Shown here piece after piece: positions 1 through 64,000 of a DNA stretch of 64,000 nt (position 1 is its first letter; the number at the start of each line of letters is the position of its first letter). The stretch spans positions 124,001-188,000 of the forward strand of contig JAPNUX010000008.1 in NCBI GenBank assembly GCA_026626905.1. The letters are read 5' to 3'. A program made the translations under genes and the position numbers. The stretch comes from Desulfurococcus sp. (lineage in GTDB: Archaea; Thermoproteota; Thermoprotei_A; Sulfolobales; Desulfurococcaceae). Under the pieces are notes generated by a model. That model did no database searches. It had not been told where the DNA came from and saw only the letters and a list, made by a program, of their open reading frames with translations.

Positions 1-1211
1 ACCCGGCTTTAAGAAGACCTGGTAGATTCGACAGAGAGATAGAGATACCAATGCCTGATAAGAAGGGGAGGTATGAGATACTCTTAATACACACAAGGAA
101 GCTTAGAGAGCTGAGGGTACTAGCCCAGGATGTCGACTTAGCCAAGATAGCTGAGATAACCCACGGATACACTGGTGCAGATATAGCCGCGCTAGTCAAG
201 GAGGCTGTTCTACACGCTATCAGAAGACAAGTGAATTTTGATAGAATAGATAAGTGGCCTCCACCAGACGAGCTACTCTCAAACCTCAAGGTTACGCGAG
301 AGGACTTCCTCTCAGCGTACAGAAGTATAGTGCCGAGCGGGCTACGCGAGATCCACGTTGAAGTACCAGATGTAAAATGGAGTGATATAGGCGGACTCGA
401 GGATGTTAAGAGGACTCTAAGAGAGAGCGTCGAGCTGCCATTAAAGCATCCTGAAGTCTACGAGAGATTCGGCATCAAGCCGCCTAAAGGAGTACTATTA
501 TACGGGCCTCCTGGATGCGGTAAAACCCTGCTCGCAAAGGCTGTTGCAACAGAGGGCGGAGCAAACTTCATAGCTGTTAAAGGCCCTGAGATCATGAGTA
601 AGTGGGTTGGAGAATCTGAGAAAGCTATCCGCGAGATCTTCAGGAAGGCTAGGCTCTATGCTCCAGCAGTAGTATTCTTCGATGAAATAGATGCTATAGC
701 TTCGCTGAGAGGCTTTGAAGCAGACTCAGGAGTCTCCGAGAGAGTTGTAACCCAGTTGATAACAGAGATGGATGGAATCCAGAGGATGGAGAATGTTGTG
801 GTTCTCGCTGCAACTAATAGACCCGACCTACTCGACCCAGCACTACTAAGGCCGGGTAGATTCGATAAGCTAGTCTACGTGCCGCCACCAGACTATAATG
901 CGAGACTAGAAATACTTAAAGTCCACACGAGAAGCGTGCCTCTAGACGTAGATGTAGATTTAGCTAAGATAGCTAAGATAACTGAAGGCTATAGTGGAGC
1001 AGATATTGAAGCCCTCGTTAGGGAAGCTGTTATGGCTGCTTTAAGAGAATCCCTATTCATAGAGAAAGTCAGCGAGAGGCACTTCATGACAGCCCTAGAA
1101 GTAGTAAAACCTAGTATAAACGACTCAATGGTAAAATTCTACGTTGAATGGGGGATGAAGGCTAGGCAGTCACTCCCCAGACAGATTGTTAAGCCAAGCA
1201 TATACACGTAG
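1..1211 (+). CDS. Cdc48/VAT-type AAA+ ATPase, 3' part (5' end outside window)
   Basis: Energy-dependent protein unfoldase of the Cdc48/p97/VAT family, thought to feed substrates to the archaeal proteasome. The frame is already open at base 3 and reads [17 protein letters not shown] before the Met at 51, which is the end of the D1 AAA domain. The Met at 51 is therefore internal and the true start lies upstream of the window. The second AAA domain is complete: Walker A GPPGCGKT near residue 152 counted from that Met (Cys where Thr is common), Walker B VVFFDEID near 207, and sensor/arginine-finger region [17 protein letters not shown] near 256. The C terminus ends SIYT. A winged-helix gene follows 16 bp downstream. 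Confidence 0.95.
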
Positions 1212-1226
1212 CGGAGGTGTTCTACA

Positions 1227-1484
1227 GTGAAGTATACACCAGGGTACTGGAGGATCACCCCGCTCTTCAGAGTAATGCTAGAGATCCTGGCTTCAAAACC
1301 CGAGGGAATATATGAGAGCAGCCTTGAAGAACTGTTGAGGAAGGAGTATGGTTTAACACTGAGCAAGCCTGAGTTATATCACACCCTAATGAAGCTAGAG
1401 CTCTCCGGGCTCATACAGGTTGAATCAGTAGGCAGAGAGCTCTTCATAAAGCTCTCTCCTAGATTCTACGAGTATGTAAGGTAG
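1227..1484 (+). CDS. Small winged-helix protein
   Basis: An 85-residue basic protein, probably all winged helix. It has an N-terminal helical part (TPLFRVMLEILASKPEG), a recognition-helix-like segment (SKPELYHTLMKLELSGLI) and a wing (VESVGRELFIKL). The start is GTG at 1227, seven bases after the Shine-Dalgarno sequence GGAGGTG (1213-1219). It sits 15 bp behind the Cdc48 gene and is probably cotranscribed. It could bind DNA or act as a protein-interaction winged helix; the sequence does not decide. I do not recognise a named family. Confidence 0.75.
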   Translation: MKYTPGYWRITPLFRVMLEILASKPEGIYESSLEELLRKEYGLTLSKPELYHTLMKLELSGLIQVESVGRELFIKLSPRFYEYVR

Positions 1485-1579
1485 CATAGCGGCTTAAACC
1501 ACGCGGCTGATCCACGCCTGGATCCTCCATGCTAAGATATTAAAGGCCATGATCAAAATACTCTCTCCTGGTGCAAGTA

Positions 1580-2647
1580 ATGGGTGTTAATTTAAAGGAC
1601 CTCATACCCGATGAAGCTAGATCCATTCTCGAAGATTTAAAGATTCTAAGAGGTAGAATTATAGCTATTGATGCATACAACGCTCTCTACCAGTTTCTCG
1701 CTGCAATTAGACAGCCTGATGGAACCCCTCTACTCGACAGTAAGGGAAGAGTAACCAGCCATTTAAGTGGCCTCTTCTACAGGACAATAAACCTTGTGGA
1801 AGCCGGCGTGAAGCCAGTCTATGTGTTCGACGGGAAGCCACCTGAATTGAAAGCTAGAGAAATAGAGAAGAGAAGAGTTATCAGGGAGGAGGCTGCAAGA
1901 AAATACGAGGAGGCAGTACAATCAGGTGATTTAGAGCTTGCAAGACGCTACGCAGCCATGGCTGCCAAACTGACAGATGAAATGGTGAAGGATGCTAGGA
2001 GTCTACTGGATGCAATGGGGATACCGTGGGTTCAAGCTCCAGCTGAAGGTGAAGCTCAAGCAGCCTACATGGCTAGGAAGGGTGATGCATATGCGTCGGC
2101 GTCACAAGACTACGATAGCCTGCTATTCGGCTCCCCTAGACTAGTAAGGAATCTTACAATAAGCGGCAGGAGGAAGCTTCCTAGAAGAGACGAGTATATT
2201 GAGATAAAGCCGGAGGTCATAGACCTCGAGAAACTTCTCTCAACACTAGGATTAAACCTCGAGGGCTTAATAGATGTCGGCATACTCCTCGGAACAGACT
2301 ATAATCCAGACGGCTTTGAAGGTATTGGACCGAAGAAGGCTCTCCAGCTAGTGAAAATCTACGGGGGTTTGGAGAAAATACCTAAACCCCTACTGAAAAC
2401 TCCTGTGGAAGTAGATGTCACCACAATAAAAAAGTATTTCCTTCAACCTCCTGTCACAGATAAGTACAAGCTTGAATGGCGTAGCCCGGATACTGATGAA
2501 GTAAAACGAATACTCGTAAAAGAACACGATTTTAATAGCGAAAGAGTTGAAGCAGCACTCGAGAGATACATGAAGGCATTTAAGGATCACATAAAAGGAG
2601 AGCAGAAAGGCCTCTCAAAGTGGTTTACTTCCCCCAGCCACTCCTAA
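1580..2647 (+). CDS. fen: Flap endonuclease 1 (FEN-1)
   Basis: Structure-specific 5' flap endonuclease of Okazaki fragment maturation and repair. ATG 1580 gives the family N terminus MGVNLKDL, in which Gly2 is normally conserved, and it follows GGTG at 1570-1573; a GTG at 1571 is less likely. XPG N domain: [14 protein letters not shown] and [15 protein letters not shown] domain: [12 protein letters not shown] and [12 protein letters not shown], carrying the acidic metal ligands. A helix-hairpin-helix follows at [18 protein letters not shown]. The C terminus QKGLSKWF is a PCNA-interaction (PIP) box. Length (355 aa) is normal for archaeal FEN-1. Confidence 0.97.
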
Positions 2648-2866
2648 ACCTCCAGCACTACTCCCCTACAAACAAGAATTTACAGGTTTCATGAGCGAGA
2701 ATAGCCTGGGTTTGCAAGCATTACACCACCGGGAAGCATATAATTTGTATGAGAAGTTGAATGTGAATCCCACTGTAGCAGGAAGGTGCAGTCTAAGAAG
2801 TGAGGGCTAGACTTGTATCGCGGGTTAGTCTACTTATTCTCCTGGAGGTTAATTCAAATACCTAGG

Positions 2867-3562
2867 TTAAGTACTACGGGGGTGATAGGAGCCTGAACGA
2901 TTTTCACGCCATCCATATCTACCTATTAGTGGCACGAACACGCATTCAATCCCGTATCTCTTGGTGAGCACGCCTCCCCGCTTCTCTACTATGATGAGCC
3001 TCTGGATATAGGGGTCGCCGACTGGTATCACTAGTCTGCCTCCATCTGCTAGCTGCTCGATGAGTGGTGGCGGGATAGTGGGTGCAGCAGCAGTGACAAT
3101 GATCTTATCGAATGGCGCCTTCTCCGGCAGCCCGAGGCTCCCATCACCTGTGACAACTGTCACGTCGTCACTATAGCCTGCTTCACTTAGGCGTTCTCTA
3201 GCGTACTCTGCTAGCTCAGGGATCCTCTCGATAGTATACACGTGGCCTCTCCGCTCAGGGCTACTTCTCGCCACGATTTCAGCGAGAACTGCAGCCTGGT
3301 ATCCTGAGCCTGTTCCAACCTCTAGTACTCTATCACCTGGTTCAGGGTCAAGTTCTTCCGTCATTATGGCAACCATATGTATAGCACTAATAGTCTGCCC
3401 ATAGCCTATAGGTAGAGGCGTGTCAACGTAAGCATACTCTCTCAGATGTCTTGGCACAAAGAGCTCTCGGGGAACCTTGAGGAGAGCTTTTTTAACCTTC
3501 TCGCTTCTAACATACCCGAGCATATATAGCTCCTCGATAACCCGCCTCCTGTACTCCTCCAT
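2867..3562 (-). CDS. pcm: Protein-L-isoaspartate O-methyltransferase
   Basis: SAM-dependent methylation of L-isoaspartyl residues for repair of aged proteins. The SAM-binding motif VLEVGTGSGYQAAVLAEI is clear, preceded by the family segment PLPIGYGQTIS and followed by IIVTAAAPTIPPPLIEQL and GGRLVIPVG. I chose ATG 3562 (MEEYRRRV) because a TATA-like element at 3583-3595 places the transcript start about there, making the message nearly leaderless; a TTG at 3574 would add four residues. It diverges from the DUF371 gene. Confidence 0.95.
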   Translation of the reverse strand: MEEYRRRVIEELYMLGYVRSEKVKKALLKVPRELFVPRHLREYAYVDTPLPIGYGQTISAIHMVAIMTEELDPEPGDRVLEVGTGSGYQAAVLAEIVARSSPERRGHVYTIERIPELAEYARERLSEAGYSDDVTVVTGDGSLGLPEKAPFDKIIVTAAAPTIPPPLIEQLADGGRLVIPVGDPYIQRLIIVEKRGGVLTKRYGIECVFVPLIGRYGWRENRSGSYHPRST

Positions 3563-3582
3563 GCTCAAGAACAACCCCTCTC

Positions 3583-3595
3583 TTAAAATTACTCA
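3583..3595. promoter_or_regulatory. Shared AT-rich promoter between pcm and the DUF371 gene
   Basis: CTCTTAAAATTAC lies between the divergent pcm and DUF371 starts. Read on the minus strand it is a TATA-like element about 26 bases from ATG 3562; on the plus strand it is about 40 bases from ATG 3627. This is an inferred archaeal TATA box serving one or both genes. Confidence 0.45.
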
Positions 3596-3626
3596 ATTGC
3601 CCCAAATAATACCAGGGTTAACCGGG

Positions 3627-4097
3627 ATGGTTGCTGTTGAAGTAGTATATGCGAGAGGCCACCCTAATATTAAGGCTACTCATCCTACTACACTAGAGGT
3701 TACTAGAGAGGAGCATCTAACTGAGAGAGGAGACTGTATTATAGGTGTCTCAGCTAGTAAAGCACCGAGAGACTTCTCGGAGAGCTTTAAAGAAGCTTTA
3801 AGAAGTGATAGGGCAGTACTTGTAGCCCTAATCATAGTTGGAGGTTTAATGGATGTAGTGTTAGCTCAGGGTAGTAGCAGGCTTCTACTGGATAGCCCTG
3901 TTAAACTAGTCATAAGAAGAAGCTCGTTCATCGAGCCAGCTACAATTGGTGTTAAAGCCAGCAAGGCGGCGAGAGATATAGATAGAGGAATTATCGCCGC
4001 GCTCCGAAACCCTGACACAGTAGTCGAGTTAAAACTATACGCTTTAAGGCTTGACGAGATCGAATCTATATACACCGGCTCTAGGAGCATACTCTAA
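3627..4097 (+). CDS. DUF371 family protein
   Basis: A conserved archaeal protein of unknown function, 156 aa from ATG 3627. The family signature GHPNIKATHPTTLEVTREEHLTERGDCIIGV is near the N terminus, followed by a second repeat-like half (IGVKASKAARDIDR). The open frame extends upstream to 3477, but that part is antisense to pcm and unlike the family, so I start at MVAVEVVYARG. The 3' end overlaps the convergent methyltransferase gene by 54 bp. Confidence 0.85.
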   Translation: MVAVEVVYARGHPNIKATHPTTLEVTREEHLTERGDCIIGVSASKAPRDFSESFKEALRSDRAVLVALIIVGGLMDVVLAQGSSRLLLDSPVKLVIRRSSFIEPATIGVKASKAARDIDRGIIAALRNPDTVVELKLYALRLDEIESIYTGSRSIL

Positions 4098-5036
4098 GAC
4101 TAGCCTTGACTCCTGGATTCTCCAGCCAGGCAGCCTAGATTCAAGCTCCACTCTAGTAGTATCAGGATCGTAGGTGAGATGGTAGAGGTGGAGAACACCT
4201 CCAGGTTTAAGGACTGCATCATATACGCCAAGGAATTCAAGACTAGATTTAGGCAGGTTGGCTATAACCCTGTCAGCTTTACCCTCAATCCTCACGTACT
4301 CTACTATTCTCCTGGCATCAGTATTCAATGGTATTATAGTCCCCTTAAGCCTTCTAGCATTAGCCTCTATATTCCAGCATAGAAGCCTATATGCTTCTGG
4401 ATTCAAGTCGTTGGCTATGATGAGGGATCTCCTTAGCGACGCTATGTGAACTGGGAACCCTCCGATCCCCGTGAAGAGGTCTACTATGAGCTCACCATCC
4501 CTTGAAGCTACTGCTATCCTGTGGTGTTCCTCAGCGAGCCTAGGATTGTAGTATACTCTACCAAGGGATACTTTAAAGAGCAGCCCGTACTCTTTAGCTA
4601 CCACTTCACTTACTGGTTCACCCCATAAGAGTCTCAGGACTGGTACTCTATACTCGTCGACCGTCTCCTCCTTAACGTATATTGCCTTCAAGCCTGGATG
4701 AACGCTTCTCAACGCTTCAACGAGCTCTGATTCCTCCATGAAGCCTAGTACATTGCTTCTAACTATGGCTACACCACCTATTAGGTCGTAGGAGGGAACT
4801 CTAACAGCAGGCTCAAGTCTTCTAGCCGGTGGACTACACTCTGTGATCACGAATGGTACACCTTCTAGAATATCGTGGAGATCCCCTGTGAATTTTACTA
4901 CAGGTATTAGAATTATACCATCAAGCCTGGAGACCCGGTACTCCGTGTTAACGAGTCCTCTGGATTTAAGCCTCCGTATAGCTATATCAGCATACCTTCT
5001 CTCAACGCTGACACAGAGAATATTATCAGCCACCAT
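4044..5036 (-). CDS. Trm5/TYW2-family tRNA methyltransferase
   Basis: Class I SAM methyltransferase acting on tRNA G37 (m1G37) or, if a Trm5b/c or Taw2/Taw22 variant, on wyosine intermediates. The substrate-contact segment VYYNPRLAEEHHRIA is at about residues 161-175, motif I VDLFTGIGGFPVHIA at about 185-199, and the diagnostic motif NLPKSSLEFL at about 260, where Trm5 uses NLP. The N-terminal D1-type region is present but short. Which archaeal Trm5 subtype it is cannot be settled by eye. The stop codon lies inside the end of the convergent DUF371 gene. Confidence 0.85.
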   Translation of the reverse strand: MVADNILCVSVERRYADIAIRRLKSRGLVNTEYRVSRLDGIILIPVVKFTGDLHDILEGVPFVITECSPPARRLEPAVRVPSYDLIGGVAIVRSNVLGFMEESELVEALRSVHPGLKAIYVKEETVDEYRVPVLRLLWGEPVSEVVAKEYGLLFKVSLGRVYYNPRLAEEHHRIAVASRDGELIVDLFTGIGGFPVHIASLRRSLIIANDLNPEAYRLLCWNIEANARRLKGTIIPLNTDARRIVEYVRIEGKADRVIANLPKSSLEFLGVYDAVLKPGGVLHLYHLTYDPDTTRVELESRLPGWRIQESRLVLEYAPRAGVYRFDLVKP

Positions 5037-5139
5037 AGGCTACCAGCCACGCTTGGAGATCCATGCCTCTAAGCACACGGTGCTCCAGCACTCAAGATAT
5101 TAGGAGGGATATTAGTGCTCTTATACTGGATTGATTGAA

Positions 5140-5967
5140 ATGCTCCCTGTATCATCAGTGCAAGTGGTCTACAAGCCTACAGCAGAGTGCATTAGCATTG
5201 CGAGAAAGTACAGCGAGGTGCTCCGGACTCATGGAATTACCACTGGAGTATCAGTGGTAGATGATGTTGACTCCAGTACTATTGCCGGGAAGGATTTAAT
5301 TGTGAGTATAGGTGGAGATGGAACAATCCTGAGGATCTCGAGGTGCCTTCAGAAGCCTACTGATACACCTCTAATACTACCACATCAATGCGGTAGGAGG
5401 AATAGTTTCTACGAGGATGTTACACTTGAAGTTGACAGCATTATTGAGAGAGTGCTGAAAGGAGATTTTACAGTTCAACTCTACCCGAGAGGCAAGGTCT
5501 GCGTGAAGGAGAACTGCTTTTTCTTCCTGAATGAAGCAGCCTTGATAAACGCTGACTTAGGTAAGGTAGCTGGTTTCACAGTAGCTATAAGCTCGCCTGG
5601 ACTACGCTCCAAATACGATTTCGAGGGAGACGGCTTAATCGTAAGCACAGCTCCAGGTTCCGCTGGATACAATCTCTCAGCTAGAGGGCCGTTAACTCCA
5701 GCAGGCCTGGAGATCCTTATAGTAACACACTTGAATCCCATACAGTTGGGTATGCCTTCAATCATAGTGGAAGCTAATCTAAGCGTTATAGAGGTATCAT
5801 CAAGGGACTACTCGGTACTATATATTGATGGAGAGAACACTACATCCCTGGGTAGAAGGGAGCCGGTGCGAGTCACTGGGAGCTCTAGCTACTTGAAGAT
5901 TATTAGGTTCAGTGGGGTTCATGATACAGTTAGAAGGATCCTGGGTAAGAGGAGAATTGTATACTGA
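5140..5967 (+). CDS. NAD kinase (ATP/polyphosphate-NAD kinase family)
   Basis: Phosphorylates NAD to NADP. It has the nucleotide-binding GGDGT motif near residue 68, the NE pair in FFLNEAAL, and GSAGYNLSARGP, the family Gly/Ser-rich motif near the NAD site. The segment after GGDGT (LILPHQCGRRNSFYED) differs from the GFLGF motif of bacterial enzymes. ATG 5140 is preferred to the TTG at 5131. The 3' end overlaps the Nob1 reading frame by about 11 bp, so the two were probably cotranscribed. Confidence 0.88.
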   Translation: MLPVSSVQVVYKPTAECISIARKYSEVLRTHGITTGVSVVDDVDSSTIAGKDLIVSIGGDGTILRISRCLQKPTDTPLILPHQCGRRNSFYEDVTLEVDSIIERVLKGDFTVQLYPRGKVCVKENCFFFLNEAALINADLGKVAGFTVAISSPGLRSKYDFEGDGLIVSTAPGSAGYNLSARGPLTPAGLEILIVTHLNPIQLGMPSIIVEANLSVIEVSSRDYSVLYIDGENTTSLGRREPVRVTGSSSYLKIIRFSGVHDTVRRILGKRRIVY

Positions 5968-6466
5968 GAGCTACGTGGTGCTGGATACTTCAGGATTACT
6001 TGCAAAATACTATAGGCTCCTACCCCGCTATGCTTTCAGAGTCTTCACTATTGAATCCGCCGTAGAGGAAGTCGTAGATAGAGAGAATAGGATTGCACTC
6101 CTCGAGGCAATTGAAGCAGGGCTCCTATAGGTCGGTAAGCCTGATGAAGAATCATACCAGAGGGTTATTGAGGAGGCGAAGAGAATAGGCGAGATCTCAA
6201 GGCTCTCAAAAACAGACCTAGAGGTTGCATCACTAGCTTTAAAGCTCAGCAGTCATGGAAGAGTTATAGTGGTAACAGACGACTACAGCCTACAGAACCT
6301 CCTATTACACTTAAAGATATCCTTCAAGCCGCTGAGAACCAAGGGTATAACAGCCGCCAGGGAGTATGAGGAGTACTGTCCTACCTGCGGGTATGTTCCC
6401 GGTAGACCTGGCGAGAATAAGTGCCCGTTCTGCGGGACACCCATCGTTAGAAGGAAGGCTTCCTGA
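5957..6466 (+). pseudogene. nob1: Nob1-type rRNA endonuclease gene interrupted by an in-frame TAG
   Basis: Nob1 trims the 3' end of 16S rRNA. One continuous frame encodes a PIN domain followed by a zinc ribbon (CPTCGY and CPFCGT), but codon 58 is TAG at 6128-6130. Upstream: YVVLDTSGLLAKYY with the first PIN Asp, and TIESAVEEVVDRENRIA. Downstream, in the same frame and with no ATG, GTG or TTG until 6269: EESYQRVIEEAKRIGEIS, KTDLEVASLAL and VVVTDDYSLQN with the remaining acidic residues. The TTG 5957 start is uncertain. The stop splits the catalytic domain of a normally essential protein. A sequencing error, a recent nonsense mutation (TCG to TAG fits) or readthrough are all possible. Confidence 0.8.
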
Positions 6467-7598
6467 GCACTGCTATAAAGTATCCAGGCATATCATTAGA
6501 GAGAGGTGAGTACCTGTATGCTACAATACCCTTATACGATACTCTCTCAGAGAACGGGGGCTCCTCAGCTAGCTCAACACTCTCTAAACCTAGCTCCCTT
6601 ACAGCGTAAGCTATGTTCCACTCGTTTTCCTCCACGGTGAGAGTACACGTAGAGTATACTATGACGCCGCCCGGCTTAGCAATAATAGATGCAGCTTTAA
6701 GAAACTGTTTTTGGTAGGCGGAGAGGTCAAGTATACTCTTGTAGTCTCTTTCTAATGTTAGAATAGGTCTAACTCCAAGATTACTACAGGGGGGATCTAC
6801 TAGAACTCTATCAGCTCTTCCAGCTAGCTTAAAGTCGACGTGAACATAGCGTGAATCGTGCGGGATAGCGATAACGTTTAAATCGAGGCCTAGGCGTGTA
6901 AGAGTATTCTTTAAAGCCTGGATTTTACCCAGGCTTCTATCCAACGCTATAACCAGTGCTTTACCCCTGGTTAACTGGACTACATGGCTGGTCTTACCGC
7001 CGGGGGAGGCATTCAAATCCACGATCAGCTCGCCTGGCCTTGGATCTAGTATTCTAGTTGTCACAATACTCGGGTATCCTTGAGGGTAGAAGAAGACTTG
7101 AGCATAGGCTTCTAGCTCGCTCAGCCTAGGGGCTCTGTAAGGTGAAGCAGTATTGAATGCTACAAGACCCCTACTGATAGATGCAAGCTTCCTCGAGGAT
7201 ACAGTCGTCTTTAAGCATGCAACTCTAACACCACTCCTTGATACTGCTGCGATAACATCTCCCTCCTCGAAGAAGCTCCACTTAACTACTCCAGGACGGT
7301 AGAGGTTTGCTCCCAGCATTAATGAGACAGCTGTCTTATCATCGACAACCACATATCTCTCGGCCTCGCACTCTAATTCGAAAGGGCCTTCGATCAACGT
7401 GTAAACAGCTTCTTCTACATACTCATCTCTATAGAACTTGAAGCCACTTGTATTATTCAAGTACTCGACAAGCCTATCAGGGTTAACTCTCAGCGTGTTA
7501 ACTCTAATATACATTCTCCTGGGAGGTGATTTAAGCTTCTCAGCGAGCACGCCGGCTAAACTCCCATAAGGCCTACTTAACAGGGTTCTCAGCTCCAT
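6447..7598 (-). CDS. NOP2/Sun (NSUN) family RNA m5C methyltransferase with internal PUA-like domain
   Basis: SAM-dependent cytosine-5 methyltransferase acting on tRNA or rRNA. The Rossmann domain has motif I DLNASPGGKTSH, motif IV DPPCSNLG with the release-function Cys, and motif VI YSTCTLTVEEN with the catalytic Cys. An N-terminal RNA-binding part (RRMYIRVNTLRVNPD) is followed by a PUA-like section at about 100-150 (FFEEGDVIAAVSRSGVRVACL). It ends inside the last 20 bp of the Nob1 frame on the other strand. The substrate is unknown. Confidence 0.92.
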   Translation of the reverse strand: MELRTLLSRPYGSLAGVLAEKLKSPPRRMYIRVNTLRVNPDRLVEYLNNTSGFKFYRDEYVEEAVYTLIEGPFELECEAERYVVVDDKTAVSLMLGANLYRPGVVKWSFFEEGDVIAAVSRSGVRVACLKTTVSSRKLASISRGLVAFNTASPYRAPRLSELEAYAQVFFYPQGYPSIVTTRILDPRPGELIVDLNASPGGKTSHVVQLTRGKALVIALDRSLGKIQALKNTLTRLGLDLNVIAIPHDSRYVHVDFKLAGRADRVLVDPPCSNLGVRPILTLERDYKSILDLSAYQKQFLKAASIIAKPGGVIVYSTCTLTVEENEWNIAYAVRELGLESVELAEEPPFSERVSYKGIVAYRYSPLSNDMPGYFIAVLRKPSF

Positions 7599-7644
7599 AA
7601 CCCAGCCTCCCTCTCAATTTACTATTCTAGCTCCTCTACTACAA

Positions 7645-7660
7645 GTAGATATAAATCAAG
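7645..7660 (-). promoter_or_regulatory. TATA box for the NSUN methyltransferase gene
   Basis: On the minus strand GATTTATATC forms a good archaeal TATA element about 50 bases before ATG 7598. A GGGAGG Shine-Dalgarno-like motif lies nearer the start. Confidence 0.5.
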
Positions 7661-7738
7661 GATAGCAGGAGCCCCGTAGAGTAGTTGAAGACCATGTATG
7701 AGTAGCATAGTCTTATAGGAGCCATGTGATCAAAGAGT

Positions 7739-7752
7739 AAACTTAAAAGATA
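7739..7752 (+). promoter_or_regulatory. TATA-like element for the 7797 gene
   Basis: AAACTTAAAAG precedes ATG 7797 by about 50 bases. A strong purine-rich ribosome binding site (GGAGAGTGAGG, about 7782-7792) lies between. Confidence 0.45.
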
Positions 7753-7796
7753 GCTCCAAGATAACATTTACTGAGAGTAGAGGAGAGTGAGGAAAC

Positions 7797-8114
7797 ATGG
7801 TTGCAGCGAGAATCTCGGATAGAGAGCTGGATGAAGCCTTAATGGAGAAGCAGGAGAAAAAGCCTGCTGACGAGAAGCAGCGGTGGGTTAACAGAATGCT
7901 GAAGAGCGCTAAACAGTACCATAAGATATGCCCCTACTACGATAAGAGGACTAAAATGTGCTTCCTGCTAATGGGTACTAAGTGTGAGAGAGACGGGAAG
8001 TTCGATATATGCCCGGTGTTCAAGACCTTCCTCGAGAGAAAGTATGATGAATACAAGGCTAAGAAGCTGCCGCTACCACTAGACTTCACAGATGTAGTTG
8101 CTCCTCTACCCTAA
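7797..8114 (+). CDS. Conserved Cys-containing small protein, function unknown
   Basis: A basic 105-residue protein without signal peptide or membrane segment. The middle holds five Cys in HKICPYYDKRTKMCFL, then GTKCERDGKFDICPVF, a spacing (C-x8-C-x7-C-x8-C) that looks like a metal or [4Fe-4S] site, although the exact ligands are inferred. The N terminus is Lys/Glu rich and probably helical. It has its own promoter and a strong ribosome binding site and lies 12 bp before a DUF2283 gene. I do not recognise a named family. Confidence 0.7.
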   Translation: MVAARISDRELDEALMEKQEKKPADEKQRWVNRMLKSAKQYHKICPYYDKRTKMCFLLMGTKCERDGKFDICPVFKTFLERKYDEYKAKKLPLPLDFTDVVAPLP

Positions 8115-8126
8115 TGGTGACTGCTC

Positions 8127-8357
8127 TTGAATACTGCCAGTACTAGAAGATACTATATTGAGAACCCTGAGAGAATAAGCTTCGAGTACGACCAGCTGAG
8201 CGATACCCTCTACATGAACTTTGAAGGCTACGAGGAAGAGGCTGATGAAGAGATCCTCAGTGAGGATGGCGATATAGCATTCAGGATCAAGAATGGACGG
8301 ATACTCTCGATAATGGTGTTGAATTTAAGCCGCCGGATACCACTTTCATCCCAGTAG
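8127..8357 (+). CDS. DUF2283-like small protein
   Basis: 76 residues, acidic. The core ISFEYDQLSDTLYMNFEGYEEEADEEILSEDGDIAFRI matches the DUF2283 pattern (a Y-D-x2-x-D-x-LY-hydrophobic strand, then acidic loop, then strand). Function is unknown for the family. The start is TTG 8127, preceded by GGTGA at 8116-8120. It is 12 bp downstream of the Cys-rich protein and probably in the same transcript. Confidence 0.65.
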   Translation: MNTASTRRYYIENPERISFEYDQLSDTLYMNFEGYEEEADEEILSEDGDIAFRIKNGRILSIMVLNLSRRIPLSSQ

Positions 8358-8365
8358 AGCCAACC

Positions 8366-8656
8366 CTACACTAGCTCTTCTAAGCTGAATCCTCTCTCTA
8401 GAACTCTAACTATGCTTTGCGCTGGCGGCAACGCTTTAAGCAGTCTATCCAGGAGTTCTGGAGGAGGATTCAATATATCCACTAGTATGGAGTCATCAAT
8501 GCTGTTGACTAGTATGACTGTTTCACTCCTGCATAGATAAGCCTCTATCTTGCTGCTTAGAGGTGTGCTCTTGCATTCAGCATTCTCCAACTCCTTTTTT
8601 AAAGCTTCTGGGAGTCCATGGCCTCCTATTCTCAGGTCTATAGCGTAGTGCTTCAT
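8366..8656 (-). CDS. Small protein of unknown function, coupled to a NifX-like gene
   Basis: 96 residues, no Cys motif beyond single Cys residues, no membrane segment. The pattern alternates helices and strands (AYLCRSETVILVNSIDDSILVDIL), suggesting a compact alpha/beta fold. Its ATG overlaps the stop of the upstream NifX-like gene in an ATGA arrangement, so the two are translationally coupled. No function can be assigned from sequence alone. Confidence 0.6.
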   Translation of the reverse strand: MKHYAIDLRIGGHGLPEALKKELENAECKSTPLSSKIEAYLCRSETVILVNSIDDSILVDILNPPPELLDRLLKALPPAQSIVRVLERGFSLEELV

Positions 8657-8946
8657 TTGCCTGCACCCGTGAAGTATTCATCTATTAATTCCTCTATACT
8701 TCTAGCTCGTGTTACAATAACTTTAACGCCTATTTCCTCTATTACATCACTGTTATCCTCGCTTATACTGCTGGTGAACAGCAACCATGGATCGTATTCT
8801 TCAACCATCTCCTCTAGCAGGCTGATGTCAGCGGGTTTCTCTAGGTTCTTCTCAACTACTCCTTTCTCTGCATTGTAGACTAGTAGCTTATCGGCTTCCT
8901 CGAAGCCTGAAACCCTGTTATCTTTAACTGTAATTAAGACTCGCAT
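8653..8946 (-). CDS. NifX/NifB-like (dinitrogenase Fe-Mo cofactor biosynthesis) domain protein
   Basis: 97 residues from ATG 8946: MRVLITVKDNRVSGFEEADKLLVY, the beginning of the small NifX/YajF-like fold, followed by DPWLLFTSSISEDNSDVIEEIGVKVIVTRARSIEELIDEYF, the Rossmann-like second half. Such proteins in non-diazotrophic archaea are orphan relatives of cofactor carriers. An upstream in-frame region to 9009 codes a hydrophobic stretch but lies across the promoter, so I reject it. Coupled to the downstream 96-aa gene. Confidence 0.65.
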   Translation of the reverse strand: MRVLITVKDNRVSGFEEADKLLVYNAEKGVVEKNLEKPADISLLEEMVEEYDPWLLFTSSISEDNSDVIEEIGVKVIVTRARSIEELIDEYFTGAGK

Positions 8947-9020
8947 TAGACTCCCCGCTAGGCTCTCCTTGATTAGTATAAAGTTAAACAATAGTATTAA
9001 ATAAACCACGGTGCACTAGG

Positions 9021-9869
9021 ATGCTTAAAGTAGATTACAGTAGAGCCTGCGATATTGGAGTCATGATTAAGGGATTTAAGCAAGAGATCAGCTTGCTAAA
9101 GCACTTAGACCCCCAGTTTAAGGCTGTAGAATTACTCCTTAAATCTAAGGGTGCAGGTAAAACTGCAGTGCTAGTAGTAGCTAACAGCCTAGTCAGCTAC
9201 CAGCTTAATGTGAAGGGTGAAGTCTACTGGCAGGCCTTCGCAGAATACCATGCTAGGAGGAGGTATGTGGATCTAGAGGGCGTGTTCAAGGGGATCCTGG
9301 AGTTCATGGTGTCAACGGGCTTTAACACTAGACTTCTCGAGCAGAAGAAGAATAGGCTGGCTCGATTCCTCGCGTCGCGTCTAGCAAGGGATCTAGAGGA
9401 GAATGGACTAGTATTCTGCAGAGATTTAAAGAGGCTATCTAAAGCTCTCGCGGACTTATACAGGGGCGGTTACTCTAAGACTACAGCATTCGCAGTCAAG
9501 ATCTACGCTTATCTATGCGAGGCGGCAGGTATGGAGCCATGCGTGGAGGGGCTTCAACCACCACTGGACTTAAGGAACGCTATACTACTCTGCACATCTT
9601 GTATTGTGAGGAGGCAGGGATCCCTGGGAGAGTGTGTTGAAGCCGTAACCACTAAACTCAAGGAATCCTCGATTAAAGCTTTAGAGAAGCTCTGCGAGTG
9701 TAGTGGATTAGACTGTGTAAGCTTGGATGTATTCACGTGGCTAGTAACCGGGGTTTTAAGGGATACAGGATTTAATCCACGTGAGTCTAATAGGCTAATC
9801 AAGGAGAGATTTGGCCTGGATATATCAGTCAACCTGCTTGAAGAGTTAACCCGGTGTAGTGGAGGCTGA
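9021..9869 (+). CDS. Archaeal 8-oxoguanine DNA glycosylase/lyase (AGOG)
   Basis: Base excision repair of 8-oxoguanine. The length (282 aa) and the divergent helix-hairpin-helix core fit AGOG: LADLYRGGYSKTTAFAVKIYAYLCEAAG, containing the catalytic Lys after the hairpin, then a region with LDLRN where the conserved Asp is expected. Cys-rich C-terminal segment (CCECSGLDC region) is seen. It starts at ATG 9021 with CGGTGC just upstream and is 5 bp ahead of an HD hydrolase gene. Confidence 0.82.
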   Translation: MLKVDYSRACDIGVMIKGFKQEISLLKHLDPQFKAVELLLKSKGAGKTAVLVVANSLVSYQLNVKGEVYWQAFAEYHARRRYVDLEGVFKGILEFMVSTGFNTRLLEQKKNRLARFLASRLARDLEENGLVFCRDLKRLSKALADLYRGGYSKTTAFAVKIYAYLCEAAGMEPCVEGLQPPLDLRNAILLCTSCIVRRQGSLGECVEAVTTKLKESSIKALEKLCECSGLDCVSLDVFTWLVTGVLRDTGFNPRESNRLIKERFGLDISVNLLEELTRCSGG

Positions 9870-9874
9870 AGTAC

Positions 9875-10501
9875 TTGACGACTGGTGTATTAGACGAGAG
9901 ATCCATGGAGTTAATAGAAAGCATCTGTAGATCCCTCTACGATAACTCTCTAGACCATGGATGGCCGCACATCGAGAGAGTCCTCGGATACGCATTCAAC
10001 ATAGTGGAAGGCGAGGAACTCGATATTAGTAGAGATAAAATCAAGCTCGCAGTATACCTTCATGACTTAGGCAGGGTTATCGGGGAGCCTCACGCATTCT
10101 ACTCGTCACTTATAGCGAGAGAACTATTAGGTGAGCTAGGACTCCCGGGCACCCTTATCGAGGAGATAGTGGGAGCTATAGAGGAGCACTCCTACAGCTA
10201 TAAGAGGTCTACTGAACCGAGCACACTCCTCTCAGTAGTTCTCAGTGATGCAGACAAGCTGGATGCTCTAGGCGTAGTAGGTTTTCTAAGAGTATTCATC
10301 TACGGGTGCAGGAATAGTAGAAGCCTTGAAGACTCCTTAAGACACTTCCACGAGAAGATATTCAAGCTGAAGAATCACGTGAAGCTGGAGTACTCGAGGA
10401 GACTAGCCGAGCAGCTAGATGAGAGAACACGGCTATTACTAGGCATGCTACAAGATGAACTAGGGTACCTGGGCATTCAGATAGCCTCCCCCTCGTCTTA
10501 A
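9875..10501 (+). CDS. HD-domain phosphohydrolase
   Basis: Metal-dependent phosphohydrolase of the HD superfamily (YedJ-like). Ligands: H in HGWPHIERV near residue 28-32, HD in VYLHDLGR near 67-68, EH in AIEEHSYSYK, and D in VLSDADKLDALG. The substrate is not evident; nucleotides or small phosphates are typical. TTG 9875 start follows GGAGG at 9859-9863. It is probably in an operon with AGOG. Confidence 0.82.
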   Translation: MTTGVLDERSMELIESICRSLYDNSLDHGWPHIERVLGYAFNIVEGEELDISRDKIKLAVYLHDLGRVIGEPHAFYSSLIARELLGELGLPGTLIEEIVGAIEEHSYSYKRSTEPSTLLSVVLSDADKLDALGVVGFLRVFIYGCRNSRSLEDSLRHFHEKIFKLKNHVKLEYSRRLAEQLDERTRLLLGMLQDELGYLGIQIASPSS

Positions 10502-10554
10502 AAGCATGCATTCTACTCTAATTTTTCACTTAATTAGGAGGAGTTAAGCATTAA

Positions 10555-11439
10555 GTGGGTACCGGGGATTCCATGAGCCTTGAAGTAGCTAAGATGCTAG
10601 TGTACGGTGCTCTCCACGGTTTAAGCACCTACATCAAGCCTGGAGGCCTCCACAGGCTTAAACCCGAGAGGCTTTACGATGAAGTAGCCTGTAATCTCAT
10701 TATAGCTATAGACGGCTTTACAGCAGCCTACGAGGAGGGCGAGCTTGTTAGAAAAGGGAGTAAGGCTTTAACTAGCGTAGAGCTAGGGAGGCTGGTTGCG
10801 AAAACCTATAGGGAAGTCTACAGGGTTTGCGGTGCAGTCCACCCAGAGTACTTTACACCTATAATGGTGTCATCTATAGCGCTAGCTCATAGTGGTGTTG
10901 AAAGCATTCTAAGCGACCCCGGTAGATTTAAGAGGTCCCTCGACGCCGTAGTGATGAGCGGTAAGTGGAGTGACATCAAGCACTACATTGATACCTTGAG
11001 ATCCATTGGGAGAAGCGATATGAGCGACCACTTAACTTCAACAGGTCTAACACAAATATCCTTGGTGCAGGCTGGAGCATCATACGCTGATGTATTCAGG
11101 GTTCTCGGAGCAAAATGGCCTGGCTTCACGCTACTCGACCCTCGTGAAAACCTGCTCGTGAACAGCTTGAAGAAACTAGTAGAGTACTACAAGCGAGCTA
11201 GAGATTCAGGAAGCGCAGTAATACTGCTATACCTAGACCTACTAGAAGGAAAGCTGAGCGAGAGGCACAGAAAGCTAGTTGAAGAAGCGAGGAACCTCGG
11301 GTTAATGAAGACGCAGGATGGAGCTAGAAGACTCTACGAGCTGGACATCACTTTAAGAAAAGATAATATTTCATTCAATAGTGTGGTAGAGCAAGTTGTA
11401 AATATAGCGGCGCTAGGAGCACTAGAAGGAGTCAGATAG
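10555..11439 (+). CDS. CitG/MdcB-like (triphosphoribosyl-dephospho-CoA synthase family) protein, tentative
   Basis: 294 residues, largely helical. The N-terminal part (LSTYIKPGGLHRLKPERLYDEV) resembles the PKPGNVHR signature of the CitG family that uses ATP and dephospho-CoA, but it is divergent and the second conserved acidic motif is not obvious. No citrate or malonate lyase genes are nearby, so an archaeal CoA-related or nucleotide role is more likely than lyase maturation. GTG 10555 follows an AGGAGGAG ribosome binding site. A start at ATG 10573 is possible. Confidence 0.5.
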   Translation: MGTGDSMSLEVAKMLVYGALHGLSTYIKPGGLHRLKPERLYDEVACNLIIAIDGFTAAYEEGELVRKGSKALTSVELGRLVAKTYREVYRVCGAVHPEYFTPIMVSSIALAHSGVESILSDPGRFKRSLDAVVMSGKWSDIKHYIDTLRSIGRSDMSDHLTSTGLTQISLVQAGASYADVFRVLGAKWPGFTLLDPRENLLVNSLKKLVEYYKRARDSGSAVILLYLDLLEGKLSERHRKLVEEARNLGLMKTQDGARRLYELDITLRKDNISFNSVVEQVVNIAALGALEGVR

Positions 11440-11766
11440 CTAGCAGAGTCTTACAGCAGTCTTAATAATCCCTTCATATAAGGGGTCTTTGAGATCGCTA
11501 GCGGTTAAAACTATAAGGTCTAATGGGAAGCTATGCTTCCTCAGCCCGCGGAGCCTTACAATCTCCTCCATGAGGTCTCCCGCATTCTTAACGATAACTA
11601 CCACATCGTAGTCGCTGTAGGGTAAGCTCTCACCACGAGCTCTCGAGCCGGTGAGGTAAACCTCTAAGACGTTTCCATCTCGGCAGAGTACTTCGATAAA
11701 CTCCTTGAAGGCTTCTTCCCAGCTTCTAAGTCTCTCTGCATATACGCTAAGTCTAGGGGTCTGCAA
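11440..11766 (-). CDS. MNT-type minimal nucleotidyltransferase (antitoxin partner of HEPN)
   Basis: 108-aa minimal nucleotidyltransferase with GSRARGESLPYSDYDVVVI (the GS-x-D-x-D signature) and the third acidic position in FPLDLIVL. In MNT/HEPN toxin-antitoxin pairs the MNT protein adenylylates or blocks the HEPN RNase. Its start overlaps the end of the upstream HEPN gene by 14 bp, so the pair is one unit. Confidence 0.85.
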   Translation of the reverse strand: MQTPRLSVYAERLRSWEEAFKEFIEVLCRDGNVLEVYLTGSRARGESLPYSDYDVVVIVKNAGDLMEEIVRLRGLRKHSFPLDLIVLTASDLKDPLYEGIIKTAVRLC

Positions 11767-12142
11767 TCTTCTCCACCCACGAAGCTATTTTCTTAGCTCC
11801 CTCTAGACATCTTTCACCACGACCTTTATCATAAGTGAATGGTTTTCTACCAGGATATCTTGCCATAGTGTAATGTGGTGTTAGCACATCACCGTAGATA
11901 CGCATTTCATCTGGAATACTTACTCCAACACTTGCTAGTGTATCTAGTAGTTCAACTATATCATGTGTATAAGGGTAAACTCCAGTTAAAGCTATTAGCA
12001 GAGATTTAACATAGAATTCAGCTGCCTGCTGTGCTTCAAAACACGTCAACCAGTAGTGGCCTTCACCTAAATGCCTCTCAGCATCAGTAAGGAAAACTCT
12101 TGCTCTTTCAACCCATTCACTAGGTAAATTAACTCTCTGCAA
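11753..12142 (-). CDS. HEPN-domain protein (putative RNase toxin of MNT/HEPN pair)
   Basis: 129 residues, all helical: WVERARVFLTDAERHLGEGHYWLTCFEAQQAAEFYVKSLLIALTGVYPYTHDIVELL, the usual HEPN core. The R-x4-6-H catalytic motif of RNase-type HEPN proteins is not clearly placed (candidates RHLGEGH and the HYTMARYPG segment), so activity is uncertain. Upstream gene of the pair; overlaps the MNT gene. Confidence 0.82.
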   Translation of the reverse strand: MQRVNLPSEWVERARVFLTDAERHLGEGHYWLTCFEAQQAAEFYVKSLLIALTGVYPYTHDIVELLDTLASVGVSIPDEMRIYGDVLTPHYTMARYPGRKPFTYDKGRGERCLEGAKKIASWVEKIADP

Positions 12143-12333
12143 GAATCCTCACAATAGTAGCTTTTATCCTCCAGTTTATTAAACCTGACGTTTAGCCGTG
12201 GGGGTGAAAGTAGCCTAAAGCTGCTTCCCGCTCACAGCTCTTTAATAATAGAGTGCTGTAAGCCCTGACAGCTGGGGTGGTTCTAGTCGTCTTTATAAAG
12301 CCTGGTTATCGTTTAATACTGTGGTGTCAGCTA

Positions 12334-12573
12334 ATGACTGTAGGCTTGCTTAAAGGAGTAAATAAGCCTGGGCATAGAGGATGGGTTACAGAGAAGTGTG
12401 CTATCTGCGGTACAGTACTAGACTTCGTGAACGGGTATGAAGCGAAGAACATATACTACTGTCCTAGGTGCGTTGAGCAAGGCTTGAAAGCCTACTTCTG
12501 TAGTGCTGATGCCAGGAGACTACACTACAAGTGCCCCTACTGTAAGGGCGAGCTTAAACCATTCTACTCCTAG
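12334..12573 (+). CDS. Zinc-ribbon protein, function unknown
   Basis: About 79 residues from ATG 12334, with zinc-ligand pairs CAIC, CPRC and CPYC plus a single Cys in YFCSAD. That makes two treble-clef or ribbon sites. An upstream in-frame extension to GTG 12277 is open but hydrophobic and unlike the rest. No catalytic motif. It could be a nucleic-acid or protein-binding adapter. Confidence 0.6.
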   Translation: MTVGLLKGVNKPGHRGWVTEKCAICGTVLDFVNGYEAKNIYYCPRCVEQGLKAYFCSADARRLHYKCPYCKGELKPFYS

Positions 12574-12654
12574 TCTTCTGAGACCCAGTATTATTTTTCC
12601 GAGAGCTGCTAGCTATTGGTTTCCGTGGTGTAGGCTTGCGTGCTCTACTAGGAT

Positions 12655-13371
12655 ATGTGTTGGGTGATTAGAATCGTAGTGGTAGCAGACCTCCACATTC
12701 ACTCAGTGTACAGTGATGGAAAGGCTACTCCAAGAGAGATCATTAGGTATGCAGCAGATAAAGGCGTACACGTTATATCCATAACAGACCATGATACATT
12801 CAAAGGTGGAGTTGAAGGGTACAGGCTCTCGAGGAGCCTTGACTCGAGGAGCGGCTTGAAGATTCTAGTTGTACCGGGAGTAGAGTTGAAGAGCGAGGCT
12901 GGCGATATACTAGTCTACTGTCCTAATGAAGTAGACTTGCCTAGAAGCATAGGCCCTCTGATAGATAAAGCCCATGAAAGCAACTGTATTATTGCTCCAG
13001 CCCACCCCTTCGATACGCTGAGAAATGGGATAGGCGAGCTCGTATACGAGTATAGAGGCTGGGATGCCATTGAAGTATGGAATGCCCGCTCGTCTAGGAA
13101 GGCGAATAGCAGGGCAATGGATGCAGCACTAGCCCTCGGGAAACCCGGCTTAGCAAATAGTGATGCACACATCCCTGAGCACATAGCTTCCGCTTACACA
13201 GTACTCTACATCGAGGAACCCTCTAGCGTGGAAGACGTACTAGATGCTATAAGGAGAGGACTGGTTAAACCGGTAGCAGGAACCCTATCGCTTGGAGGCT
13301 GGCTAAAGGGACTTTCATGGAGTATAGAGTACAGGATGAGGAAGCTCTACGGAAGTAAACAGGACTTGTAG
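12655..13371 (+). CDS. PHP-domain phosphoesterase
   Basis: Metal-dependent phosphoesterase of the PHP superfamily. Motif 1 DLHIHSVYSDG, motif 2 SITDHDTFKG, the acidic VPGVELKSE, and the third-site ligands in PAHPFD and ANSDAH are present, so the metal site looks complete. The protein is about 230 aa, as in the archaeal PHP proteins related to RNase-P-linked or nucleoside diphosphatase families. Start at ATG 12655, or slightly downstream. Confidence 0.88.
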   Translation: MCWVIRIVVVADLHIHSVYSDGKATPREIIRYAADKGVHVISITDHDTFKGGVEGYRLSRSLDSRSGLKILVVPGVELKSEAGDILVYCPNEVDLPRSIGPLIDKAHESNCIIAPAHPFDTLRNGIGELVYEYRGWDAIEVWNARSSRKANSRAMDAALALGKPGLANSDAHIPEHIASAYTVLYIEEPSSVEDVLDAIRRGLVKPVAGTLSLGGWLKGLSWSIEYRMRKLYGSKQDL

Positions 13372-13421
13372 GCCACTAGTCCCCTACTTAAGCCTAACGG
13401 AATGGCATTACACTTACAGGA

Positions 13422-15863
13422 TTACTGTTTAGCTAGGTATACTCTTCCTCCGATATCAGTGGAGTCTGATGGCGGGGTTCTATAGAACTCTATGCTTTCA
13501 AGCTTGTGCAGCTCCCTGAACTCATCCACCACGCTTTTAAGTACCTCGGGTAGGTATACTTTAACCTTCAAGGGCTCACTGAGCCTTAACCCCATCTTCT
13601 TCTTGTACCTCCATATCGCTGAGTTAGCGTCGACTACAGCCTGGATCACATCATAGGGTTTCCCAAGGTTCTCGCTGCGTGGTTCAGGGAATCTCTCAAG
13701 GTGGACGCTTCTACCATAGAGTTCTCTGAATATAGCATCAGTTACAAAAGGCATTATGGGTGCCAAGGCTCTTAGAACAGCTTTAAGAGTATAGTGGAGG
13801 GTATACCATACCCCCTTCTGCTCTAGCTCACTGTACCTGCCATCCCTATTATACGCTCTTGACTTCGTTAACTCTATGTAGTGGGATGCGAAGTAATTCC
13901 ATGTGAATTGGTATAACTGGTGGATCGGCTCGTATACGTCTAGCTCGCTGTAAGCTTTATCGATGCTAGCAATAGTGTTGTCTAGGTAGATGAGTGTTGC
14001 CTTATCTATTTCTCTCAACACGTACTCCTCTGGCTCAGGGAAGCTTGAGATATAGCGGGCTATATTCCACAGTTTAGTTGCGAAGAGGAGCCCTGTCTTA
14101 AGAGACTGCTCTGAGAACCTGTAGTCGTAGCCTAGTCTAGCACTCGATGCAGCCCAGAACCTGAAGGCGTCAGCCCCATACTTCTCCACGTAAGGCTCGG
14201 GATCGATTACATTACCCTTAGACTTATGCATCGCCTCTCCTTTCTCATCAAGCCCCATCCCGGTTACTCTAACCCACCTGAATGCAGGCTTACCGGTCAA
14301 CTGGTATACTCGTAGTAGTGAGTAGTAGAGCCAGGTTCTAATGATATCTAAGCCCTGGGGTCTCAGCGTGTACTTAAATGCCTTCTCGAAGAGAGCCTGA
14401 TTCCTCAGGTAGTAGGTTATGTAGAGGACACTAATGCTGCTATCAAACCACGTGTCGAAGACTTTCTTCTCACCAATAATGTACTCTCTAGGAGCCTTGC
14501 AGACAGGGCATTCATCCCACGGGGGTTGATCCCTCCACGGCCTGTAGTACCTTCCCGGCTCGGGTACTAGTATCGAGCCGCACCTACTACATCTCCAGAG
14601 TGGTATCTCAGTTGCATAGTATCTATCCCTGCTTATAGGCCAGTCTGTTGTAACACTCTTCACCCAGTCTACTAGCTTCTTCTTGTGCATTGGAGGCTTT
14701 ACATCTAGCTGCTCAGCTATTTCTAGAAGGCTGTCCTTGAATTCAAGCTGCTTCAAGAACCACTCCTTGGAGTGGATTATTTGAACTGGAGTCTTACACC
14801 TCCAGCAAACCGGGATGCTATGCTTTAACTTCTCCTTCCTAACCAGCAGTCCCTTCGACTCGAGGATCTCGGCAATTCTAGCTCTAGCTTCAACTATACT
14901 TAAGCCGGCTAGAGGGCCTGCTTCACTTGTTAAGCGTCCATCTCTATCCACTATTACGGTGGGCTCTAAGCCAAGCTCTCTGAACATTCTTACATCTCTT
15001 TGATCCCCATAGCTACAGATCATGACTAAACCTGTACCATACTCCGGGTCAACTTCAGCGTGCTCTAGTATCGGCATTTCATGCCCGTAGACTGGGTTTA
15101 CTACATGCATTCCCTTGTATCTAGCGTACCTGGCGTCACCTGGATTAAAGGCGAGGGCTTTACAGGAGCGCAGTAGCTCGGGTCTAGTTGTAGCGACAAC
15201 CAGGTATTCTCCTGTCTCTTTAACCTGGAACTTAATGTAGTAGAGGAGTGTTTCCTCGTCAACGTACTCTAATTCAGCGTCAGCTAGGGTAGTCTTACAT
15301 CTAGGACACCAGTTTACTGGTCTCTCAGCCTCGTAAATCAGCCCCTTCTTGTAGAGCTCTATGAAGGTTGCCTGTGTAATCCTCCTGTACTCCTCGCTAT
15401 CTGTCCCGTCACGCCAGTACTGGAAGCTACATCCAAGCCTCCTCCAGACTGATACTATCTCGCTTTCAGCTTTATCCAGGAAACCCCTGCACAACTTGAG
15501 AAAGCGCTCTCTACCTTCTGGTGTCGCGGAGAGCTCGTGAGGGTTAACATTATATGCTTTTTCAACCTGTACTTCAACCGGTAAGCCATTTCTATCAGCA
15601 TAGAATGGGACAAGGACATTGAACCCCTTCATCCTGAAGTACCTGGCTATCATGTCTATCTGCGCGTAGTGGGCTGCACCACCCACATGCCATTTACCAC
15701 TAGCGTATGGTGGTGGTGTATCAATAGCTAGTATCTCTCTTGGATCACCTGGGTCAGGATTGAACTCGTATAGCTTCTCCCTCTCCCATGCTTCAAGAAG
15801 CTCCTTCTCCCTCTTAACATCCCATCTCGTTGCCTTCAGCTTCGCCGTGAAGGATTCATTCAC
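13422..15863 (-). CDS. valS: Valyl-tRNA synthetase
   Basis: Class I synthetase, 813 aa. HIGH-like KWHVGGAAHY, KMSKS-like MHKSKGN, and the N-terminal TPPPYASGKWHVG are diagnostic. Zinc-type Cys pairs CPRCKT, CWRCKT, CSRCG and CPVCKA lie in the editing/insert regions. The editing (CP1) domain with ATTRPELL is present. GTG start at 15863. It is transcribed alone, converging on the PHP gene 50 bp away. Confidence 0.96.
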   Translation of the reverse strand: MNESFTAKLKATRWDVKREKELLEAWEREKLYEFNPDPGDPREILAIDTPPPYASGKWHVGGAAHYAQIDMIARYFRMKGFNVLVPFYADRNGLPVEVQVEKAYNVNPHELSATPEGRERFLKLCRGFLDKAESEIVSVWRRLGCSFQYWRDGTDSEEYRRITQATFIELYKKGLIYEAERPVNWCPRCKTTLADAELEYVDEETLLYYIKFQVKETGEYLVVATTRPELLRSCKALAFNPGDARYARYKGMHVVNPVYGHEMPILEHAEVDPEYGTGLVMICSYGDQRDVRMFRELGLEPTVIVDRDGRLTSEAGPLAGLSIVEARARIAEILESKGLLVRKEKLKHSIPVCWRCKTPVQIIHSKEWFLKQLEFKDSLLEIAEQLDVKPPMHKKKLVDWVKSVTTDWPISRDRYYATEIPLWRCSRCGSILVPEPGRYYRPWRDQPPWDECPVCKAPREYIIGEKKVFDTWFDSSISVLYITYYLRNQALFEKAFKYTLRPQGLDIIRTWLYYSLLRVYQLTGKPAFRWVRVTGMGLDEKGEAMHKSKGNVIDPEPYVEKYGADAFRFWAASSARLGYDYRFSEQSLKTGLLFATKLWNIARYISSFPEPEEYVLREIDKATLIYLDNTIASIDKAYSELDVYEPIHQLYQFTWNYFASHYIELTKSRAYNRDGRYSELEQKGVWYTLHYTLKAVLRALAPIMPFVTDAIFRELYGRSVHLERFPEPRSENLGKPYDVIQAVVDANSAIWRYKKKMGLRLSEPLKVKVYLPEVLKSVVDEFRELHKLESIEFYRTPPSDSTDIGGRVYLAKQ

Positions 15864-15929
15864 GCTTCAACCCTCCGTATCCTGGAACCCAAGTTAACAG
15901 CGTATTATTAACTCCACATAATTTAACCT

Positions 15930-16319
15930 TTAATCTTCTCTACAAGCCTCTCTCGCGCATCCCACGAGCTTCCACGACGCTTTATAGATAGCCTCGACTT
16001 GAGCGTACCCGGGCTTCCTGTCGATAACCCATTTCACTCCAATGGTTTCATATTTATCTGCAACTCTAACTCCTATGACAGCAACTTTAACGACTCCTTC
16101 AATCCCTTCTGCTACTATCCTCAGGGAGTCTGAGGTTAGCTCTTTTAGCAGAAGGCATACATCCCCAATACACTTTGATGTATAATCGGTGAAATCCCAC
16201 CCTTCCCGGTAGACGTCGACGGATACCGTGAACTCTCCGTTCTCCTCGACTACGAGAACCCTGTAATGCTCGCTGAAGTAATATTCAGATACATTTTCAG
16301 GCTCTATACTTCCATTCAT
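15930..16319 (-). CDS. Unknown protein adjacent to a PflX-type radical SAM gene
   Basis: 129 residues, soluble, beta-rich (EHYRVLVVEENGEFTVSVDVY). One Cys pair (CIGDVC) and a C-terminal CAREAC, which might bind metal or form disulfides. The start ATG directly abuts the stop of the upstream radical SAM gene, so the two are probably cotranscribed. No family recognised. Confidence 0.6.
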   Translation of the reverse strand: MNGSIEPENVSEYYFSEHYRVLVVEENGEFTVSVDVYREGWDFTDYTSKCIGDVCLLLKELTSDSLRIVAEGIEGVVKVAVIGVRVADKYETIGVKWVIDRKPGYAQVEAIYKASWKLVGCAREACRED

Positions 16320-17465
16320 CTAAGACACCTGCTGGTATGCTATTCCAAGCTTCTCAGCGATCTGGTAGGCTTCTCTAATCTCCGAGGCACTGGGTCTTCT
16401 AGCTATCTCAGGGTAGAGCTCTGGCTTCCTTGCTACAATATGCTCCGGCCTATACTGATCCATCACGTTAACGAGGGCTCTAGGTGTGTTTGCTGCAATC
16501 CACTCCAGGACTCTTCTAGTACAGCACTCAATGTGGCCTGGGAGAACCAGGTGCCTGATGATCATGTCTCCACCTGAATCGTGTGCAGCTTTGATATTCC
16601 TTGTTACAATCTCCCAGTAGTTCTTCACCTTACTTAGCCTCCAAGCGCACTCATTACTACCATACTTGAGGTCTGGTAACCATATATCGATTACATCAAG
16701 GAGCAGCTTCATCGACTCCCAGCTTAAATACATGTTGCTATTCCACAACTGGGGTACGTTTACATCAAGGTATCTTAGGCTATCTAGAATGAATGGTAAG
16801 TGGGGTGTTGGCTCCCCGCCTACGTGATTAATGTTTCTAGCACCCTTCAATCTAAGCCATTTCTGTATTGAAGCTAGTTCCACTGGTGTAACCTTCTCAC
16901 CACGCCTAGCGTTAACCTGACTGATATCCCAGTTCTGGCAGTAAACGCACTTAAAGTTGCATCCACCGTAGAATATCGTGCCGCTTGGAACTAGAGGAGC
17001 CTCCTCCCCCATGTGGTGGAAGTAGCTGTGGACAATACAGTCCTTATCCATTAAGCAGACACCAGGCTTTCCTTCAAGCCTTCTCGCTCTACACCTCCTC
17101 TCGCAGAGAACACAGTTCTCCATAAGCTTGTAGGCTATAGCAGTCTTCACGTCTAGATAGCTGTACTTGGGGGTTTCAAGCTCCTTTAAGCTTAATCCTC
17201 GCTCTCTAACATCTCTGAGCAGCGAGGTGAATCTCCGGGATGCCTCATCATGGATTACCCATAACTCCTCGAGTGGAACCCCGTCAAAAGGATTTACTTC
17301 TACAGGGGTCTTCTTAGCTATCATGAATTTAGCTGGCTTCTCATTCTTCATAACACTATAGTACCAGGAGAGCCTTTCAACTACAACTGGATCCCCCCAT
17401 ACAGTTAGTGCATCAGGCCTGTAGGATACGAGTATACGGAACCACTCTACCATTGCCTCATCCAT
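16320..17465 (-). CDS. Radical SAM protein, PflX/COG1313 type
   Basis: Radical SAM enzyme of unknown substrate; PflX-like relatives are found beside glycyl-radical or AMMECR1/Memo genes. The CX3CX2C cluster motif is in GGCNFKCVYCQNWDISQ. An N-terminal Cys-rich part (CVLCERRCRARR and a further CLMDKDC) probably holds an auxiliary cluster. SAM-binding HVGGEPTPHLP follows. 381 aa. The downstream 129-aa gene abuts it. Assignment to the family is firm, function is open. Confidence 0.88.
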   Translation of the reverse strand: MDEAMVEWFRILVSYRPDALTVWGDPVVVERLSWYYSVMKNEKPAKFMIAKKTPVEVNPFDGVPLEELWVIHDEASRRFTSLLRDVRERGLSLKELETPKYSYLDVKTAIAYKLMENCVLCERRCRARRLEGKPGVCLMDKDCIVHSYFHHMGEEAPLVPSGTIFYGGCNFKCVYCQNWDISQVNARRGEKVTPVELASIQKWLRLKGARNINHVGGEPTPHLPFILDSLRYLDVNVPQLWNSNMYLSWESMKLLLDVIDIWLPDLKYGSNECAWRLSKVKNYWEIVTRNIKAAHDSGGDMIIRHLVLPGHIECCTRRVLEWIAANTPRALVNVMDQYRPEHIVARKPELYPEIARRPSASEIREAYQIAEKLGIAYQQVS

Positions 17466-17641
17466 GATAGTTGTATCAGGTATATTACACCTTATATTTT
17501 AACTGAGAGCAACGCGTATCTATCGCAGTTCACGTTAACGCCGTGAATTCCATGCCAGCGGTATTTGCATCATAATTCGTTTAAACATGTTTTTAACTCC
17601 CTAGCAGGATTCATAAGTTCTCTCAGAGAGGTATTAGAGAC

Positions 17642-18286
17642 ATGAAGGCGGAGTACTCGAAGCTAGCGCTTGCTGCATTTACTACATCTTTAACAGCAGT
17701 GCTAGCGCAGATTAGATTCAACGTTGGCCCTATACCCTATACAATGCAGAATATGGGAGTTGTTATGGCTGGCCTTCTCCTCCCTCCAGCATACGCGACA
17801 TTATCAATGGGATTATACCTTCTACTTATTGCTCTAGGATTACCTCTAGCCTCAGGGTTTACTGGAGGCCTAGCGGTAGTCCTCGGTTATACTGGAGGCT
17901 ACTTAGCTGGCTTTGTAATTGCTTCTCCATTAATGTCTATTCTCACCAGATTTTACTTGAGGAGAAAAAGTGTCAAGCTATCTCAGATTGGTAAACGTGA
18001 GGTTATAGTGCTCCTAGCTATATCTCTTATAGCTGTGCTACCAGTATACTTTCTTGGATTCCTAGTATTTTCCCTCTACGCTATACCAGGCTCTAAACTC
18101 TACTCCTGGAGCTCTAGTGTTAGCTCGTGGATAGGTTTAAACGGGGACTCCAGGATTCTAGTGCTACTTGTATCATCAGTACTGATATTCATCCCTCAGG
18201 ATTTATTCATGGATCACTTGCTTGCTATAGTTTCATCGAGAGCTATAGCAAAGCTCCTAGAGGCGAGAGGCATCCGAGTTGACTAA
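17642..18286 (+). CDS. bioY: BioY-type substrate-binding membrane component of an ECF transporter (biotin)
   Basis: S component of an energy-coupling factor transporter, probably for biotin. The BioY signature is clear: GPIPYTMQNMGVVMAGLLLPP and GGLAVVLGYTGGYLAGFV. About six membrane helices. Followed at once by ECF ATPase and T-component genes (7-bp overlap), so it forms a dedicated transporter. A TATA-like GTTTTTAAC sits at about 17589-17597. Confidence 0.9.
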   Translation: MKAEYSKLALAAFTTSLTAVLAQIRFNVGPIPYTMQNMGVVMAGLLLPPAYATLSMGLYLLLIALGLPLASGFTGGLAVVLGYTGGYLAGFVIASPLMSILTRFYLRRKSVKLSQIGKREVIVLLAISLIAVLPVYFLGFLVFSLYAIPGSKLYSWSSSVSSWIGLNGDSRILVLLVSSVLIFIPQDLFMDHLLAIVSSRAIAKLLEARGIRVD

Positions 18287-19607
18287 GCCTCTTGAAATAA
18301 AGGATCTAAGGATCAGTATTAGAGATAAGATTATAGTAGACGGCTTCACAGTTGAGCTTGAAGCAGGTGGCCTCTACGCTCTCACTGGCCCCTCGGGAAG
18401 TGGTAAATCAACGCTCCTCAAAACTATTGCAGGCGTAATCCCTGGCTTATACTCATTCTTCAAAGTGGAAGGAGAGGTGAAAGTATATGGAGTGAACCCA
18501 CTTGAAGCTAGGAGTAAAGGACTCGTATCTTATATCCCCCAGGATCCAACAGCTTACTTCGTTGGTTCAACTATTAGAGAGGAGTTAGATCTCCTTGGAG
18601 ACTGCAACTGTAGCTTGATTAGCGATATACTAGGAGACCTCTCGCGGAGAATTCATGAATTATCTGATGGCCAGCTGTACAGGCTGCTACTGACTACATC
18701 AATTCTCTCTGGTGCTAGACTACTATTAATTGACGAACCTACATCACATATAGACCCATGGATTCTACCTAATGTACTGGAGACCGTAGCCGGCTACTGT
18801 AGAATACATAATGCAGCAGCTATTATAGTCGACCATAGAATCGAAATCCTGGAGAAGTACGCGGTGAAGGTGATTCGCCTAGAAGATCCTGTTGAACAGG
18901 GCAACGAGAATTCTAGGATACCGAGGACTAGGGAGAACAGGATTAATGCGGCCTCTAAAAGCGGAAGCTGTGAGTATACTGTTATAGCTAGTAGTCTAGA
19001 ATACTATTATGATCGCGGAAAACACGTGTTAAAGAATGTGAGCTTAACTGCTAAGCCTGGCGATATATTAGTTATAATTGGGAAGAATGGCAGTGGTAAA
19101 ACAACGCTAATTAAGCTGCTAGCGGGACTATTAAAGCCTAGTAAAGGATTTATTAGGACATCTAAGCCGCTATTCCTGGTTCCCCAATCACCGATCTACT
19201 GGTTCTCTCAGGATACTGTTAGAGAGGAGGTAGAATTCTACGCTAGGATATGGGGTTTCAAGGATGATATTGAAGATGTAATGGAAATCTTTAATCTCAA
19301 AAAGCTTGAGCAGCAGAATCCGGTGTCACTTAGTATAGGTGAAGCTAGACTCCTCTCTCTAGCACTAGCCTATATTTCTAAGGCTAGGGTCCTCTTGCTC
19401 GACGAACCCACGCTGGGATTGGACTACAAGTATAAACGGCTCCTCATGTACCTGCTCGAAGAGTTCGCGTTGAATGGAGCATCTATTATTATTGCAACAC
19501 ATGATTTAGAACTAGCTAGAAGCTTCAAGAATACTCACCTTCTGGAAGACGGCTATCTCAAGGTGGTAGATGATGGTTTTAAAGTTCCTCTTATTGAGGA
19601 CAGCTGA
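18279..19607 (+). CDS. ECF transporter ATPase, two fused ABC domains
   Basis: Tandem EcfA-like ATPase (EcfA-A' in one chain, 442 aa) that drives the BioY module. First domain: Walker A GPSGSGKST, signature LSDGQLYRLL, Walker B LLIDEPTSH. Second domain: Walker A GKNGSGKTT, signature LSIGEARLL, Walker B LLLDEPTLG, switch His in ATHDLE. TTG start at 18279 overlaps bioY by 8 bp. The fused form replaces the usual EcfA1/EcfA2 heterodimer. Confidence 0.93.
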   Translation: MTKPLEIKDLRISIRDKIIVDGFTVELEAGGLYALTGPSGSGKSTLLKTIAGVIPGLYSFFKVEGEVKVYGVNPLEARSKGLVSYIPQDPTAYFVGSTIREELDLLGDCNCSLISDILGDLSRRIHELSDGQLYRLLLTTSILSGARLLLIDEPTSHIDPWILPNVLETVAGYCRIHNAAAIIVDHRIEILEKYAVKVIRLEDPVEQGNENSRIPRTRENRINAASKSGSCEYTVIASSLEYYYDRGKHVLKNVSLTAKPGDILVIIGKNGSGKTTLIKLLAGLLKPSKGFIRTSKPLFLVPQSPIYWFSQDTVREEVEFYARIWGFKDDIEDVMEIFNLKKLEQQNPVSLSIGEARLLSLALAYISKARVLLLDEPTLGLDYKYKRLLMYLLEEFALNGASIIIATHDLELARSFKNTHLLEDGYLKVVDDGFKVPLIEDS

Positions 19608-20301
19608 AGCTTTCACGCCTGGAAGCTCGCGTTTAAAACTCAGCTTCTCGAAGACTTTAGTAGCCGTGATTTTAGGTTCTACGGTAATCTTACTTCAACC
19701 AGCCATCCTGCTACCATACACCTTAATTATCTTAGCCTTCATTCTAATAGCTTTACGAGGTTGTAGAGTACTACTCGATATAATAACAGTAGTTACCCCC
19801 TTCACTCTAGTATACGTGGTATCAGGGCTCATCGTTCAGCACGCTGTAGGCGCAATAGATCCTGTAATCCTAGCTGCAGGTAGCGCCCGCATGCTTTCCA
19901 TGACTCTTCTCTCGGCAATAGCTGCCTCTGTAATTAGGGTCTCCGAGCTCGTGAAGCAGGTGAGCAGGATCTCCCCGCTGCTAGCAGTTAGCATAGCGTT
20001 AACGTTGAAGCTTGCATACACCCTATCAATAAGTCTCGTCAAGCTTCAAGAAGTCTACTCTGTAAACATGCTGCAGACGTTAAAGGGTACAAGAGGGAGA
20101 CTCCTCTACACCAAGACTCTTGCTAGAGCTCTCACGCATATAGGGATACTCACGCTGCTTCAAGTTACAGAAGCACTTTACACGCGTTATCCCGTCATAA
20201 CGGTGAAGCGTGAAGAGAGCGCGGGCAGAAACCTCCCTTCACCTGGTAGTCGAATTGGTTCCAGCGGGATTGCTTCTCGCGCTGGCTTTAGAAGCCTCTA
20301 G
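19570..20301 (+). CDS. ECF transporter T component
   Basis: Membrane coupling protein EcfT: several hydrophobic helices (ILLQPAILLPYTLIILAFIL, LDIITVVTPFTLVYVVSGL) and a cytoplasmic coupling helix region near LQEVYSVNMLQTLKGTRGR that links to the ATPase. Overlaps the ATPase gene by 38 bp in another frame. It completes a BioY-EcfA-A-EcfT transporter. Confidence 0.85.
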   Translation: MMVLKFLLLRTAEAFTPGSSRLKLSFSKTLVAVILGSTVILLQPAILLPYTLIILAFILIALRGCRVLLDIITVVTPFTLVYVVSGLIVQHAVGAIDPVILAAGSARMLSMTLLSAIAASVIRVSELVKQVSRISPLLAVSIALTLKLAYTLSISLVKLQEVYSVNMLQTLKGTRGRLLYTKTLARALTHIGILTLLQVTEALYTRYPVITVKREESAGRNLPSPGSRIGSSGIASRAGFRSL

Positions 20302-20610
20302 GTCAGCCTACTGGAGCTGCAGGAGCATATATTACGTGTCTAATACGTGTTTAAGCATGGATGATGAATAGTGAACCGGCAGACCAGTGATGACGAGCTC
20401 TCAACCTGACTCAACAACTGGTATCCTTCGCGGTTTTACTCCCGTTGCCTCAAGTCTCAGTTGGAGAGACAAGCACGGTGGAGTAAATATCAGGCTCCCA
20501 TGTACTCTGCAATAGATAGCTTGGTTTCAACGGGCTGGAACAGTTGCAGGAATCGTTTCAGACTAGCCCTTATCTTAAACGGTGTGCGTATAAACCCCTG
20601 GGTGAGACAG
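20302..20610. other. Gap before the secreted coiled-coil gene
   Basis: About 309 bp. The frame of the downstream gene is open from 20461, but its codon content (YSAIDSLVSTGWNSCRNRF) is unlike a signal-peptide region and I place the start at 20611. No RNA or repeat was seen. Confidence 0.4.
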
Positions 20611-21894
20611 GTGAAGCCTGCAGGATTGATCGGGTTACTAGCCTTAACAGCTCTAGCTGTAGCAGTACTCTATCCAGTATTCATGCCTGTGCTAGTTGCT
20701 GGTAGCACCACGACGGCAACTACAGTAGATACCCCCATTACTAGCACGTCAACCCCTGCTAACACTACGGCTAGCACTAATACTACAGTAGTAGAGGATG
20801 AGAATGAAGTTGAGGTAGAAGTTGAAGTAGAAGATGAAGTTGAAGCTGGAAATGGCACAGTCGACTTAGTTATCCCACTAGTCAATCTCAGTAGAGCTAT
20901 CGATCTAGCGTACACCATGAGGAATATAACATACGAGCTCTTCCAGTGGGAGCTAGAACACAATATCACGGTAGCTAATGTAACATTAAACCTAGGTGAT
21001 AAATTCCTTGAGAGAGCATTGAATTTAAGTGAGAGTAATGCTACTCGTAGAGCAGCAACCTTCGCTATTGTAGCAGCCATCCACTATGGTCATGCCCCAG
21101 CATTCGCTCACATAGTCCTAGCAAAGGTTATAAAGAGCAATCTCGGTGAAAACTACACTATAACACCTAACACTATTAATGCCATCGTGCAGGCAGCCTC
21201 AGAATTAAAGAGCATCCTGCTTAACGCCGTCAACTACACTAGTGGAAAAGACATTAACACAAGCCCAGTAGCTCTCTGGATTGAGAGAGGCGACGAGAAG
21301 ATCGCGGAAGCCCAGCAGTATCTAAATGAAAGCAGCTTAAAAGAAGCATTCAAGCACGCAGTCTCCGGCTACGAGAGCTATGTTAAAGCCTACAGTACTC
21401 TAGTGAAAACAGTATTCATCTACTACGTGAAGTACGAGCAGGTCTTCAAGCCGAAACCACTTCCAGTAATGAAGGGGCTGATAGAGAAGCTTCCAGCTGA
21501 GATAAGAGCTGAAATAGAAGCAAGAATACAGCGCGGCGAAGTAAAAGAAGTTAAGGATATAGTAAAGGAGTACACTAAGGAAGTGCGATCTAGAATTGAG
21601 GAGAGACGTCGAGAAGAAGCTAAAGTAATTGCTGAAATAGTCTCTAAAGCACTCGACAAGCTCTCTGAGCACCCTGGCTTCAAGAAGATGTTCAAGGAGA
21701 GAGAGTTGAAAGAGTACATTCTCAAACTAGCCGAGGAAATCCACTCTAGAACAAACGCTACAGGTCTACAGCTACTCCAGCAGGTTTTAGAGGAACTGCA
21801 GAACAGGCTACAGCAGTCTGGTGGACACGGATTAAACATTAGAGAGGAGTTCTCTAGATCAGTCTACAACATCAGCGAGGAGGATGAAGACTAA
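20611..21894 (+). CDS. Secreted or surface-anchored coiled-coil protein, unknown function
   Basis: Start GTG 20611 (MKPAGLIGLLALTALAVAVLYPVF) gives a classic signal peptide or N-terminal anchor. It is followed by a Thr/Ser-rich stretch, an acidic run of EVEVEVE type and then many N-x-S/T sequons (NTT, NLS, NIT, NVT, NES, NYT), typical of glycosylated archaeal surface proteins. The last 150 residues are charged heptad-like helix (EIRAEIEARIQRGEVKE). C terminus is acidic. A longer reading from 20461 is possible. Family not recognised. Confidence 0.7.
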   Translation: MKPAGLIGLLALTALAVAVLYPVFMPVLVAGSTTTATTVDTPITSTSTPANTTASTNTTVVEDENEVEVEVEVEDEVEAGNGTVDLVIPLVNLSRAIDLAYTMRNITYELFQWELEHNITVANVTLNLGDKFLERALNLSESNATRRAATFAIVAAIHYGHAPAFAHIVLAKVIKSNLGENYTITPNTINAIVQAASELKSILLNAVNYTSGKDINTSPVALWIERGDEKIAEAQQYLNESSLKEAFKHAVSGYESYVKAYSTLVKTVFIYYVKYEQVFKPKPLPVMKGLIEKLPAEIRAEIEARIQRGEVKEVKDIVKEYTKEVRSRIEERRREEAKVIAEIVSKALDKLSEHPGFKKMFKERELKEYILKLAEEIHSRTNATGLQLLQQVLEELQNRLQQSGGHGLNIREEFSRSVYNISEEDED

Positions 21895-21913
21895 ACTACA
21901 CGCAGTTTCCCTA

Positions 21914-21933
21914 ATTAATATTTTTTCTCTTTC
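21914..21933 (+). terminator. T-rich terminator after the secreted protein gene
   Basis: ATTAATATTTTTTCTCTTTC lies just past the stop at 21894 and before the end of the convergent ligase gene. It fits the archaeal T-tract type of terminator. Confidence 0.45.
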
Positions 21934-22823
21934 TACCTTCTAGCCTTCTCCTCCACATACTCAATAATGTAGTCTGGCGGGTTCACGCCTGTAGCATTTC
22001 TTAAGCCCTCCCATTGAGGGAAAGCGTTTACTTCCAGTATATAGTATCTCCCTGATGCTTTATCGTAAGCTACGTCTACTCCAGCGTAATCCAACCCCAG
22101 TATCTTCACAGCCTTCAAGCCGAGCTCGTATACGTACGGCTCCTCGCTCTCCCTGACTGGTATTCCACCAGCCCCCTGCGCTATATTAGTCTTCCATGAC
22201 TGCGTGCTAACACGCTTCATTGCTCCTATAACTCTATCTCCTACTACGAAGACCCTGTAGTCGTAGCCGGGTTTCTCTAGGTAGACCTGGTAGTAGCTTG
22301 GCTGCCCGATACTGATTAAGCCTCTTGAGACGTTGAATGCTAGATCAGGGTCTTCTATAAGCGTGCTTCCAAGCCCTAGGCTACCCATGAGAGGCTTGTA
22401 AACCACCTTCTTCTTATCTCTGCTAAACCTCATAGCAGCAAAGGGGTTCTCTGTCACCAGGGTTTCCGGTACAGGGAGGCCGTTTAAGTGTAATCGGAGC
22501 AGGCATATCCATTTATCTCTAGCTATAAGAGATTTTAACGGGTTATTTACCACGGGGATCCTTGATGCAAGTGCTTCTAGAACACCTATCCTCTTCATCA
22601 GGATCTCGAGGCTCATCGCGAAGCCTACTCCTCTTAGAACAGCAGCGTCGACTACAACCTCCTCGGTAGAATGATATACTTTAACACCGCTCTGAGATAT
22701 TACTGCGTCGAGTAGAGGTGTCTTCAAGTATACTGGCTCGTGTCCATGCTTCACTATGGATTCTATTAGCTCGAGTGAGCTCCTTTTAGGCTCCTTCTTG
22801 TAGTCTATTACAGCTATCTTCAA
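21933..22823 (-). CDS. RimK-like ATP-grasp ligase
   Basis: ATP-grasp amino acid ligase of the RimK/LysX/MptN superfamily, joining an amino acid to a carboxyl acceptor. KVVYKPLMGSLGLGSTLI, YQVYLEKPGYDYRVFVVGDRVIGAMKR and AGVDVAYDKASGRYYILEVNAFPQWEGL are the ATP and metal-binding regions. Substrate is not inferable (glutamylation of a cofactor or lysine biosynthesis are candidates). It follows a small membrane protein gene. Confidence 0.85.
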   Translation of the reverse strand: MKIAVIDYKKEPKRSSLELIESIVKHGHEPVYLKTPLLDAVISQSGVKVYHSTEEVVVDAAVLRGVGFAMSLEILMKRIGVLEALASRIPVVNNPLKSLIARDKWICLLRLHLNGLPVPETLVTENPFAAMRFSRDKKKVVYKPLMGSLGLGSTLIEDPDLAFNVSRGLISIGQPSYYQVYLEKPGYDYRVFVVGDRVIGAMKRVSTQSWKTNIAQGAGGIPVRESEEPYVYELGLKAVKILGLDYAGVDVAYDKASGRYYILEVNAFPQWEGLRNATGVNPPDYIIEYVEEKARR

Positions 22824-22826
22824 AAC

Positions 22827-23165
22827 TCACGCACCCCTGGCTATCAAAGCTGTAACTAGGGATGTAAGAATAATGCTAGCAGCTGTAAGACTCGAATCAA
22901 GGGCGCCCCTTGAGATTACTGCGCCTAGCAGTGCTCCTAGAGCTGCTAGTAGCGATATCACCTGGAGTACGCTTCTAACTTCCTCTCGACTGATGGGCTG
23001 GCGCGTGTAGCTATAGAAGTAGAGTATTGATGCAGTGAAAATTGACAGCCCGATCACCACGTTTAAGAGACTCAAGTCTACTATAGCAACAAGCACCCCT
23101 GTAAAGACCCCAAGACCCGCTAGGTGGGGTAGTCTCCTAGAGATTGCTCTACTCATACCCGTCAT
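22827..23165 (-). CDS. Small integral membrane protein, unknown
   Basis: About 112 residues from ATG 23165 (MTGMSRAISRRLPHLAGL) with four hydrophobic helices (GVFTGVLVAIVDLSLLNVVIG, FTASILYFYSY, LQVISLLAALGALLGAVI, AASIILTSLVTALIA). No conserved motif. Upstream in-frame residues to 23228 are probably non-coding. Positioned between the nucleoside salvage cluster and the RimK-like gene. Confidence 0.6.
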   Translation of the reverse strand: MTGMSRAISRRLPHLAGLGVFTGVLVAIVDLSLLNVVIGLSIFTASILYFYSYTRQPISREEVRSVLQVISLLAALGALLGAVISRGALDSSLTAASIILTSLVTALIARGA

Positions 23166-23193
23166 CTCACAATATAAGGTTAGAAGTGAAGCT

Positions 23194-24120
23194 TTAAAAT
23201 ACAGTGGTTGAACCACTAGCTGACGCAATGTAGTCAGCTATCATAGCCAAGTATATGTTAGCTTCAATAGGGTCAGTGTTGAACACTAAGTCTACTACTC
23301 GGAGCCCTCTAGCAGTAAGCTTGAATTTAACCTCCTTGAGATAGTGTTCCTCCACGCTAGTCCCGAGAAGCAGCACGCTACCATGCCCTGAGACAAGCTC
23401 CGGGTGCTCGTAGGCTGCTCTAACACCTCTCCTCCTTAAGGCTTCAACGAGGTATATGGATGAGGACTCGAGAAGTCTACTCGATGATACCGTCAGCTCC
23501 CGAGACCCTAGGATTCCTGAGAAAACCTCTCTGTATGCACCTATCATCTCCTCGAAGACCGGCGTGAATCCTTCTCTACTATGTGCTAGTATCCTCTCGC
23601 CTCTCCGAGCCAGCCTGCCACTATAAGCTTCAGCTAAAGCATGGTAGGAGGCCATAGCCATTACTAGCGATGAATCCAGCTCATCGCGTGCACTAGCGAA
23701 TACAACCCTGTAGTCTCTTAGAAGCCTCAGTATTCTTTCATCAACTGGCTCGCCTATCAAGGCTATGTATGGGTGATTCATTATTCTTGAAGCCTGTAGT
23801 AGATTGAATAGTTCGGGTCGAAATACCGGTGAGAACACTACTAGTGGTATTGGATCCCTGTAGGCTAGAATGAGAACTGACGTGGATACTGCATCAGCTA
23901 TCAGCGGGTAGCTCTCCTCATTCATTGTCACCATATGCCAGAACATGCATGATGCAGGCAGGTAGCCGTGACCGCTGTAGGATATTATAAGCCTGCTCGA
24001 ACCTTCTTCTCTCAAAAAATTCCTTATTATGCCTGAGATCCTCCGGGCTTCCTCTTCGATTCCAGCCAGCTTCTCCAAGTACCATTTTACATTAAAGCTG
24101 TCTCCAGGCTCCTGCAACAA
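23194..24120 (-). CDS. Conserved protein of unknown function overlapping MTAP; possible SIS-like fold
   Basis: 308 residues with alternating strand and helix ([62 protein letters not shown]), which suggests a Rossmann or sugar-isomerase (SIS)-like fold. A definite catalytic motif is not visible. Its start lies within the end of the mtnP gene (34-bp overlap), so the two are one transcript and it may act in the same methylthioadenosine salvage route. Unproven. Confidence 0.55.
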
Positions 24121-24908
24121 CTACACTCCTCTCTACTCGGCTCCTCAGGTAGGATCCCTATGATCTCCGGGAGTAGCTTCTGCAGCTTTGCAACATTCTC
24201 ATTCATTGTTCTAACTACTTCCTCAGCTGTAACCGGCTTCTCAGCCCATACATCGTAGTCTGTCACCATTGCTATGGTGGCGTAGCATAGCTGTGCCTCG
24301 CATGCCAGGTTGACCTCGGGGACTAGGGTCATGCCGATTACGTCGGCCTTGAATACCTCCCTCCAAACCCTGCTTTCAGCTCTAGTGCTGAATCTAGGTC
24401 CCTCTATACATATGTATGTTCCCTTCCCATGGATCCTTATATCTGGATGCCTGCTTGCAGCCTCGAGAATCTTCTTTCTGAGGCACTCGCAGAATGGATC
24501 AGCGACGCTAACATGTGCAACAGTGCCTCCCTCGAAGAAAGTGAAGTCTCTTACCCCTTTAGTCATATCTATGAACTGGTCTGGCACGACGAAGTCTCCT
24601 GGCTTGAAGTCTTCTCTCAAGCTCCCTACTGCGGAGACTGATATAACCCACTTGGCTCCAATACTCTTTAAAGCCCATATGTTAGCCCTGTAGTTGACTC
24701 TATGAGGAGGTATTTTATGCCCTCTCCCATGTCTTGGAATAAATGCTACTCTCCTGCCTTTCAACTCGCCTACAATTAAGTTGTCGCTTGGAGCACCATA
24801 GGGAGTGTAAACCTTGAACTCTCTTATGTTTGAGAGTCCTGGGAGATTGTATACTCCGCTCCCTCCTATAACTGCTATCTCGGCTCTAACAGGCGGCTCC
24901 ACGAGCAT
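24087..24908 (-). CDS. mtnP: S-methyl-5'-thioadenosine phosphorylase
   Basis: Cleaves 5'-methylthioadenosine with phosphate to adenine and methylthioribose-1-phosphate. N-terminal [12 protein letters not shown], phosphate-binding [59 protein letters not shown] and [17 protein letters not shown] are standard. A C-terminal Cys-rich tail (EECSCCRSL) resembles the extra disulfide Cys of hyperthermophilic enzymes. Next to a phosphoribosyltransferase, consistent with adenine salvage. Confidence 0.95.
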
Positions 24909-24909
24909 A

Positions 24910-25593
24910 CTACAAGCTCACCACGTACCTGCCCTCTCCAGGAGAATACTTTACAAAGCCTTTTTCAACTAGTATCCTTAATGCCTCCCTGTAGTATGCC
25001 TCTCCTACATCCACCCCATACCACTCTCTGAAACCCTCTACAATCTCGCTAAAGCTCCACTCGCGTTTACCAGTTTCCTTGAGAGCCTCGCTCATCATCC
25101 TCTTAATGAACTGGTAGGTGTCCTCTACTCTAGTCCAGGGGTACTGGAACCAAGCCCACTCTCTAACCTCCAGGTAGTAGTAGTCTGGTTTAAACTTAGC
25201 TACAGTGCTTATCCACTGGAGGGCTGCTGTTTTAACCTCCAGTGGATTCCAGTTCTCCAGAATGTAGTCTCTGGCGAGCTTTAATGTATCGCCTGTATCC
25301 ACTATGTCGTCGACGACTAGTACTCTCAGCCCGCTTGCATCTATCTTATACGGGTACTTTATGATAGCCTTCTCGCTAGCTTTCGCAGCCTCAGTCCAGT
25401 GCTGGCTTTGAATACTCGCCAGGTTCTCTACGCCTAGGAAGTCGCATACCAGCCTAGCTGGAACAAACCCGCCTCTCGAGACTGCTACAATTAGATCAGG
25501 CTTGAAGCTGCTCTCCCTTATCTTCTCAGCTAGCTTTCTAGACCAGTCAACTATATCACTCCATTCGACGAGGCGCACTTTAACTCTAGGCAT
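24910..25593 (-). CDS. Phosphoribosyltransferase with C-terminal winged-helix-like tail
   Basis: PRPP-using transferase. The PRPP site [14 protein letters not shown] and a preceding ISRGG-like region ([16 protein letters not shown]) are present. It may salvage the adenine or a related base released by MTAP; the base is not determined. Residues after about 170 form a helix-rich extension ending [16 protein letters not shown], like a winged helix. ATG 25593 ([11 protein letters not shown]) chosen over 25611. One base from the MTAP start. Confidence 0.88.
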
Positions 25594-25629
25594 CTCTATC
25601 ACAGAATACACGATACTACTTGACGGCTT

Positions 25630-26214
25630 TTAAGCCATTCCACCTGGTTTATCAGCCTTTCCCCACCTTTTCTCAGCTACAATTACTCTTCCACTACTCG
25701 TGAATACTCTTCCATGCATATGCATTAGTATGCTAGTTCTATTGAGATCCCAGCCGTGCTTAGCGTAGAGGTCTCCTTTCACGCGGATAGCTTTAACGCT
25801 AGCTATGAAGACAACTGACTCTCCTACCGGTACTTCGCCTTCAACAGTACACTCGAGTACTCCTAGAGCTCCATCCACGCCTGGGGTTTTAATGAGCTTT
25901 GAGGGGAGAGGCTTCAACCCCAGCATGCTCCACTTATCAATATCTCTACCACTCACGCTTCCAGCCTTATAGGCTAGATCCACGTGTTCACTGCTCAGTA
26001 CGTTCACAGTGAACTCTCCTGTCTCCTTCACATTTCTGTAAGTTAAGCTCCCCTTCCATATCGAGACAGCTATGAGGAATGGCTCGTCGGAGACGGGTGT
26101 AACCCATGACGCAGCCATAACGTTAAGCCTCCCAGTAGAGCTCCTCGAAGCGATCAAGTATACTGGTCTTGGATGTAGAACATGGTAGTCTCCAGGCTCG
26201 ATCTCAACGTACAC
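25630..26214 (-). CDS. Flavin reductase-like FMN-binding protein
   Basis: 194 aa. The flavoredoxin/flavin reductase core (HPRPVYLIASRSSTGRLNVMAASWVTPVSDEPFLIAVSIW) and FTVNVLSSEHVDLAYKAGSVSGRDIDKW match the FMN-binding split-barrel family. Partner electron acceptor unknown. A single-gene unit 37 bp before the phosphoribosyltransferase start. Confidence 0.85.
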   Translation of the reverse strand: MYVEIEPGDYHVLHPRPVYLIASRSSTGRLNVMAASWVTPVSDEPFLIAVSIWKGSLTYRNVKETGEFTVNVLSSEHVDLAYKAGSVSGRDIDKWSMLGLKPLPSKLIKTPGVDGALGVLECTVEGEVPVGESVVFIASVKAIRVKGDLYAKHGWDLNRTSILMHMHGRVFTSSGRVIVAEKRWGKADKPGGMA

Positions 26215-26385
26215 TTAGACCACCCCGTGTACTTGAGGTGATCACTACTCTAGATTATAGCTGTACTCCTATCACCCTGGAAAGACTTTGTGGGGTACTC
26301 TCAAGCCTGCTTCAAGACGACTTCACCACCCTGCTTGATTAATCCCGTAGCAACTGTCATCGTAGAAAGCGGAGAGTCCAGCCAT

Positions 26386-26398
26386 AAACTATAAAACC
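26386..26398 (+). promoter_or_regulatory. TATA box for tRNA-Leu
   Basis: AAACTATAAAACC lies about 35-40 bases upstream of the tRNA-Leu 5' end, the usual archaeal distance for a stable RNA promoter. Confidence 0.5.
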
Positions 26399-26429
26399 AC
26401 CCTTCTCTACTACTATCATCACGAGTAGT

Positions 26430-26514
26430 GCGGGGGTGCCCGAGCTTGGCCAAAGGGGTCGGGTTGAGGACCCGGTGGCGTAGGCCTGCGTGGGTTCAAA
26501 TCCCACCCCCCGCA
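26430..26514 (+). tRNA. tRNA-Leu (anticodon GAG)
   Basis: Acceptor GCGGGGG pairs with CCCCCGC, discriminator A at 26514. Anticodon arm TCGGG TTGAGGA CCCGG gives GAG at 34-36 (reads CUC/CUU). T arm GTGGG TTCAAAT CCCAC. A long variable arm makes it class II, as for Leu. No intron and no encoded CCA. Confidence 0.92.
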
Positions 26515-26667
26515 CTACAAATACTCCTGGATTCCATGTTGCAGTAAAGTAGAATAGCCTGCTAAACCTAGCGGCTGTGGATTAATACACCCCGGGCTTT
26601 ACTGCAGTACTCCCTCCCAGACGGTTAAATACGTCTAGCTAGCTTACCAGTGAGTTGGGATCCCCTC

Positions 26668-27801
26668 ATGAAGCTCTACGAGTACGAGGGTAAGGATATA
26701 GCGGTAAAATATGGTATTAGTGTGCCTAAAGGGATACTTGCTAGTAGCGTTGAAGAAGCTGTGAAAGCCTACATGGAGCTTGGCTCTAAAGAAGTAGTGC
26801 TGAAAGCTCAGGTTCTCGTTGGAGGTAGAGGTTTAGCGGGAGGAGTAAGGAAGGCTGGAAGCCTCGAGGATGTACGAGTCAAGGCTGGAGAGATACTATC
26901 AATGAATATTAAAGGTGAGAGAGTTGAAAAGCTGCTTGTAGAAGAAGCTGTATGCATTGAGAGAGAACTCTACCTCTCACTGACTGTTGATAGAGCTTCA
27001 AGAAAACTAGTATACCTGGTATCCGGGATGGGTGGAGTTGAGGTAGAAGAGCTTGCTAGAAGATACCCTGATAGAATACTTAGAATCCCTGTGGACGTCT
27101 TCACAGGGTACATGGGGTACATGGCTAGGCAGGCTCTAGCATTCCTTAACCTCCCCTGGGATAAGCTAGCAGCACTCGATAACATCATGAAAGCTATGTA
27201 CAGGATTATGGTGGACTATGATGCCGAGCTCGTTGAATTCAACCCTCTAGCCTACACGTGTGACGGGAGGCTTGTAGCTCTCGACGCTAAGATAATAGTA
27301 GATGATAACAGCTTATTCAGAAGACCAGAGCTCCAGAAGCTTTACGGCAGGGATGCATCATACTACGAGAAGCTAGCAAAGGAGCTGGGATTCAACTATG
27401 TGGAGTTAGATGGAGATGTAGGAGTAGTAAGCAATGGAGCCGGGTTGACTATGGCTACAATGGATGCAATCCTCCACTACGGAGGTAGACCAGCAAACTT
27501 CCTTGATATAGGCGGGGGAGCTACACGCGATAGAGTAAGGGAGGCTGTCAAGATTATACTAGCTCACCCAAGGGTTAAAGTAGTCCTCATCAACATATTT
27601 GGGGGGATAACACGGTGTGATGAAGTGGCAAGCGGGATTGTAGAAGCGTTAAGAGAGATAGGTGTATCTAAGCCTGTTATTGTGAGAATGCTCGGCACTA
27701 ATGAAGAAGAGGGGAGGAGGATACTAGCAGAGCACGGCATAGACGTCTACACTGAGATGGATAACGCAGTTCAGCGGGCAGTGGAGTTAGCTGGGGGGTG
27801 A
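26668..27801 (+). CDS. sucC: Succinyl-CoA ligase beta subunit
   Basis: ATP-grasp subunit of succinate-CoA ligase. MKLYEYEGKDIAVKYG, VLKAQVLVGGRGLAGGV, VEFNPLAY and the CoA-ligase segment FLDIGGGATRDRVREA, VVLINIFGGITRCDEVA are family signatures. ATG 26668 gives the family start; an in-frame TTG lies 18 bases earlier. In anaerobic archaea it can act in the reductive direction or conserve ATP from acyl-CoA. The alpha subunit begins 4 bp after its stop. Confidence 0.95.
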   Translation: MKLYEYEGKDIAVKYGISVPKGILASSVEEAVKAYMELGSKEVVLKAQVLVGGRGLAGGVRKAGSLEDVRVKAGEILSMNIKGERVEKLLVEEAVCIERELYLSLTVDRASRKLVYLVSGMGGVEVEELARRYPDRILRIPVDVFTGYMGYMARQALAFLNLPWDKLAALDNIMKAMYRIMVDYDAELVEFNPLAYTCDGRLVALDAKIIVDDNSLFRRPELQKLYGRDASYYEKLAKELGFNYVELDGDVGVVSNGAGLTMATMDAILHYGGRPANFLDIGGGATRDRVREAVKIILAHPRVKVVLINIFGGITRCDEVASGIVEALREIGVSKPVIVRMLGTNEEEGRRILAEHGIDVYTEMDNAVQRAVELAGG

Positions 27802-27805
27802 GTTA

Positions 27806-28687
27806 ATGGGTATAATAGTGGACTCTAAAACTAGAGTTCTAGTTCAAGGGATAACAGGGAGAGAGGGTAGCTTTCACACCAAGCTTATGCTTGAATACGG
27901 TACTAGGATAGTCGCGGGTACAACTCCAGGTAAAAGAGGCGCATACGTTCACGGAATCCCAGTCTACAACTCTATATGGGAGGCTGTTGCAGAGCAGGGC
28001 CCCGTGGATGCAAGCATTGTCTTCGTGCCCGCAAGATTCGCGAGTGAAGCCGTCTACGAGGCAGTCGACAACGGCATTAGAGTAATCGTCGTGATAACAG
28101 AAGGCATCCCCCTCCACGACGAGCTGAAATTCATCAACTATGCTAGAAGCCGTGGTGTCATGGTGATCGGACCTAACACTCCCGGGGTTATAACAGCAGG
28201 TGAAGCCAAGCTTGGAATAATGCCATCCCACGTCTTCAAACCGGGTAGAATTGGAGTTGTCTCGAGAAGCGGTACTCTAACCTACGAGATAGCAAGGGAG
28301 ATATCTAAGCACGGCCATGGAGTGTCAACTGTAGTAGGGCTTGGAGGAGACCCGATTACAGGACTAGACTTCACCGAGGTGGCTGAAATGTTCATCAGGG
28401 ATAACGGTACAGATGCCATAGTACTGATCGGAGAGATAGGTGGAGATGCAGAGGAGAGATTCGCAGGATTCTACAGCAAGCTCAGCTCGAGGAAGCCTGT
28501 TGTAGCCTACATAGCTGGGAGGACTGCTCCACCAGGCAAGAGAATGGGGCATGCAGGTGCAATAATATCCATGGGTGTAGGCGACTATGCATCTAAGCGT
28601 AGAAGCCTCGAGGATGCCGGGATACCAGTAGCCGATACTCCATCTCAAATACCTGTTCTACTAGACAGGGTTCTCAGAAGCTGGTAG
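27806..28687 (+). CDS. sucD: Succinyl-CoA ligase alpha subunit
   Basis: CoA-binding and phospho-His subunit. VLVQGITGREGSFHTK (CoA site), GPNTPGVITAGEAKLGIMP, SRSGTLTYEIA, and the phosphohistidine loop GKRMGHAGAII with the catalytic His. 293 aa, normal length. Coupled to sucC (4-bp gap). Confidence 0.96.
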   Translation: MGIIVDSKTRVLVQGITGREGSFHTKLMLEYGTRIVAGTTPGKRGAYVHGIPVYNSIWEAVAEQGPVDASIVFVPARFASEAVYEAVDNGIRVIVVITEGIPLHDELKFINYARSRGVMVIGPNTPGVITAGEAKLGIMPSHVFKPGRIGVVSRSGTLTYEIAREISKHGHGVSTVVGLGGDPITGLDFTEVAEMFIRDNGTDAIVLIGEIGGDAEERFAGFYSKLSSRKPVVAYIAGRTAPPGKRMGHAGAIISMGVGDYASKRRSLEDAGIPVADTPSQIPVLLDRVLRSW

Positions 28688-28713
28688 ACTACGAGTGCGG
28701 TGAAAATTCAATA

Positions 28714-28729
28714 TAAAAAGTTTATTTAT
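28714..28729 (+). promoter_or_regulatory. TATA element before the coiled-coil gene
   Basis: TAAAAAGTTTATTTAT is a strong BRE/TATA-like element. Its spacing puts the transcript start near 28751, which would make a TTG 28751 or GTG 28754 start leaderless. Confidence 0.5.
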
Positions 28730-28753
28730 CATTGTTTACAGTATCTAAGCTTG

Positions 28754-29179
28754 GTGGAAGAATTGAGTCTAGCTATAAGGGATGTTTCATCGTTCAGAGA
28801 TGTCATAAAGATCATAGATGACACTATATCATTCCTCAAGCAGCAGCTAGCCGAGAACCTCAAGAAACTGGAGGATGCCCGCGTTAAAGCCGAGCAGGCT
28901 AGGAAGCTGAGAGAGATGCTGAAGGGTCTCATAGGAGAAGAAGTAGCTTCATCAGGTAGGGAAGTAGACTTAAAGGACGCTAAGATACTGGTGAACCCAG
29001 ATCCTATAACAGAGCTCAGAGTCATCGAGGAAGCCATAGAGAAGATAAACTCCACGATACTAACACTCCAGAACCTGAGAAAGAATCTCGAGCCATGGGC
29101 GAGCATTGAGGCGCCAGGCAGGATAACAGTTGTCATTAAAGAAGGAGTACCCTCCACAATAATCCTAAGGCTCTCCTAG
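28754..29179 (+). CDS. Coiled-coil protein, unknown function
   Basis: About 141 residues from GTG 28754: helix-rich and charged, with a heptad-like run (IIDDTISFLKQQLAENLKKLEDARVKAEQARKLREML), a short non-helical part with VNPDPITELRVIEEAI, and a C-terminal strand (RITVVIKEGVPSTIILRLS). It may be a structural or chaperone-type small protein. The upstream open frame to GTG 28700 reads through a TATA element, so I reject that start. Function unknown. Confidence 0.55.
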   Translation: MEELSLAIRDVSSFRDVIKIIDDTISFLKQQLAENLKKLEDARVKAEQARKLREMLKGLIGEEVASSGREVDLKDAKILVNPDPITELRVIEEAIEKINSTILTLQNLRKNLEPWASIEAPGRITVVIKEGVPSTIILRLS

Positions 29180-29191
29180 ACGAAATAACAC

Positions 29192-29206
29192 TCTCAAGTT
29201 TTTTAC
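29192..29206 (+). terminator. T-tract terminator after the coiled-coil gene
   Basis: CAAGTTTTTTACC, just after the stop at 29179 and before the next promoter. Confidence 0.35.
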
Positions 29207-29256
29207 CTGGATGCTACTCATCCCTAAACTAGTTTACTTAGGTGTAGGTGAAGTAT

Positions 29257-29790
29257 ATGACTGCATATGATAAGCTGGGGCCAGGCTCCAAGGCCCCCGA
29301 GGAAGTCAATGTTATAGTAGAGATACCTGTCAACAGCGGCGTGAAATACGAGCTAGATAAGGAGACAGGGATACTAGTCGTGGATCGAGTACTCTATACA
29401 TCCATGGTCTACCCCTTCAACTACGGTTTTATACCAGGAACCCTTGAGGAGGATGGAGACCCAGTCGATGTTCTAGTAGTCTCAAGCGACCCTCTGCTAC
29501 CAGGCTCCCTGATAAAAGTTAAACCTGTAGGCGTCCTGGAAACCGAGGATGAGAAAGGCAGGGATGCTAAGATAATAGCTGTCCCAGCTGAAAAAATAGA
29601 TCCAAGATACAGCAGCATCAAGGATGTATGGGACCTCCCGGAAGCAGTGAGAGAGAGAATTAGGCACTTCTTCGAGCACTACAAGGAGCTAGAGCCAGGG
29701 AAATGGGTTAAAGTTATAGGCTGGAAGGGTAGAAGCGAGGCATTAGATAGGATTAGAAAAGCTATTGAGAGAGCAAGAAGCAGGGCTTAA
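29257..29790 (+). CDS. ppa: Inorganic pyrophosphatase (class I)
   Basis: Hydrolyses PPi to drive biosynthesis. Typical family I motifs: [26 protein letters not shown], and the acidic triplet in [12 protein letters not shown] plus the later KGRDAKII and Lys/Tyr residues. ATG 29257 ([14 protein letters not shown]) follows GGTGA at 29247-29251; an in-frame GTG at 29248 would add three residues. About 177 aa. Confidence 0.95.
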
Positions 29791-29870
29791 CGACACTGCG
29801 GACACTCTACAAGCCTCGCTCCATTCACCTATATTTAAAAGCCCTCACTAGAATTCCATTCACTAGTTAA

Positions 29871-29945
29871 GCCGCCGTAGTATAGCCCGGTCAAGTATGC
29901 GGGCCTTTCGAGCCCGTGACCCGGGTTCAAATCCCGGCGGCGGCA
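29871..29945 (+). tRNA. tRNA-Glu (anticodon TTC)
   Basis: Acceptor GCCGCCG/CGGCGGC, discriminator A 29945. Anticodon arm CGGGC CTTTCGA GCCCG gives TTC. T arm CCGGG TTCAAAT CCCGG. A TATA-like ATATTTAAAA lies at 29831-29840. No intron. Confidence 0.93.
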
Positions 29946-29996
29946 ACTCACAAGATAAATTTATAAGACACACCACAACCTAACCCACTACTAGAT

Positions 29997-30072
29997 GCGG
30001 CGGTCGTCTAGCCTGGACTAGGACGCCGGCCTGCCACGCCGGAAATCCCGGGTTCAAATCCTGGCCGCCGCA
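29997..30072 (+). tRNA. tRNA-Gly (anticodon GCC)
   Basis: Acceptor GCGGCGG/CCGCCGC with discriminator A 30072. Anticodon arm CCGGC CTGCCAC GCCGG gives GCC. T arm CCGGG TTCAAAT CCTGG. TATA-like AAATTTATA at 29957-29965. No intron. Confidence 0.93.
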
Positions 30073-30203
30073 CTCCTCCTAGAATCCTAAGGGAAGAGTA
30101 GTAATGAACATGATTCCAAGAAAGGAGGTCAATAATACGGCTTAGTTAATTATTTCTGAACGATATTACAGGGTTCAATAGAGTTTGCTGGAGGATGCAA
30201 CTC

Positions 30204-30932
30204 GTGAAAACTATTTTATCGTTTAATCTGAGCTCCCTTAGTGAGTGCATCTTCCTCCGGAGATTGAACCGTTTCACTGTTCTCGTAGAGTCTAATGGGA
30301 CCATGCTTGAAGCCCACCTCAACAATACAGGGAGGCTTCTCAACGTGCTGAAGCCGGGTGTGAAGGGTTTCCTCGTGGAGACTAAGAGTGGCAGGCTAGG
30401 CTACAGGCTTCTAGGTGTCTACGTGGATGGCGGAGTTGCTGTGCTAGATACCTTGACGCAGGAGAAAGCTTTCGCTAGAGCAGTGGAGGAAGGCTTGATC
30501 CCCTGGCTGAAGGATTGTAGTGTGGCTGGAAGGAATAAGAGGATCAGTGATATCATCGTAGACTACCAGCTTGAATGTGGAGGTAGAGAAGTGTACGTGG
30601 AGCTTAAGAGCGCTATCCTAGATCTCAACGGGTATGCCGGCTACCCTGACGCCCCCTCTGAGAGAGGGAGGAGGCATATCAGAGTGCTCGGTGATCTAGC
30701 TTCAAAAGGCTTTAAAACCATGGTTGTCTTCGTTGCAAGTATACCTGGAGCAAAAGGATTCAGGCTCTACTGCCGTGAGGATAAGCTGATCGGGAGGACT
30801 GCATGGGAGGCTCTCTCTAAGGGTTTACTCTTCAAGTCTATCTCAATATACTTCGATCCAATCAGCTTGAGCATTATGCTCGAGGATCCCGACCTGCATG
30901 TAGACTTGTGTAGTGAGTGTAGTGATATTTGA
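30204..30932 (+). CDS. sfsA: SfsA-family DNA/RNA nuclease
   Basis: Sugar fermentation stimulation family A protein, a predicted restriction-endonuclease-fold nuclease. RRLNRFTVLVESNGTMLEAHLNNTGRL (N-terminal OB-like), VYVELKSAILDLNGYAGYPDAPSERGRRH with the E-x-K nuclease pair and the YPDAPSERGRRH motif. GTG 30204 is nine bases after GGAGG (30190-30194); the ATG at 30195 touches the Shine-Dalgarno and is less likely. 242 aa. Confidence 0.9.
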   Translation: MKTILSFNLSSLSECIFLRRLNRFTVLVESNGTMLEAHLNNTGRLLNVLKPGVKGFLVETKSGRLGYRLLGVYVDGGVAVLDTLTQEKAFARAVEEGLIPWLKDCSVAGRNKRISDIIVDYQLECGGREVYVELKSAILDLNGYAGYPDAPSERGRRHIRVLGDLASKGFKTMVVFVASIPGAKGFRLYCREDKLIGRTAWEALSKGLLFKSISIYFDPISLSIMLEDPDLHVDLCSECSDI

Positions 30933-30980
30933 TGGTATAATCGTCTCTATACTATTCTTACATTATTGAACGGGAGAATA

Positions 30981-30991
30981 AGGTTTATATA
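30981..30991 (+). promoter_or_regulatory. TATA box for the Mbs/Mbh-type operon
   Basis: AGGTTTATATA, whose centre lies about 26 bases before ATG 31015, predicting a nearly leaderless start of the twelve-gene operon. Confidence 0.5.
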
Positions 30992-31014
30992 CTGGCCTCT
31001 AGGGTTTTAAATGA

Positions 31015-32592
31015 ATGTTAGGTTGGGTGAACCTAATGCTTTCAGGTTTACCTGTTGATTTACTGCCTGCTTTAACAGTCTACCTTCTAATAGGCGGGGC
31101 TTTCACGAGTATTTTACTCAGAGTTCTAGGCGTTAAGACGATTGTAACCTTGATCTACGGTAGCTTATTCCTAGTTTTCACTGCAGCTGCCTCAATAGTA
31201 GTGTACATTGAGGCAGGAAAGAGGATACTACTCTACACTCTTGGAGGTTTCACACCTCTAGTGGGTATATCCTACGAGGTAGACTTGTTTTCAGCTAGCA
31301 TAGGGCTGGTTGTAGCCCTTCTCTCACTCCTCATTTATCCTCTACTAAAGTACTTTACGCCTGGTTTAAACGAGTATGGTGTTGCACTCTACCTCGGATT
31401 GATCGCGGGACTGCTTGGTGTAACCTATACTGGCGATGTATTCAACTCCTTTGTAATGCTCGAGGTTCTCACGATATCCATGCTTGGGCTCCTCGCGCTG
31501 AAAGGTGATATTAAAGCTTACTTTGCTAGCCTTAGATACGGCCTTCTAGTTTTTGTGACAGGCCTAGTATACTTTCTCGGTGCTACACTTCTATACTTTG
31601 CTGTTGGAGCATTAAATATGGGTTACCTGGCTTTATGGAGTATTGACCCGAGATTCATTATTGGTAGAGCAGAATACTCGGTTCTCCCAGTTGAAACAGC
31701 AGTATTATTTCCTTTAATCCTCATGACATGGAGTCTTATAGCTGAAGAAGCCCTCGCACCACTCCACTTCTGGCTGCCTGACGCCTACAGCAGTGCTCCT
31801 CCAGCTGTTGCAGGGCTTCTAGCAGGGGTTGCTGAGGCTGTTGGATACTATCTCCTCTTGAGACTCTACTATACAGTTTACTCTACTATACCTAGTGAAG
31901 TAGCTCTTCTCTTAAGGCTGGCTGGTATAGCTTCAATCCTAGTCGGAGGCTTCGGCTTAATCTACTCTAAGAGGCTCTTGAAGATGATATCATACAGCGT
32001 GATACTTGACACTGGGTATATTGCTATAGCTTCATCTCTCAGTGAAGCTGGTGTAGGAGTAGTATTATCCTATGTGGTGGCTCATGCAGTAGTCAAGCCA
32101 CTCTTATTTATTTCGAGTGGCTGGGCCGCCTATACTCGGGGAGGGGACAGCCTAGACGAGTTGAAAGGGGTTTTCCGGGGCAGCAGGGTGATGCAGTTAG
32201 GCTTTACTACCGGAGCACTAGCAGTCATAGGGATCCCCCCTACAATCCTCTTCTCAGCTAAGCTAGAATTATACAGCGTGCTGTTGAATTACATCAGCGG
32301 GGATCCAACCTTAATTCTATCACTGATAGTAGCTCTACTAGGGAGTGGTTTAGCTCTAGCAGGCTTTATTAAAGCTGTCTCAGCCACCATTCTTGCCTAT
32401 GATAGTGAATCCACTAAGCCTGACGGGTTAATCAAGGCTTACACCCTGCTGTTCACTCTACTAGTGCTAGCCCTCGGCGTAGCCTACATGCCTCTCAGGG
32501 ATGGGTTCATCGAGCCTGCTTCAAGTGCTCTCATACATGGTAGATTAAACTATGTTCTAGAAGCCTTCAAGGCTATAATTGGAGGTGGGTGA
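31015..32592 (+). CDS. NuoN/MrpD-like antiporter subunit of membrane-bound sulfane reductase/hydrogenase complex
   Basis: Large proton/sodium antiporter-like membrane subunit (525 aa, about 14 helices). Conserved lysines and the family motif region (WLPDAYSSAPPAVAGLLAGVAEAVG, KMISYSVILDTGYIAIA, HAVVKPLLFISSG) are visible. It starts the operon and is the only such subunit in the cluster, as in Mbh. Start ATG 31015 fits a leaderless transcript; ATG 31036 has a weak ribosome binding site. Confidence 0.88.
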   Translation: MLGWVNLMLSGLPVDLLPALTVYLLIGGAFTSILLRVLGVKTIVTLIYGSLFLVFTAAASIVVYIEAGKRILLYTLGGFTPLVGISYEVDLFSASIGLVVALLSLLIYPLLKYFTPGLNEYGVALYLGLIAGLLGVTYTGDVFNSFVMLEVLTISMLGLLALKGDIKAYFASLRYGLLVFVTGLVYFLGATLLYFAVGALNMGYLALWSIDPRFIIGRAEYSVLPVETAVLFPLILMTWSLIAEEALAPLHFWLPDAYSSAPPAVAGLLAGVAEAVGYYLLLRLYYTVYSTIPSEVALLLRLAGIASILVGGFGLIYSKRLLKMISYSVILDTGYIAIASSLSEAGVGVVLSYVVAHAVVKPLLFISSGWAAYTRGGDSLDELKGVFRGSRVMQLGFTTGALAVIGIPPTILFSAKLELYSVLLNYISGDPTLILSLIVALLGSGLALAGFIKAVSATILAYDSESTKPDGLIKAYTLLFTLLVLALGVAYMPLRDGFIEPASSALIHGRLNYVLEAFKAIIGGG

Positions 32593-32593
32593 A

Positions 32594-33607
32594 ATGCTGG
32601 AGAAACTTGCCAAGTGGTCTTACGCTAGAAGCCTCTGGATGATACACTACTGCTCGGCTTGCGGTGCAGTGGAGTTTCCGCCACTAGTAATGACTCCCCT
32701 CGACTGGGAGAGATACGGCTACATGCCTACACCTTCACCCCGTCAAAGCGATATCTACGTAGGCATGGGCTACCTAACGAAGAAGACTGTAAAGCTTTTC
32801 CTAAACATGTACAGGCAGGTCCCTGAGCCTAGATTCGTACTAGCTGGATGCAACTGCACGTCTACCGGTGGATTATACTGGGATAGCTACGCTACATACA
32901 AGAGGCTGGATGACTTCGTTGAGGTGGAGGGATGGGTTCCCGGCTGCATGCCAGCACCAGACGACTACCTAGCTATGATAGAATACATGAGAAGGAGCCT
33001 CAGCGAGAGGAGCCTCGAGAATTATATTTCGAGGATCAAGCCTGATGCATTCAAGAAGATTGCTGAGTGGGAGGAACTTGAGAAAAAGTGGAGAAGCGAG
33101 TACGAGGAGAAGATGAAGGCGGAGGCTTCTAAGCCGTTGAACTATGATTTCAAGGAGACATACCCCCAGTGCTACGAAGAGGATATGGAGCTGAAGATAT
33201 GTAGGACATCAGTAGATCCATCCAGGATTAGAGGAGTTTTAGAAGAGCTTAAGAGTAAAGGCTACACGCTCTTCGTGAACATTAACACTGTAGACTACCC
33301 TGAGAAAGGAGTCATCGAAGTATACTATATCCTTGAGAATCCATCAAATGCATCCCAGGTATGGGTTAAAACATATGTTAGGAGAGCAGCACCCGAGATA
33401 GATACAGTTAGCGACATTTACCCGCTAGCCCTCTACATTGAGAGAGAAGTCTACGAGTTCATGGGGATAGTCTTCAAGGGTAATAACTCCCTTAGAAAAT
33501 GGATTCTAGAAGGCAACTGGGAAGGTCCTCCGCCTCTACGGAGGGACGTGAATACCGCTGACTTCGTTGTGAAAACCATGTATGGAGGGTACAAGTATGG
33601 CAGGTAG
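32594..33607 (+). CDS. Fused NuoB-NuoC type subunit (MbhJ plus MbhK)
   Basis: 337 aa. First half (to about residue 135) is the NuoB-like small subunit, with Cys residues in YCSACGAVEFPP, GCNCTSTGG and VPGCMPAPDDYL for a proximal [4Fe-4S] cluster. Second half is the NuoC/30-kDa domain (PEIDTVSDIYPLALYIEREVYEFMGIVFKGNNSLRKW and DWEGPPPLRRDV-like end). In Mbh and Mbs these are separate J and K genes, so this is a fusion. ATG 32594 follows GGAGGTG 32581-32587. Overlaps the next gene by 11 bp. Confidence 0.85.
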   Translation: MLEKLAKWSYARSLWMIHYCSACGAVEFPPLVMTPLDWERYGYMPTPSPRQSDIYVGMGYLTKKTVKLFLNMYRQVPEPRFVLAGCNCTSTGGLYWDSYATYKRLDDFVEVEGWVPGCMPAPDDYLAMIEYMRRSLSERSLENYISRIKPDAFKKIAEWEELEKKWRSEYEEKMKAEASKPLNYDFKETYPQCYEEDMELKICRTSVDPSRIRGVLEELKSKGYTLFVNINTVDYPEKGVIEVYYILENPSNASQVWVKTYVRRAAPEIDTVSDIYPLALYIEREVYEFMGIVFKGNNSLRKWILEGNWEGPPPLRRDVNTADFVVKTMYGGYKYGR

Positions 33608-34700
33608 CAGGCTTGTGGAAGTATACTTCGGCCCCCAGCATCCAGGTGCGCCAGGCAACGTAGGGTTTAAGCTTCTACTAGACGGTGAAAGAGTCGTTAA
33701 AGCCGAGCTACTACCAGGGTTCCTTCACCGTGGATTCGAGAAGATGATGGAGAATAGGACATGGGAGATGAATATCGTGTTAAGCTACAGGTTCTGCGTG
33801 GAGGACCCCGACCCTCTTGAAATAGCTTTCGCTATGGCTGTTGAAAAAATACATAAGATTGAAGTGCCTGAGAACGCTAAGTACGTTAGGATGATTCAAG
33901 CCGAGTTCTCTAGGATAGCCTCCCACTTGTTCTGGACTCACTTTATAGGTGGAAGCACAGGGTTGAGGACTCCTGCCTTCTGGGCTATAGCTGCACGTGA
34001 GGAGATACTGAAGTGGTTCTACAGGCTAGCCGGCCATAGAATATACCATAATATAAGCGTGCCGGGAGGCATCAGGTATCCTCTCCCGGAGTCCTTTATT
34101 GAAGATACATTGAGAGTCGCAGACTTCGTTGAGGAGAGGGTTAGAGAGGTTGAATCCGCCCTGCTAAGAAACAGCGTGTTCAAGGCTAGAACAAAGGGTT
34201 TAGGAAAGCTGAGCTCTAAGGAGGCATTAGAGCTAGGTGTAACAGGGCCTGTGTTAAGGGCTACCGGGCTCCCCTACGACTTAAGGAGGAATCCATCCTA
34301 CTTGAACTACAGTAAAGTAAGCTTCGATATACCAGTAGGCTCAACAGGGGATGCATTCGATAGAAGCATGGTTAGATTCCGGGAGATATATGAGAGCCTG
34401 AAGATCATTCGTGAGAGTGTTAAGAGAATACAGCCTGAGGGTAGCTTAAGAGTGAAGCTTCCATTAACAGCGCCTCCAGGTGAAGGTGTAGCGAGAGTTG
34501 AGACAGCTAGAGGAGAATACTTAATTCACATTGTGAGCACTGGAGGTAGAAGACCCTATAGGGTTAGATTGAAGAGCATGTCAATGCCCCTGCTCACTAC
34601 TGTTGTAGACTACATTGTAAGCCGTGATGAAGTCACAATAGCCGACTTCCCTGTACTACTAGCCTCCCTTGACCCGTGTTCACCTGACTTGGATAGGTGA
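33597..34700 (+). CDS. NuoD-like large subunit (MbhL/MbsL type), NiFe ligand Cys partly lost
   Basis: Large catalytic-like subunit, 367 aa. It opens GPQHPGAPGNVGFKLLLDG, LLPGFLHRGFEKMMENRTW and closes DPCSPDLDR. In NiFe hydrogenases two CxxC motifs bind Ni-Fe. Here C67 is followed by VED (CxxD), and C361 by SPD (CxxD); no second Cys in either. That pattern suggests a sulfane-reductase (Mbs/Mbx)-type or otherwise Ni-free site, not a hydrogenase. ATG 33597 has a GGAGGG site; an earlier ATG is in frame. Confidence 0.88.
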   Translation: MAGSRLVEVYFGPQHPGAPGNVGFKLLLDGERVVKAELLPGFLHRGFEKMMENRTWEMNIVLSYRFCVEDPDPLEIAFAMAVEKIHKIEVPENAKYVRMIQAEFSRIASHLFWTHFIGGSTGLRTPAFWAIAAREEILKWFYRLAGHRIYHNISVPGGIRYPLPESFIEDTLRVADFVEERVREVESALLRNSVFKARTKGLGKLSSKEALELGVTGPVLRATGLPYDLRRNPSYLNYSKVSFDIPVGSTGDAFDRSMVRFREIYESLKIIRESVKRIQPEGSLRVKLPLTAPPGEGVARVETARGEYLIHIVSTGGRRPYRVRLKSMSMPLLTTVVDYIVSRDEVTIADFPVLLASLDPCSPDLDR

Positions 34701-35179
34701 GAGCAGTGACGGCTTCATCTATTATTGAATCAGTTAAATACCTCTTGAGAAAGCCCTACACGAGGCAGGTGCCAAGAATTGATAAGCCTTATAGAAGCCC
34801 TGTGACACGGGGAGCTCACGTCCTCGATATGGCTAAGTGTACTGGGTGCTCTATGTGCCAGCAGGTGTGCCCGGCTGCATCAATAGACATGGTTGTAGTT
34901 GAAGGAGACTACCCTCAGAACCCGCGGAAGCGGTTCCCTAGAATAGATCTTAACAAGTGCACTTACTGCGGCTTATGCGTCGAGTACTGCCCCTTTGACG
35001 CCCTTTCAATGACTTCCGCGGCAGGATTCGAGCTCTTCACTCCTGATAAATCAAGGCTCTTAAAGCAGCCGCAGGAGCTTAAGCCGATTGGGAGTATATC
35101 AGTTGAGAGGAAGATCTTCATTGACTCCTACAGCAGGGTTTACAGGAGTGAGAAAGGGGGTGTGGTTCAACATGGTTGA
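34697..35179 (+). CDS. 2[4Fe-4S] ferredoxin-like electron-transfer subunit (MbhN type)
   Basis: NuoI-like subunit bearing two cluster motifs CTGCSMCQQVCP and CTYCGLCVEYCP, the electron wire between ferredoxin and the NuoB-like cluster. 160 aa. GTG start overlaps the large-subunit stop by 4 bp. Extends past the second motif by about 55 residues without further Cys. Confidence 0.9.
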   Translation: MRAVTASSIIESVKYLLRKPYTRQVPRIDKPYRSPVTRGAHVLDMAKCTGCSMCQQVCPAASIDMVVVEGDYPQNPRKRFPRIDLNKCTYCGLCVEYCPFDALSMTSAAGFELFTPDKSRLLKQPQELKPIGSISVERKIFIDSYSRVYRSEKGGVVQHG

Positions 35180-35450
35180 CTACGGGTTGCTCGAGTTCTT
35201 CCTCCCTATTCTAACCGGGTTGTTTGCAGTCGCCATGGTTATTTATGTTGCTCGAGCCCTAACCTCTAAAACCCTACCTGACGCTGTTCTAGCTGTTGAC
35301 GCTTTATCCGTGGATCTAATTGTGCTGCTGGTTATCATAGCACTCTACTATAAGTCATCAATGCTCCTGATAGGTGTCATACCGCTGGCTGCATGGGTTA
35401 TGCTCCTCGATATCCTGGTTGCAAGATACCTTGAGAGGAGGGAGGGCTAG
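35172..35450 (+). CDS. MrpF/MbhB-like membrane subunit
   Basis: 92 aa, three membrane helices (FLPILTGLFAVAMVIYVARAL, DLIVLLVIIALYY, LLIGVIPLAAWVMLLDIL), matching MrpF. The start is ATG 35172, within the last codons of the ferredoxin gene; the frame open from 35088 is antisense-free but has no plausible start. Part of the Mrp-like ion-transport module. Confidence 0.8.
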   Translation: MVDYGLLEFFLPILTGLFAVAMVIYVARALTSKTLPDAVLAVDALSVDLIVLLVIIALYYKSSMLLIGVIPLAAWVMLLDILVARYLERREG

Positions 35451-35451
35451 C

Positions 35452-35811
35452 TTGATCTACACAGTTATCTTCTATATTGGATTAACGGTAACCCTGATAG
35501 GAGGGATTCTAGATATAATAGCTGCTATAGGCTTCTTTAGATTCAAGGACTTCTACATGAGGCTCCATGCAGCGACAATCGGTAGCATGGGTGGAGGCTT
35601 CTATCCTCTCATAGGTATAGCCATAATGGTGCTTGCCTTAGACGTAGATGTCTACTTTAAAGCCTATACTTCAGGGGTATGCGTGATCGCTGCTGCACTC
35701 ATAGCGTTAGGCGTGGCTCCAGGCTCTCACATTCTTGCTAGAGCCACTCATCGCAGCAGGGAGGTTGAACCTATGGTTCTAGTGGATAGATTGAGAGAGG
35801 ATAAGGGGTGA
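35452..35811 (+). CDS. MrpG/MbhC-like membrane subunit
   Basis: About 119 aa with three helices and the family-typical GFFRFKDFYMRLHAATIGSMGGG. TTG start at 35452, one base after the stop of the upstream gene. Extra frame to 35374 overlaps the upstream gene and is discarded. Part of the Mrp set (F, G, B, C, E). Confidence 0.82.
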   Translation: MIYTVIFYIGLTVTLIGGILDIIAAIGFFRFKDFYMRLHAATIGSMGGGFYPLIGIAIMVLALDVDVYFKAYTSGVCVIAAALIALGVAPGSHILARATHRSREVEPMVLVDRLREDKG

Positions 35812-36059
35812 GTGAATTGATGCTTCTTCTAGCTGCTGTAAGCGTTACTCTTGCTCTCCTAGCAACTATAGCTGTATACAGGGAGAGGGATGTAGCTAAA
35901 GCGATAGTATACTCGGGTATAGAGTCTGTGTTCTATGCTATAGCCCTCTCATTCTTTCTTGCACCAGACCTCCTCATAGCGTACATAGCTATAGGCTTAG
36001 GTGTTAACAGCGTGATACTCATGTACGTATTAAGCAAGGGTGATAGGTTTGAAGAATAG
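35808..36059 (+). CDS. MbhD-like small membrane subunit (MrpB-type N-terminal domain)
   Basis: 83 aa with two to three membrane segments (LMLLLAAVSVTLALLATIAVY, IVYSGIESVFYAIALSFFLAPDLLIAYIAIGLGVNSVILMYVL), like the DUF4040/MbhD protein of the Mrp module. Its end overlaps the next gene by 20 bp. Confidence 0.75.
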   Translation: MSELMLLLAAVSVTLALLATIAVYRERDVAKAIVYSGIESVFYAIALSFFLAPDLLIAYIAIGLGVNSVILMYVLSKGDRFEE

Positions 36060-36861
36060 CTTCTCTACTATAGCCTCTATAATAGTATCCTCCACTCTAG
36101 CAGTACTCCTAGTGCTATTACTCTACTATACAGGGCTCATAGGATACAGTACTCAAACTCTCACAGGGCTAGCAGTAGTATACCTAGTGCACGTAGTATA
36201 CCCGTTCTCAAAGTGGACCTCTATGAGTACTGAGGTTGTTACAAGCGTGATCTGGGATCAGAGGGGGTTTGACACCTACTTTGAGACAAGCGTGCTATTC
36301 CTTGCAGTAGTAGCCTCACTAATAGTCTTGGAGAAAGCTGGCAGCTCTAAAACTACAACAGGGAAAAGCAGCGGAGAGTTAACAGTGATAGTTAGGGTTA
36401 CAGCGAAGATCGTTGCGCTCATAATAGCTGCTGTAAGCATCTCAGTAGCTCTCCACGGTCACTTGACACCTGGAGGAGGCTTCCAGGGCGGTAGTATCTT
36501 CGTTATAGCACCACTAGTCATATTACTCGCATATGGCACTGGAGTCCTCGAGGGAAGAGGGCTTACACCACGCAGGCTTCTAGGGGCTAGAACACTGGGT
36601 GTCACAGCTATATTCTTGATCGGTATTACACCTCTACTCTACTCGCTAATCACAGGCTTCAACGCATACCTCTTCCAGAACCTAGCTAAACCCGGCTCCC
36701 AGTTCTCATTTCCAGCACTGGTGAATACCCCGGTAGGCGATGTGCTTTTATCCGGCACGTTAATCTGGCTTAACCTCTCGGAGTTTACAGCTGTATCTAC
36801 AGGCTTTACAGTAGCCATCATGTACCTCGTAGAGAGGTTTGGGAGGGGTGATGAGAAGTGA
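36040..36861 (+). CDS. Fused MbhE-MbhF (MrpB-like) membrane subunit
   Basis: 273 aa. N-terminal part (to about 95) has three helices with WDQRGFDTYFETSVLFLAVVASLIVL (MbhE). C-terminal part carries the MrpB signature HLTPGGGFQGGSIFVIAPLVILLAYGTG with four helices. The two are one chain here. GTG 36040 or TTG 36049 (better spacing from GGTGA) is the start. Confidence 0.8.
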   Translation: MIGLKNSFSTIASIIVSSTLAVLLVLLLYYTGLIGYSTQTLTGLAVVYLVHVVYPFSKWTSMSTEVVTSVIWDQRGFDTYFETSVLFLAVVASLIVLEKAGSSKTTTGKSSGELTVIVRVTAKIVALIIAAVSISVALHGHLTPGGGFQGGSIFVIAPLVILLAYGTGVLEGRGLTPRRLLGARTLGVTAIFLIGITPLLYSLITGFNAYLFQNLAKPGSQFSFPALVNTPVGDVLLSGTLIWLNLSEFTAVSTGFTVAIMYLVERFGRGDEK

Positions 36862-37268
36862 GCTTGGATGTATACCTGTGGTACTACATAGTACTCGTAG
36901 TAGTGTTAACATTCTCCTACTCGCTCTACGGGGTTGTATCTAAACCCCACATAATTAAGAAGCTGATCTTTGTGACGATCCTTTCAGATGCAGTCTACGT
37001 GCTACTAGTCTTCATAGGATTTAGGCCTGGGGCCGTGATGCCGCCGGTATACCCTGGTGGAACACTGCTAAACCCTCAGCTGCCGTTGAATCCACGGGAA
37101 GTATCATCTTTCGCTAGCATGGCTGTAGACCCAATCCCCCAGGTACTCATTGTGACAGCAATAGTAATAGGTTTAGCTCAACTCATATTCCTTGCTGTCC
37201 TAGCATTGAAGATCGTGGAGGCTACTGGCACCTTTAGTATTAAGAAGCTGGAGGTGAGTGAGGAGTGA
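36858..37268 (+). CDS. MrpC/MbhG-like (NuoK-type) membrane subunit
   Basis: 136 aa, three helices; NuoK-like (YYIVLVVVLTFSYSLYGVV, KKLIFVTILSDAVYVLLVFIGF, PIPQVLIVTAIVIGLAQLIFLAVLALKIVEATG). A Pro-rich loop PGAVMPPVYPGGTLLNPQLPLNP with charged VDPIPQ is typical of MrpC. Confidence 0.82.
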   Translation: MSLDVYLWYYIVLVVVLTFSYSLYGVVSKPHIIKKLIFVTILSDAVYVLLVFIGFRPGAVMPPVYPGGTLLNPQLPLNPREVSSFASMAVDPIPQVLIVTAIVIGLAQLIFLAVLALKIVEATGTFSIKKLEVSEE

Positions 37269-37765
37269 ATAAGGCATCAATAATCCTAGCGGTGCTACTA
37301 GCATCCATCACATACTTCGTTTACACTGGTGTATTCGATATAGTTGAGCTGGCAGTAGCCTTCGCAACAGGGGTTATTGTAGCTTTAATCTTCAAGCCGG
37401 ACTTAGTCAGCAATCCAGGTAAGATAACCTTAAGGAGAACACTGCACGGTGTATACTACTTGCTCAAGTACTTTACTATAATAGAGGCGAAAGCCCACTG
37501 GGATGTCCTTAAGGTGATCCTCTCACCGAAGCCTCTACCAACGCCAGCTATAGTTAGAGTCCCCTACAAGGTTTCAACAGACTACGCTGTAACATTTATA
37601 GCTAATAGTATAACGAACACGCCTGGAACAGTAGTTGTAGACTTAGATCAAGAGAGGAAGGTATACTACGTTCACTGGCTGACACCCAAGGATGTATCAG
37701 ATGAAGTCGCCTACAACGAGATCTCAGCTGAATTCGAGAAGCACCTCTCGAAAATATTCGAGTAG
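37265..37765 (+). CDS. MrpE/MbhA-like membrane subunit
   Basis: 166 aa with two N-terminal helices and a cytoplasmic domain ending IANSITNTPGTVVVDLDQERKVYYVHWL, the MrpE core motif. Four-base overlap with MrpC gene. Confidence 0.83.
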   Translation: MNKASIILAVLLASITYFVYTGVFDIVELAVAFATGVIVALIFKPDLVSNPGKITLRRTLHGVYYLLKYFTIIEAKAHWDVLKVILSPKPLPTPAIVRVPYKVSTDYAVTFIANSITNTPGTVVVDLDQERKVYYVHWLTPKDVSDEVAYNEISAEFEKHLSKIFE

Positions 37766-37777
37766 GAGGCGGGGGCC

Positions 37778-38119
37778 ATGAACACCTACACATTTCTCTT
37801 AATTCTGCTCTCTCAGGTGGCTTTAATAGGGTTAACCGTATACCTTGTATTCTACGTGTTATTCCAGAAGACTGTAGCCAGCAGGATGCCAAGTCAGCGT
37901 GACGAGGTATCGGAGCTACCGGTTATGTCGGGTTTCGTGGTTGAGAAGCCCGAGTTACCCTCACTCACTGAGACTGTTGCAGACATATTAAGGAGGGCTT
38001 GGAGGCTTGGAGGAAGCATCCTAGAGAGGGGTATTGCATCCTATCTAAGCGACTGGTATGTTGTAGGCTTCATAGTGCTCCTCGCTCTTATAGTAGTCCT
38101 CTTGATTACAGGGTGGTAG
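37778..38119 (+). CDS. Small two-helix membrane subunit of the complex, unassigned
   Basis: 113 aa with one helix at each end (LLILLSQVALIGLTVYLVFYVLF and WYVVGFIVLLALIVVLLITGW) and a soluble middle. Position between MrpE and the NuoH-like gene suggests the role of MbhI or a linker subunit, but I see no clear motif. Real by its position inside the operon with 12- and 2-bp gaps. Confidence 0.7.
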   Translation: MNTYTFLLILLSQVALIGLTVYLVFYVLFQKTVASRMPSQRDEVSELPVMSGFVVEKPELPSLTETVADILRRAWRLGGSILERGIASYLSDWYVVGFIVLLALIVVLLITGW

Positions 38120-38121
38120 TA

Positions 38122-39105
38122 ATGGTTGACTTGTCTTCTCTTCTAATCCAGGCATTAGTCTACCCGGGCTTAACATTCACTATAATCCTCATAATAGTCA
38201 CGCAGTGGCTTGCCAGAAAGATTGTCGGGAGAGTACAGTTCAGGAGAGGACCCGTATACGCTGGCACGGTCGGCGTGCTCCAGCCTCTAGCAGACCTGTT
38301 GAAGCTGTTAATGAAGAAGGATATGGTTAGCAAGTATAGTCTCAAGACTAGCCCGGTTATAGTGGTATCGCTAGTCATAGGTGCTCTTATAGCTATATTC
38401 ACGGCGACACCTATAGCTTTAAAACCATACTATGCTGAATACGACATAGTCGTTATACTCTACCTGCTGCTACTAATACCCTTCGGGCTAGTCTACCTTG
38501 CTGTAGCCCACCCAAACCCCTACACCATGCTCGGCGCAGCGCGATACATAGCCCTCCTCTTCTCGAGCGAGCCAGCCTACGCTATAGCAATTATCACCCC
38601 GGTTATACTGGCATCAAAGTACTTCAACGCTGAATACTCCCTCTACTTAACCTCCCTGGCTTCCCCAATGCTCTGGGGGTTGAGTGCTACCAGCTTAACC
38701 GCCATGCTCCTTGCAGCAATCGCCGGGTTTCTTGGAATGATGAGCATTCTAATGGTTAAGCCTTTTGATGCACCGGAGGCTGAAGCGGAAATCTACTGGG
38801 GTATATTCACTGAGCTCGGTGGGCCTAGACTAGCTCTCGGATTCTTCGCTAAGTTCGCTGAGAGACTAGTGTACCCTCTAGTATACACTCTACTGTTCCT
38901 CGGGGGATCCTGGCCTTTCACAGTAGAGGAAAACTGGCTGGCATCAACAGCTATTATACTAGTTAAAACCATAGTGGTATTTGTTGTGCTGACGATAATA
39001 GATGCATCTCTACCCCGATATAAGCCGGAGCAGGCTGTCAGATTCCTCTGGAAGTACTTATATCCTCTTTCTATTCTCTCTTTGATCCTGGCTTTAATAC
39101 GCTGA
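38122..39105 (+). CDS. NuoH-like membrane anchor subunit (MbhM type)
   Basis: 327 aa, about eight helices. KIVGRVQFRRGPVYAGTVGVLQPLADLLKLLMKKDMV, PYTMLGAARYIALLFSSEP and MVKPFDAPEAEAEIYWGIFTELGG are NuoH/MbhM hallmarks and probably carry the quinone-site-like acidic residues. ATG 38122; the upstream open frame is the preceding gene in another frame. Last gene of the operon. Confidence 0.9.
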   Translation: MVDLSSLLIQALVYPGLTFTIILIIVTQWLARKIVGRVQFRRGPVYAGTVGVLQPLADLLKLLMKKDMVSKYSLKTSPVIVVSLVIGALIAIFTATPIALKPYYAEYDIVVILYLLLLIPFGLVYLAVAHPNPYTMLGAARYIALLFSSEPAYAIAIITPVILASKYFNAEYSLYLTSLASPMLWGLSATSLTAMLLAAIAGFLGMMSILMVKPFDAPEAEAEIYWGIFTELGGPRLALGFFAKFAERLVYPLVYTLLFLGGSWPFTVEENWLASTAIILVKTIVVFVVLTIIDASLPRYKPEQAVRFLWKYLYPLSILSLILALIR

Positions 39106-39111
39106 AATAGA

Positions 39112-40155
39112 CTAGGGGAGACTACGGGGGTTAGCAAAGAACCAGGAGAGGTCTGCAGGCCTCTTCCTCTTAACGCCGCCTTCAACGAGCCCGTGGGCTA
39201 TAATGGGTAGAGCTATAGTTGCATCAACGTGAACCTGCTTCTTTCTAGCTCTAGGTGAAACCTTCCCCCAGCTGACAGCCTCTTCTAGTGTTGCACCACT
39301 AAGCCCTCCCCACTGAGGTAAATCTGTTGTAAACTGTACAACGTACTCTAGGCTCTTATAGTAGTCGTGAACACTCTCCTCGTACTCCTTTATGAGTGTC
39401 TGTGCTACTGCTACAAGGTTCACGTAGTCTTTTGGTACTCCACCTCCAATGTATATTGCGGAAAGCTTCCTCGCTCTCCTCCCGATCTCGATGAGCTGGT
39501 GGAAGTCTCTAACCATGTCGAGGATTACTTTATGTCCCTTCCTGTATGCTAGTACAGCGGCAATACCGTACCCGCTGTCAACTAGTGCAGGCGAGAATAC
39601 TGGTACTCCAGCCCTGTACGCTGCTGCTACAATACTGTCTACCCCTTTCTCGTTAAGGAACCTGCCAAACTCGTGTAGGAACTCGGCTGTACTGTAGACG
39701 CTGCCCTCGGGGAGGACCTCTATGAACTCCTCTATAAGCTTCTCCATCCTCCTGTAGTCTTCCTCGCTTGCAAGTGTATCGTAGAATCTATCATACTTTA
39801 ACTTGAGTAGCTCTTCATCGCTAACGCATGGATGAGTCTTATAGTACTTGAAGCCCATGGCCTCATATATATCCTCGCTTATAATAGCTCCTGTTGAAAC
39901 CACAACGTCTACATACCTCTCCTCGATAAGCCACTTTATAATCCTCCACATGCCAGCTGTACTCATGGATCCAGCGAGCCCTAGGAATATAGTATTATCC
40001 TCATCGCTGAACATATCAATGAGGATCCTGTAGGCTTCACCTAGACTCCTCCCCTGGAATGCTGTATCCCCCATCTCTAGTAGAAGCTCGTGGATGCCTC
40101 TACGCTTAACATCAAGAGCCTTAACATACCCCATTAGAAAGCCGGGCTCACCCAT
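39112..40155 (-). CDS. dys: Deoxyhypusine synthase
   Basis: Makes deoxyhypusine on archaeal IF5A from spermidine and Lys. 340s aa. Motifs: LAGSMSTAGMWRII, GAIISEDIYEAMG, FSPALVDSGYGIAA, and the active Lys region EEAVSWGKVSPRARKK where Lys forms the enzyme intermediate. Start at ATG 40155 (MGEPGFLMGYVKALD) is chosen; ATG 40134 is also possible. Converges with the NuoH-like gene after 6 bp. Confidence 0.93.
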   Translation of the reverse strand: MGEPGFLMGYVKALDVKRRGIHELLLEMGDTAFQGRSLGEAYRILIDMFSDEDNTIFLGLAGSMSTAGMWRIIKWLIEERYVDVVVSTGAIISEDIYEAMGFKYYKTHPCVSDEELLKLKYDRFYDTLASEEDYRRMEKLIEEFIEVLPEGSVYSTAEFLHEFGRFLNEKGVDSIVAAAYRAGVPVFSPALVDSGYGIAAVLAYRKGHKVILDMVRDFHQLIEIGRRARKLSAIYIGGGVPKDYVNLVAVAQTLIKEYEESVHDYYKSLEYVVQFTTDLPQWGGLSGATLEEAVSWGKVSPRARKKQVHVDATIALPIIAHGLVEGGVKRKRPADLSWFFANPRSLP

Positions 40156-40239
40156 AGAGCACACCAATCTATAGAACACACTGGAGAATTAAAACTCTGA
40201 AACCACTAGGTAACCGGGAAACAAACCTGAGCAGTAGAA

Positions 40240-40348
40240 TGCCGCCGCCGGGATTCGAACCCGGGACAACCGGATATCCCCTGAGGTGACCTCGGTCACT
40301 AATACCCCGTATGAGTCCGGCGCTCTGACCGGTCTGAGCTACGGCGGC
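40240..40348 (-). tRNA. tRNA-Met (CAT, elongator type) with intron
   Basis: Acceptor GCCGCCG/CGGCGGC, discriminator A. Anticodon arm CCGGA CTCATAA TCCGG once a 34-base intron at 40276-40309 is removed, giving CAT. D arm and T arm (CCGGG TTCGAAT CCCGG) are normal. The CCGGA/TCCGG stem is typical of elongator Met, not of the Ile(CAU) species. A TATA-like element (GCTTAAAACC on the minus strand) is at 40371-40380. Confidence 0.9.
40276..40309 (-). other. tRNA-Met intron
   Basis: 34-base insertion after position 37, at the canonical 37/38 site. It contains self-complementary GTGACC/GGTCAC (TTAGTGACCGAGGTCACC), so it folds into a hairpin beside the anticodon as expected for the bulge-helix-bulge substrate of the splicing endonuclease. 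Exact borders may shift by a base. Confidence 0.75.
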
Positions 40349-40433
40349 ATAGCACACTATGGTTTCTCGGGGTTTTAAGCTTGAATAACCTGAAAAACAC
40401 TTATAATCCTCAAGTAAGCTGGAGGTAGGTTGA

Positions 40434-40508
40434 GGGCCCGTCGCCTAGCCAGGATAGGGCGCCGGCCTCCTAAGCCGGAGGCCCGGGGTTCGAATCCCCG
40501 CGGGCCCG
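40434..40508 (+). tRNA. tRNA-Arg (anticodon CCT)
   Basis: Acceptor GGGCCCG/CGGGCCC, discriminator G 40508. Anticodon arm CCGGC CTCCTAA GCCGG gives CCT. T arm CGGGG TTCGAAT CCCCG. TATA-like ACTTATAATC at 40399-40408. No intron. Confidence 0.92.
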
Positions 40509-40832
40509 CACCTCCACTAAACCATACGGTGTCACTGGAATCCCTTTGTTTACGAGTTTAAGACGGTGGTAGATGAATCTCTTGCGCACCTACGCTAAGC
40601 TAGGTATTACTGCATTCTCTAAGCTGGTCTTCGAATAACCTTAGTGGAGCAGGCTTTAATGTAAGGGATTAAGCTATAATAATGAGGAATACCTCTAGAT
40701 TTAATCCCGTTTATCCTGTCATCCTGTTAAGATTTCCGCGTGGGAAGCTTGCATTGATTTCAAGTCGACTATTATAGCTGCTTCAGCTGGAGTACCAGGA
40801 TACATGATTTAAGGAAGCAGAGAAACTATATT
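40509..40832. other. Gene-free stretch between tRNA-Arg and the decayed gene
   Basis: About 324 bp. On the minus strand a 28-codon open run (starting MYPGTPAEAAIIVDLK, about 40720-40803) could be a further remnant of the decayed gene beside it. Otherwise I see no gene, repeat or RNA. Confidence 0.4.
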
Positions 40833-41297
40833 CTAGTGGAATTCAAAGTATATTCCTGCAGGTACATAATAGTAGCAGTAGGTTCCAGGCTCCCTATACT
40901 TGTAGCGGCTAATCCTAACGTAAACGTACTCAGGGACATTATAGTCTCCAGGGATAGCTGAGTGGTCTCCGTGATTCACCACGATTCACTATATTTCTAA
41001 TTAATGTAGATTGATGGCGATTCATATGATAAGGATAACTGGGATACTGATAGGTAGTTCTGAGCCGCGAAGCACGCTATGAAGCCTATAGGTTCTAAGG
41101 AAGCCGCTAGAATACTGCATATACCTATTGCTGCGTAAGTCCCGAGAGGTATTCCAATCTCATGGTTGCTTCCACTCGTATCGTAACATATTTGCTCTAA
41201 AGCGATGTATTCACCTGGATCTAGTTTACCGTCATATAGATATGTTCCAGGAACACTAGATTGCTTCTACCGGCACTTTAGATTTCATTTCACGCAT
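40833..41297 (-). pseudogene. Decayed minus-strand gene (fragmented reading frames)
   Basis: A possible start ATG at 41297 reads MREMKSKVPVEAI and stops at TAG 41256-41258. A shifted frame is open from 41266 to TAG 40997-40999 with 89 residues (VPGTYLYDGKLDPGEYIALE, HEIGIPLGTYAAIG, LEPIGFIACFAAQNYL). A third frame from about 40985 to TAG 40833-40835 encodes NHGDHSAIPGDYNVPEYVYV and YCYYYVPAGIYFEFH. Their composition is protein-like and joining them needs one frameshift in 41259-41266 and another near 40990. Function unknown; a minus-strand TATA-like element sits near 41340. Confidence 0.5.
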
Positions 41298-41337
41298 GGA
41301 TCCTAGACTCTAGGGAAGCGATAAGAGGAGGCTGGAG

Positions 41338-41350
41338 GATATTTATATTC
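41338..41350 (+). promoter_or_regulatory. TATA box for tldD (also readable on the minus strand)
   Basis: GATATTTATATTC about 34-46 bases before the TTG at 41384. Its reverse complement GAATATAAATATC is equally TATA-like and could serve the decayed minus-strand gene. Confidence 0.5.
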
Positions 41351-41383
41351 TACGGTGCTATTTTACCAATACTGGTGGACTAG

Positions 41384-42820
41384 TTGCTGGATCTAGTTGA
41401 GTACGGGGTTAAATTAGCAGGTGAGCTTGGCGCCTCCTATAGTGAAGCCAGGTATCATGGTATTAGTAGGCTGGGAGTATATACTAGGAATGGTAGTGTT
41501 GTGGGTTCAAGTCTCTCGAATCGGAGTGGTATAGGTATCAGGGTTCTCGTGAACGGTGCTCTAGGCTTTGCTGCTACACCTGATTTAAGCAGGGAGGGTG
41601 TGAGGAGGGCTGTTGAGAAGGCTGTAGGGCTTGCTCGAGCCTCCTCTCGGCTAGTGAAGAATCCCTTGAAGCTGGATGATTCAAGGCTTGGGAGAGCTAG
41701 GTATTCTGCTGTAGCTGTAAAACCCTTTGACTCTCTGTCTCTCGACGAGAAGATAAACTATTTAACCGAGCTGTGGAAGAGTATTCAAGGCTCTACGAGG
41801 GAGGCTAGAATTCCTGTTCTAACTGTAAGCTACGATGAGTGGATTGAAGAGAAAATAATAGTGAACAGCGACGGCGGGTACATTGAATCCAGTATTCCTA
41901 GGATAACAGTATACTATAACATGGTGGTAAGCCATCCAGCTAAAGGTAGCGTGCAGAGATGGGAGCAGCTCGGCGGGAGTGGTGGAGTCGAGCTACTAGA
42001 TAAGTGGAGGCTGCACGAGAAGCTTCCTGAGGAGGCCTCGAAGTATGAGGAGATACTGCTGAAAGCTGTACCACCCCCTTCAGAACCCGTTGATGTAATA
42101 GTTGGAAGCGAGATAGTGGGATTAATAGTTCACGAGTCCTCAGGGCATCCAAGTGAAGCAGATAGAATCATGGGGCGTGAAGCAGCTCAAGCTGGTAAAA
42201 GCTTCATTAAACCAGGCATGCTTGGAGCCAAGATTGGAAACGAGTATGCAACTGTTATAGATGACCCTACAATCCCTGGGAGCTACGGCTTCTACCTCTA
42301 CGATGATGAAGCGGTACCTGCGAGAGCCCGATACCTATACAAGGAGGGAGTAGTATACGAGCACCTCCACAACAGGTTTACAGCAACAGTATACGGTGTT
42401 AGAAGCAATGGAGCAGCTAGAGCCATGGACTACGCTAGCGAGCCTATAATCAGAATGGGCAACACCTACTTCAAGCCGGGGGACATGAGCTTCGAGGAGC
42501 TCCTGGAGACTGTGAGAAAAGGCGTCTACATTAAATCCTACATGGAGTGGAATATAGATGATGAACGCTGGAGTCAAAGGTACGTCGGGCTTGAAGCATA
42601 CCTCATCGAGAACGGCGAGCTAAAGGAGTACGTGAGGAACCCAGTGTTAGAGGTAACTACGAAGTCATTCTACAGTAGCATAGACGGCGTTGACAGAAAC
42701 CTTGAATTCTATGCTGGCACCTGCGGTAAAGGAGAGCCGTCTCAAGGCGTCCCAGTATGGTTCGGGGGACCCAACGTGAAGCTGAAGAATATTAGGCTTA
42801 GAAGCACGCGGGGTGGGTGA
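41384..42820 (+). CDS. tldD: TldD-type metalloprotease subunit
   Basis: TldD of the TldD/TldE complex, a predicted metalloprotease that trims peptides and matures certain natural products. The zinc motif HESSGH (in LIVHESSGHPSEADRI) is near residue 250. 478 aa. TTG start at 41384, nine bases from the predicted transcript start. Overlaps tldE by 8 bp. Confidence 0.93.
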   Translation: MLDLVEYGVKLAGELGASYSEARYHGISRLGVYTRNGSVVGSSLSNRSGIGIRVLVNGALGFAATPDLSREGVRRAVEKAVGLARASSRLVKNPLKLDDSRLGRARYSAVAVKPFDSLSLDEKINYLTELWKSIQGSTREARIPVLTVSYDEWIEEKIIVNSDGGYIESSIPRITVYYNMVVSHPAKGSVQRWEQLGGSGGVELLDKWRLHEKLPEEASKYEEILLKAVPPPSEPVDVIVGSEIVGLIVHESSGHPSEADRIMGREAAQAGKSFIKPGMLGAKIGNEYATVIDDPTIPGSYGFYLYDDEAVPARARYLYKEGVVYEHLHNRFTATVYGVRSNGAARAMDYASEPIIRMGNTYFKPGDMSFEELLETVRKGVYIKSYMEWNIDDERWSQRYVGLEAYLIENGELKEYVRNPVLEVTTKSFYSSIDGVDRNLEFYAGTCGKGEPSQGVPVWFGGPNVKLKNIRLRSTRGG

Positions 42821-44147
42821 AATGGAGCTCCATAGAAAGATACTTGAAGAAGCCCTCGGCAAGGGGTTCCAGGAAGCAGCTGTCAGGCTGGTTGAAACCG
42901 AGAGGACTATGAGTAAGATAGCTAACAGCGAGTTAAGCGTGGTACAATACTGGAGGCTCGTCAATGTAGAACTCTACTTAGTGAAGGATAAGAGGGTAAT
43001 AATAGCTGAGGTAGTAGGATTAGACCCCAGCAGGGTTTCTCTTACCCTAGAGCAACTAGTATCTATGGCGGGTAGAGTGAGAGAGTCGGAGATCTACGCC
43101 CCCCTCCCAGAGCCCGGTAAGCCTGCTGAAGTACCAGGTATGGTTGACGAGAAGATCATAGAGCACTTGTATGATCCCTCGAGTCTAGTCGAGGAGATAG
43201 TAGGCGTAGCCCATGAGGAGAAGATAGACTATGTTGCTGGAATGCTTAACCTCGAGCACGTCAAGGAGTACCTTGCGACATCTAAAGGCTTCGATGGCAC
43301 CCATGAGTACACGTCAATGGAATCCTATATTAGAGCTTTCGCTGGTGAAGAAGGGAGCGGACAGTGGAGCACCTGTTCAACAAAGCTTAGAAGAGACAAG
43401 CTTTCAACAATGGCTAGGATAGCAGCTAGGTATGCTGTAGAATCGAAGAGCAGGCTTGATGTTGAGCCAGGTGTCTACGACCTAGTTCTCTCTCCAATGG
43501 TATTCGGGAACCTGCTAGAGTACCTCTCCTATATGGCTACAGGCTTCGCTATAATGACAGGTTTATCAATATTCATGAAGAACCAGCCGGGAGATAAAGT
43601 AGCGTCAAGCCAGCTCACAGTGATCGATGATCCCCATGAAGCCGAGCTACCAGGCAGTAGAGGCTTCGATTTAGAAGGCGTTCCTACGAGGAGAAAGCCG
43701 ATAATAAAGACAGGTGTGTTAGCGACAATACTGCATAACTCTAAAACAGCATCAAAATTCAATACTGAGACCACGGGTAACGCGGGATGGCTTTCCCCAG
43801 AGCCATGGAACCTAATAGTAGAGCCCGGCGACTATACTGTTGAAGAATTAATCAGCGAGGTGAGGAAAGGGTTACTCATAAATAACAACTGGTATACGAG
43901 GTTCCAGAACTACGTTGAAGGAGAATTCTCAACTATAACAAGAGATGCACTATTCTACATTGAAAACGGCGAGATCAAGGGGGCGGCGAGAAAGATTAGA
44001 ATAGCTGATAAACTCTCAAGCATACTCGCAAACATAGAGGGGTTGACAAGAGATAGATACGATGTAAAGTGGTGGGAGGTTAGATATCCTACCAGGGCTC
44101 CATTCATACTAGTGAGAAACGTGAATACTTCAAAGCACGTAATGTAG
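42813..44147 (+). CDS. tldE: TldE/PmbA-type partner subunit
   Basis: TldE (PmbA), the non-zinc partner of TldD. Same fold, no HExxxH; SSQLTVIDDPHEAELPGSRGFDLEGVPTRRKPIIKTGVLATILHNSKTASKF and TTGNAGW are the family core. 444 aa. Overlaps tldD by 8 bp, so the heterodimer is co-translated. Confidence 0.92.
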   Translation: MGEMELHRKILEEALGKGFQEAAVRLVETERTMSKIANSELSVVQYWRLVNVELYLVKDKRVIIAEVVGLDPSRVSLTLEQLVSMAGRVRESEIYAPLPEPGKPAEVPGMVDEKIIEHLYDPSSLVEEIVGVAHEEKIDYVAGMLNLEHVKEYLATSKGFDGTHEYTSMESYIRAFAGEEGSGQWSTCSTKLRRDKLSTMARIAARYAVESKSRLDVEPGVYDLVLSPMVFGNLLEYLSYMATGFAIMTGLSIFMKNQPGDKVASSQLTVIDDPHEAELPGSRGFDLEGVPTRRKPIIKTGVLATILHNSKTASKFNTETTGNAGWLSPEPWNLIVEPGDYTVEELISEVRKGLLINNNWYTRFQNYVEGEFSTITRDALFYIENGEIKGAARKIRIADKLSSILANIEGLTRDRYDVKWWEVRYPTRAPFILVRNVNTSKHVM

Positions 44148-44174
44148 ATGAGAAGAAAAAGTTGTTTTTCCTAA

Positions 44175-44393
44175 CTAGCTTCCTGCAGCCTTTGCAATCC
44201 TACTCTTTATTAACTCATCGATTAGCATGAGGATCCCGCTGATTATAAGGTATAATGCTACAACTAACGCTAGTAAGTCCGGCTCAACTAGTATTAGAAT
44301 ACCGAATATCAGCATTAATATACCTATTACTAGCCTCGGCGCGCTAATACCGAGATACTTCCTCAGTAATTCCTGGATCTTCTCCTCAGACAT
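44175..44393 (-). CDS. DUF3096-like small membrane protein
   Basis: 72 aa: a short polar N terminus, then two hydrophobic helices (LVIGILMLIFGILILVEPDLLALVVALYLIISGILML) with the GIL-hydrophobic pattern of DUF3096 membrane proteins. Function unknown. Encoded convergently to tldE, 27 bp away. Confidence 0.7.
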   Translation of the reverse strand: MSEEKIQELLRKYLGISAPRLVIGILMLIFGILILVEPDLLALVVALYLIISGILMLIDELIKSRIAKAAGS

Positions 44394-44552
44394 CTACTCC
44401 ACCCAACACACTATCATGTAGTAGTATCAGCTAAAATAGCTTTCAGTAGAGCCTCCAAGATACTCAAGTATTCTATGGGTGAAAATAGTACTTAGTGAAT
44501 AAGTGAATACAGGTAAAACACTTAAGGATTAGTCTCCTTTCGTGAAGGTTTG

Positions 44553-44636
44553 GTGGTGAAGAGAGACCGCCTTGGAAACCTATTGCTGCTTGAACTCCTC
44601 GCTAGGTTCAAGCTATACTATAGGATTGAAGAATGA
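44553..44636 (+). other. Possible short ORF upstream of a GC-rich hairpin
   Basis: GTG 44553 or 44556 opens a 26-27 residue frame (reads KRDRLGNLLLLELLARFKLYYRI then EE and TGA 44634-44636) with composition like a helical peptide. It is followed directly by the strong hairpin at 44645-44709. It could be a small protein, a leader peptide or the remnant of a larger gene; evidence is thin. Confidence 0.3.
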
Positions 44637-44644
44637 GGCCGGGA

Positions 44645-44709
44645 GTGACCCGCCCCATGCTCATCCCGTGCCCCGGTACACGGGGGTGTTGCATGGGCAC
44701 CGGGGTCAC
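44645..44709 (+). ncRNA. GC-rich stem-loop, possible H/ACA-type guide RNA or structured element
   Basis: Three nested helices: GTGACCC (44645-44651)/GGGTCAC (44703-44709), CCCATGC/GCATGGG, and CCCGTG/CACGGG around an 8-base loop. ACA stands at 44708-44710, close to where an H/ACA box would be. The internal loops (2 against 5 bases) are small for a pseudouridylation pocket, so a guide RNA role is only one reading; a riboswitch-like or terminator hairpin is also possible. Confidence 0.4.
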
Positions 44710-44771
44710 ACGTCAATTCTTTAAAAAGATGTCTCTGGGTTTAAAACTATGCTTCTACACTTTAGACAAAG

Positions 44772-45812
44772 CTACTTGATCTCTATTGAAGAATTCTTAG
44801 CGATCTTAATGTTCAATACAGCTTCTGCTATACCGTTCGAGTACCTCACGATTCTCCTTATGCTATCGCATATCTGCGCTAGACCCGCCTTCTCTTTATC
44901 TGTGAGGCTTGGTGAGTTTATTATCTCATCGCGTAGAACCCTCTCTATCTCATCTATAAGGATTTTCGATGTCTTTATTACTTCCTCTGCATCCTTCCTG
45001 CTAAGGTTGTAAAGGGTTCCCATGGATTTATTGAAGAGCTCTGACGCTTTAACTAGCAGGTCGTAGACTGCCTGTGAACCCTTGAATCCTTCACCCATGC
45101 CTAGTATTCTCTTAGCTATGTTAACTGCGTGGTCAGCTATTCTCTCCAGGTTCCTCGCTATAATCCGATAGTTAAGGGTTTCAACTATGTTAGTTATCCC
45201 TAGCTCGTGCTGCACTCTTATGTCTAGAAGCGACATGCTGAGCTCTCTAAATATCATGTGGTGGAATCTATCGGCTTCATCATCTCTCTGTATTATAGCT
45301 TGAGCTAGATTTACATCAAAGTTTCTCAGCAGGTTTTTAGTATCCTCGAGCATGTTGCTTACTATCAAGTGAAGTCTTCTCAAAGCGCTAATCAAGGGTA
45401 GCTCTCTAATATTAAGGAGGATCTTAAAGGTAATACTGTTAAATTGTTCTTCTATAACTTCTATACCAGCCAGCTTTATTCTAGCGAGATTCTTAACCTC
45501 GCTGACATAGCTTGCTAAATTAGGTATCCCGGGATCAAATGTAACTGTTATAGAATTATACCCTGAGAGGTATGCTGCAACAATCATCCGGAAAACCTGG
45601 TCTACTGGGATTGCCCCACCTACTTTAATTGATGCTTTAGCTACTGCAGCCTCAATTGCAGGCGGGATTATTACTAGCTTATCCCCGTACCTCTCAACTG
45701 TCACGTAGTCTCCACTCTTTAACCCGACAAGGTCAACCCATTCTCTAGGTAGTGTTATAATGAAGGATGACGAACCAGTTTTTTGAACTTTTCTTCTCTA
45801 GGTACTCATCAT
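44772..45812 (-). CDS. AbrB-like plus PhoU-like regulator; start region holds an in-frame TAG
   Basis: An N-terminal SpoVT/AbrB-type DNA-binding segment (SSFIITLPREWVDLVGLKSGDYVTVERYGDKLVIIPP) is followed by a PhoU-like four-helix repeat pair (ISALRRLHLIVSNMLEDTKNLL, RNLERIADHAVNIAKRIL), as in archaeal phosphate regulators. The ribosome binding site GGTGGAGGGG (minus strand, 45818-45827) precedes ATGATG at 45812-45807, but two codons on is TAG at 45798-45800. No ATG, GTG or TTG then occurs before GTG 45704, which lies inside the AbrB domain. A frameshift or nonsense error in the first codons, or a non-canonical start, is needed for an intact protein. Confidence 0.75.
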
Positions 45813-46064
45813 GTGATCCCCTCCACCTTAGTGGTTTAATTAGTATTCATCAGTCTAATAAATCTTTTTCTTAAAATAGAAGTCATTTACACAGGGATTT
45901 ATATATATGTAGCTCAGCTTCTATAGTAGGGATTAAAGACCCATGTATTCCAAATAATAGTCTAAGAACCCAGCTTAAAATATATACTGACACACTAGTC
46001 TTGACGCCAACAGCATATTAGTAGCAATGGTTTTTAAGGAGCCATCACCCTATAGTATAGTAGA

Positions 46065-46169
46065 GCCGGGGTGGCCGAGCGGTCTAAGGCGGCGGGCTGC
46101 AGGGCCTAGAGGTTAAAGAGGGGTTCGCTGAAACCCGTTTAACCGCGGGTTCGAATCCCGCCCCCGGCT
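46065..46169 (+). tRNA. tRNA-Cys (anticodon GCA) with intron
   Basis: Acceptor GCCGGGG/CCCCGGC, discriminator T 46169 (U73 is usual for Cys). D stem GCC/GGC. Anticodon stem GCGGG pairs with CCCGT at 46134-46138 after an intron is removed, giving loop CTGCAGA and GCA. T arm GCGGG TTCGAAT CCCGC. A class II reading (Ser/Leu) was considered and rejected. TATA-like TTTTTAAGGA at 46031-46040. Confidence 0.85.
46103..46132 (+). other. tRNA-Cys intron (about 30 bases)
   Basis: Follows G37. GGTTAAA (46111-46117) can pair with TTTAACC (46138-46144), which lies in the 3' exon, and GGGTT with AACCC, giving an alternative fold of intron with exon. The borders are placed by anticodon-stem pairing and may be off by one or two bases. 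Confidence 0.65.
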
Positions 46170-46210
46170 TACTCGCTTAACCTTAGTGGAATCCCTGGTC
46201 AAGCTACAAG

Positions 46211-46876
46211 TCAAATACCAGTGTCTTCAACCATCTTGCTGATAAGTTTGAGAGCCTCTATAGCTCTTGAAACAGCCTTTTCAACCACTATTTCATCCGG
46301 CTTCATGTTAGCTTTAATGAATTCCTCGAGCTCTACTCGTATTCTCCTTAGATTCCTTGCTCTATGGGTTTCATTAAGCGGCTTTTCAGCTTGAAGCTTT
46401 GGTCCTCCCTCCATGAACCCCTCTGGGAAGTACCAGTCCTTGAACCATGTAAACCCAAGCTTGAATAGCTTGAATCCAAGCCGGGTAGCAGGGGGAGGTA
46501 CATTCTCCATGAGGGCCTTCATGGTTTCAGAGTCTCTAAAGTACTCTACGAATACTCTTTCACCGGGCTCCAGGGCACTAGCCACCATGGATAACACTAC
46601 ATCCTCCACGTTGCTATCAAAGTAGTAGAGTGTATTCAAGCCTATTCTTATCTCAGGCTTCATGTTGAAGACTTCGATCCACGGCTTATAGTAAGGGTAT
46701 CTTCCCTTGAAGACTTTTAGGGAGAGTAGTAGCTCCTTGGCAGTATTTAGCGAGATGGCTAGGTCTACATTCAACTCCTCTCTTACTCTACCCTGGGATA
46801 CCCTTAAAGCAGTGATCTGGTAGGAGTCAGCTTGAATTCCCTTCTCTACTAGCGATTCAATGACTTCAATCTTCAT
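46211..46876 (-). CDS. DUF1122-like archaeal protein, unknown function
   Basis: 221 aa, soluble, no motif of known catalysis. The middle part (VFVEYFRDSETMKALMENVPPPATRLGFKLFKLGFTWFKDWYFPEGFMEGGPKLQAEKP) fits my recollection of the archaeal DUF1122 family, which I name with moderate confidence. A helical C terminus follows. Encoded opposite the tRNA-Cys and GAPN genes. Confidence 0.6.
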   Translation of the reverse strand: MKIEVIESLVEKGIQADSYQITALRVSQGRVREELNVDLAISLNTAKELLLSLKVFKGRYPYYKPWIEVFNMKPEIRIGLNTLYYFDSNVEDVVLSMVASALEPGERVFVEYFRDSETMKALMENVPPPATRLGFKLFKLGFTWFKDWYFPEGFMEGGPKLQAEKPLNETHRARNLRRIRVELEEFIKANMKPDEIVVEKAVSRAIEALKLISKMVEDTGI

Positions 46877-46936
46877 TCATCACACCTATAGTCAATCTTA
46901 ACCAAACATGTTTTTAAATGTCTAGGAATATATTAT

Positions 46937-48496
46937 ATGGATGAGGTTGGGATCGTGCAAGTGAAGATTTCAAAGCCTGTTGAATTCTCGCCTGGAGAAC
47001 ACTTCAAAGATATAGTTAACTACGTGAACGGTAAGCCTGTATTCAAGCCATTCCTAGCTGGCGAGTGGATTACTAGCGGGAGGATCATGGATGTAAGATC
47101 ACCAATCGACCTCAGTATTATAGCAGGCTTCTACATTCCAGAGTGGGAGCTTATTGATTCAGCTCTAGATAAAGTGTATAGGGTGGGGAGGTGGGCGGCT
47201 AGAAATACCCCTGGGGAGAAAAGAGTTAGAGTAATCGAGAAGCTAGCCGACCTCATGGAGGAGAGAAGAGAAGAGTTAGCTGAAGCCCTCATAGTAAACA
47301 CTGGGAAGCCTGTGAAGTCAGCTTTCGGAGAGGTTGATGCAAGCATAGATAGACTTAGAAGATCTCTACTCGACGTGAGAAAAATCTACGGTGAATACGT
47401 GCCAGGGGACTGGGATAAGGATACCTTGGAGAGCGAGAGTATAGTTAAGAGAGAACCTTACGGAGTAGTTCTAGCTGTCATTCCATTCAACTATCCGCTC
47501 TTCGACACCGTCAACAAGTTAGTCTACAGCTTCATCCCCGGTAACGCTCTAGTCATTAAGCCCCCGAGCGCTGACCCTATCCCAGTATTCTACCTGACTA
47601 AGCTAGCATTAGAAGCAGGCTTCCCGCCGGAGGCAATAGCGTTAACCCCAATACCAGGTAGAGAGGCAGATAAACTTGTCTCTGATACAAGGATTAGTGT
47701 TATAACATTAACAGGTAGTGCTGAGACAGGTGTAAGCGTTCTAAAGCAGGCTGGAATAAAGCAGTTTATAATGGAGTTAGGTGGCGGGGATCCAGCAATA
47801 GTATTAAGTGATGCAGACCTAAAGCTAGCTGCATCTAAAATAGCAGCTGGTATAACAAGCTTCAGCGGGCAGAGGTGTGATTCAATAAAGCTCATACTAG
47901 TAGAGGAACCAGTATACGAGGAATTCAAGAAGCTGCTGGTAGCTGAGCTCAGTAAAGTAGTAGTAGGAGATCCAAGAGAGCCCACCACGAATATGGGCCC
48001 ATTAATCGACGAGAAGACTGCTGACGCTGTCGTAGAAGCTGTCGAAGAAGCTGTAAGAGAGGGTGCTATTCTCCTGTATGGTGGCAGGAAACTCGGTCCC
48101 ACCTACATAGAGCCAACACTAGTAGAGGTCAGAGATAAAAATACCCTCTTAAAGCTCCGTCTCTTCAGGGATGAAATATTCGCTTCAATAGCAGCTATAA
48201 CCCCTGTCTCCAGTATTGATGAAGCCATAGATATAGCAAACGCCAGGAGATATGGGCTTGACGCCGCTATATTCGGAAAAGACATAAACAAGATCAGAAA
48301 GCTTATCAGAATGCTAGAGGTCGGAGCCATATACATCAACGACTTCCCAAGACACGGGATAGGCTACTATCCATTCGGTGGGAGAAAAAGCTCAGGCATA
48401 GGGAGAGAAGGTATAGGGTACAGCATTGAGCAGGTGACTGCTCTTAAAACAGTAGTCTACAACTATAAGGGTACAGGTATCTGGGAGTACATGTAA
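46937..48496 (+). CDS. gapN: Non-phosphorylating glyceraldehyde-3-phosphate dehydrogenase (GAPN), ALDH superfamily
   Basis: NAD(P)-dependent oxidation of GAP to 3-phosphoglycerate without ATP formation, part of the modified archaeal Embden-Meyerhof route. ALDH fold with nucleotide-binding VITLTGSAETG, glutamate in MELGGGDP, and catalytic Cys in FSGQRCDS. A TATA-like TTTTTAAATG at 46911-46920 puts the ATG near the transcript start. 519 aa. The GAPN identity over other ALDHs rests on overall resemblance. Confidence 0.85.
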   Translation: MDEVGIVQVKISKPVEFSPGEHFKDIVNYVNGKPVFKPFLAGEWITSGRIMDVRSPIDLSIIAGFYIPEWELIDSALDKVYRVGRWAARNTPGEKRVRVIEKLADLMEERREELAEALIVNTGKPVKSAFGEVDASIDRLRRSLLDVRKIYGEYVPGDWDKDTLESESIVKREPYGVVLAVIPFNYPLFDTVNKLVYSFIPGNALVIKPPSADPIPVFYLTKLALEAGFPPEAIALTPIPGREADKLVSDTRISVITLTGSAETGVSVLKQAGIKQFIMELGGGDPAIVLSDADLKLAASKIAAGITSFSGQRCDSIKLILVEEPVYEEFKKLLVAELSKVVVGDPREPTTNMGPLIDEKTADAVVEAVEEAVREGAILLYGGRKLGPTYIEPTLVEVRDKNTLLKLRLFRDEIFASIAAITPVSSIDEAIDIANARRYGLDAAIFGKDINKIRKLIRMLEVGAIYINDFPRHGIGYYPFGGRKSSGIGREGIGYSIEQVTALKTVVYNYKGTGIWEYM

Positions 48497-48514
48497 ATTT
48501 TTCTCTTCCTCCTC
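48497..48514 (+). terminator. T-rich terminator after GAPN
   Basis: ATTTTTCTCTTCCTCCTC, immediately after the TAA at 48494-48496. Confidence 0.4.
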
Positions 48515-48631
48515 TACTAGTTCACTTCCCCATAGCCCTGGGTTTATTCTAGCGAGAGTACAACTTGATGGAAGCAGGTTTATAAGAATAAATAATATTA
48601 CTCATACTACTCGGTAGATGGTGGAATAAAC

Positions 48632-49405
48632 GTGAAACTAGTTCACATAGCTATAATAGTGCTTGTAGCAGCAGTAGTAGCTTCCTCTATAGCATACTAC
48701 TACACGAGGATTCAGGCTCCTCAAGCGAAATATCTGGTGGTTGGTACTTCGCCGGACTTCCCGCCATTCGAGTATATTGATGAGAAAGGAAATATTGTGG
48801 GATTTGACATAGACTTGATAAGGCTGCTAGCGAAGAAGGCAGGCTATGATGACATCAAGATAGTTTCAATGGACTTTGACTCCCTGATACCAGCATTAAC
48901 TCAAGGTAAAATCGATGTGATCGCATCAGGCATGAGCATAACAGAAGAGAGGATGAAGGTGGTTGACTTCACAAACCCCTACTGGGAGGCTGATCAAGCG
49001 ATCATCGTTAGAAAGGATTCAAGCCTCAAGCCTAGTTCCCTAGAAGACCTCAACGGGAAGGCTGTGGGAGTTCAGACAGGAACAACAGGAGCCGACTACG
49101 TTAAGAAATATGCTGGAGAACACGGCTTGAACATAGATGTCAGAGAGTATCCTACCTTCGTGCTAGCAGTACAAGACCTCGTTAACGGCAGGATTGATGC
49201 AGTAGTGGTAGATAGCCCTGTAGCTGAAATGCTCCAGCAGAAGTACCCCGTGGTCATCTCAACTATCATTAAAACCGGCGAGCAGTACGGCTTCGCTGTT
49301 AGGAAAGGGGATACAGTGCTCCTCCAAGCCCTTAATAACGCCCTCAGAGAGGTAAAAGGTACGCAGGAATGGAACAGCCTCGTGGAGAAATACTTTGGAG
49401 CGTGA
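48632..49405 (+). CDS. Polar amino acid ABC transporter, substrate-binding protein
   Basis: 257 aa with an N-terminal hydrophobic anchor (HIAIIVLVAAVVASSIAYYYT). The SBP family 3 signature (YLVVGTSPDFPPFEYIDEKGNIVGFDIDLIRLLAKKAG, PALTQGKIDVIASGMSITEERMKVVDF) marks a glutamine/arginine/histidine-type binder. A TATA-like TTTATAAGAATAAATAATA lies upstream. First gene of a four-gene operon; GTG start. Confidence 0.9.
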   Translation: MKLVHIAIIVLVAAVVASSIAYYYTRIQAPQAKYLVVGTSPDFPPFEYIDEKGNIVGFDIDLIRLLAKKAGYDDIKIVSMDFDSLIPALTQGKIDVIASGMSITEERMKVVDFTNPYWEADQAIIVRKDSSLKPSSLEDLNGKAVGVQTGTTGADYVKKYAGEHGLNIDVREYPTFVLAVQDLVNGRIDAVVVDSPVAEMLQQKYPVVISTIIKTGEQYGFAVRKGDTVLLQALNNALREVKGTQEWNSLVEKYFGA

Positions 49406-49423
49406 GAACAATAACTTGACGTT

Positions 49424-50101
49424 ATGGGAAGCAGAATGATTTCACACCTGTTTTTGAACTACATCCCATTAATTCTAAGCGGTCTACCTAACACTATGAT
49501 ACTCGCATTTGGAGGATTTACTATAGGATTACTTCTCGGCTCAATCCTAGCCTTCCTTGAAATGTATACGCCTAAGCCATTATCAACAATAGCATTACTT
49601 GTTGAGGAAGCTATTAGAGGAACACCTCTCCTCGTAGTAATGTTCATAGTCTTCTTCGGGCTACCCGCTATTGGGATATCACTGGATCCTGTTAGCGCTG
49701 CTGTAGTCTCGATCGGGATCCGTAGTCTAGCCTATCAATCCCAGATCATTCGGGGTGCACTAAGCTCTATACCTGCAGGCCAGCTGGAGGCTGCACTATC
49801 CATCGGGATGAGTAGAGGGCAGGCTTTCACCAGCATAGTGATCCCTCAGGCGATTAGGATAGCTGTCCCAGGTCTTGTAAACCAGTTTACAATAGACTTA
49901 AAAGATACATCTATAGCCTACGCTATAGGTGTAGCAGAAGTATTCACTCAGGCAGTTCACGTCGCCCAAGTAATCTTCGATTACCTCACCCCCCTGCTTT
50001 TCGTTGGATTAATATACTTCACGTTAACCTTTACTGTAAGCCGTGTCTCAGAGTACTTTTACCGCAGGTATTCTATACCAGGCCTAGGTGGTGGAGTGTA
50101 G
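49424..50101 (+). CDS. Amino acid ABC transporter permease 1
   Basis: HisM/GlnP-type permease, five helices. EEAIRGTPLLVVMFIVFFGLP and the conserved EAALSIGMSRGQAFTSIVIPQA (EAA loop that contacts the ATPase) are clear. The 3' end shares one base with the ATPase GTG start (GTG/TAG overlap at 50101). Confidence 0.9.
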   Translation: MGSRMISHLFLNYIPLILSGLPNTMILAFGGFTIGLLLGSILAFLEMYTPKPLSTIALLVEEAIRGTPLLVVMFIVFFGLPAIGISLDPVSAAVVSIGIRSLAYQSQIIRGALSSIPAGQLEAALSIGMSRGQAFTSIVIPQAIRIAVPGLVNQFTIDLKDTSIAYAIGVAEVFTQAVHVAQVIFDYLTPLLFVGLIYFTLTFTVSRVSEYFYRRYSIPGLGGGV

Positions 50102-50856
50102 TGGGTGATATAGTTCTAAGAGTAGAGGACTTATGGAAGAAGTATGGGTCTACTGAGATTCTAAGAGGGGTTACATTTGAGGTCGAGCGCGGTGAAGTCA
50201 AAATTGTAATGGGTTCAAGCGGTGCCGGTAAATCAACCCTGCTGAGATGCATTAACCTCCTGGTGACCCCTGATAAAGGTAGAATAATGCTTGAAGGCGA
50301 GGAGGTATTCCCTAAGCCCTCGAAAAGTATTAGTAGTATCAGGCAGAGAATAGGCTTCGTATTCCAGCACTTTAATTTATTCATGCATTTAACAGCACTA
50401 GAAAACGTTGAAATTGGACTCGTGAAAGTCAAGAAGCTGCCTAGAGATGAAGCTAGACATAGAGCCATCGAGGCATTAAAAATGGTTGGAATAGGAGAGG
50501 ACCTCTGGCATAAGTACCCGGCTCAACTATCTGGTGGACAGCAGCAGCGTGTTGCCATAGCACGCGCGATAGCCATGGAGCCATCGATAATACTAATGGA
50601 TGAACCTACCTCTGCCTTAGATCCAGAGCTTGTCGGAGAGGTATTAAGAGTTATTGAGAAGCTAGCTGAAGCGAAAACCACGATGCTCATAGTAACCCAT
50701 GAAATGGATTTCGCCCTGAGAGCAGCGGATGAGATAATGATCATGGATAACGGTGTTATTGTTGAGAAGGGGCCTCCAGAGGAGATAATCGAGAACCCCA
50801 GGCATGAGAGAACTAGAAGGTTCATTGAAAGTATTAGAGGTAGGAGAATCAAATGA
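50101..50856 (+). CDS. Amino acid ABC transporter, ATP-binding protein
   Basis: Walker A GSSGAGKST, Q loop FQHFNLFMHLT, signature LSGGQQQRVAIARA, Walker B ILMDEPTSALDPE, H loop VTHEMDF. 251 aa. GlnQ/HisP-like. Overlaps permease 2 by 4 bp. Confidence 0.95.
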   Translation: MGDIVLRVEDLWKKYGSTEILRGVTFEVERGEVKIVMGSSGAGKSTLLRCINLLVTPDKGRIMLEGEEVFPKPSKSISSIRQRIGFVFQHFNLFMHLTALENVEIGLVKVKKLPRDEARHRAIEALKMVGIGEDLWHKYPAQLSGGQQQRVAIARAIAMEPSIILMDEPTSALDPELVGEVLRVIEKLAEAKTTMLIVTHEMDFALRAADEIMIMDNGVIVEKGPPEEIIENPRHERTRRFIESIRGRRIK

Positions 50857-51545
50857 ACTCTGAGAGGATTCTTGAAATACTGTATAGATATACCCCTATG
50901 CTGCTAGAGGGGCTTGAGAACACTATAATATTAACGCTAGCTTCATTCGCTATAGGCTTCACTCTAGGCTTGCTCATAGCGTCTGGGAGGGTCTACGGGC
51001 CTAGGCTACTCCGCTCAGCTCTCACAGTATACGTTGAGGTTGTTAGGGGTACACCTATGCTTCTCCAGTTATTCCTAATATACTATGCTCTACCAGGTGT
51101 CGGCGTAGTCTTAAACCCAGTGGAGGCAGCAATTATAGGTATGGGGCTCAACAGTGCAGCCTATCAATCAGAGTATATACGTAGCTCGATTAAGGCTGTA
51201 CCAGCAGGCCAGTGGGAAGCCGCATTATCTCTTGGAATGACGCGCTGGCAGGTTATAACTTCAATAATACTACCCCTAGCTCTACGCTCCTCAATACCTC
51301 CTTTAACTAATGAGCTCGTGTATCTGCTTCAGTACTCGTCGATAGCGTACTTTCTAACAGTTGTAGAACTAGTCTACGCTGGAAAAATAATAGGAGCTGA
51401 AACCTTCGCGTACCTCGAGGTATACACTATAATAGCAGTCATATACCTAGCGTTATCTCTAATAATAACTAGATCCATGAGGTATCTTGAGAAGAAGGCT
51501 AGTGTACCTGGACTTCTAACACCTCTAGCCTCCGCGCCAACTTAG
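50853..51545 (+). CDS. Amino acid ABC transporter permease 2
   Basis: Second GlnP/HisM-type permease with EVVRGTPMLLQLFLIYYALPG and EAALSLGMTRWQVITSIILPLAL. Two different permeases beside one ATPase imply a heterodimeric membrane channel. 230 aa. Confidence 0.9.
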   Translation: MNSERILEILYRYTPMLLEGLENTIILTLASFAIGFTLGLLIASGRVYGPRLLRSALTVYVEVVRGTPMLLQLFLIYYALPGVGVVLNPVEAAIIGMGLNSAAYQSEYIRSSIKAVPAGQWEAALSLGMTRWQVITSIILPLALRSSIPPLTNELVYLLQYSSIAYFLTVVELVYAGKIIGAETFAYLEVYTIIAVIYLALSLIITRSMRYLEKKASVPGLLTPLASAPT

Positions 51546-51565
51546 AGAATAGAGTCCCCGGTAGG

Positions 51566-51925
51566 CTACGCTGACTGCCCTGACCTGCTGGTCTTCCTGC
51601 TCTTCTTCACTTCCTCTACAATATTGTTAACTATCTGGAGGGCTCTCCTGGATTCAGCTTTAGCAATATAGTGGGCTACCCCGGCTCTCTCAAAGACTAC
51701 TATGGAGTTCTCTCCGCTATCAAGTAGTGAAAGAATGATCTTGTTTAGTATACTCGCTGGAACTCTAAGAGTATGCTCACTGCTCAGCTTAGGCGGGTTC
51801 TCAACGCTTTCACCTACCAGTATATACTTAGTACTCCTCCTTGGAGATGGGGTCTGCTTCAACCAGCCGGCCACGCGTATCCAGCGTCCATTCCGCAGCT
51901 CCACGAAGACCTCCATAGCCTCCAC
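51566..51925 (-). CDS. Small soluble protein, unknown
   Basis: 119 aa, beta-rich N terminus (MEVFVELRNGRWIRVAGWLKQTPSPRRSTKYILVGES) and a helical C terminus. No family recognised. It converges on permease 2, with its end 21 bp away. Confidence 0.55.
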   Translation of the reverse strand: MEAMEVFVELRNGRWIRVAGWLKQTPSPRRSTKYILVGESVENPPKLSSEHTLRVPASILNKIILSLLDSGENSIVVFERAGVAHYIAKAESRRALQIVNNIVEEVKKSRKTSRSGQSA

Positions 51926-52277
51926 CAGATGCTACTTTAATTCTACCTGGATGTTCAATTCAGAGTATTGTTGCACGGGTTCGACACTTCTACAGTAACT
52001 ACTACTAGCCTTTTTAACTGGAACTGTATGCAGGAGCACGCTTACATTATTAGCCTGGTATGGCTTGCAAACCAGAGTCTATGCTTATTCTCAAACTGCT
52101 ACTATACTGAGTTAGAGAGGATCCGCTGGGTTTCACGACCTCTCGTTAAACCCCTAATAGTTTTAACACCCTTTACCCAACTAGGATTTATGCGGGATGA
52201 CCGGGCAGAGACGTACTGAAATTATGATGTAGGTGGAGCGACTGGGACCCCTAAATACTCGTGAAGCCTCCTGTGGC
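51926..52277. other. Gene-free stretch with weak open frames
   Basis: About 352 bp. An 83-codon plus-strand frame at 51968-52219 has codon and residue use unlike the neighbours and no ribosome binding site, so I do not call it. A TATA-like TAGTTTTAAC near 52159 could belong to an unseen small RNA. Confidence 0.3.
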
Positions 52278-52904
52278 CTAGCGTGGTGTAGACGTATAGG
52301 CAACTACATGTCGTAGGGGAGTGTTATCCGGTATTACTCTCAGCCAGCCGGCTTCACTAAATATACCTGCTGTTATAGCTACTTCGCCTAGGTCACCTTC
52401 AATAATGCATGATTCCTCGGTGACACGGCCTAGACGGCTGCATGCGTCAGCTACCAGCCTCCATAATCCTTCTCTAAGCCCTAATCCCAGGAGGATCCAG
52501 TCGCTTAAACTGCCTTCACTAGGTTCTCTGGGCTTCCCCTTAGGCTTCAAGTAGAACTTGAAGACTGATGTATCGATTACTTCCAGCGTGACAGGTCTTA
52601 TGTCACCTTGGATTTCAGTGTAGATGCCGAAGCCCCCGTAGAGTGATGCGTTTACTGCTAGATCCAGTTCTATAAAGCCTGTTCTCGTGGAACCCTTAAT
52701 AATGCTTCTACATGCTTCAAGACTTCTCTCAAACCATAATGCCTCCCTAATGTTCGAAACTACACGCCACTCCCCGCTCCTCCTGAGTAGTGAGACCCTA
52801 AGGCTTGCTACTGGCAGGACACTCCACCCGTAATAGCCTTCATGCTTGAAGGAACCTAGTATCACGATGAGAGGACAGCTGTAGAGCTCGTCGTACAGCC
52901 ACAT
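52278..52904 (-). CDS. Unknown protein, 208 aa
   Basis: Soluble, mixed alpha/beta, without a recognised motif; the middle (GFIELDLAVNASLYGGFGIYTEIQGDIRPVTLEVIDTS) alternates strands. ATG at 52904. A TATA-like AATTTTAAAG (minus strand) lies about 50 bases upstream. It has no obvious operon partner. Confidence 0.55.
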   Translation of the reverse strand: MWLYDELYSCPLIVILGSFKHEGYYGWSVLPVASLRVSLLRRSGEWRVVSNIREALWFERSLEACRSIIKGSTRTGFIELDLAVNASLYGGFGIYTEIQGDIRPVTLEVIDTSVFKFYLKPKGKPREPSEGSLSDWILLGLGLREGLWRLVADACSRLGRVTEESCIIEGDLGEVAITAGIFSEAGWLRVIPDNTPLRHVVAYTSTPR

Positions 52905-53023
52905 AGATACCCTCCTATCGAGACCCTAGGGATTAACTACCAGGACAGCTACTTTAAAATTGGAGTTAAGAGTGTAGTCGGTTTCTGCAGCGGCCTTGGA
53001 GATTAAATGGCCGGCTCGAGGAG

Positions 53024-53041
53024 GGCTCTACGAGTAGAGCC
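53024..53041. repeat. Perfect 8-bp inverted repeat
   Basis: GGCTCTAC GA GTAGAGCC, separated by two bases (a 7-bp stem with a 4-base loop in practice). It sits upstream of the TATA element of the membrane-regulator gene and could be an operator, a transcript hairpin or chance. Confidence 0.5.
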
Positions 53042-53068
53042 AGCGTGGAGGCGTATATTACTAGTAGA

Positions 53069-53078
53069 TGAAGTTATA
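53069..53078 (+). promoter_or_regulatory. TATA-like element for the membrane-regulator gene
   Basis: AAGTTATAAA, about 50 bases before the TTG start and 30 bases past the inverted repeat. Confidence 0.4.
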
Positions 53079-53129
53079 AACCTGTAGGCTTCAATCCCAT
53101 TAGAGTAGAGGTTGGATTGGTGGTGGGTC

Positions 53130-54206
53130 TTGAGGTTTAAGGATTACGCTCTTCCAGCTCTAGTGCTTATAGCTCTACTTGTAGCCGGCTTTAATACTCC
53201 TACAGCTTTAGCTGAAGCCAGTCTAGCCAGCGTGAAGTACGTAGTCTACTATGATCCATATGGGAATGCCGGCTTCCTCTATGTGACACTAGTGCTTTCA
53301 GCTCAACCCGGGATTCTAGTCAATATATCGATTCCCGCTAGGATCTTTGAGGATTCATCACTCGAGCTACTCAACTATACTGGCAGCGGCGTGAGCTCCT
53401 TGATCGCTAAATACGATGATATTACAGGCCTAGCCCTAGTGCTGTGCGAGGTTAATACTACTTCACCAAGCCTCACAATGTACTTTTCTCTCACTAATGC
53501 TACAAGAGAGATCATCGCAGGCTCCTATACATCGACATTAAACTTGCTCTGGTATCAAGGAGGCAGCATGAACCTACAGGTTGAAGTATATCTTGCTGGA
53601 GTATTCAATGCCACTATAACACCACTTAGAGATTCTTCAAGCTATAGAGTCAATATCATTGATAATACAACTGCAATACTGTTTACATCACCAACAATGT
53701 ACTTTATCGTTTTAACTACACCAGTAAGCATTATCACCCCTTCACCCACAACACCACCTCCTACTCTACCACCTGGGGTCACAGGGACTCCTACCACGAC
53801 ACCGCCCGGTGCGAGCCCTACTCAGACTCCCACTCTGCTTCCAGTACCGCAAGGTTCCCCCTGGGGGAACCTGCTCTTGCTGGCAGTAGTACTAGCTATC
53901 ATAGCAGCGGTTGCAGCAGTATTCCTATGGAGGAGGAGTTATGTGGGGAAGATAGAGGTTGCCGATATAATGAGTGATACTGTTGCGAGAAGCATAATAA
54001 GGTTGCTGGGTGAGGCTAGTGGAAGCCGTCTAACACAGGCAGAGGTGACTAGTAGAACCGGATTCCCTAAATCCAGTGTTAGCAGGAGAATTAAGAGACT
54101 CGAGGAGGAGGGATACATTACAGTTGAGCGGACAGGTAAGTACAATTACCTGGAGCTCACACCTAAAGGATGGGAGGCGTACAAGAGGATTACGGGGAGG
54201 AAATGA
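53130..54206 (+). CDS. Membrane-anchored one-component regulator: extracytoplasmic domain, TM, cytoplasmic winged helix
   Basis: 358 aa. Signal-like N terminus (ALPALVLIALLVAGF), an extracytoplasmic beta-rich region of about 200 residues with N-glycosylation sequons, a Pro/Thr stalk (TPSPTTPPPTLPPGV), one TM helix (LLLLAVVLAIIAAVAAVFLW), then a cytoplasmic MarR-like winged helix (SGSRLTQAEVTSRTGFPKSSVSRRIKRLEEEGYITVERTGKYNYLELTPKG). TTG 53130 is six bases after GGTGG; TTG 53112 is an alternative. This domain order is that of a membrane-tethered transcription factor sensing outside the cell. Confidence 0.75.
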   Translation: MRFKDYALPALVLIALLVAGFNTPTALAEASLASVKYVVYYDPYGNAGFLYVTLVLSAQPGILVNISIPARIFEDSSLELLNYTGSGVSSLIAKYDDITGLALVLCEVNTTSPSLTMYFSLTNATREIIAGSYTSTLNLLWYQGGSMNLQVEVYLAGVFNATITPLRDSSSYRVNIIDNTTAILFTSPTMYFIVLTTPVSIITPSPTTPPPTLPPGVTGTPTTTPPGASPTQTPTLLPVPQGSPWGNLLLLAVVLAIIAAVAAVFLWRRSYVGKIEVADIMSDTVARSIIRLLGEASGSRLTQAEVTSRTGFPKSSVSRRIKRLEEEGYITVERTGKYNYLELTPKGWEAYKRITGRK

Positions 54207-54736
54207 GGGAGCCTAAACCACTATATGGCACTGGATTCTTTCATGTAAGGGAGACAGGCTGGATTGATGAGATAGTAGTATTCGACTACTATGACCCAGA
54301 CCACTACTACTATAATCTAACAGTAGAGGAGCTTTCAGCTGAGAAGGAAAGGCTTGCAAGAAACATGGAGTTCTACCTGGACTTAGAGGAGGTAAAGCTT
54401 AATGGTAAGCCCTGCTTCCCGAGAGTCGTCAACGTGGATGTAGGCTTCCGGGGTAGCGTGGAGTACCCCTATGTGGTGTTCATGATATCATTTAAAGGCG
54501 AGCTCGTGAGAGGAGTAAACGTGTTTGAAGACGTGTACGAGGAGGAGGTAGCTGAGTACGGGTATAGAGTCTACTGGATTCTGCCACCTAGGGCTAGATT
54601 TATTGAAGCGGACGTAGGCGTCCCCTACACGATCACCGGTGGTGGTAGAATCCTCTCGTTTAGCGTTGAAGCTGGAGTAAGAGTTCGAGGATACGAGAGA
54701 ATAGTATTCGAGGTTGAAAGATTAATTAGCTCCTAG
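54203..54736 (+). CDS. Unknown protein coupled to the membrane regulator
   Basis: 177 aa from ATG 54203 (ATGA overlap with the regulator stop, ribosome binding site GGGGAGG at 54194-54200). A soluble, aromatic-rich N terminus (EIVVFDYYDPDHYYYNLTVEEL) and beta-rich core. No TM segment, no recognised motif. Coupling suggests a partner or target of the regulator. Confidence 0.6.
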   Translation: MREPKPLYGTGFFHVRETGWIDEIVVFDYYDPDHYYYNLTVEELSAEKERLARNMEFYLDLEEVKLNGKPCFPRVVNVDVGFRGSVEYPYVVFMISFKGELVRGVNVFEDVYEEEVAEYGYRVYWILPPRARFIEADVGVPYTITGGGRILSFSVEAGVRVRGYERIVFEVERLISS

Positions 54737-54750
54737 AGCCTAGTTAAGCG

Positions 54751-54822
54751 TGGGATGATGTATGGGGACCTCCAATGAGTGGAGGTCGCCTGAAGAGTGA
54801 TGTGGGGCCAAAGCGCTGATCC
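54751..54822 (+). ncRNA. C/D box sRNA candidate 1
   Basis: C box-like ATGATGT (54755-54761), D' CTGA (54790-54793), C' GTGATGT (54797-54803), 12-base guide GGGGCCAAAGCG, D CTGA (54816-54819). C'-to-D spacing is ideal, but C-to-D' is 28 bases because a GACCTCC/GGAGGTC hairpin intervenes, so the first half may be inactive. Confidence 0.5.
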
Positions 54823-54846
54823 GCCTATGCGTCAAGCTAACTTGAA

Positions 54847-54904
54847 GCCTGTGATGAATACGTCATCGCATGATGCAGTGATGCCACCCGACCTCACTGA
54901 GGTG
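54847..54904 (+). ncRNA. C/D box sRNA candidate 2
   Basis: C GTGATGA (54851-54857), 12-base guide ATACGTCATCGC, D' ATGA (54870-54873), 4-base linker, C' GTGATGC (54878-54884), 12-base guide CACCCGACCTCA, D CTGA (54897-54900). Both C-to-D' and C'-to-D spacings are 12, exactly archaeal sRNA geometry. It would direct 2'-O-methylation at the base opposite the fifth guide base before the D box. Target not identified. It runs into the ribosome binding site of priL. Confidence 0.7.
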
Positions 54905-54909
54905 TTAAA

Positions 54910-56040
54910 GTGAGTACCCGAAGCCTCCTCTTGAAGTACCCTTTCATTGCTAGGCCAGGCGATCTAGGTATTGGAGACCTTGATCTACGAGTACTCGTTG
55001 AATCTATGAGCGATAGGCTACGCGAGGTTTTCCCCAGGGTGTTCAAGGACATCCTGGGTAAGAGAGCTGAAGTTAACCTGCAGTTTTTCGAGAGCAGTGA
55101 TGAAAGTCTTGCATGCTACATGCTCCTCCTCGCTGTAGCTAAAGCACTTAATGACACTAGGCTTCTCAATAGAATCGCCATAGCGTATGCTAAGACTGCT
55201 GCGAGAACCCTGGTTAGGGAGAGTGGGCATGTAATCCGCTATATATCGCTTAGAGTAGGAGTGAACGTAGAGTTCACTGAGAGCCCTGATGAGAAGCAGC
55301 CGGCACGATTAGATATCGTAGAGAAACCTTCTAGGAGGCGTGTTAATGCTAGATTCAAGCCACTCCAGTACTCAATCCCGCTGCTAGACTACGTGAGGAT
55401 AGTTGCAGAGAGGCTCTCGCAGAATCCAGCTTACAGCTTGGAGAATAATATAGTTGCTAACGGCAGAGTATACGTTGACGAGAAAACTATTACAAGGATA
55501 CTTGAGGAAGCCATAGTAAGGCATGTTCTAGATCAAGCCGAAGAAGCTGTAGAGCTAGTTAACGGGCCGGTACTAGAAGCCTTCGTCAGCGAGGCTAGGA
55601 GAATACTGAATGAAGCAGGATGGTATAAGAAGGCTAGTCCAGGAAGCCTAGCCGAGACTATAGAGGGAGTTAACCCTGAAGCTCTCCCCCCGTGTATTAA
55701 ACGAATTATAAGCCTGGTTGACTCAGGCGGGAACCCTAGCCACGAGGAGAGATTTAATCTAGCGGCATTCCTCGCTAACATCGGGTTAAGCATTGACGCG
55801 ATCCTCGAGTACTTCAAGAAGACACCGGATTTCAATGAGAGGATCGCGAGATACCAGGTTGAGCATATTGCAGGGTTAAGAGGTAGCAGGAGGAAATACA
55901 TGCCGTATAACTGTGAAAGCATGAAGTCAGCTGGAATATGCCCTGTAGATGGGCAGTGTAAGGGTGGAAGAAACCCTCTAGCTGTCTACAAGTATAACTT
56001 GAAAGCTATGCAGCGTAAGCCGGCTTCAAGAGCTTCTTAA
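54910..56040 (+). CDS. priL: DNA primase large subunit
   Basis: Iron-sulfur subunit of the PriS-PriL primase that makes replication primers. The cluster Cys are visible: PPCIKRI near residue 260 and CESMKSAGIC plus QCKGG near the C terminus (344, 353, 361). N-terminal KYPFIARPGDLG and core RRKYMPYN are family features. 376 aa. GTG start with GAGGTG upstream, directly after the sRNA candidates. Confidence 0.93.
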   Translation: MSTRSLLLKYPFIARPGDLGIGDLDLRVLVESMSDRLREVFPRVFKDILGKRAEVNLQFFESSDESLACYMLLLAVAKALNDTRLLNRIAIAYAKTAARTLVRESGHVIRYISLRVGVNVEFTESPDEKQPARLDIVEKPSRRRVNARFKPLQYSIPLLDYVRIVAERLSQNPAYSLENNIVANGRVYVDEKTITRILEEAIVRHVLDQAEEAVELVNGPVLEAFVSEARRILNEAGWYKKASPGSLAETIEGVNPEALPPCIKRIISLVDSGGNPSHEERFNLAAFLANIGLSIDAILEYFKKTPDFNERIARYQVEHIAGLRGSRRKYMPYNCESMKSAGICPVDGQCKGGRNPLAVYKYNLKAMQRKPASRAS

Positions 56041-57160
56041 CAATCCAGTGCGCTATTGAGTAGGCTACATACAGTATCATTGAAAGAAGTAAGAGAGTGA
56101 AAACTAAGCTACCTAGGCTCGGTGCATTGAGGCGCGGTGGTATCCCTTTCTCCTCATCCCACCCCTTGCTACCAGATGTCATCTGGCTCGTGAAGTTAAG
56201 CCATACATTACTGCAGAGGCTTGGATTCCTACTGTAGTATACGTAAAGGCCTTCCAGCGTGCTGTACGTCTCCAGCTTGATATTCGAGTTTAAAGTAATA
56301 TTAGGGTTGAAGGGCCCTGCAACCAGGTAGCATGCTGTAGGCTCGCTAAATGATAATAGTAGAGAGCTTGCTGAAACATTCGAAACACTTACAGGAGGCT
56401 TAGTGGATCCAAGGCTTGAATATATGATTATGAGGCTTGGATTACCCGTGGTATTAGCGACTTTGAGTTCGAGCACCAATCTATCTGTAAGCCCTTCGAA
56501 GATCCTCATGTAATTACTGAGTATTAATGTCAGTGAATACGAGTACGAGCTATCACTCATTCTCTCAGTGTAAGTATACGTGTAGTGTACTATGATACCA
56601 GTTAACGGCTCGAAGTAAGCGCTCCAGATGCTAGAGTTAAAGCGGCTTGGTGAGGGGTAGGGTTCACCGCCAACTATGTGAATAGCATCCACGTCGAGTC
56701 TTGTAACACCTACTACAACCCCCTTCTTAACGAGAGGTTCTAGGATTATCGACGCGTTTTTCACAGATAATGCTATAGGGGGTGTAGTGCACTCATCCCC
56801 GCTAAGATTAATGCTGGTATTCCACGATGAAAACTGCTCTACAGGTATATTCTGCGAGACCTGGCTAGTGCTAACTGAAGTCACGTTTACGTGCAGGCTG
56901 CACGTTAAGGGTTTAAGAGTTGCAGCATCTAGGCTAACTTCCCCGCTAACAGTATATTTAACTTCAATGGAGATATAGTTTAAGCCTGGGATAACTCCTT
57001 CAGCATACCTGCCTGTAGCCGTTAGCACTAGCAGTCCATCGTATTGGAGTTCTCTTACCACAATACCCTCGCTCCCTGATGCTACGGGGGTAAGCGATAT
57101 CCCGGTGAGAAGCACTAAGATTAGCAGAGTGCAGGCTCTCCTATACATGGCTCCATACAA
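56006..57160 (-). CDS. Secreted/membrane-anchored protein, unknown
   Basis: 384 aa. N-terminal signal (CTLLILVLLTGISLTPVASG), long extracytoplasmic beta-rich region with many N-x-S/T sequons (NVT, NTS, NLS, NAS, NSS, NTT, NVS, NIT, NFT), and a C-terminal TM (SLGSLVFTLLLLSMILYVAYSIAHW) with a short basic tail. Start ATG 57160 or ATG 57148. Its end overlaps priL by 35 bp on the opposite strand. A surface protein; ligand unknown. Confidence 0.7.
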   Translation of the reverse strand: MYGAMYRRACTLLILVLLTGISLTPVASGSEGIVVRELQYDGLLVLTATGRYAEGVIPGLNYISIEVKYTVSGEVSLDAATLKPLTCSLHVNVTSVSTSQVSQNIPVEQFSSWNTSINLSGDECTTPPIALSVKNASIILEPLVKKGVVVGVTRLDVDAIHIVGGEPYPSPSRFNSSIWSAYFEPLTGIIVHYTYTYTERMSDSSYSYSLTLILSNYMRIFEGLTDRLVLELKVANTTGNPSLIIIYSSLGSTKPPVSVSNVSASSLLLSFSEPTACYLVAGPFNPNITLNSNIKLETYSTLEGLYVYYSRNPSLCSNVWLNFTSQMTSGSKGWDEEKGIPPRLNAPSLGSLVFTLLLLSMILYVAYSIAHWIVKKLLKPAYAA

Positions 57161-57265
57161 CCAAGCATAGAATGAGGAGGAGCTGGGTAAAATAGTTTCA
57201 GCATGCTATGTAGAGTGCTCTCTTCGAAGTAAATTAATTAGGTGTAGTTAGGATCACCTAACCTG

Positions 57266-57643
57266 GTGGTCTACGTGGAGTCGCCAGAATACCCAATATC
57301 TCACACCTCAACTGTCATATACGCGAGGCTACCCGATGGTAGTAAAGCTTACATAAAGTACAGTGTAGAAGGCGGCGTCATGAAGCTTATTTCAACCTAC
57401 ACGCCACCACAGTATAGGGGCAAGGGGATTGCAGCTAGACTCATGGAGTATGCTCTAAGATTAGCGAGAGAGAATAAGTGGCTGGTTGAACCAATATGCA
57501 GCTACGCTGTATACTACTTCATGAAGAACCCCGGTGCTAGAGACGTGCTCTTAGATAAATATAAGGCTTTAAGCACTGAGGAGTGGAGAAAGCTTTTCGA
57601 AGAGGCTTTAGCGAGGGAAAAAGAGAGTGAAGGTAAGAGTTAA
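57266..57643 (+). CDS. GNAT-family N-acetyltransferase-like protein
   Basis: 125 aa, COG2388-like small acetyltransferase. The acetyl-CoA-binding QYRGKGIAARLMEYALRLARENKWLVEPICSYAVYYFMKNP is typical (Q/R-x-x-G-x-G/A, then the C-terminal Cys/Tyr region). Substrate unknown. GTG start. Overlaps the MoaD-like gene by 17 bp. Confidence 0.82.
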   Translation: MVYVESPEYPISHTSTVIYARLPDGSKAYIKYSVEGGVMKLISTYTPPQYRGKGIAARLMEYALRLARENKWLVEPICSYAVYYFMKNPGARDVLLDKYKALSTEEWRKLFEEALAREKESEGKS

Positions 57644-57920
57644 GTACATGCTATGGCTGAAGGATAAAACCGGTATCAGCGAGGAAATAGTGGAAGTAGA
57701 TGGAGAGTGCAGTATAAGAAGCCTGCTCTCCATGCTAGGTGGAAAGCATAGTGGTCTCGCCAGGTACATTGAAGGTATACTAGAAGGGAGATCTGAGATA
57801 ATCGTGCTGCACAACTCGAAGACCCCGGCTAATGGCTTAGAGAGCATTCTCAGAGATATGGATGAAGTAGTCTTAATACCCTCTGTCTCTGGAGGAATAT
57901 TTTTAAATGGCGTGACATGA
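57627..57920 (+). CDS. MoaD/ThiS-type ubiquitin-like protein with residues after the terminal GG
   Basis: 97 aa beta-grasp protein (KVRVKYMLWLKDKTGISEEIVEVDG, LRDMDEVVLIPSVSGG). MoaD and SAMP proteins normally end in Gly-Gly, which is activated by an E1-like enzyme. Here the GG is followed by seven residues (IFLNGVT) before the stop, so it would need trimming, or the extension is an artefact. Part of a moaD-type operon with a GNAT protein. Confidence 0.8.
   Translation: MKVRVKYMLWLKDKTGISEEIVEVDGECSIRSLLSMLGGKHSGLARYIEGILEGRSEIIVLHNSKTPANGLESILRDMDEVVLIPSVSGGIFLNGVT
57896..57908 (+). promoter_or_regulatory. TATA box for rpl44e inside the 3' end of the MoaD-like gene
   Basis: AATATTTTTAAAT, about 50 bases before the TTG 57958 start, falls in the codons after the MoaD Gly-Gly. 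This shows the extra residues coincide with the downstream promoter. Confidence 0.5.
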
Positions 57921-57957
57921 ATACAGGGTATAGTTGACTGCTCACAGGTGGCTTAAC

Positions 57958-58245
57958 TTGAGGATACCTAAAGTAATAGTGACCTACTGCCCTAGGTGCA
58001 GGACTCACACAGAGCACAGCGTCACAATATATAAGCATGGAAAGAGGAGGAGCCTGGCTGAAGGAGAGAGACGCTACTCTAGAAAGAAGAAAGGATACGG
58101 CTCGAAGAGGAAGCCGGAGCAGAAGAGGTTTGCAAAGGTAACTAAGAAGACAGTCTTGAAGCTGAAGTGCCAGAAGTGCGGCTACATAATTCACAGAAAG
58201 GGATTGAGACTTAAGAAAGCTGAGCTAGTTGAGGTGGGTAAGTAG
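57958..58245 (+). CDS. rpl44e: Ribosomal protein L44e
   Basis: 95 aa large-subunit protein with two zinc-ribbon Cys pairs (YCPRC near residue 11 and CQKCGY near 72). Lys/Arg-rich middle ([21 protein letters not shown]). TTG 57958 gives the family start ([14 protein letters not shown]) after AGGTGG. Stop overlaps the S27e start by one base. Confidence 0.95.
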
Positions 58246-58451
58246 TGAGGAAGAGACGGATACTAATACCTGCACCAAGAAGCCGGTTCTACAAGGTGGT
58301 ATGCAAGGTCTGCGGAGCCGAGAACATAGTGTTCAGTCATGCAACCTTCCCGGCTAGATGTAAAGTCTGCGGTACACAGCTCGTAGAGCCTACTGGAGGG
58401 AAAGCTAGAATACTCAGAGATAGAGCTGAAATAGTTTCAGAGCTAGGCTAG
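58245..58451 (+). CDS. rps27e: Ribosomal protein S27e
   Basis: 68 aa small-subunit zinc protein with [27 protein letters not shown], one C4 ribbon. GTG start overlaps the L44e TAG by one base, so L44e and S27e are translationally coupled, as in many archaea. Confidence 0.95.
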
Positions 58452-58522
58452 CATCCCCGTAAAGATTTTAAATAGTTCCACATTAATTAAACAGAGTATG
58501 CAAGCTACTGGGGGTTAAGGCT

Positions 58523-58795
58523 TTGAGTAGGGATCAGCTTGTCGGAGTAGGTCTTCTAGTAGCATCAATTATAGTGATATTAGTCTACGCATACATATTA
58601 TTCTTCACTGAGTACTCATGGCTACTCGTCCAGATAACCCTGATAATAGCTGTTGCAGGAGTCTTCGGGATACTAGGGTGGATAGGGTACACGCTGGCTA
58701 CAACACCACCACCAAAGCCCATCGAGGAGATAGAGAAAGAGATTGAAGCAGAGTTAAAGAAGCTTCAAGAAGAATCCACCAGCCAGTCAACTTAA
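58523..58795 (+). CDS. Small membrane protein
   Basis: 90 aa: two helices (VGVGLLVASIIVILVYAYILFF and LVQITLIIAVAGVFGILGWIGYTL) and a charged, coiled C-terminal tail (PIEEIEKEIEAELKKLQEE). Unknown function. TTG start with GGGGGTTAAGG upstream. TATA-like TTTAAATAG near 58469. Confidence 0.65.
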   Translation: MSRDQLVGVGLLVASIIVILVYAYILFFTEYSWLLVQITLIIAVAGVFGILGWIGYTLATTPPPKPIEEIEKEIEAELKKLQEESTSQST

Positions 58796-59041
58796 ACCAG
58801 AAGAGTCCAGCGTGTTTAAGAGGCTACAAGATAGATCAAGTTGATTTTAAACTACTTTTCAAAGCCTTCTATTCCTCCTATAGAAAACCTGCTGTCTTCT
58901 TCATAAGGCTACTGTCAAGTTACACATCTCGCCGGGTTGCTCTCGGAACTAATAGTTTAGCTTACACTTCTACCCGTGTATCTCGATTTAAAGTACCCTC
59001 CTCTTCTACACCATTACTGTATTTGATGGATTTAGTACTTT

Positions 59042-59899
59042 TTATAAAGCCATGTGAGCATTAAGCCATTTGACTATATACTCGACTACACTCATCCAAT
59101 CATGCTCATTGAGTACCTCGTGACGCATTCCCTCGTATACTTTTAACTCTTTATCTTTAACTCGTAGCTCTCTGTAGAGTTTAATGCTTCCCTGTGGAGG
59201 AATTATCTTGTCGTCGCCTCCATGTATCACTAATATGGGTGTTTCTATCTCCCCAATCTTCCTCCATATGCTTTTTGAAGCCTTGTAGAGCTCGTAGATT
59301 AATCTCAGTGAAGGCTTCTTCAAGACTAGGTTATCTGACATGTATTTCTCGCCGACACTTGTATCACTTGATAACAGTTCTGGTTTTATTGGAAGGTCTA
59401 CTCTAGCTTTAGGCTTGAAGAAAGCTACAAGAGAGAGTAGTGTTCTCTGGAGAACCGGGTATTCGATTAGCGTGGCTGCACCAGTAACCACTGCGGCTTT
59501 AACACGCTTCTCCTTCTTCTCGGCGAGGTAGTGGAGTACTATTAGTCCTCCCATGCTATGACCCAGTAGCGCTAGATTACTGGAGCCTGAATCCAGGGAA
59601 ACGTAGTCTATGAACGAGTCTAAGTCGTCTAGAAACTCGCTGAACCTATCTATGTAGCCGGCATCGCTACCCTGGGCAGTCCTCCCGTGACCTCTTAAAT
59701 CATGCATGTAGAATGCATAGCCGTGCTTGGCGAAGGCTTCACCTACATGACTGTATCTACCGCTATGCTCAGCAAAACCGTGCACACCAATAACAACACC
59801 TCTCACTACTTCCTCAGGTATCCACGCTCTGTAGAAAGCCTTCAACCCCGAGGAGAGGCTCGCAAACCCCTCTTTATACACGGTGGGTAACACCATCAC
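59042..59899 (-). CDS. Alpha/beta hydrolase (lysophospholipase/monoacylglycerol-lipase-like)
   Basis: 285 aa, cytoplasmic. Nucleophile elbow GHSMGG (in LLGHSMGGLIVLHYL), oxyanion part GVHGFAEHSGRYSHV, catalytic Asp in VIHGGDDKIIPPQG, and His in EGMRHEVLNE. Substrate class guessed from resemblance to PldB/MGL. Could release glycerol for the neighbouring glycerol genes, but that is inference. Confidence 0.88.
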   Translation of the reverse strand: MMVLPTVYKEGFASLSSGLKAFYRAWIPEEVVRGVVIGVHGFAEHSGRYSHVGEAFAKHGYAFYMHDLRGHGRTAQGSDAGYIDRFSEFLDDLDSFIDYVSLDSGSSNLALLGHSMGGLIVLHYLAEKKEKRVKAAVVTGAATLIEYPVLQRTLLSLVAFFKPKARVDLPIKPELLSSDTSVGEKYMSDNLVLKKPSLRLIYELYKASKSIWRKIGEIETPILVIHGGDDKIIPPQGSIKLYRELRVKDKELKVYEGMRHEVLNEHDWMSVVEYIVKWLNAHMAL

Positions 59900-60028
59900 T
59901 ATTACTTAAGTGAATCATCAATTATTTAAATTCAACATACAGCTTGTTCTTCAACCTTGTATACGGGATGCATGCTCCTAGATATGATATACTAGAAAAA
60001 CAAATGGTAAGGTGGGGGGTGCTAAAAA

Positions 60029-60739
60029 TTAACCGAAAATGCTTACGAAGAATACCGCTCCTAGTATTCCTCCTATAATAGGGCCAACAACAGGAATCCA
60101 GGCATATCCCCAATCGGAATCTCTTTTTCCTGGTATAGGAAGAATAGCGTGGGCTATGCGGGGGCCTAGATCACGAGCTGGGTTTATAGCGTAGCCTGTG
60201 GGGCCGCCAAGAGAGAGGCCTATACCCCAGACAAGGAATCCTACGAGTAGCGGTGCAATATCAGGGTTAGATACGCTTGCCCCGATGGCAAGTACTCCGA
60301 ATACTAGCACGAAGGTACCGATGATCTCTGAGAGCAGGTTAGTTGCATAATTCCGTATTGCTGGTATAGTGCTAAAAACCGCGAGCTTGAGGTTCTTATC
60401 CTCTGTGACCGCCCAGTGGGGTAGGTAGTGAAGCCATACAATTACCGCTCCCAGGAATGCACCAATCATCTGGGCTGCTATGTACCCTGGGACTTGATCC
60501 CACGGGAATCTACCTATCGTAGCTAGAGCTATCGTTACAGCAGGGTTTATATGTGCACCACTTATCCTTCCAACAGCGTAGACAGCTATAGCTACAGCCA
60601 AACCCCACCCTGTGGTAATAACGATCCATCCTCCGCCTTCGCCTTTAGACTTCTTGAGTAGAACTTCGGCTACCACGCCATCACCTAATATTATGAGTAT
60701 CATAGTGCCAATGAGTTCCGCTATGTATGGTGACAGCAT
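60029..60739 (-). CDS. glpF: Glycerol facilitator/aquaporin
   Basis: MIP-family channel, six helices, with the two NPA boxes (HINPAVT and YAINPARD). D residue after the second NPA (ARDLGPR) is the usual glyceroporin mark. Diverges from glpK across a shared control region with TATA elements on both strands. Start at ATG 60739. 236 aa. Confidence 0.93.
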
Positions 60740-60785
60740 ATTTATTCCACCTTACATTTCATACCTGTTACTTGTATGCCGATCC

Positions 60786-60796
60786 TTATATACTTT
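60786..60796 (-). promoter_or_regulatory. TATA box for glpF
   Basis: Minus-strand AGTATATAAGG, about 50 bases upstream of ATG 60739. Confidence 0.45.
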
Positions 60797-60853
60797 ACTA
60801 TATGTACGAATCAGTTAGCGTGGAATAAAATATTACAATCATACAAAGGCTAC

Positions 60854-60873
60854 ATAGATACATATAGATACAT
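60854..60873 (+). repeat. Two perfect tandem 10-bp repeats in the glpF/glpK control region
   Basis: ATAGATACAT occurs twice in direct tandem at 60854-60863 and 60864-60873, between glpF and the glpK TATA box. A candidate operator for a regulator of glycerol use. Confidence 0.55.
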
Positions 60874-60878
60874 AACTA

Positions 60879-60896
60879 ATATAAAATTTATAAAGG
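60879..60896 (+). promoter_or_regulatory. TATA box for glpK
   Basis: AATATAAAATTTATAAAG, a double TATA-like element about 35-50 bases before ATG 60929, with the tandem repeats immediately upstream. Confidence 0.5.
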
Positions 60897-60928
60897 ATGG
60901 CAGACACAATATTATAGCAGGGTTGTCT

Positions 60929-62500
60929 ATGAGTGGGGAATACATTCTCGCAATAGATCAAGGTACTACTGGTACTAGAGCTATCCTCTTCAATAGGGAA
61001 GGTTTACCTGTAAGCATGGCGTACAAGGAGCATAGGCAGATATACCCGAAGCCCGGCTGGGTTGAGCATGATCCACTAGAGATATGGATTAACACTAAGG
61101 CTGTCGTTAGCGAGGTAATTAAGAGTAGTAGGGTGAACCCCAAGGAGATCCAGGCTATCGGTATCACCAATCAGAGGGAGACAGTGGTAGTATGGGACCC
61201 AGAGACCGGTCAACCTCTTCACAACGCTATCGTCTGGCAGGATAGAAGAACAGCTAGAGAAGTCGACCACTTAAGGAGCACATACATGGATACAATAAAG
61301 TCTAAGACAGGGCTTGTACCTGACAGCTACTTCTCTAGCGTGAAGATATGGTGGCTCCTCGAGAACGTTCCAAACCTAAGGGAGAAAGCCGAGGGAGGCC
61401 AAGCGATAGCTGGAACCATAGACACATGGATTATATGGAATCTGACAAGGGGGTCTCGCGACGTCTTAACACCTGAGAGAAAAGGAGCGCATGTCACAGA
61501 CTACTCGAATGCGTCGAGAACCATGTTATTCAACATTCATAAGCTTGAATGGGATGACGAGCTACTCGAGATACAGGGGAGAATTCCGAGATCCCTTCTC
61601 CCGCTTCCACGCCCCTCTAGTGATAGAGAATTCTACGGGTATACAGGCCCGGATGTAAGCAGTGAATTATTCAATGGCCACTCAATACCTGTGACAGGAG
61701 CAGCCGGGGATCAGCAGGCAGCTCTCTTCGGTCAGGTAGGATTCGAGCAAGGCGACGTGAAATGTACTTACGGGACAGGAAACTTCATATTAATGAACAT
61801 TGGTAAAGAGCCGCGTTTATCGAAGCATGGATTACTCACAACAGTATACTATAGCTTGAAGCCGGGTGAAGCTTTCTACGCTCTTGAAGGAAGCATCTTC
61901 ATTACCGGTGCAGCCATACAGTGGCTGAGGGATGGATTGAAGCTCATAGAGGTCTCACCCGAGGTAGATCCTCTAGCTGAGTCGGCAAAGGATACGGGAG
62001 GAGTATACTTCGTTCCAGCGTTTGTAGGGCTAGGTGCTCCATACTGGGATCAGTATGCTAGAGGCCTCATAATAGGTATAACACGTGGCACTGAGAGAAA
62101 ACATATAGCTCGAGCAGTAATAGAATCTATAGCCTATCTTACAAGAGATGTAATTGAAGCCATGGTGTCGGATACAGGCTTGAAGATAGAGGTATTAAAA
62201 GCTGATGGAGGGGCCTCGAAGAGCAATATTCTCCTCCAGTTCCAGGCGGATATACTGAACATTAAGGTTGTTAGACCATTAGTCTACGAGACTACATCGC
62301 TTGGAGCTGCATATCTTGCTGGCCTTGCTGTAGACTTCTGGAAGGGTATTGACGAGCTACGCAAGTATTGGAAGGCTGAGAAGACCTTCACGCCTCAAAT
62401 GGATAAGGAGACACGGGAGAAGTTGTATAGTGGATGGAGGGCTGCTGTTAAAAGAGCGCTCGGCTGGGCTAAAGAAGTACCATGGGCTTACGGGTACTAG
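60929..62500 (+). CDS. glpK: Glycerol kinase
   Basis: ATP-dependent phosphorylation of glycerol. [25 protein letters not shown] (FGGY N-terminal), [27 protein letters not shown] and [15 protein letters not shown] are the FGGY-family signatures. ATG 60929 is used; the open frame to 60776 is AT-rich control region. 523 aa. Confidence 0.96.
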
Positions 62501-62519
62501 CAGAACTCTAAATATGAAA

Positions 62520-62542
62520 AACTATTTTTCCCTTTTCTCCCT
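62520..62542 (+). terminator. T-rich terminator after glpK
   Basis: AACTATTTTTCCCTTTTCTCCC, starting 20 bases after the stop. The next gene begins 50 bases on. Confidence 0.35.
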
Positions 62543-62590
62543 CAATGCGTTATGAGGTATTGAAGCCTTACTGCTGGAGGGGTTGGAAGC

Positions 62591-64000
62591 TTGAGAGTTC
62601 TTGTGATTGGAGCAGGAGTTATAGGCTTATCGATCGCGAGAGTTCTAAGCATGTATAATGGATTAGATATTATTGTCGTCGAGAGAGAACCTGATGTTGG
62701 ATGGGGGGCTAGTAAAGCCAACACGTCTATTATTCACCCAGGCCATGAAGAAGACCCCGACCTACACCCTCTAAGAGCTAAGCTATGTGTTGAAGGCAAT
62801 AAGCTCTGGAGGAAGTGGGTTGAAGAACTAGATATCCCCTCTAAATGGCCTGGGGAACTCATGGTTTTCACGAATAGTGATGAAGAGAAAGAAGCGTTAA
62901 GGTATGTTGACCTCGCTAAGAGTAACAATGTGCCTGGTGTAAGAGTACTCTACGGAGACGAGTTAAGAAGGCTTGAGCCCTCAGTGAGTCCTTCAGCTAT
63001 TGGAGCCGTGTATGCTCCATCCGCTGGTTTAATATCGCCTCCTGAAGCTGTGATCGCTCTAGCCGAGAACCTCGTGGAGAACAATGGGAGAATTCTAGTA
63101 CATACAGAAGTAAATCGCGTCGTAGTCAAGAATGGTAGTGTAGAGGGTGTCGAGACAAACCGGGGTTTCATAGAAGCTGATATAGTGGTTAATGCTGCAG
63201 GCATCTACGCGGATAAAATCTCTCATTCAGCAGGTGTTGAATTAGACTTCAAGATCAAGCCTAGGAAAGGCGAGTACGTGATATTTGATGAAGACACTCC
63301 AGTTAAACCAACCAGAATCCTCCATACAACCCCCACAAAGATAACAAAGGGAGTATACGCTATTACAACAGTTGGAGGCGAGCTGTTAATAGGGCCGTCT
63401 GCAGTAGACCTACCATACGAATCCAAGGAGGATACGTCTACAACACCAGAAGGCATAGAGTTTGTCCTCAAAGAAGCTGGCAGGCTCCTGAGAGAAGTCC
63501 CCCCGAGGGCGCAAGCCATTAGAACTTATGCTGGTTTAAGACCTGAATCCCCCGGGGGTCAATGGCTAATAAAAGCATACGAGGAACCCTGGGGGTTCGT
63601 AAATGTTGCTGGGATAAGATCGCCTGGGCTTACAGCTGCACCAGCTATAGCATACTATGTCAGAGACTTAATATCGAAGACCTTTGAAGTCAACCTAGAA
63701 CCGAAGAGCAACTGGAAACCCTACAGAAAGGGGATTACAAGGCTACGCGAGAAAACGCTTGAAGAAATAGATGAGTTAATCAAAGTAAACTCGGATTACG
63801 GTGAAGTACTCTGTAACTGTAAGATGGTTTCAAAAGCTGAGGTTATTGAAGCCGTAGAGAGAATAAAGGCTATTGGAGCTAGAGTAACCCTTGATGGGGT
63901 GAAATTTAGAACAGGAGCTATGACTGGTAGATGCCAGGGATCCTTCTGCCGGTTGAGAATAGCTAAACTCATCGCTGAACACGAGGGCATCGGGATCCAC
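62591..64000 (+). CDS. Glycerol-3-phosphate dehydrogenase-like FAD oxidoreductase, 5' part (3' end outside window)
   Basis: FAD-dependent dehydrogenase, GlpA/GlpO-like, oxidising glycerol-3-phosphate to DHAP. TTG 62591 opens VLVIGAGVIGLSIARVLS with the FAD-binding GxGxxG. VVNAAGIYADKI and GLRPESPGG follow. A C-terminal BFD-like domain begins CNCKMVSKAEVIEAVER, with GRCQGSFC. 470 codons remain open to base 64000, so the protein continues. Ribosome binding site GGAGG at 62576-62580. This frame has no stop inside the window. Confidence 0.88.
   Translation, partial: MRVLVIGAGVIGLSIARVLSMYNGLDIIVVEREPDVGWGASKANTSIIHPGHEEDPDLHPLRAKLCVEGNKLWRKWVEELDIPSKWPGELMVFTNSDEEKEALRYVDLAKSNNVPGVRVLYGDELRRLEPSVSPSAIGAVYAPSAGLISPPEAVIALAENLVENNGRILVHTEVNRVVVKNGSVEGVETNRGFIEADIVVNAAGIYADKISHSAGVELDFKIKPRKGEYVIFDEDTPVKPTRILHTTPTKITKGVYAITTVGGELLIGPSAVDLPYESKEDTSTTPEGIEFVLKEAGRLLREVPPRAQAIRTYAGLRPESPGGQWLIKAYEEPWGFVNVAGIRSPGLTAAPAIAYYVRDLISKTFEVNLEPKSNWKPYRKGITRLREKTLEEIDELIKVNSDYGEVLCNCKMVSKAEVIEAVERIKAIGARVTLDGVKFRTGAMTGRCQGSFCRLRIAKLIAEHEGIGIH

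Follow-up and report, generated by a model that had tools for sequence, protein, structure and literature searches.

The gap between a tRNA-Arg (CCT) gene (40434–40509, plus strand) and a tldD-type metallopeptidase gene (41384–42820, plus strand; Pfam PmbA_TldD domains) raises the question of whether it hides a protein-coding gene and, if so, what has become of that gene. Both neighbors lie outside the feature studied here, and all coordinates refer to the window, namely the whole stretch of 64,000 nucleotides analyzed, which comes from a 1.27-Mb archaeal draft genome in 8 contigs. As described in the original prediction, the open stretches on the minus strand of the gap do not share one frame and contain the residues given there; we see them in two adjoining frames. 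No RNA gene was found between 40500 and 41400, where Rfam gave no match up to an E of 1. Beyond the tRNA-Arg gene, Rfam identified a tRNA on the minus strand (40240–40348; 60.3 bits) that was missed by ARAGORN; by eye, its anticodon is CAT (Met) and is followed by an intron.

The length of the open frames was rejected as evidence for coding, since, of 500 dinucleotide shuffles of the gap sequence, 62 contained a stop-free stretch of at least 89 codons, a result that suits frames open by chance and not coding. The evidence for a gene remnant is homology instead. A purpose-written, frameshift-aware alignment joined the window pieces to one protein, as had been predicted. The best-scoring relative was the G023 homologue, including its C-terminal end VPAGIYFEF; the alignment to the C-terminal part of this homologue scored 329, whereas 60 dinucleotide shuffles reached at most 39. 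The same type of alignment placed the pieces on residues 423–563 of an intact paralogue, and the two segments of the remnant individually matched the C-terminal part of the profile of an unnamed family of membrane-anchored proteins in Desulfurococcales. Thus, the coding-like signal anticipated earlier exceeds shuffled sequences in alignment score and not in frame length, and against this score and the two profile matches the probability of chance frames is negligible.

The remnant (40833–41257, minus strand) corresponds to the C-terminal ~140 residues of a family of ~560-residue proteins. Segment A (41003–41257, minus strand), based on the frameshift-aware alignment, in-frame reading and a family HMM match (E = 5.3e-21), comprises 85 codons (SVPGTYLYDGKLDPGEY...SIYI) homologous to residues 423–504 of the paralogue. 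It is followed on the same strand by a +1 insertion, placed approximately at 41002 by the alignment to the intact paralogue, by the short in-frame sequence IRNI, which separates the lesions (40990–41001; alignment and in-frame reading), and by a 10-bp tandem duplication (40970–40989; sequence and paralogue alignment), which makes the second +1 shift and whose two units are alike at 8 of 10 bases. Segment B (40833–40979, minus strand; frameshift-aware alignment, in-frame reading and family HMM, E = 2.8e-15) reads VNHGDHSAIPGDYNVPEYVYVRISRYKYREPGTYCYYYVPAGIYFEFH and ends in the natural stop at 40833–40835. The frameshift expected at about 40980–41000 was therefore correct in location but not in number, as two +1 lesions (near 40980–41002) were found instead of one.

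The start and the first 422 of the ~563 codons are missing from the remnant. The edge of homology is at 41257, or at 41254 or 41266 with other homologues in the frameshift-aware alignment, and the adjoining stretch with the truncation edge and the tldD upstream region (41258–41383, no strand assigned) showed no family homology in the part tested (41267–41383). On the minus strand, this part scored 28 against the family, a score that 6 of 30 shuffles reached. As it scores no better than shuffles, the position ~41257–41266 is a truncation edge, not the frameshift proposed at 41259–41266. The stretch tested (41267–41383) includes most of MREMKSKVPVEA, which had been taken for the first piece of the gene and turned out to show no homology. 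The N-terminal part of the gene was found neither by the family HMM in the same genome nor by alignment of 41267–41383. Because the gene's own 5' end is gone, there is nothing left to promote, and the suggested promoter shared with tldD is not supported. The remnant also lacks the PPWWCFWC insert of the intact paralogue, an absence that is not ascribed to decay because the insert is likewise missing from intact copies, those of G050 and G099b.

A DNA search of the genome with 40520–41384 gave two further matches, with 81% and 86% identity, at the start of the same contig. Both fall inside a single frame (G000:C8:3-1691, minus strand) of 563 codons, open to the contig end, which we regard as the intact paralogue; protein and profile searches of this genome detected only the paralogue and the window pieces as family members. 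The paralogue possesses an N-terminal hydrophobic helix and the PPWWCFWC insert, and had no sequence match in PDB. It resembles the remnant in its homologous C-terminal third, with near-identical silent sites in two patches, and differs in that the remnant is without the start and the insert. The contig end cuts the last few residues of the paralogue (L004:1-1691), implying that the assembly broke inside this gene, and the comparison with the remnant stops at the contig edge, before the paralogue 3' flank.

Homologues in related genomes had been expected, and the family was indeed present in 23 of 118 relatives and, by profile search across the order, in 37 of 214 genomes, the genome under study being counted in both. 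Neither the search of relatives nor the order-wide profile search found it in the two genus-mates. The members begin with a hydrophobic helix at the N terminus and continue with beta-rich domains, as seen in the alignment (10 sequences) and a predicted model, in agreement with the earlier view of a decayed secreted or membrane protein gene on the strand opposite to tldD; we infer that the family is a surface-exposed, membrane-anchored protein. As the helix and the full length are missing, the feature in the window is a remnant rather than a functional member of this family. Three family members queried gave no match above the cut-off in Pfam and NCBIfam and only weak matches (E of 0.019 or worse) in PHROGs and PADLOC. 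A viral origin was rejected, as no relative was present among 87 pattern matches in viral_contigs. No conserved gene partner was found across the neighborhoods of 29 loci (several being one gene fetched twice under different names); some of them share common genes, such as ABC-transporter-like ones. The G023 homologue differs from the remnant in being intact and in an unrelated neighborhood. Among the publications that literature searches listed, none dealt with the remnant locus or the family.

Broken-looking copies with frameshifts or stops appeared among the order-wide profile matches in G019, G163, G164, G171, and G085, and frameshift-aware alignment likewise gave a broken appearance to the G019 copy and to that of L080 (7700–9700). 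Recurrent pseudogenization in the family is a lead only, because drafts may contain errors and each case may be decay or draft error.

Two predicted models of one relative (pLDDT of 84.4 and 82.1) were compared with known structures. At E ≤ 0.001, Foldseek returned a single PDB match when queried with the whole model (3kog, 3.6e-4, TM 0.11–0.18), none for residues 204–537, and two viral matches with TM of at most 0.20. For residues 37–195 of the modelled relative, VIA-align gave a best Z of 4.3, suggesting a modest immunoglobulin/transthyretin-like sandwich arrangement. An aerolysin-like pore-forming fold, considered for the intact family, appeared in several weak Foldseek matches with TM of at most 0.30, and parasporin-2 gave a Z of 3.4. 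For these predicted models, Foldseek provides no convincing fold, and neither Foldseek nor VIA-align names a function.

The similarity between the remnant and the paralogue is a mosaic. In the flanks (residues 423–445 and 500–537), 161 of 183 nucleotides are identical and 44 of 46 shared residues use the same codon, whereas in the middle (residues 446–499) the figures are 77 of 156 and 8 of 19, the boundaries for these counts having been set after viewing the alignment and the middle being gappy, so that part of its divergence could be decay. In a two-breakpoint scan with free boundaries, a fair test in that it chooses its own boundaries albeit one that assumes exchangeable codons, none of 1000 codon permutations reached the observed contrast. 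Nine control pairs of the paralogue and other intact homologues showed far smaller contrasts, and in three of them at most 4 of 200 permutations reached their own, smaller maximum. The best 30-codon window of the remnant had the same codon at 22 of 22 same-residue positions; the best fraction among the 45 pairs of 10 intact sequences, in which the near-identical pair L018/L019 was left out, was 0.82 (11 same-residue codons). The middle of the remnant (residues 444–491) shares 13 of 46 residues with the paralogue of the same genome and is closer to G023, G050, and G007, with 22–23 of 48. The flanks contain 15 nonsynonymous and 2 synonymous codon differences, a small sample in which either copy may have changed; this ratio would fit drift rather than purifying selection. 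Regarding the idea of recent decay, only the two paralogue-like patches are in line with it; the middle represents an old divergence. From these codon patterns, gene conversion between the two copies of one genome, followed by drift, is the simplest account of the mosaic and a probable one. The two intact copies of G099 have no such patch between them, and conversion is thus not shown as a habit of the family.

In both genus-mates, what comes after the genes for deoxyhypusine synthase and tRNA-Arg (CCT) is not the remnant but other genes, namely a sodium:sulfate-symporter-type gene in G002 and, in G001, one gene whose product looks secreted and one for a ParB-like protein. Further on, both genomes contain the three-gene block seen in the genome under study, but with pmbA and tldD pointing the other way. 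The window at 39112–45704 compared with the genus-mate loci L088 and L089 shows the tldD-pmbA block and the third gene inverted, and each of the three species has its own genes next to tRNA-Arg (CCT), making this a variable spot. The secreted-looking protein beside tRNA-Arg in G001 (L089:11911-13494, minus strand) has 527 residues, with a Thr-rich stalk, a C-terminal hydrophobic stretch and no Pfam match at E ≤ 0.001. When the regions upstream of tldD were surveyed in 23 further genomes of the taxonomic family (1500 bp sought per genome; one genome gave only 27 bp), no match comparable to that in the genome under study (E = 1.4e-30) was found, the next best having an E of 0.006. Thus, the upstream survey and the comparison with the genus-mates place the remnant at a rearranged spot.

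On these sequence comparisons, we consider it very probable that the locus is a 5'-truncated, frameshifted, non-functional pseudogene of a gene for a membrane-anchored extracellular protein, of which the paralogue survives intact. A rearrangement that brought the copy to its place between tRNA-Arg and tldD would have cost it its 5' part; either earlier or later than this truncation, two short stretches would have been homogenized with the intact gene by gene conversion, and the copy may now drift without selection on the protein. The original prediction had also allowed for a wrongly sequenced gene. A functional gene disrupted by an error of sequencing or assembly would suit a draft in 8 contigs, as well as small lesions flanked by otherwise open segments, but it leaves unexplained that the start and ~420 of ~563 codons are missing and that the 117 bp tested beyond the truncation edge have no homology to the family. 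Furthermore, the units of the duplication differ at 2 of 10 bases, so that it is not a fresh artefact, and we find such an error scarcely credible; for the gene as a whole, the truncation refutes it.

The absence of any trace of upstream codons also agrees with a duplicate of the 3' end that arose in truncated form, through ectopic recombination from the paralogue, and was never a complete gene, and so do the patches nearly identical to the paralogue at silent sites. A simple recent copy would be uniform, however, and the middle resembles the paralogue no more closely than it does G023, G050, and G007; this origin is accordingly rated as unlikely. The mosaic arrangement, with shared flanks of ~70–110 bases around a divergent, stop-free middle in a surface-exposed type of protein, recalls a silent donor cassette, that is, a 5'-truncated store of variant sequence for an expressed surface-protein gene with exchange via the two flanks. 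Several donors would then be expected, but in this genome the intact gene is accompanied by one fragment alone, the two frameshifts are located within or next to the shared flank on the 3' side, and the two intact G099 copies lack such patches. Given the single fragment and the position of the frameshifts, we therefore hold it very improbable that the remnant is or recently was a cassette of that kind in a hyperthermophilic archaeon, comparable to the msp2 and pilS stores of bacteria.

The remnant points to an uncharacterized, patchily distributed family of membrane-anchored extracellular proteins in Desulfurococcales, with broken-looking copies in several genomes, and to gene conversion that has probably left its trace between a living and a dead copy. 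Should this trace reflect exchange that is still going on, it would be a case in which surface-protein variation in archaea can be tested. As a pseudogene, the remnant is ordinary. In the msp2 system of Anaplasma, many donors feed one expression site. Genome papers report 26 pseudogenes for D. mucosus and 40 for S. marinus (PMC3035234). The msp2 functional pseudogenes (PMC2789410) resemble the remnant in being truncated copies with a divergent middle between shared ends; the remnant differs in that it is one fragment with frameshifts.
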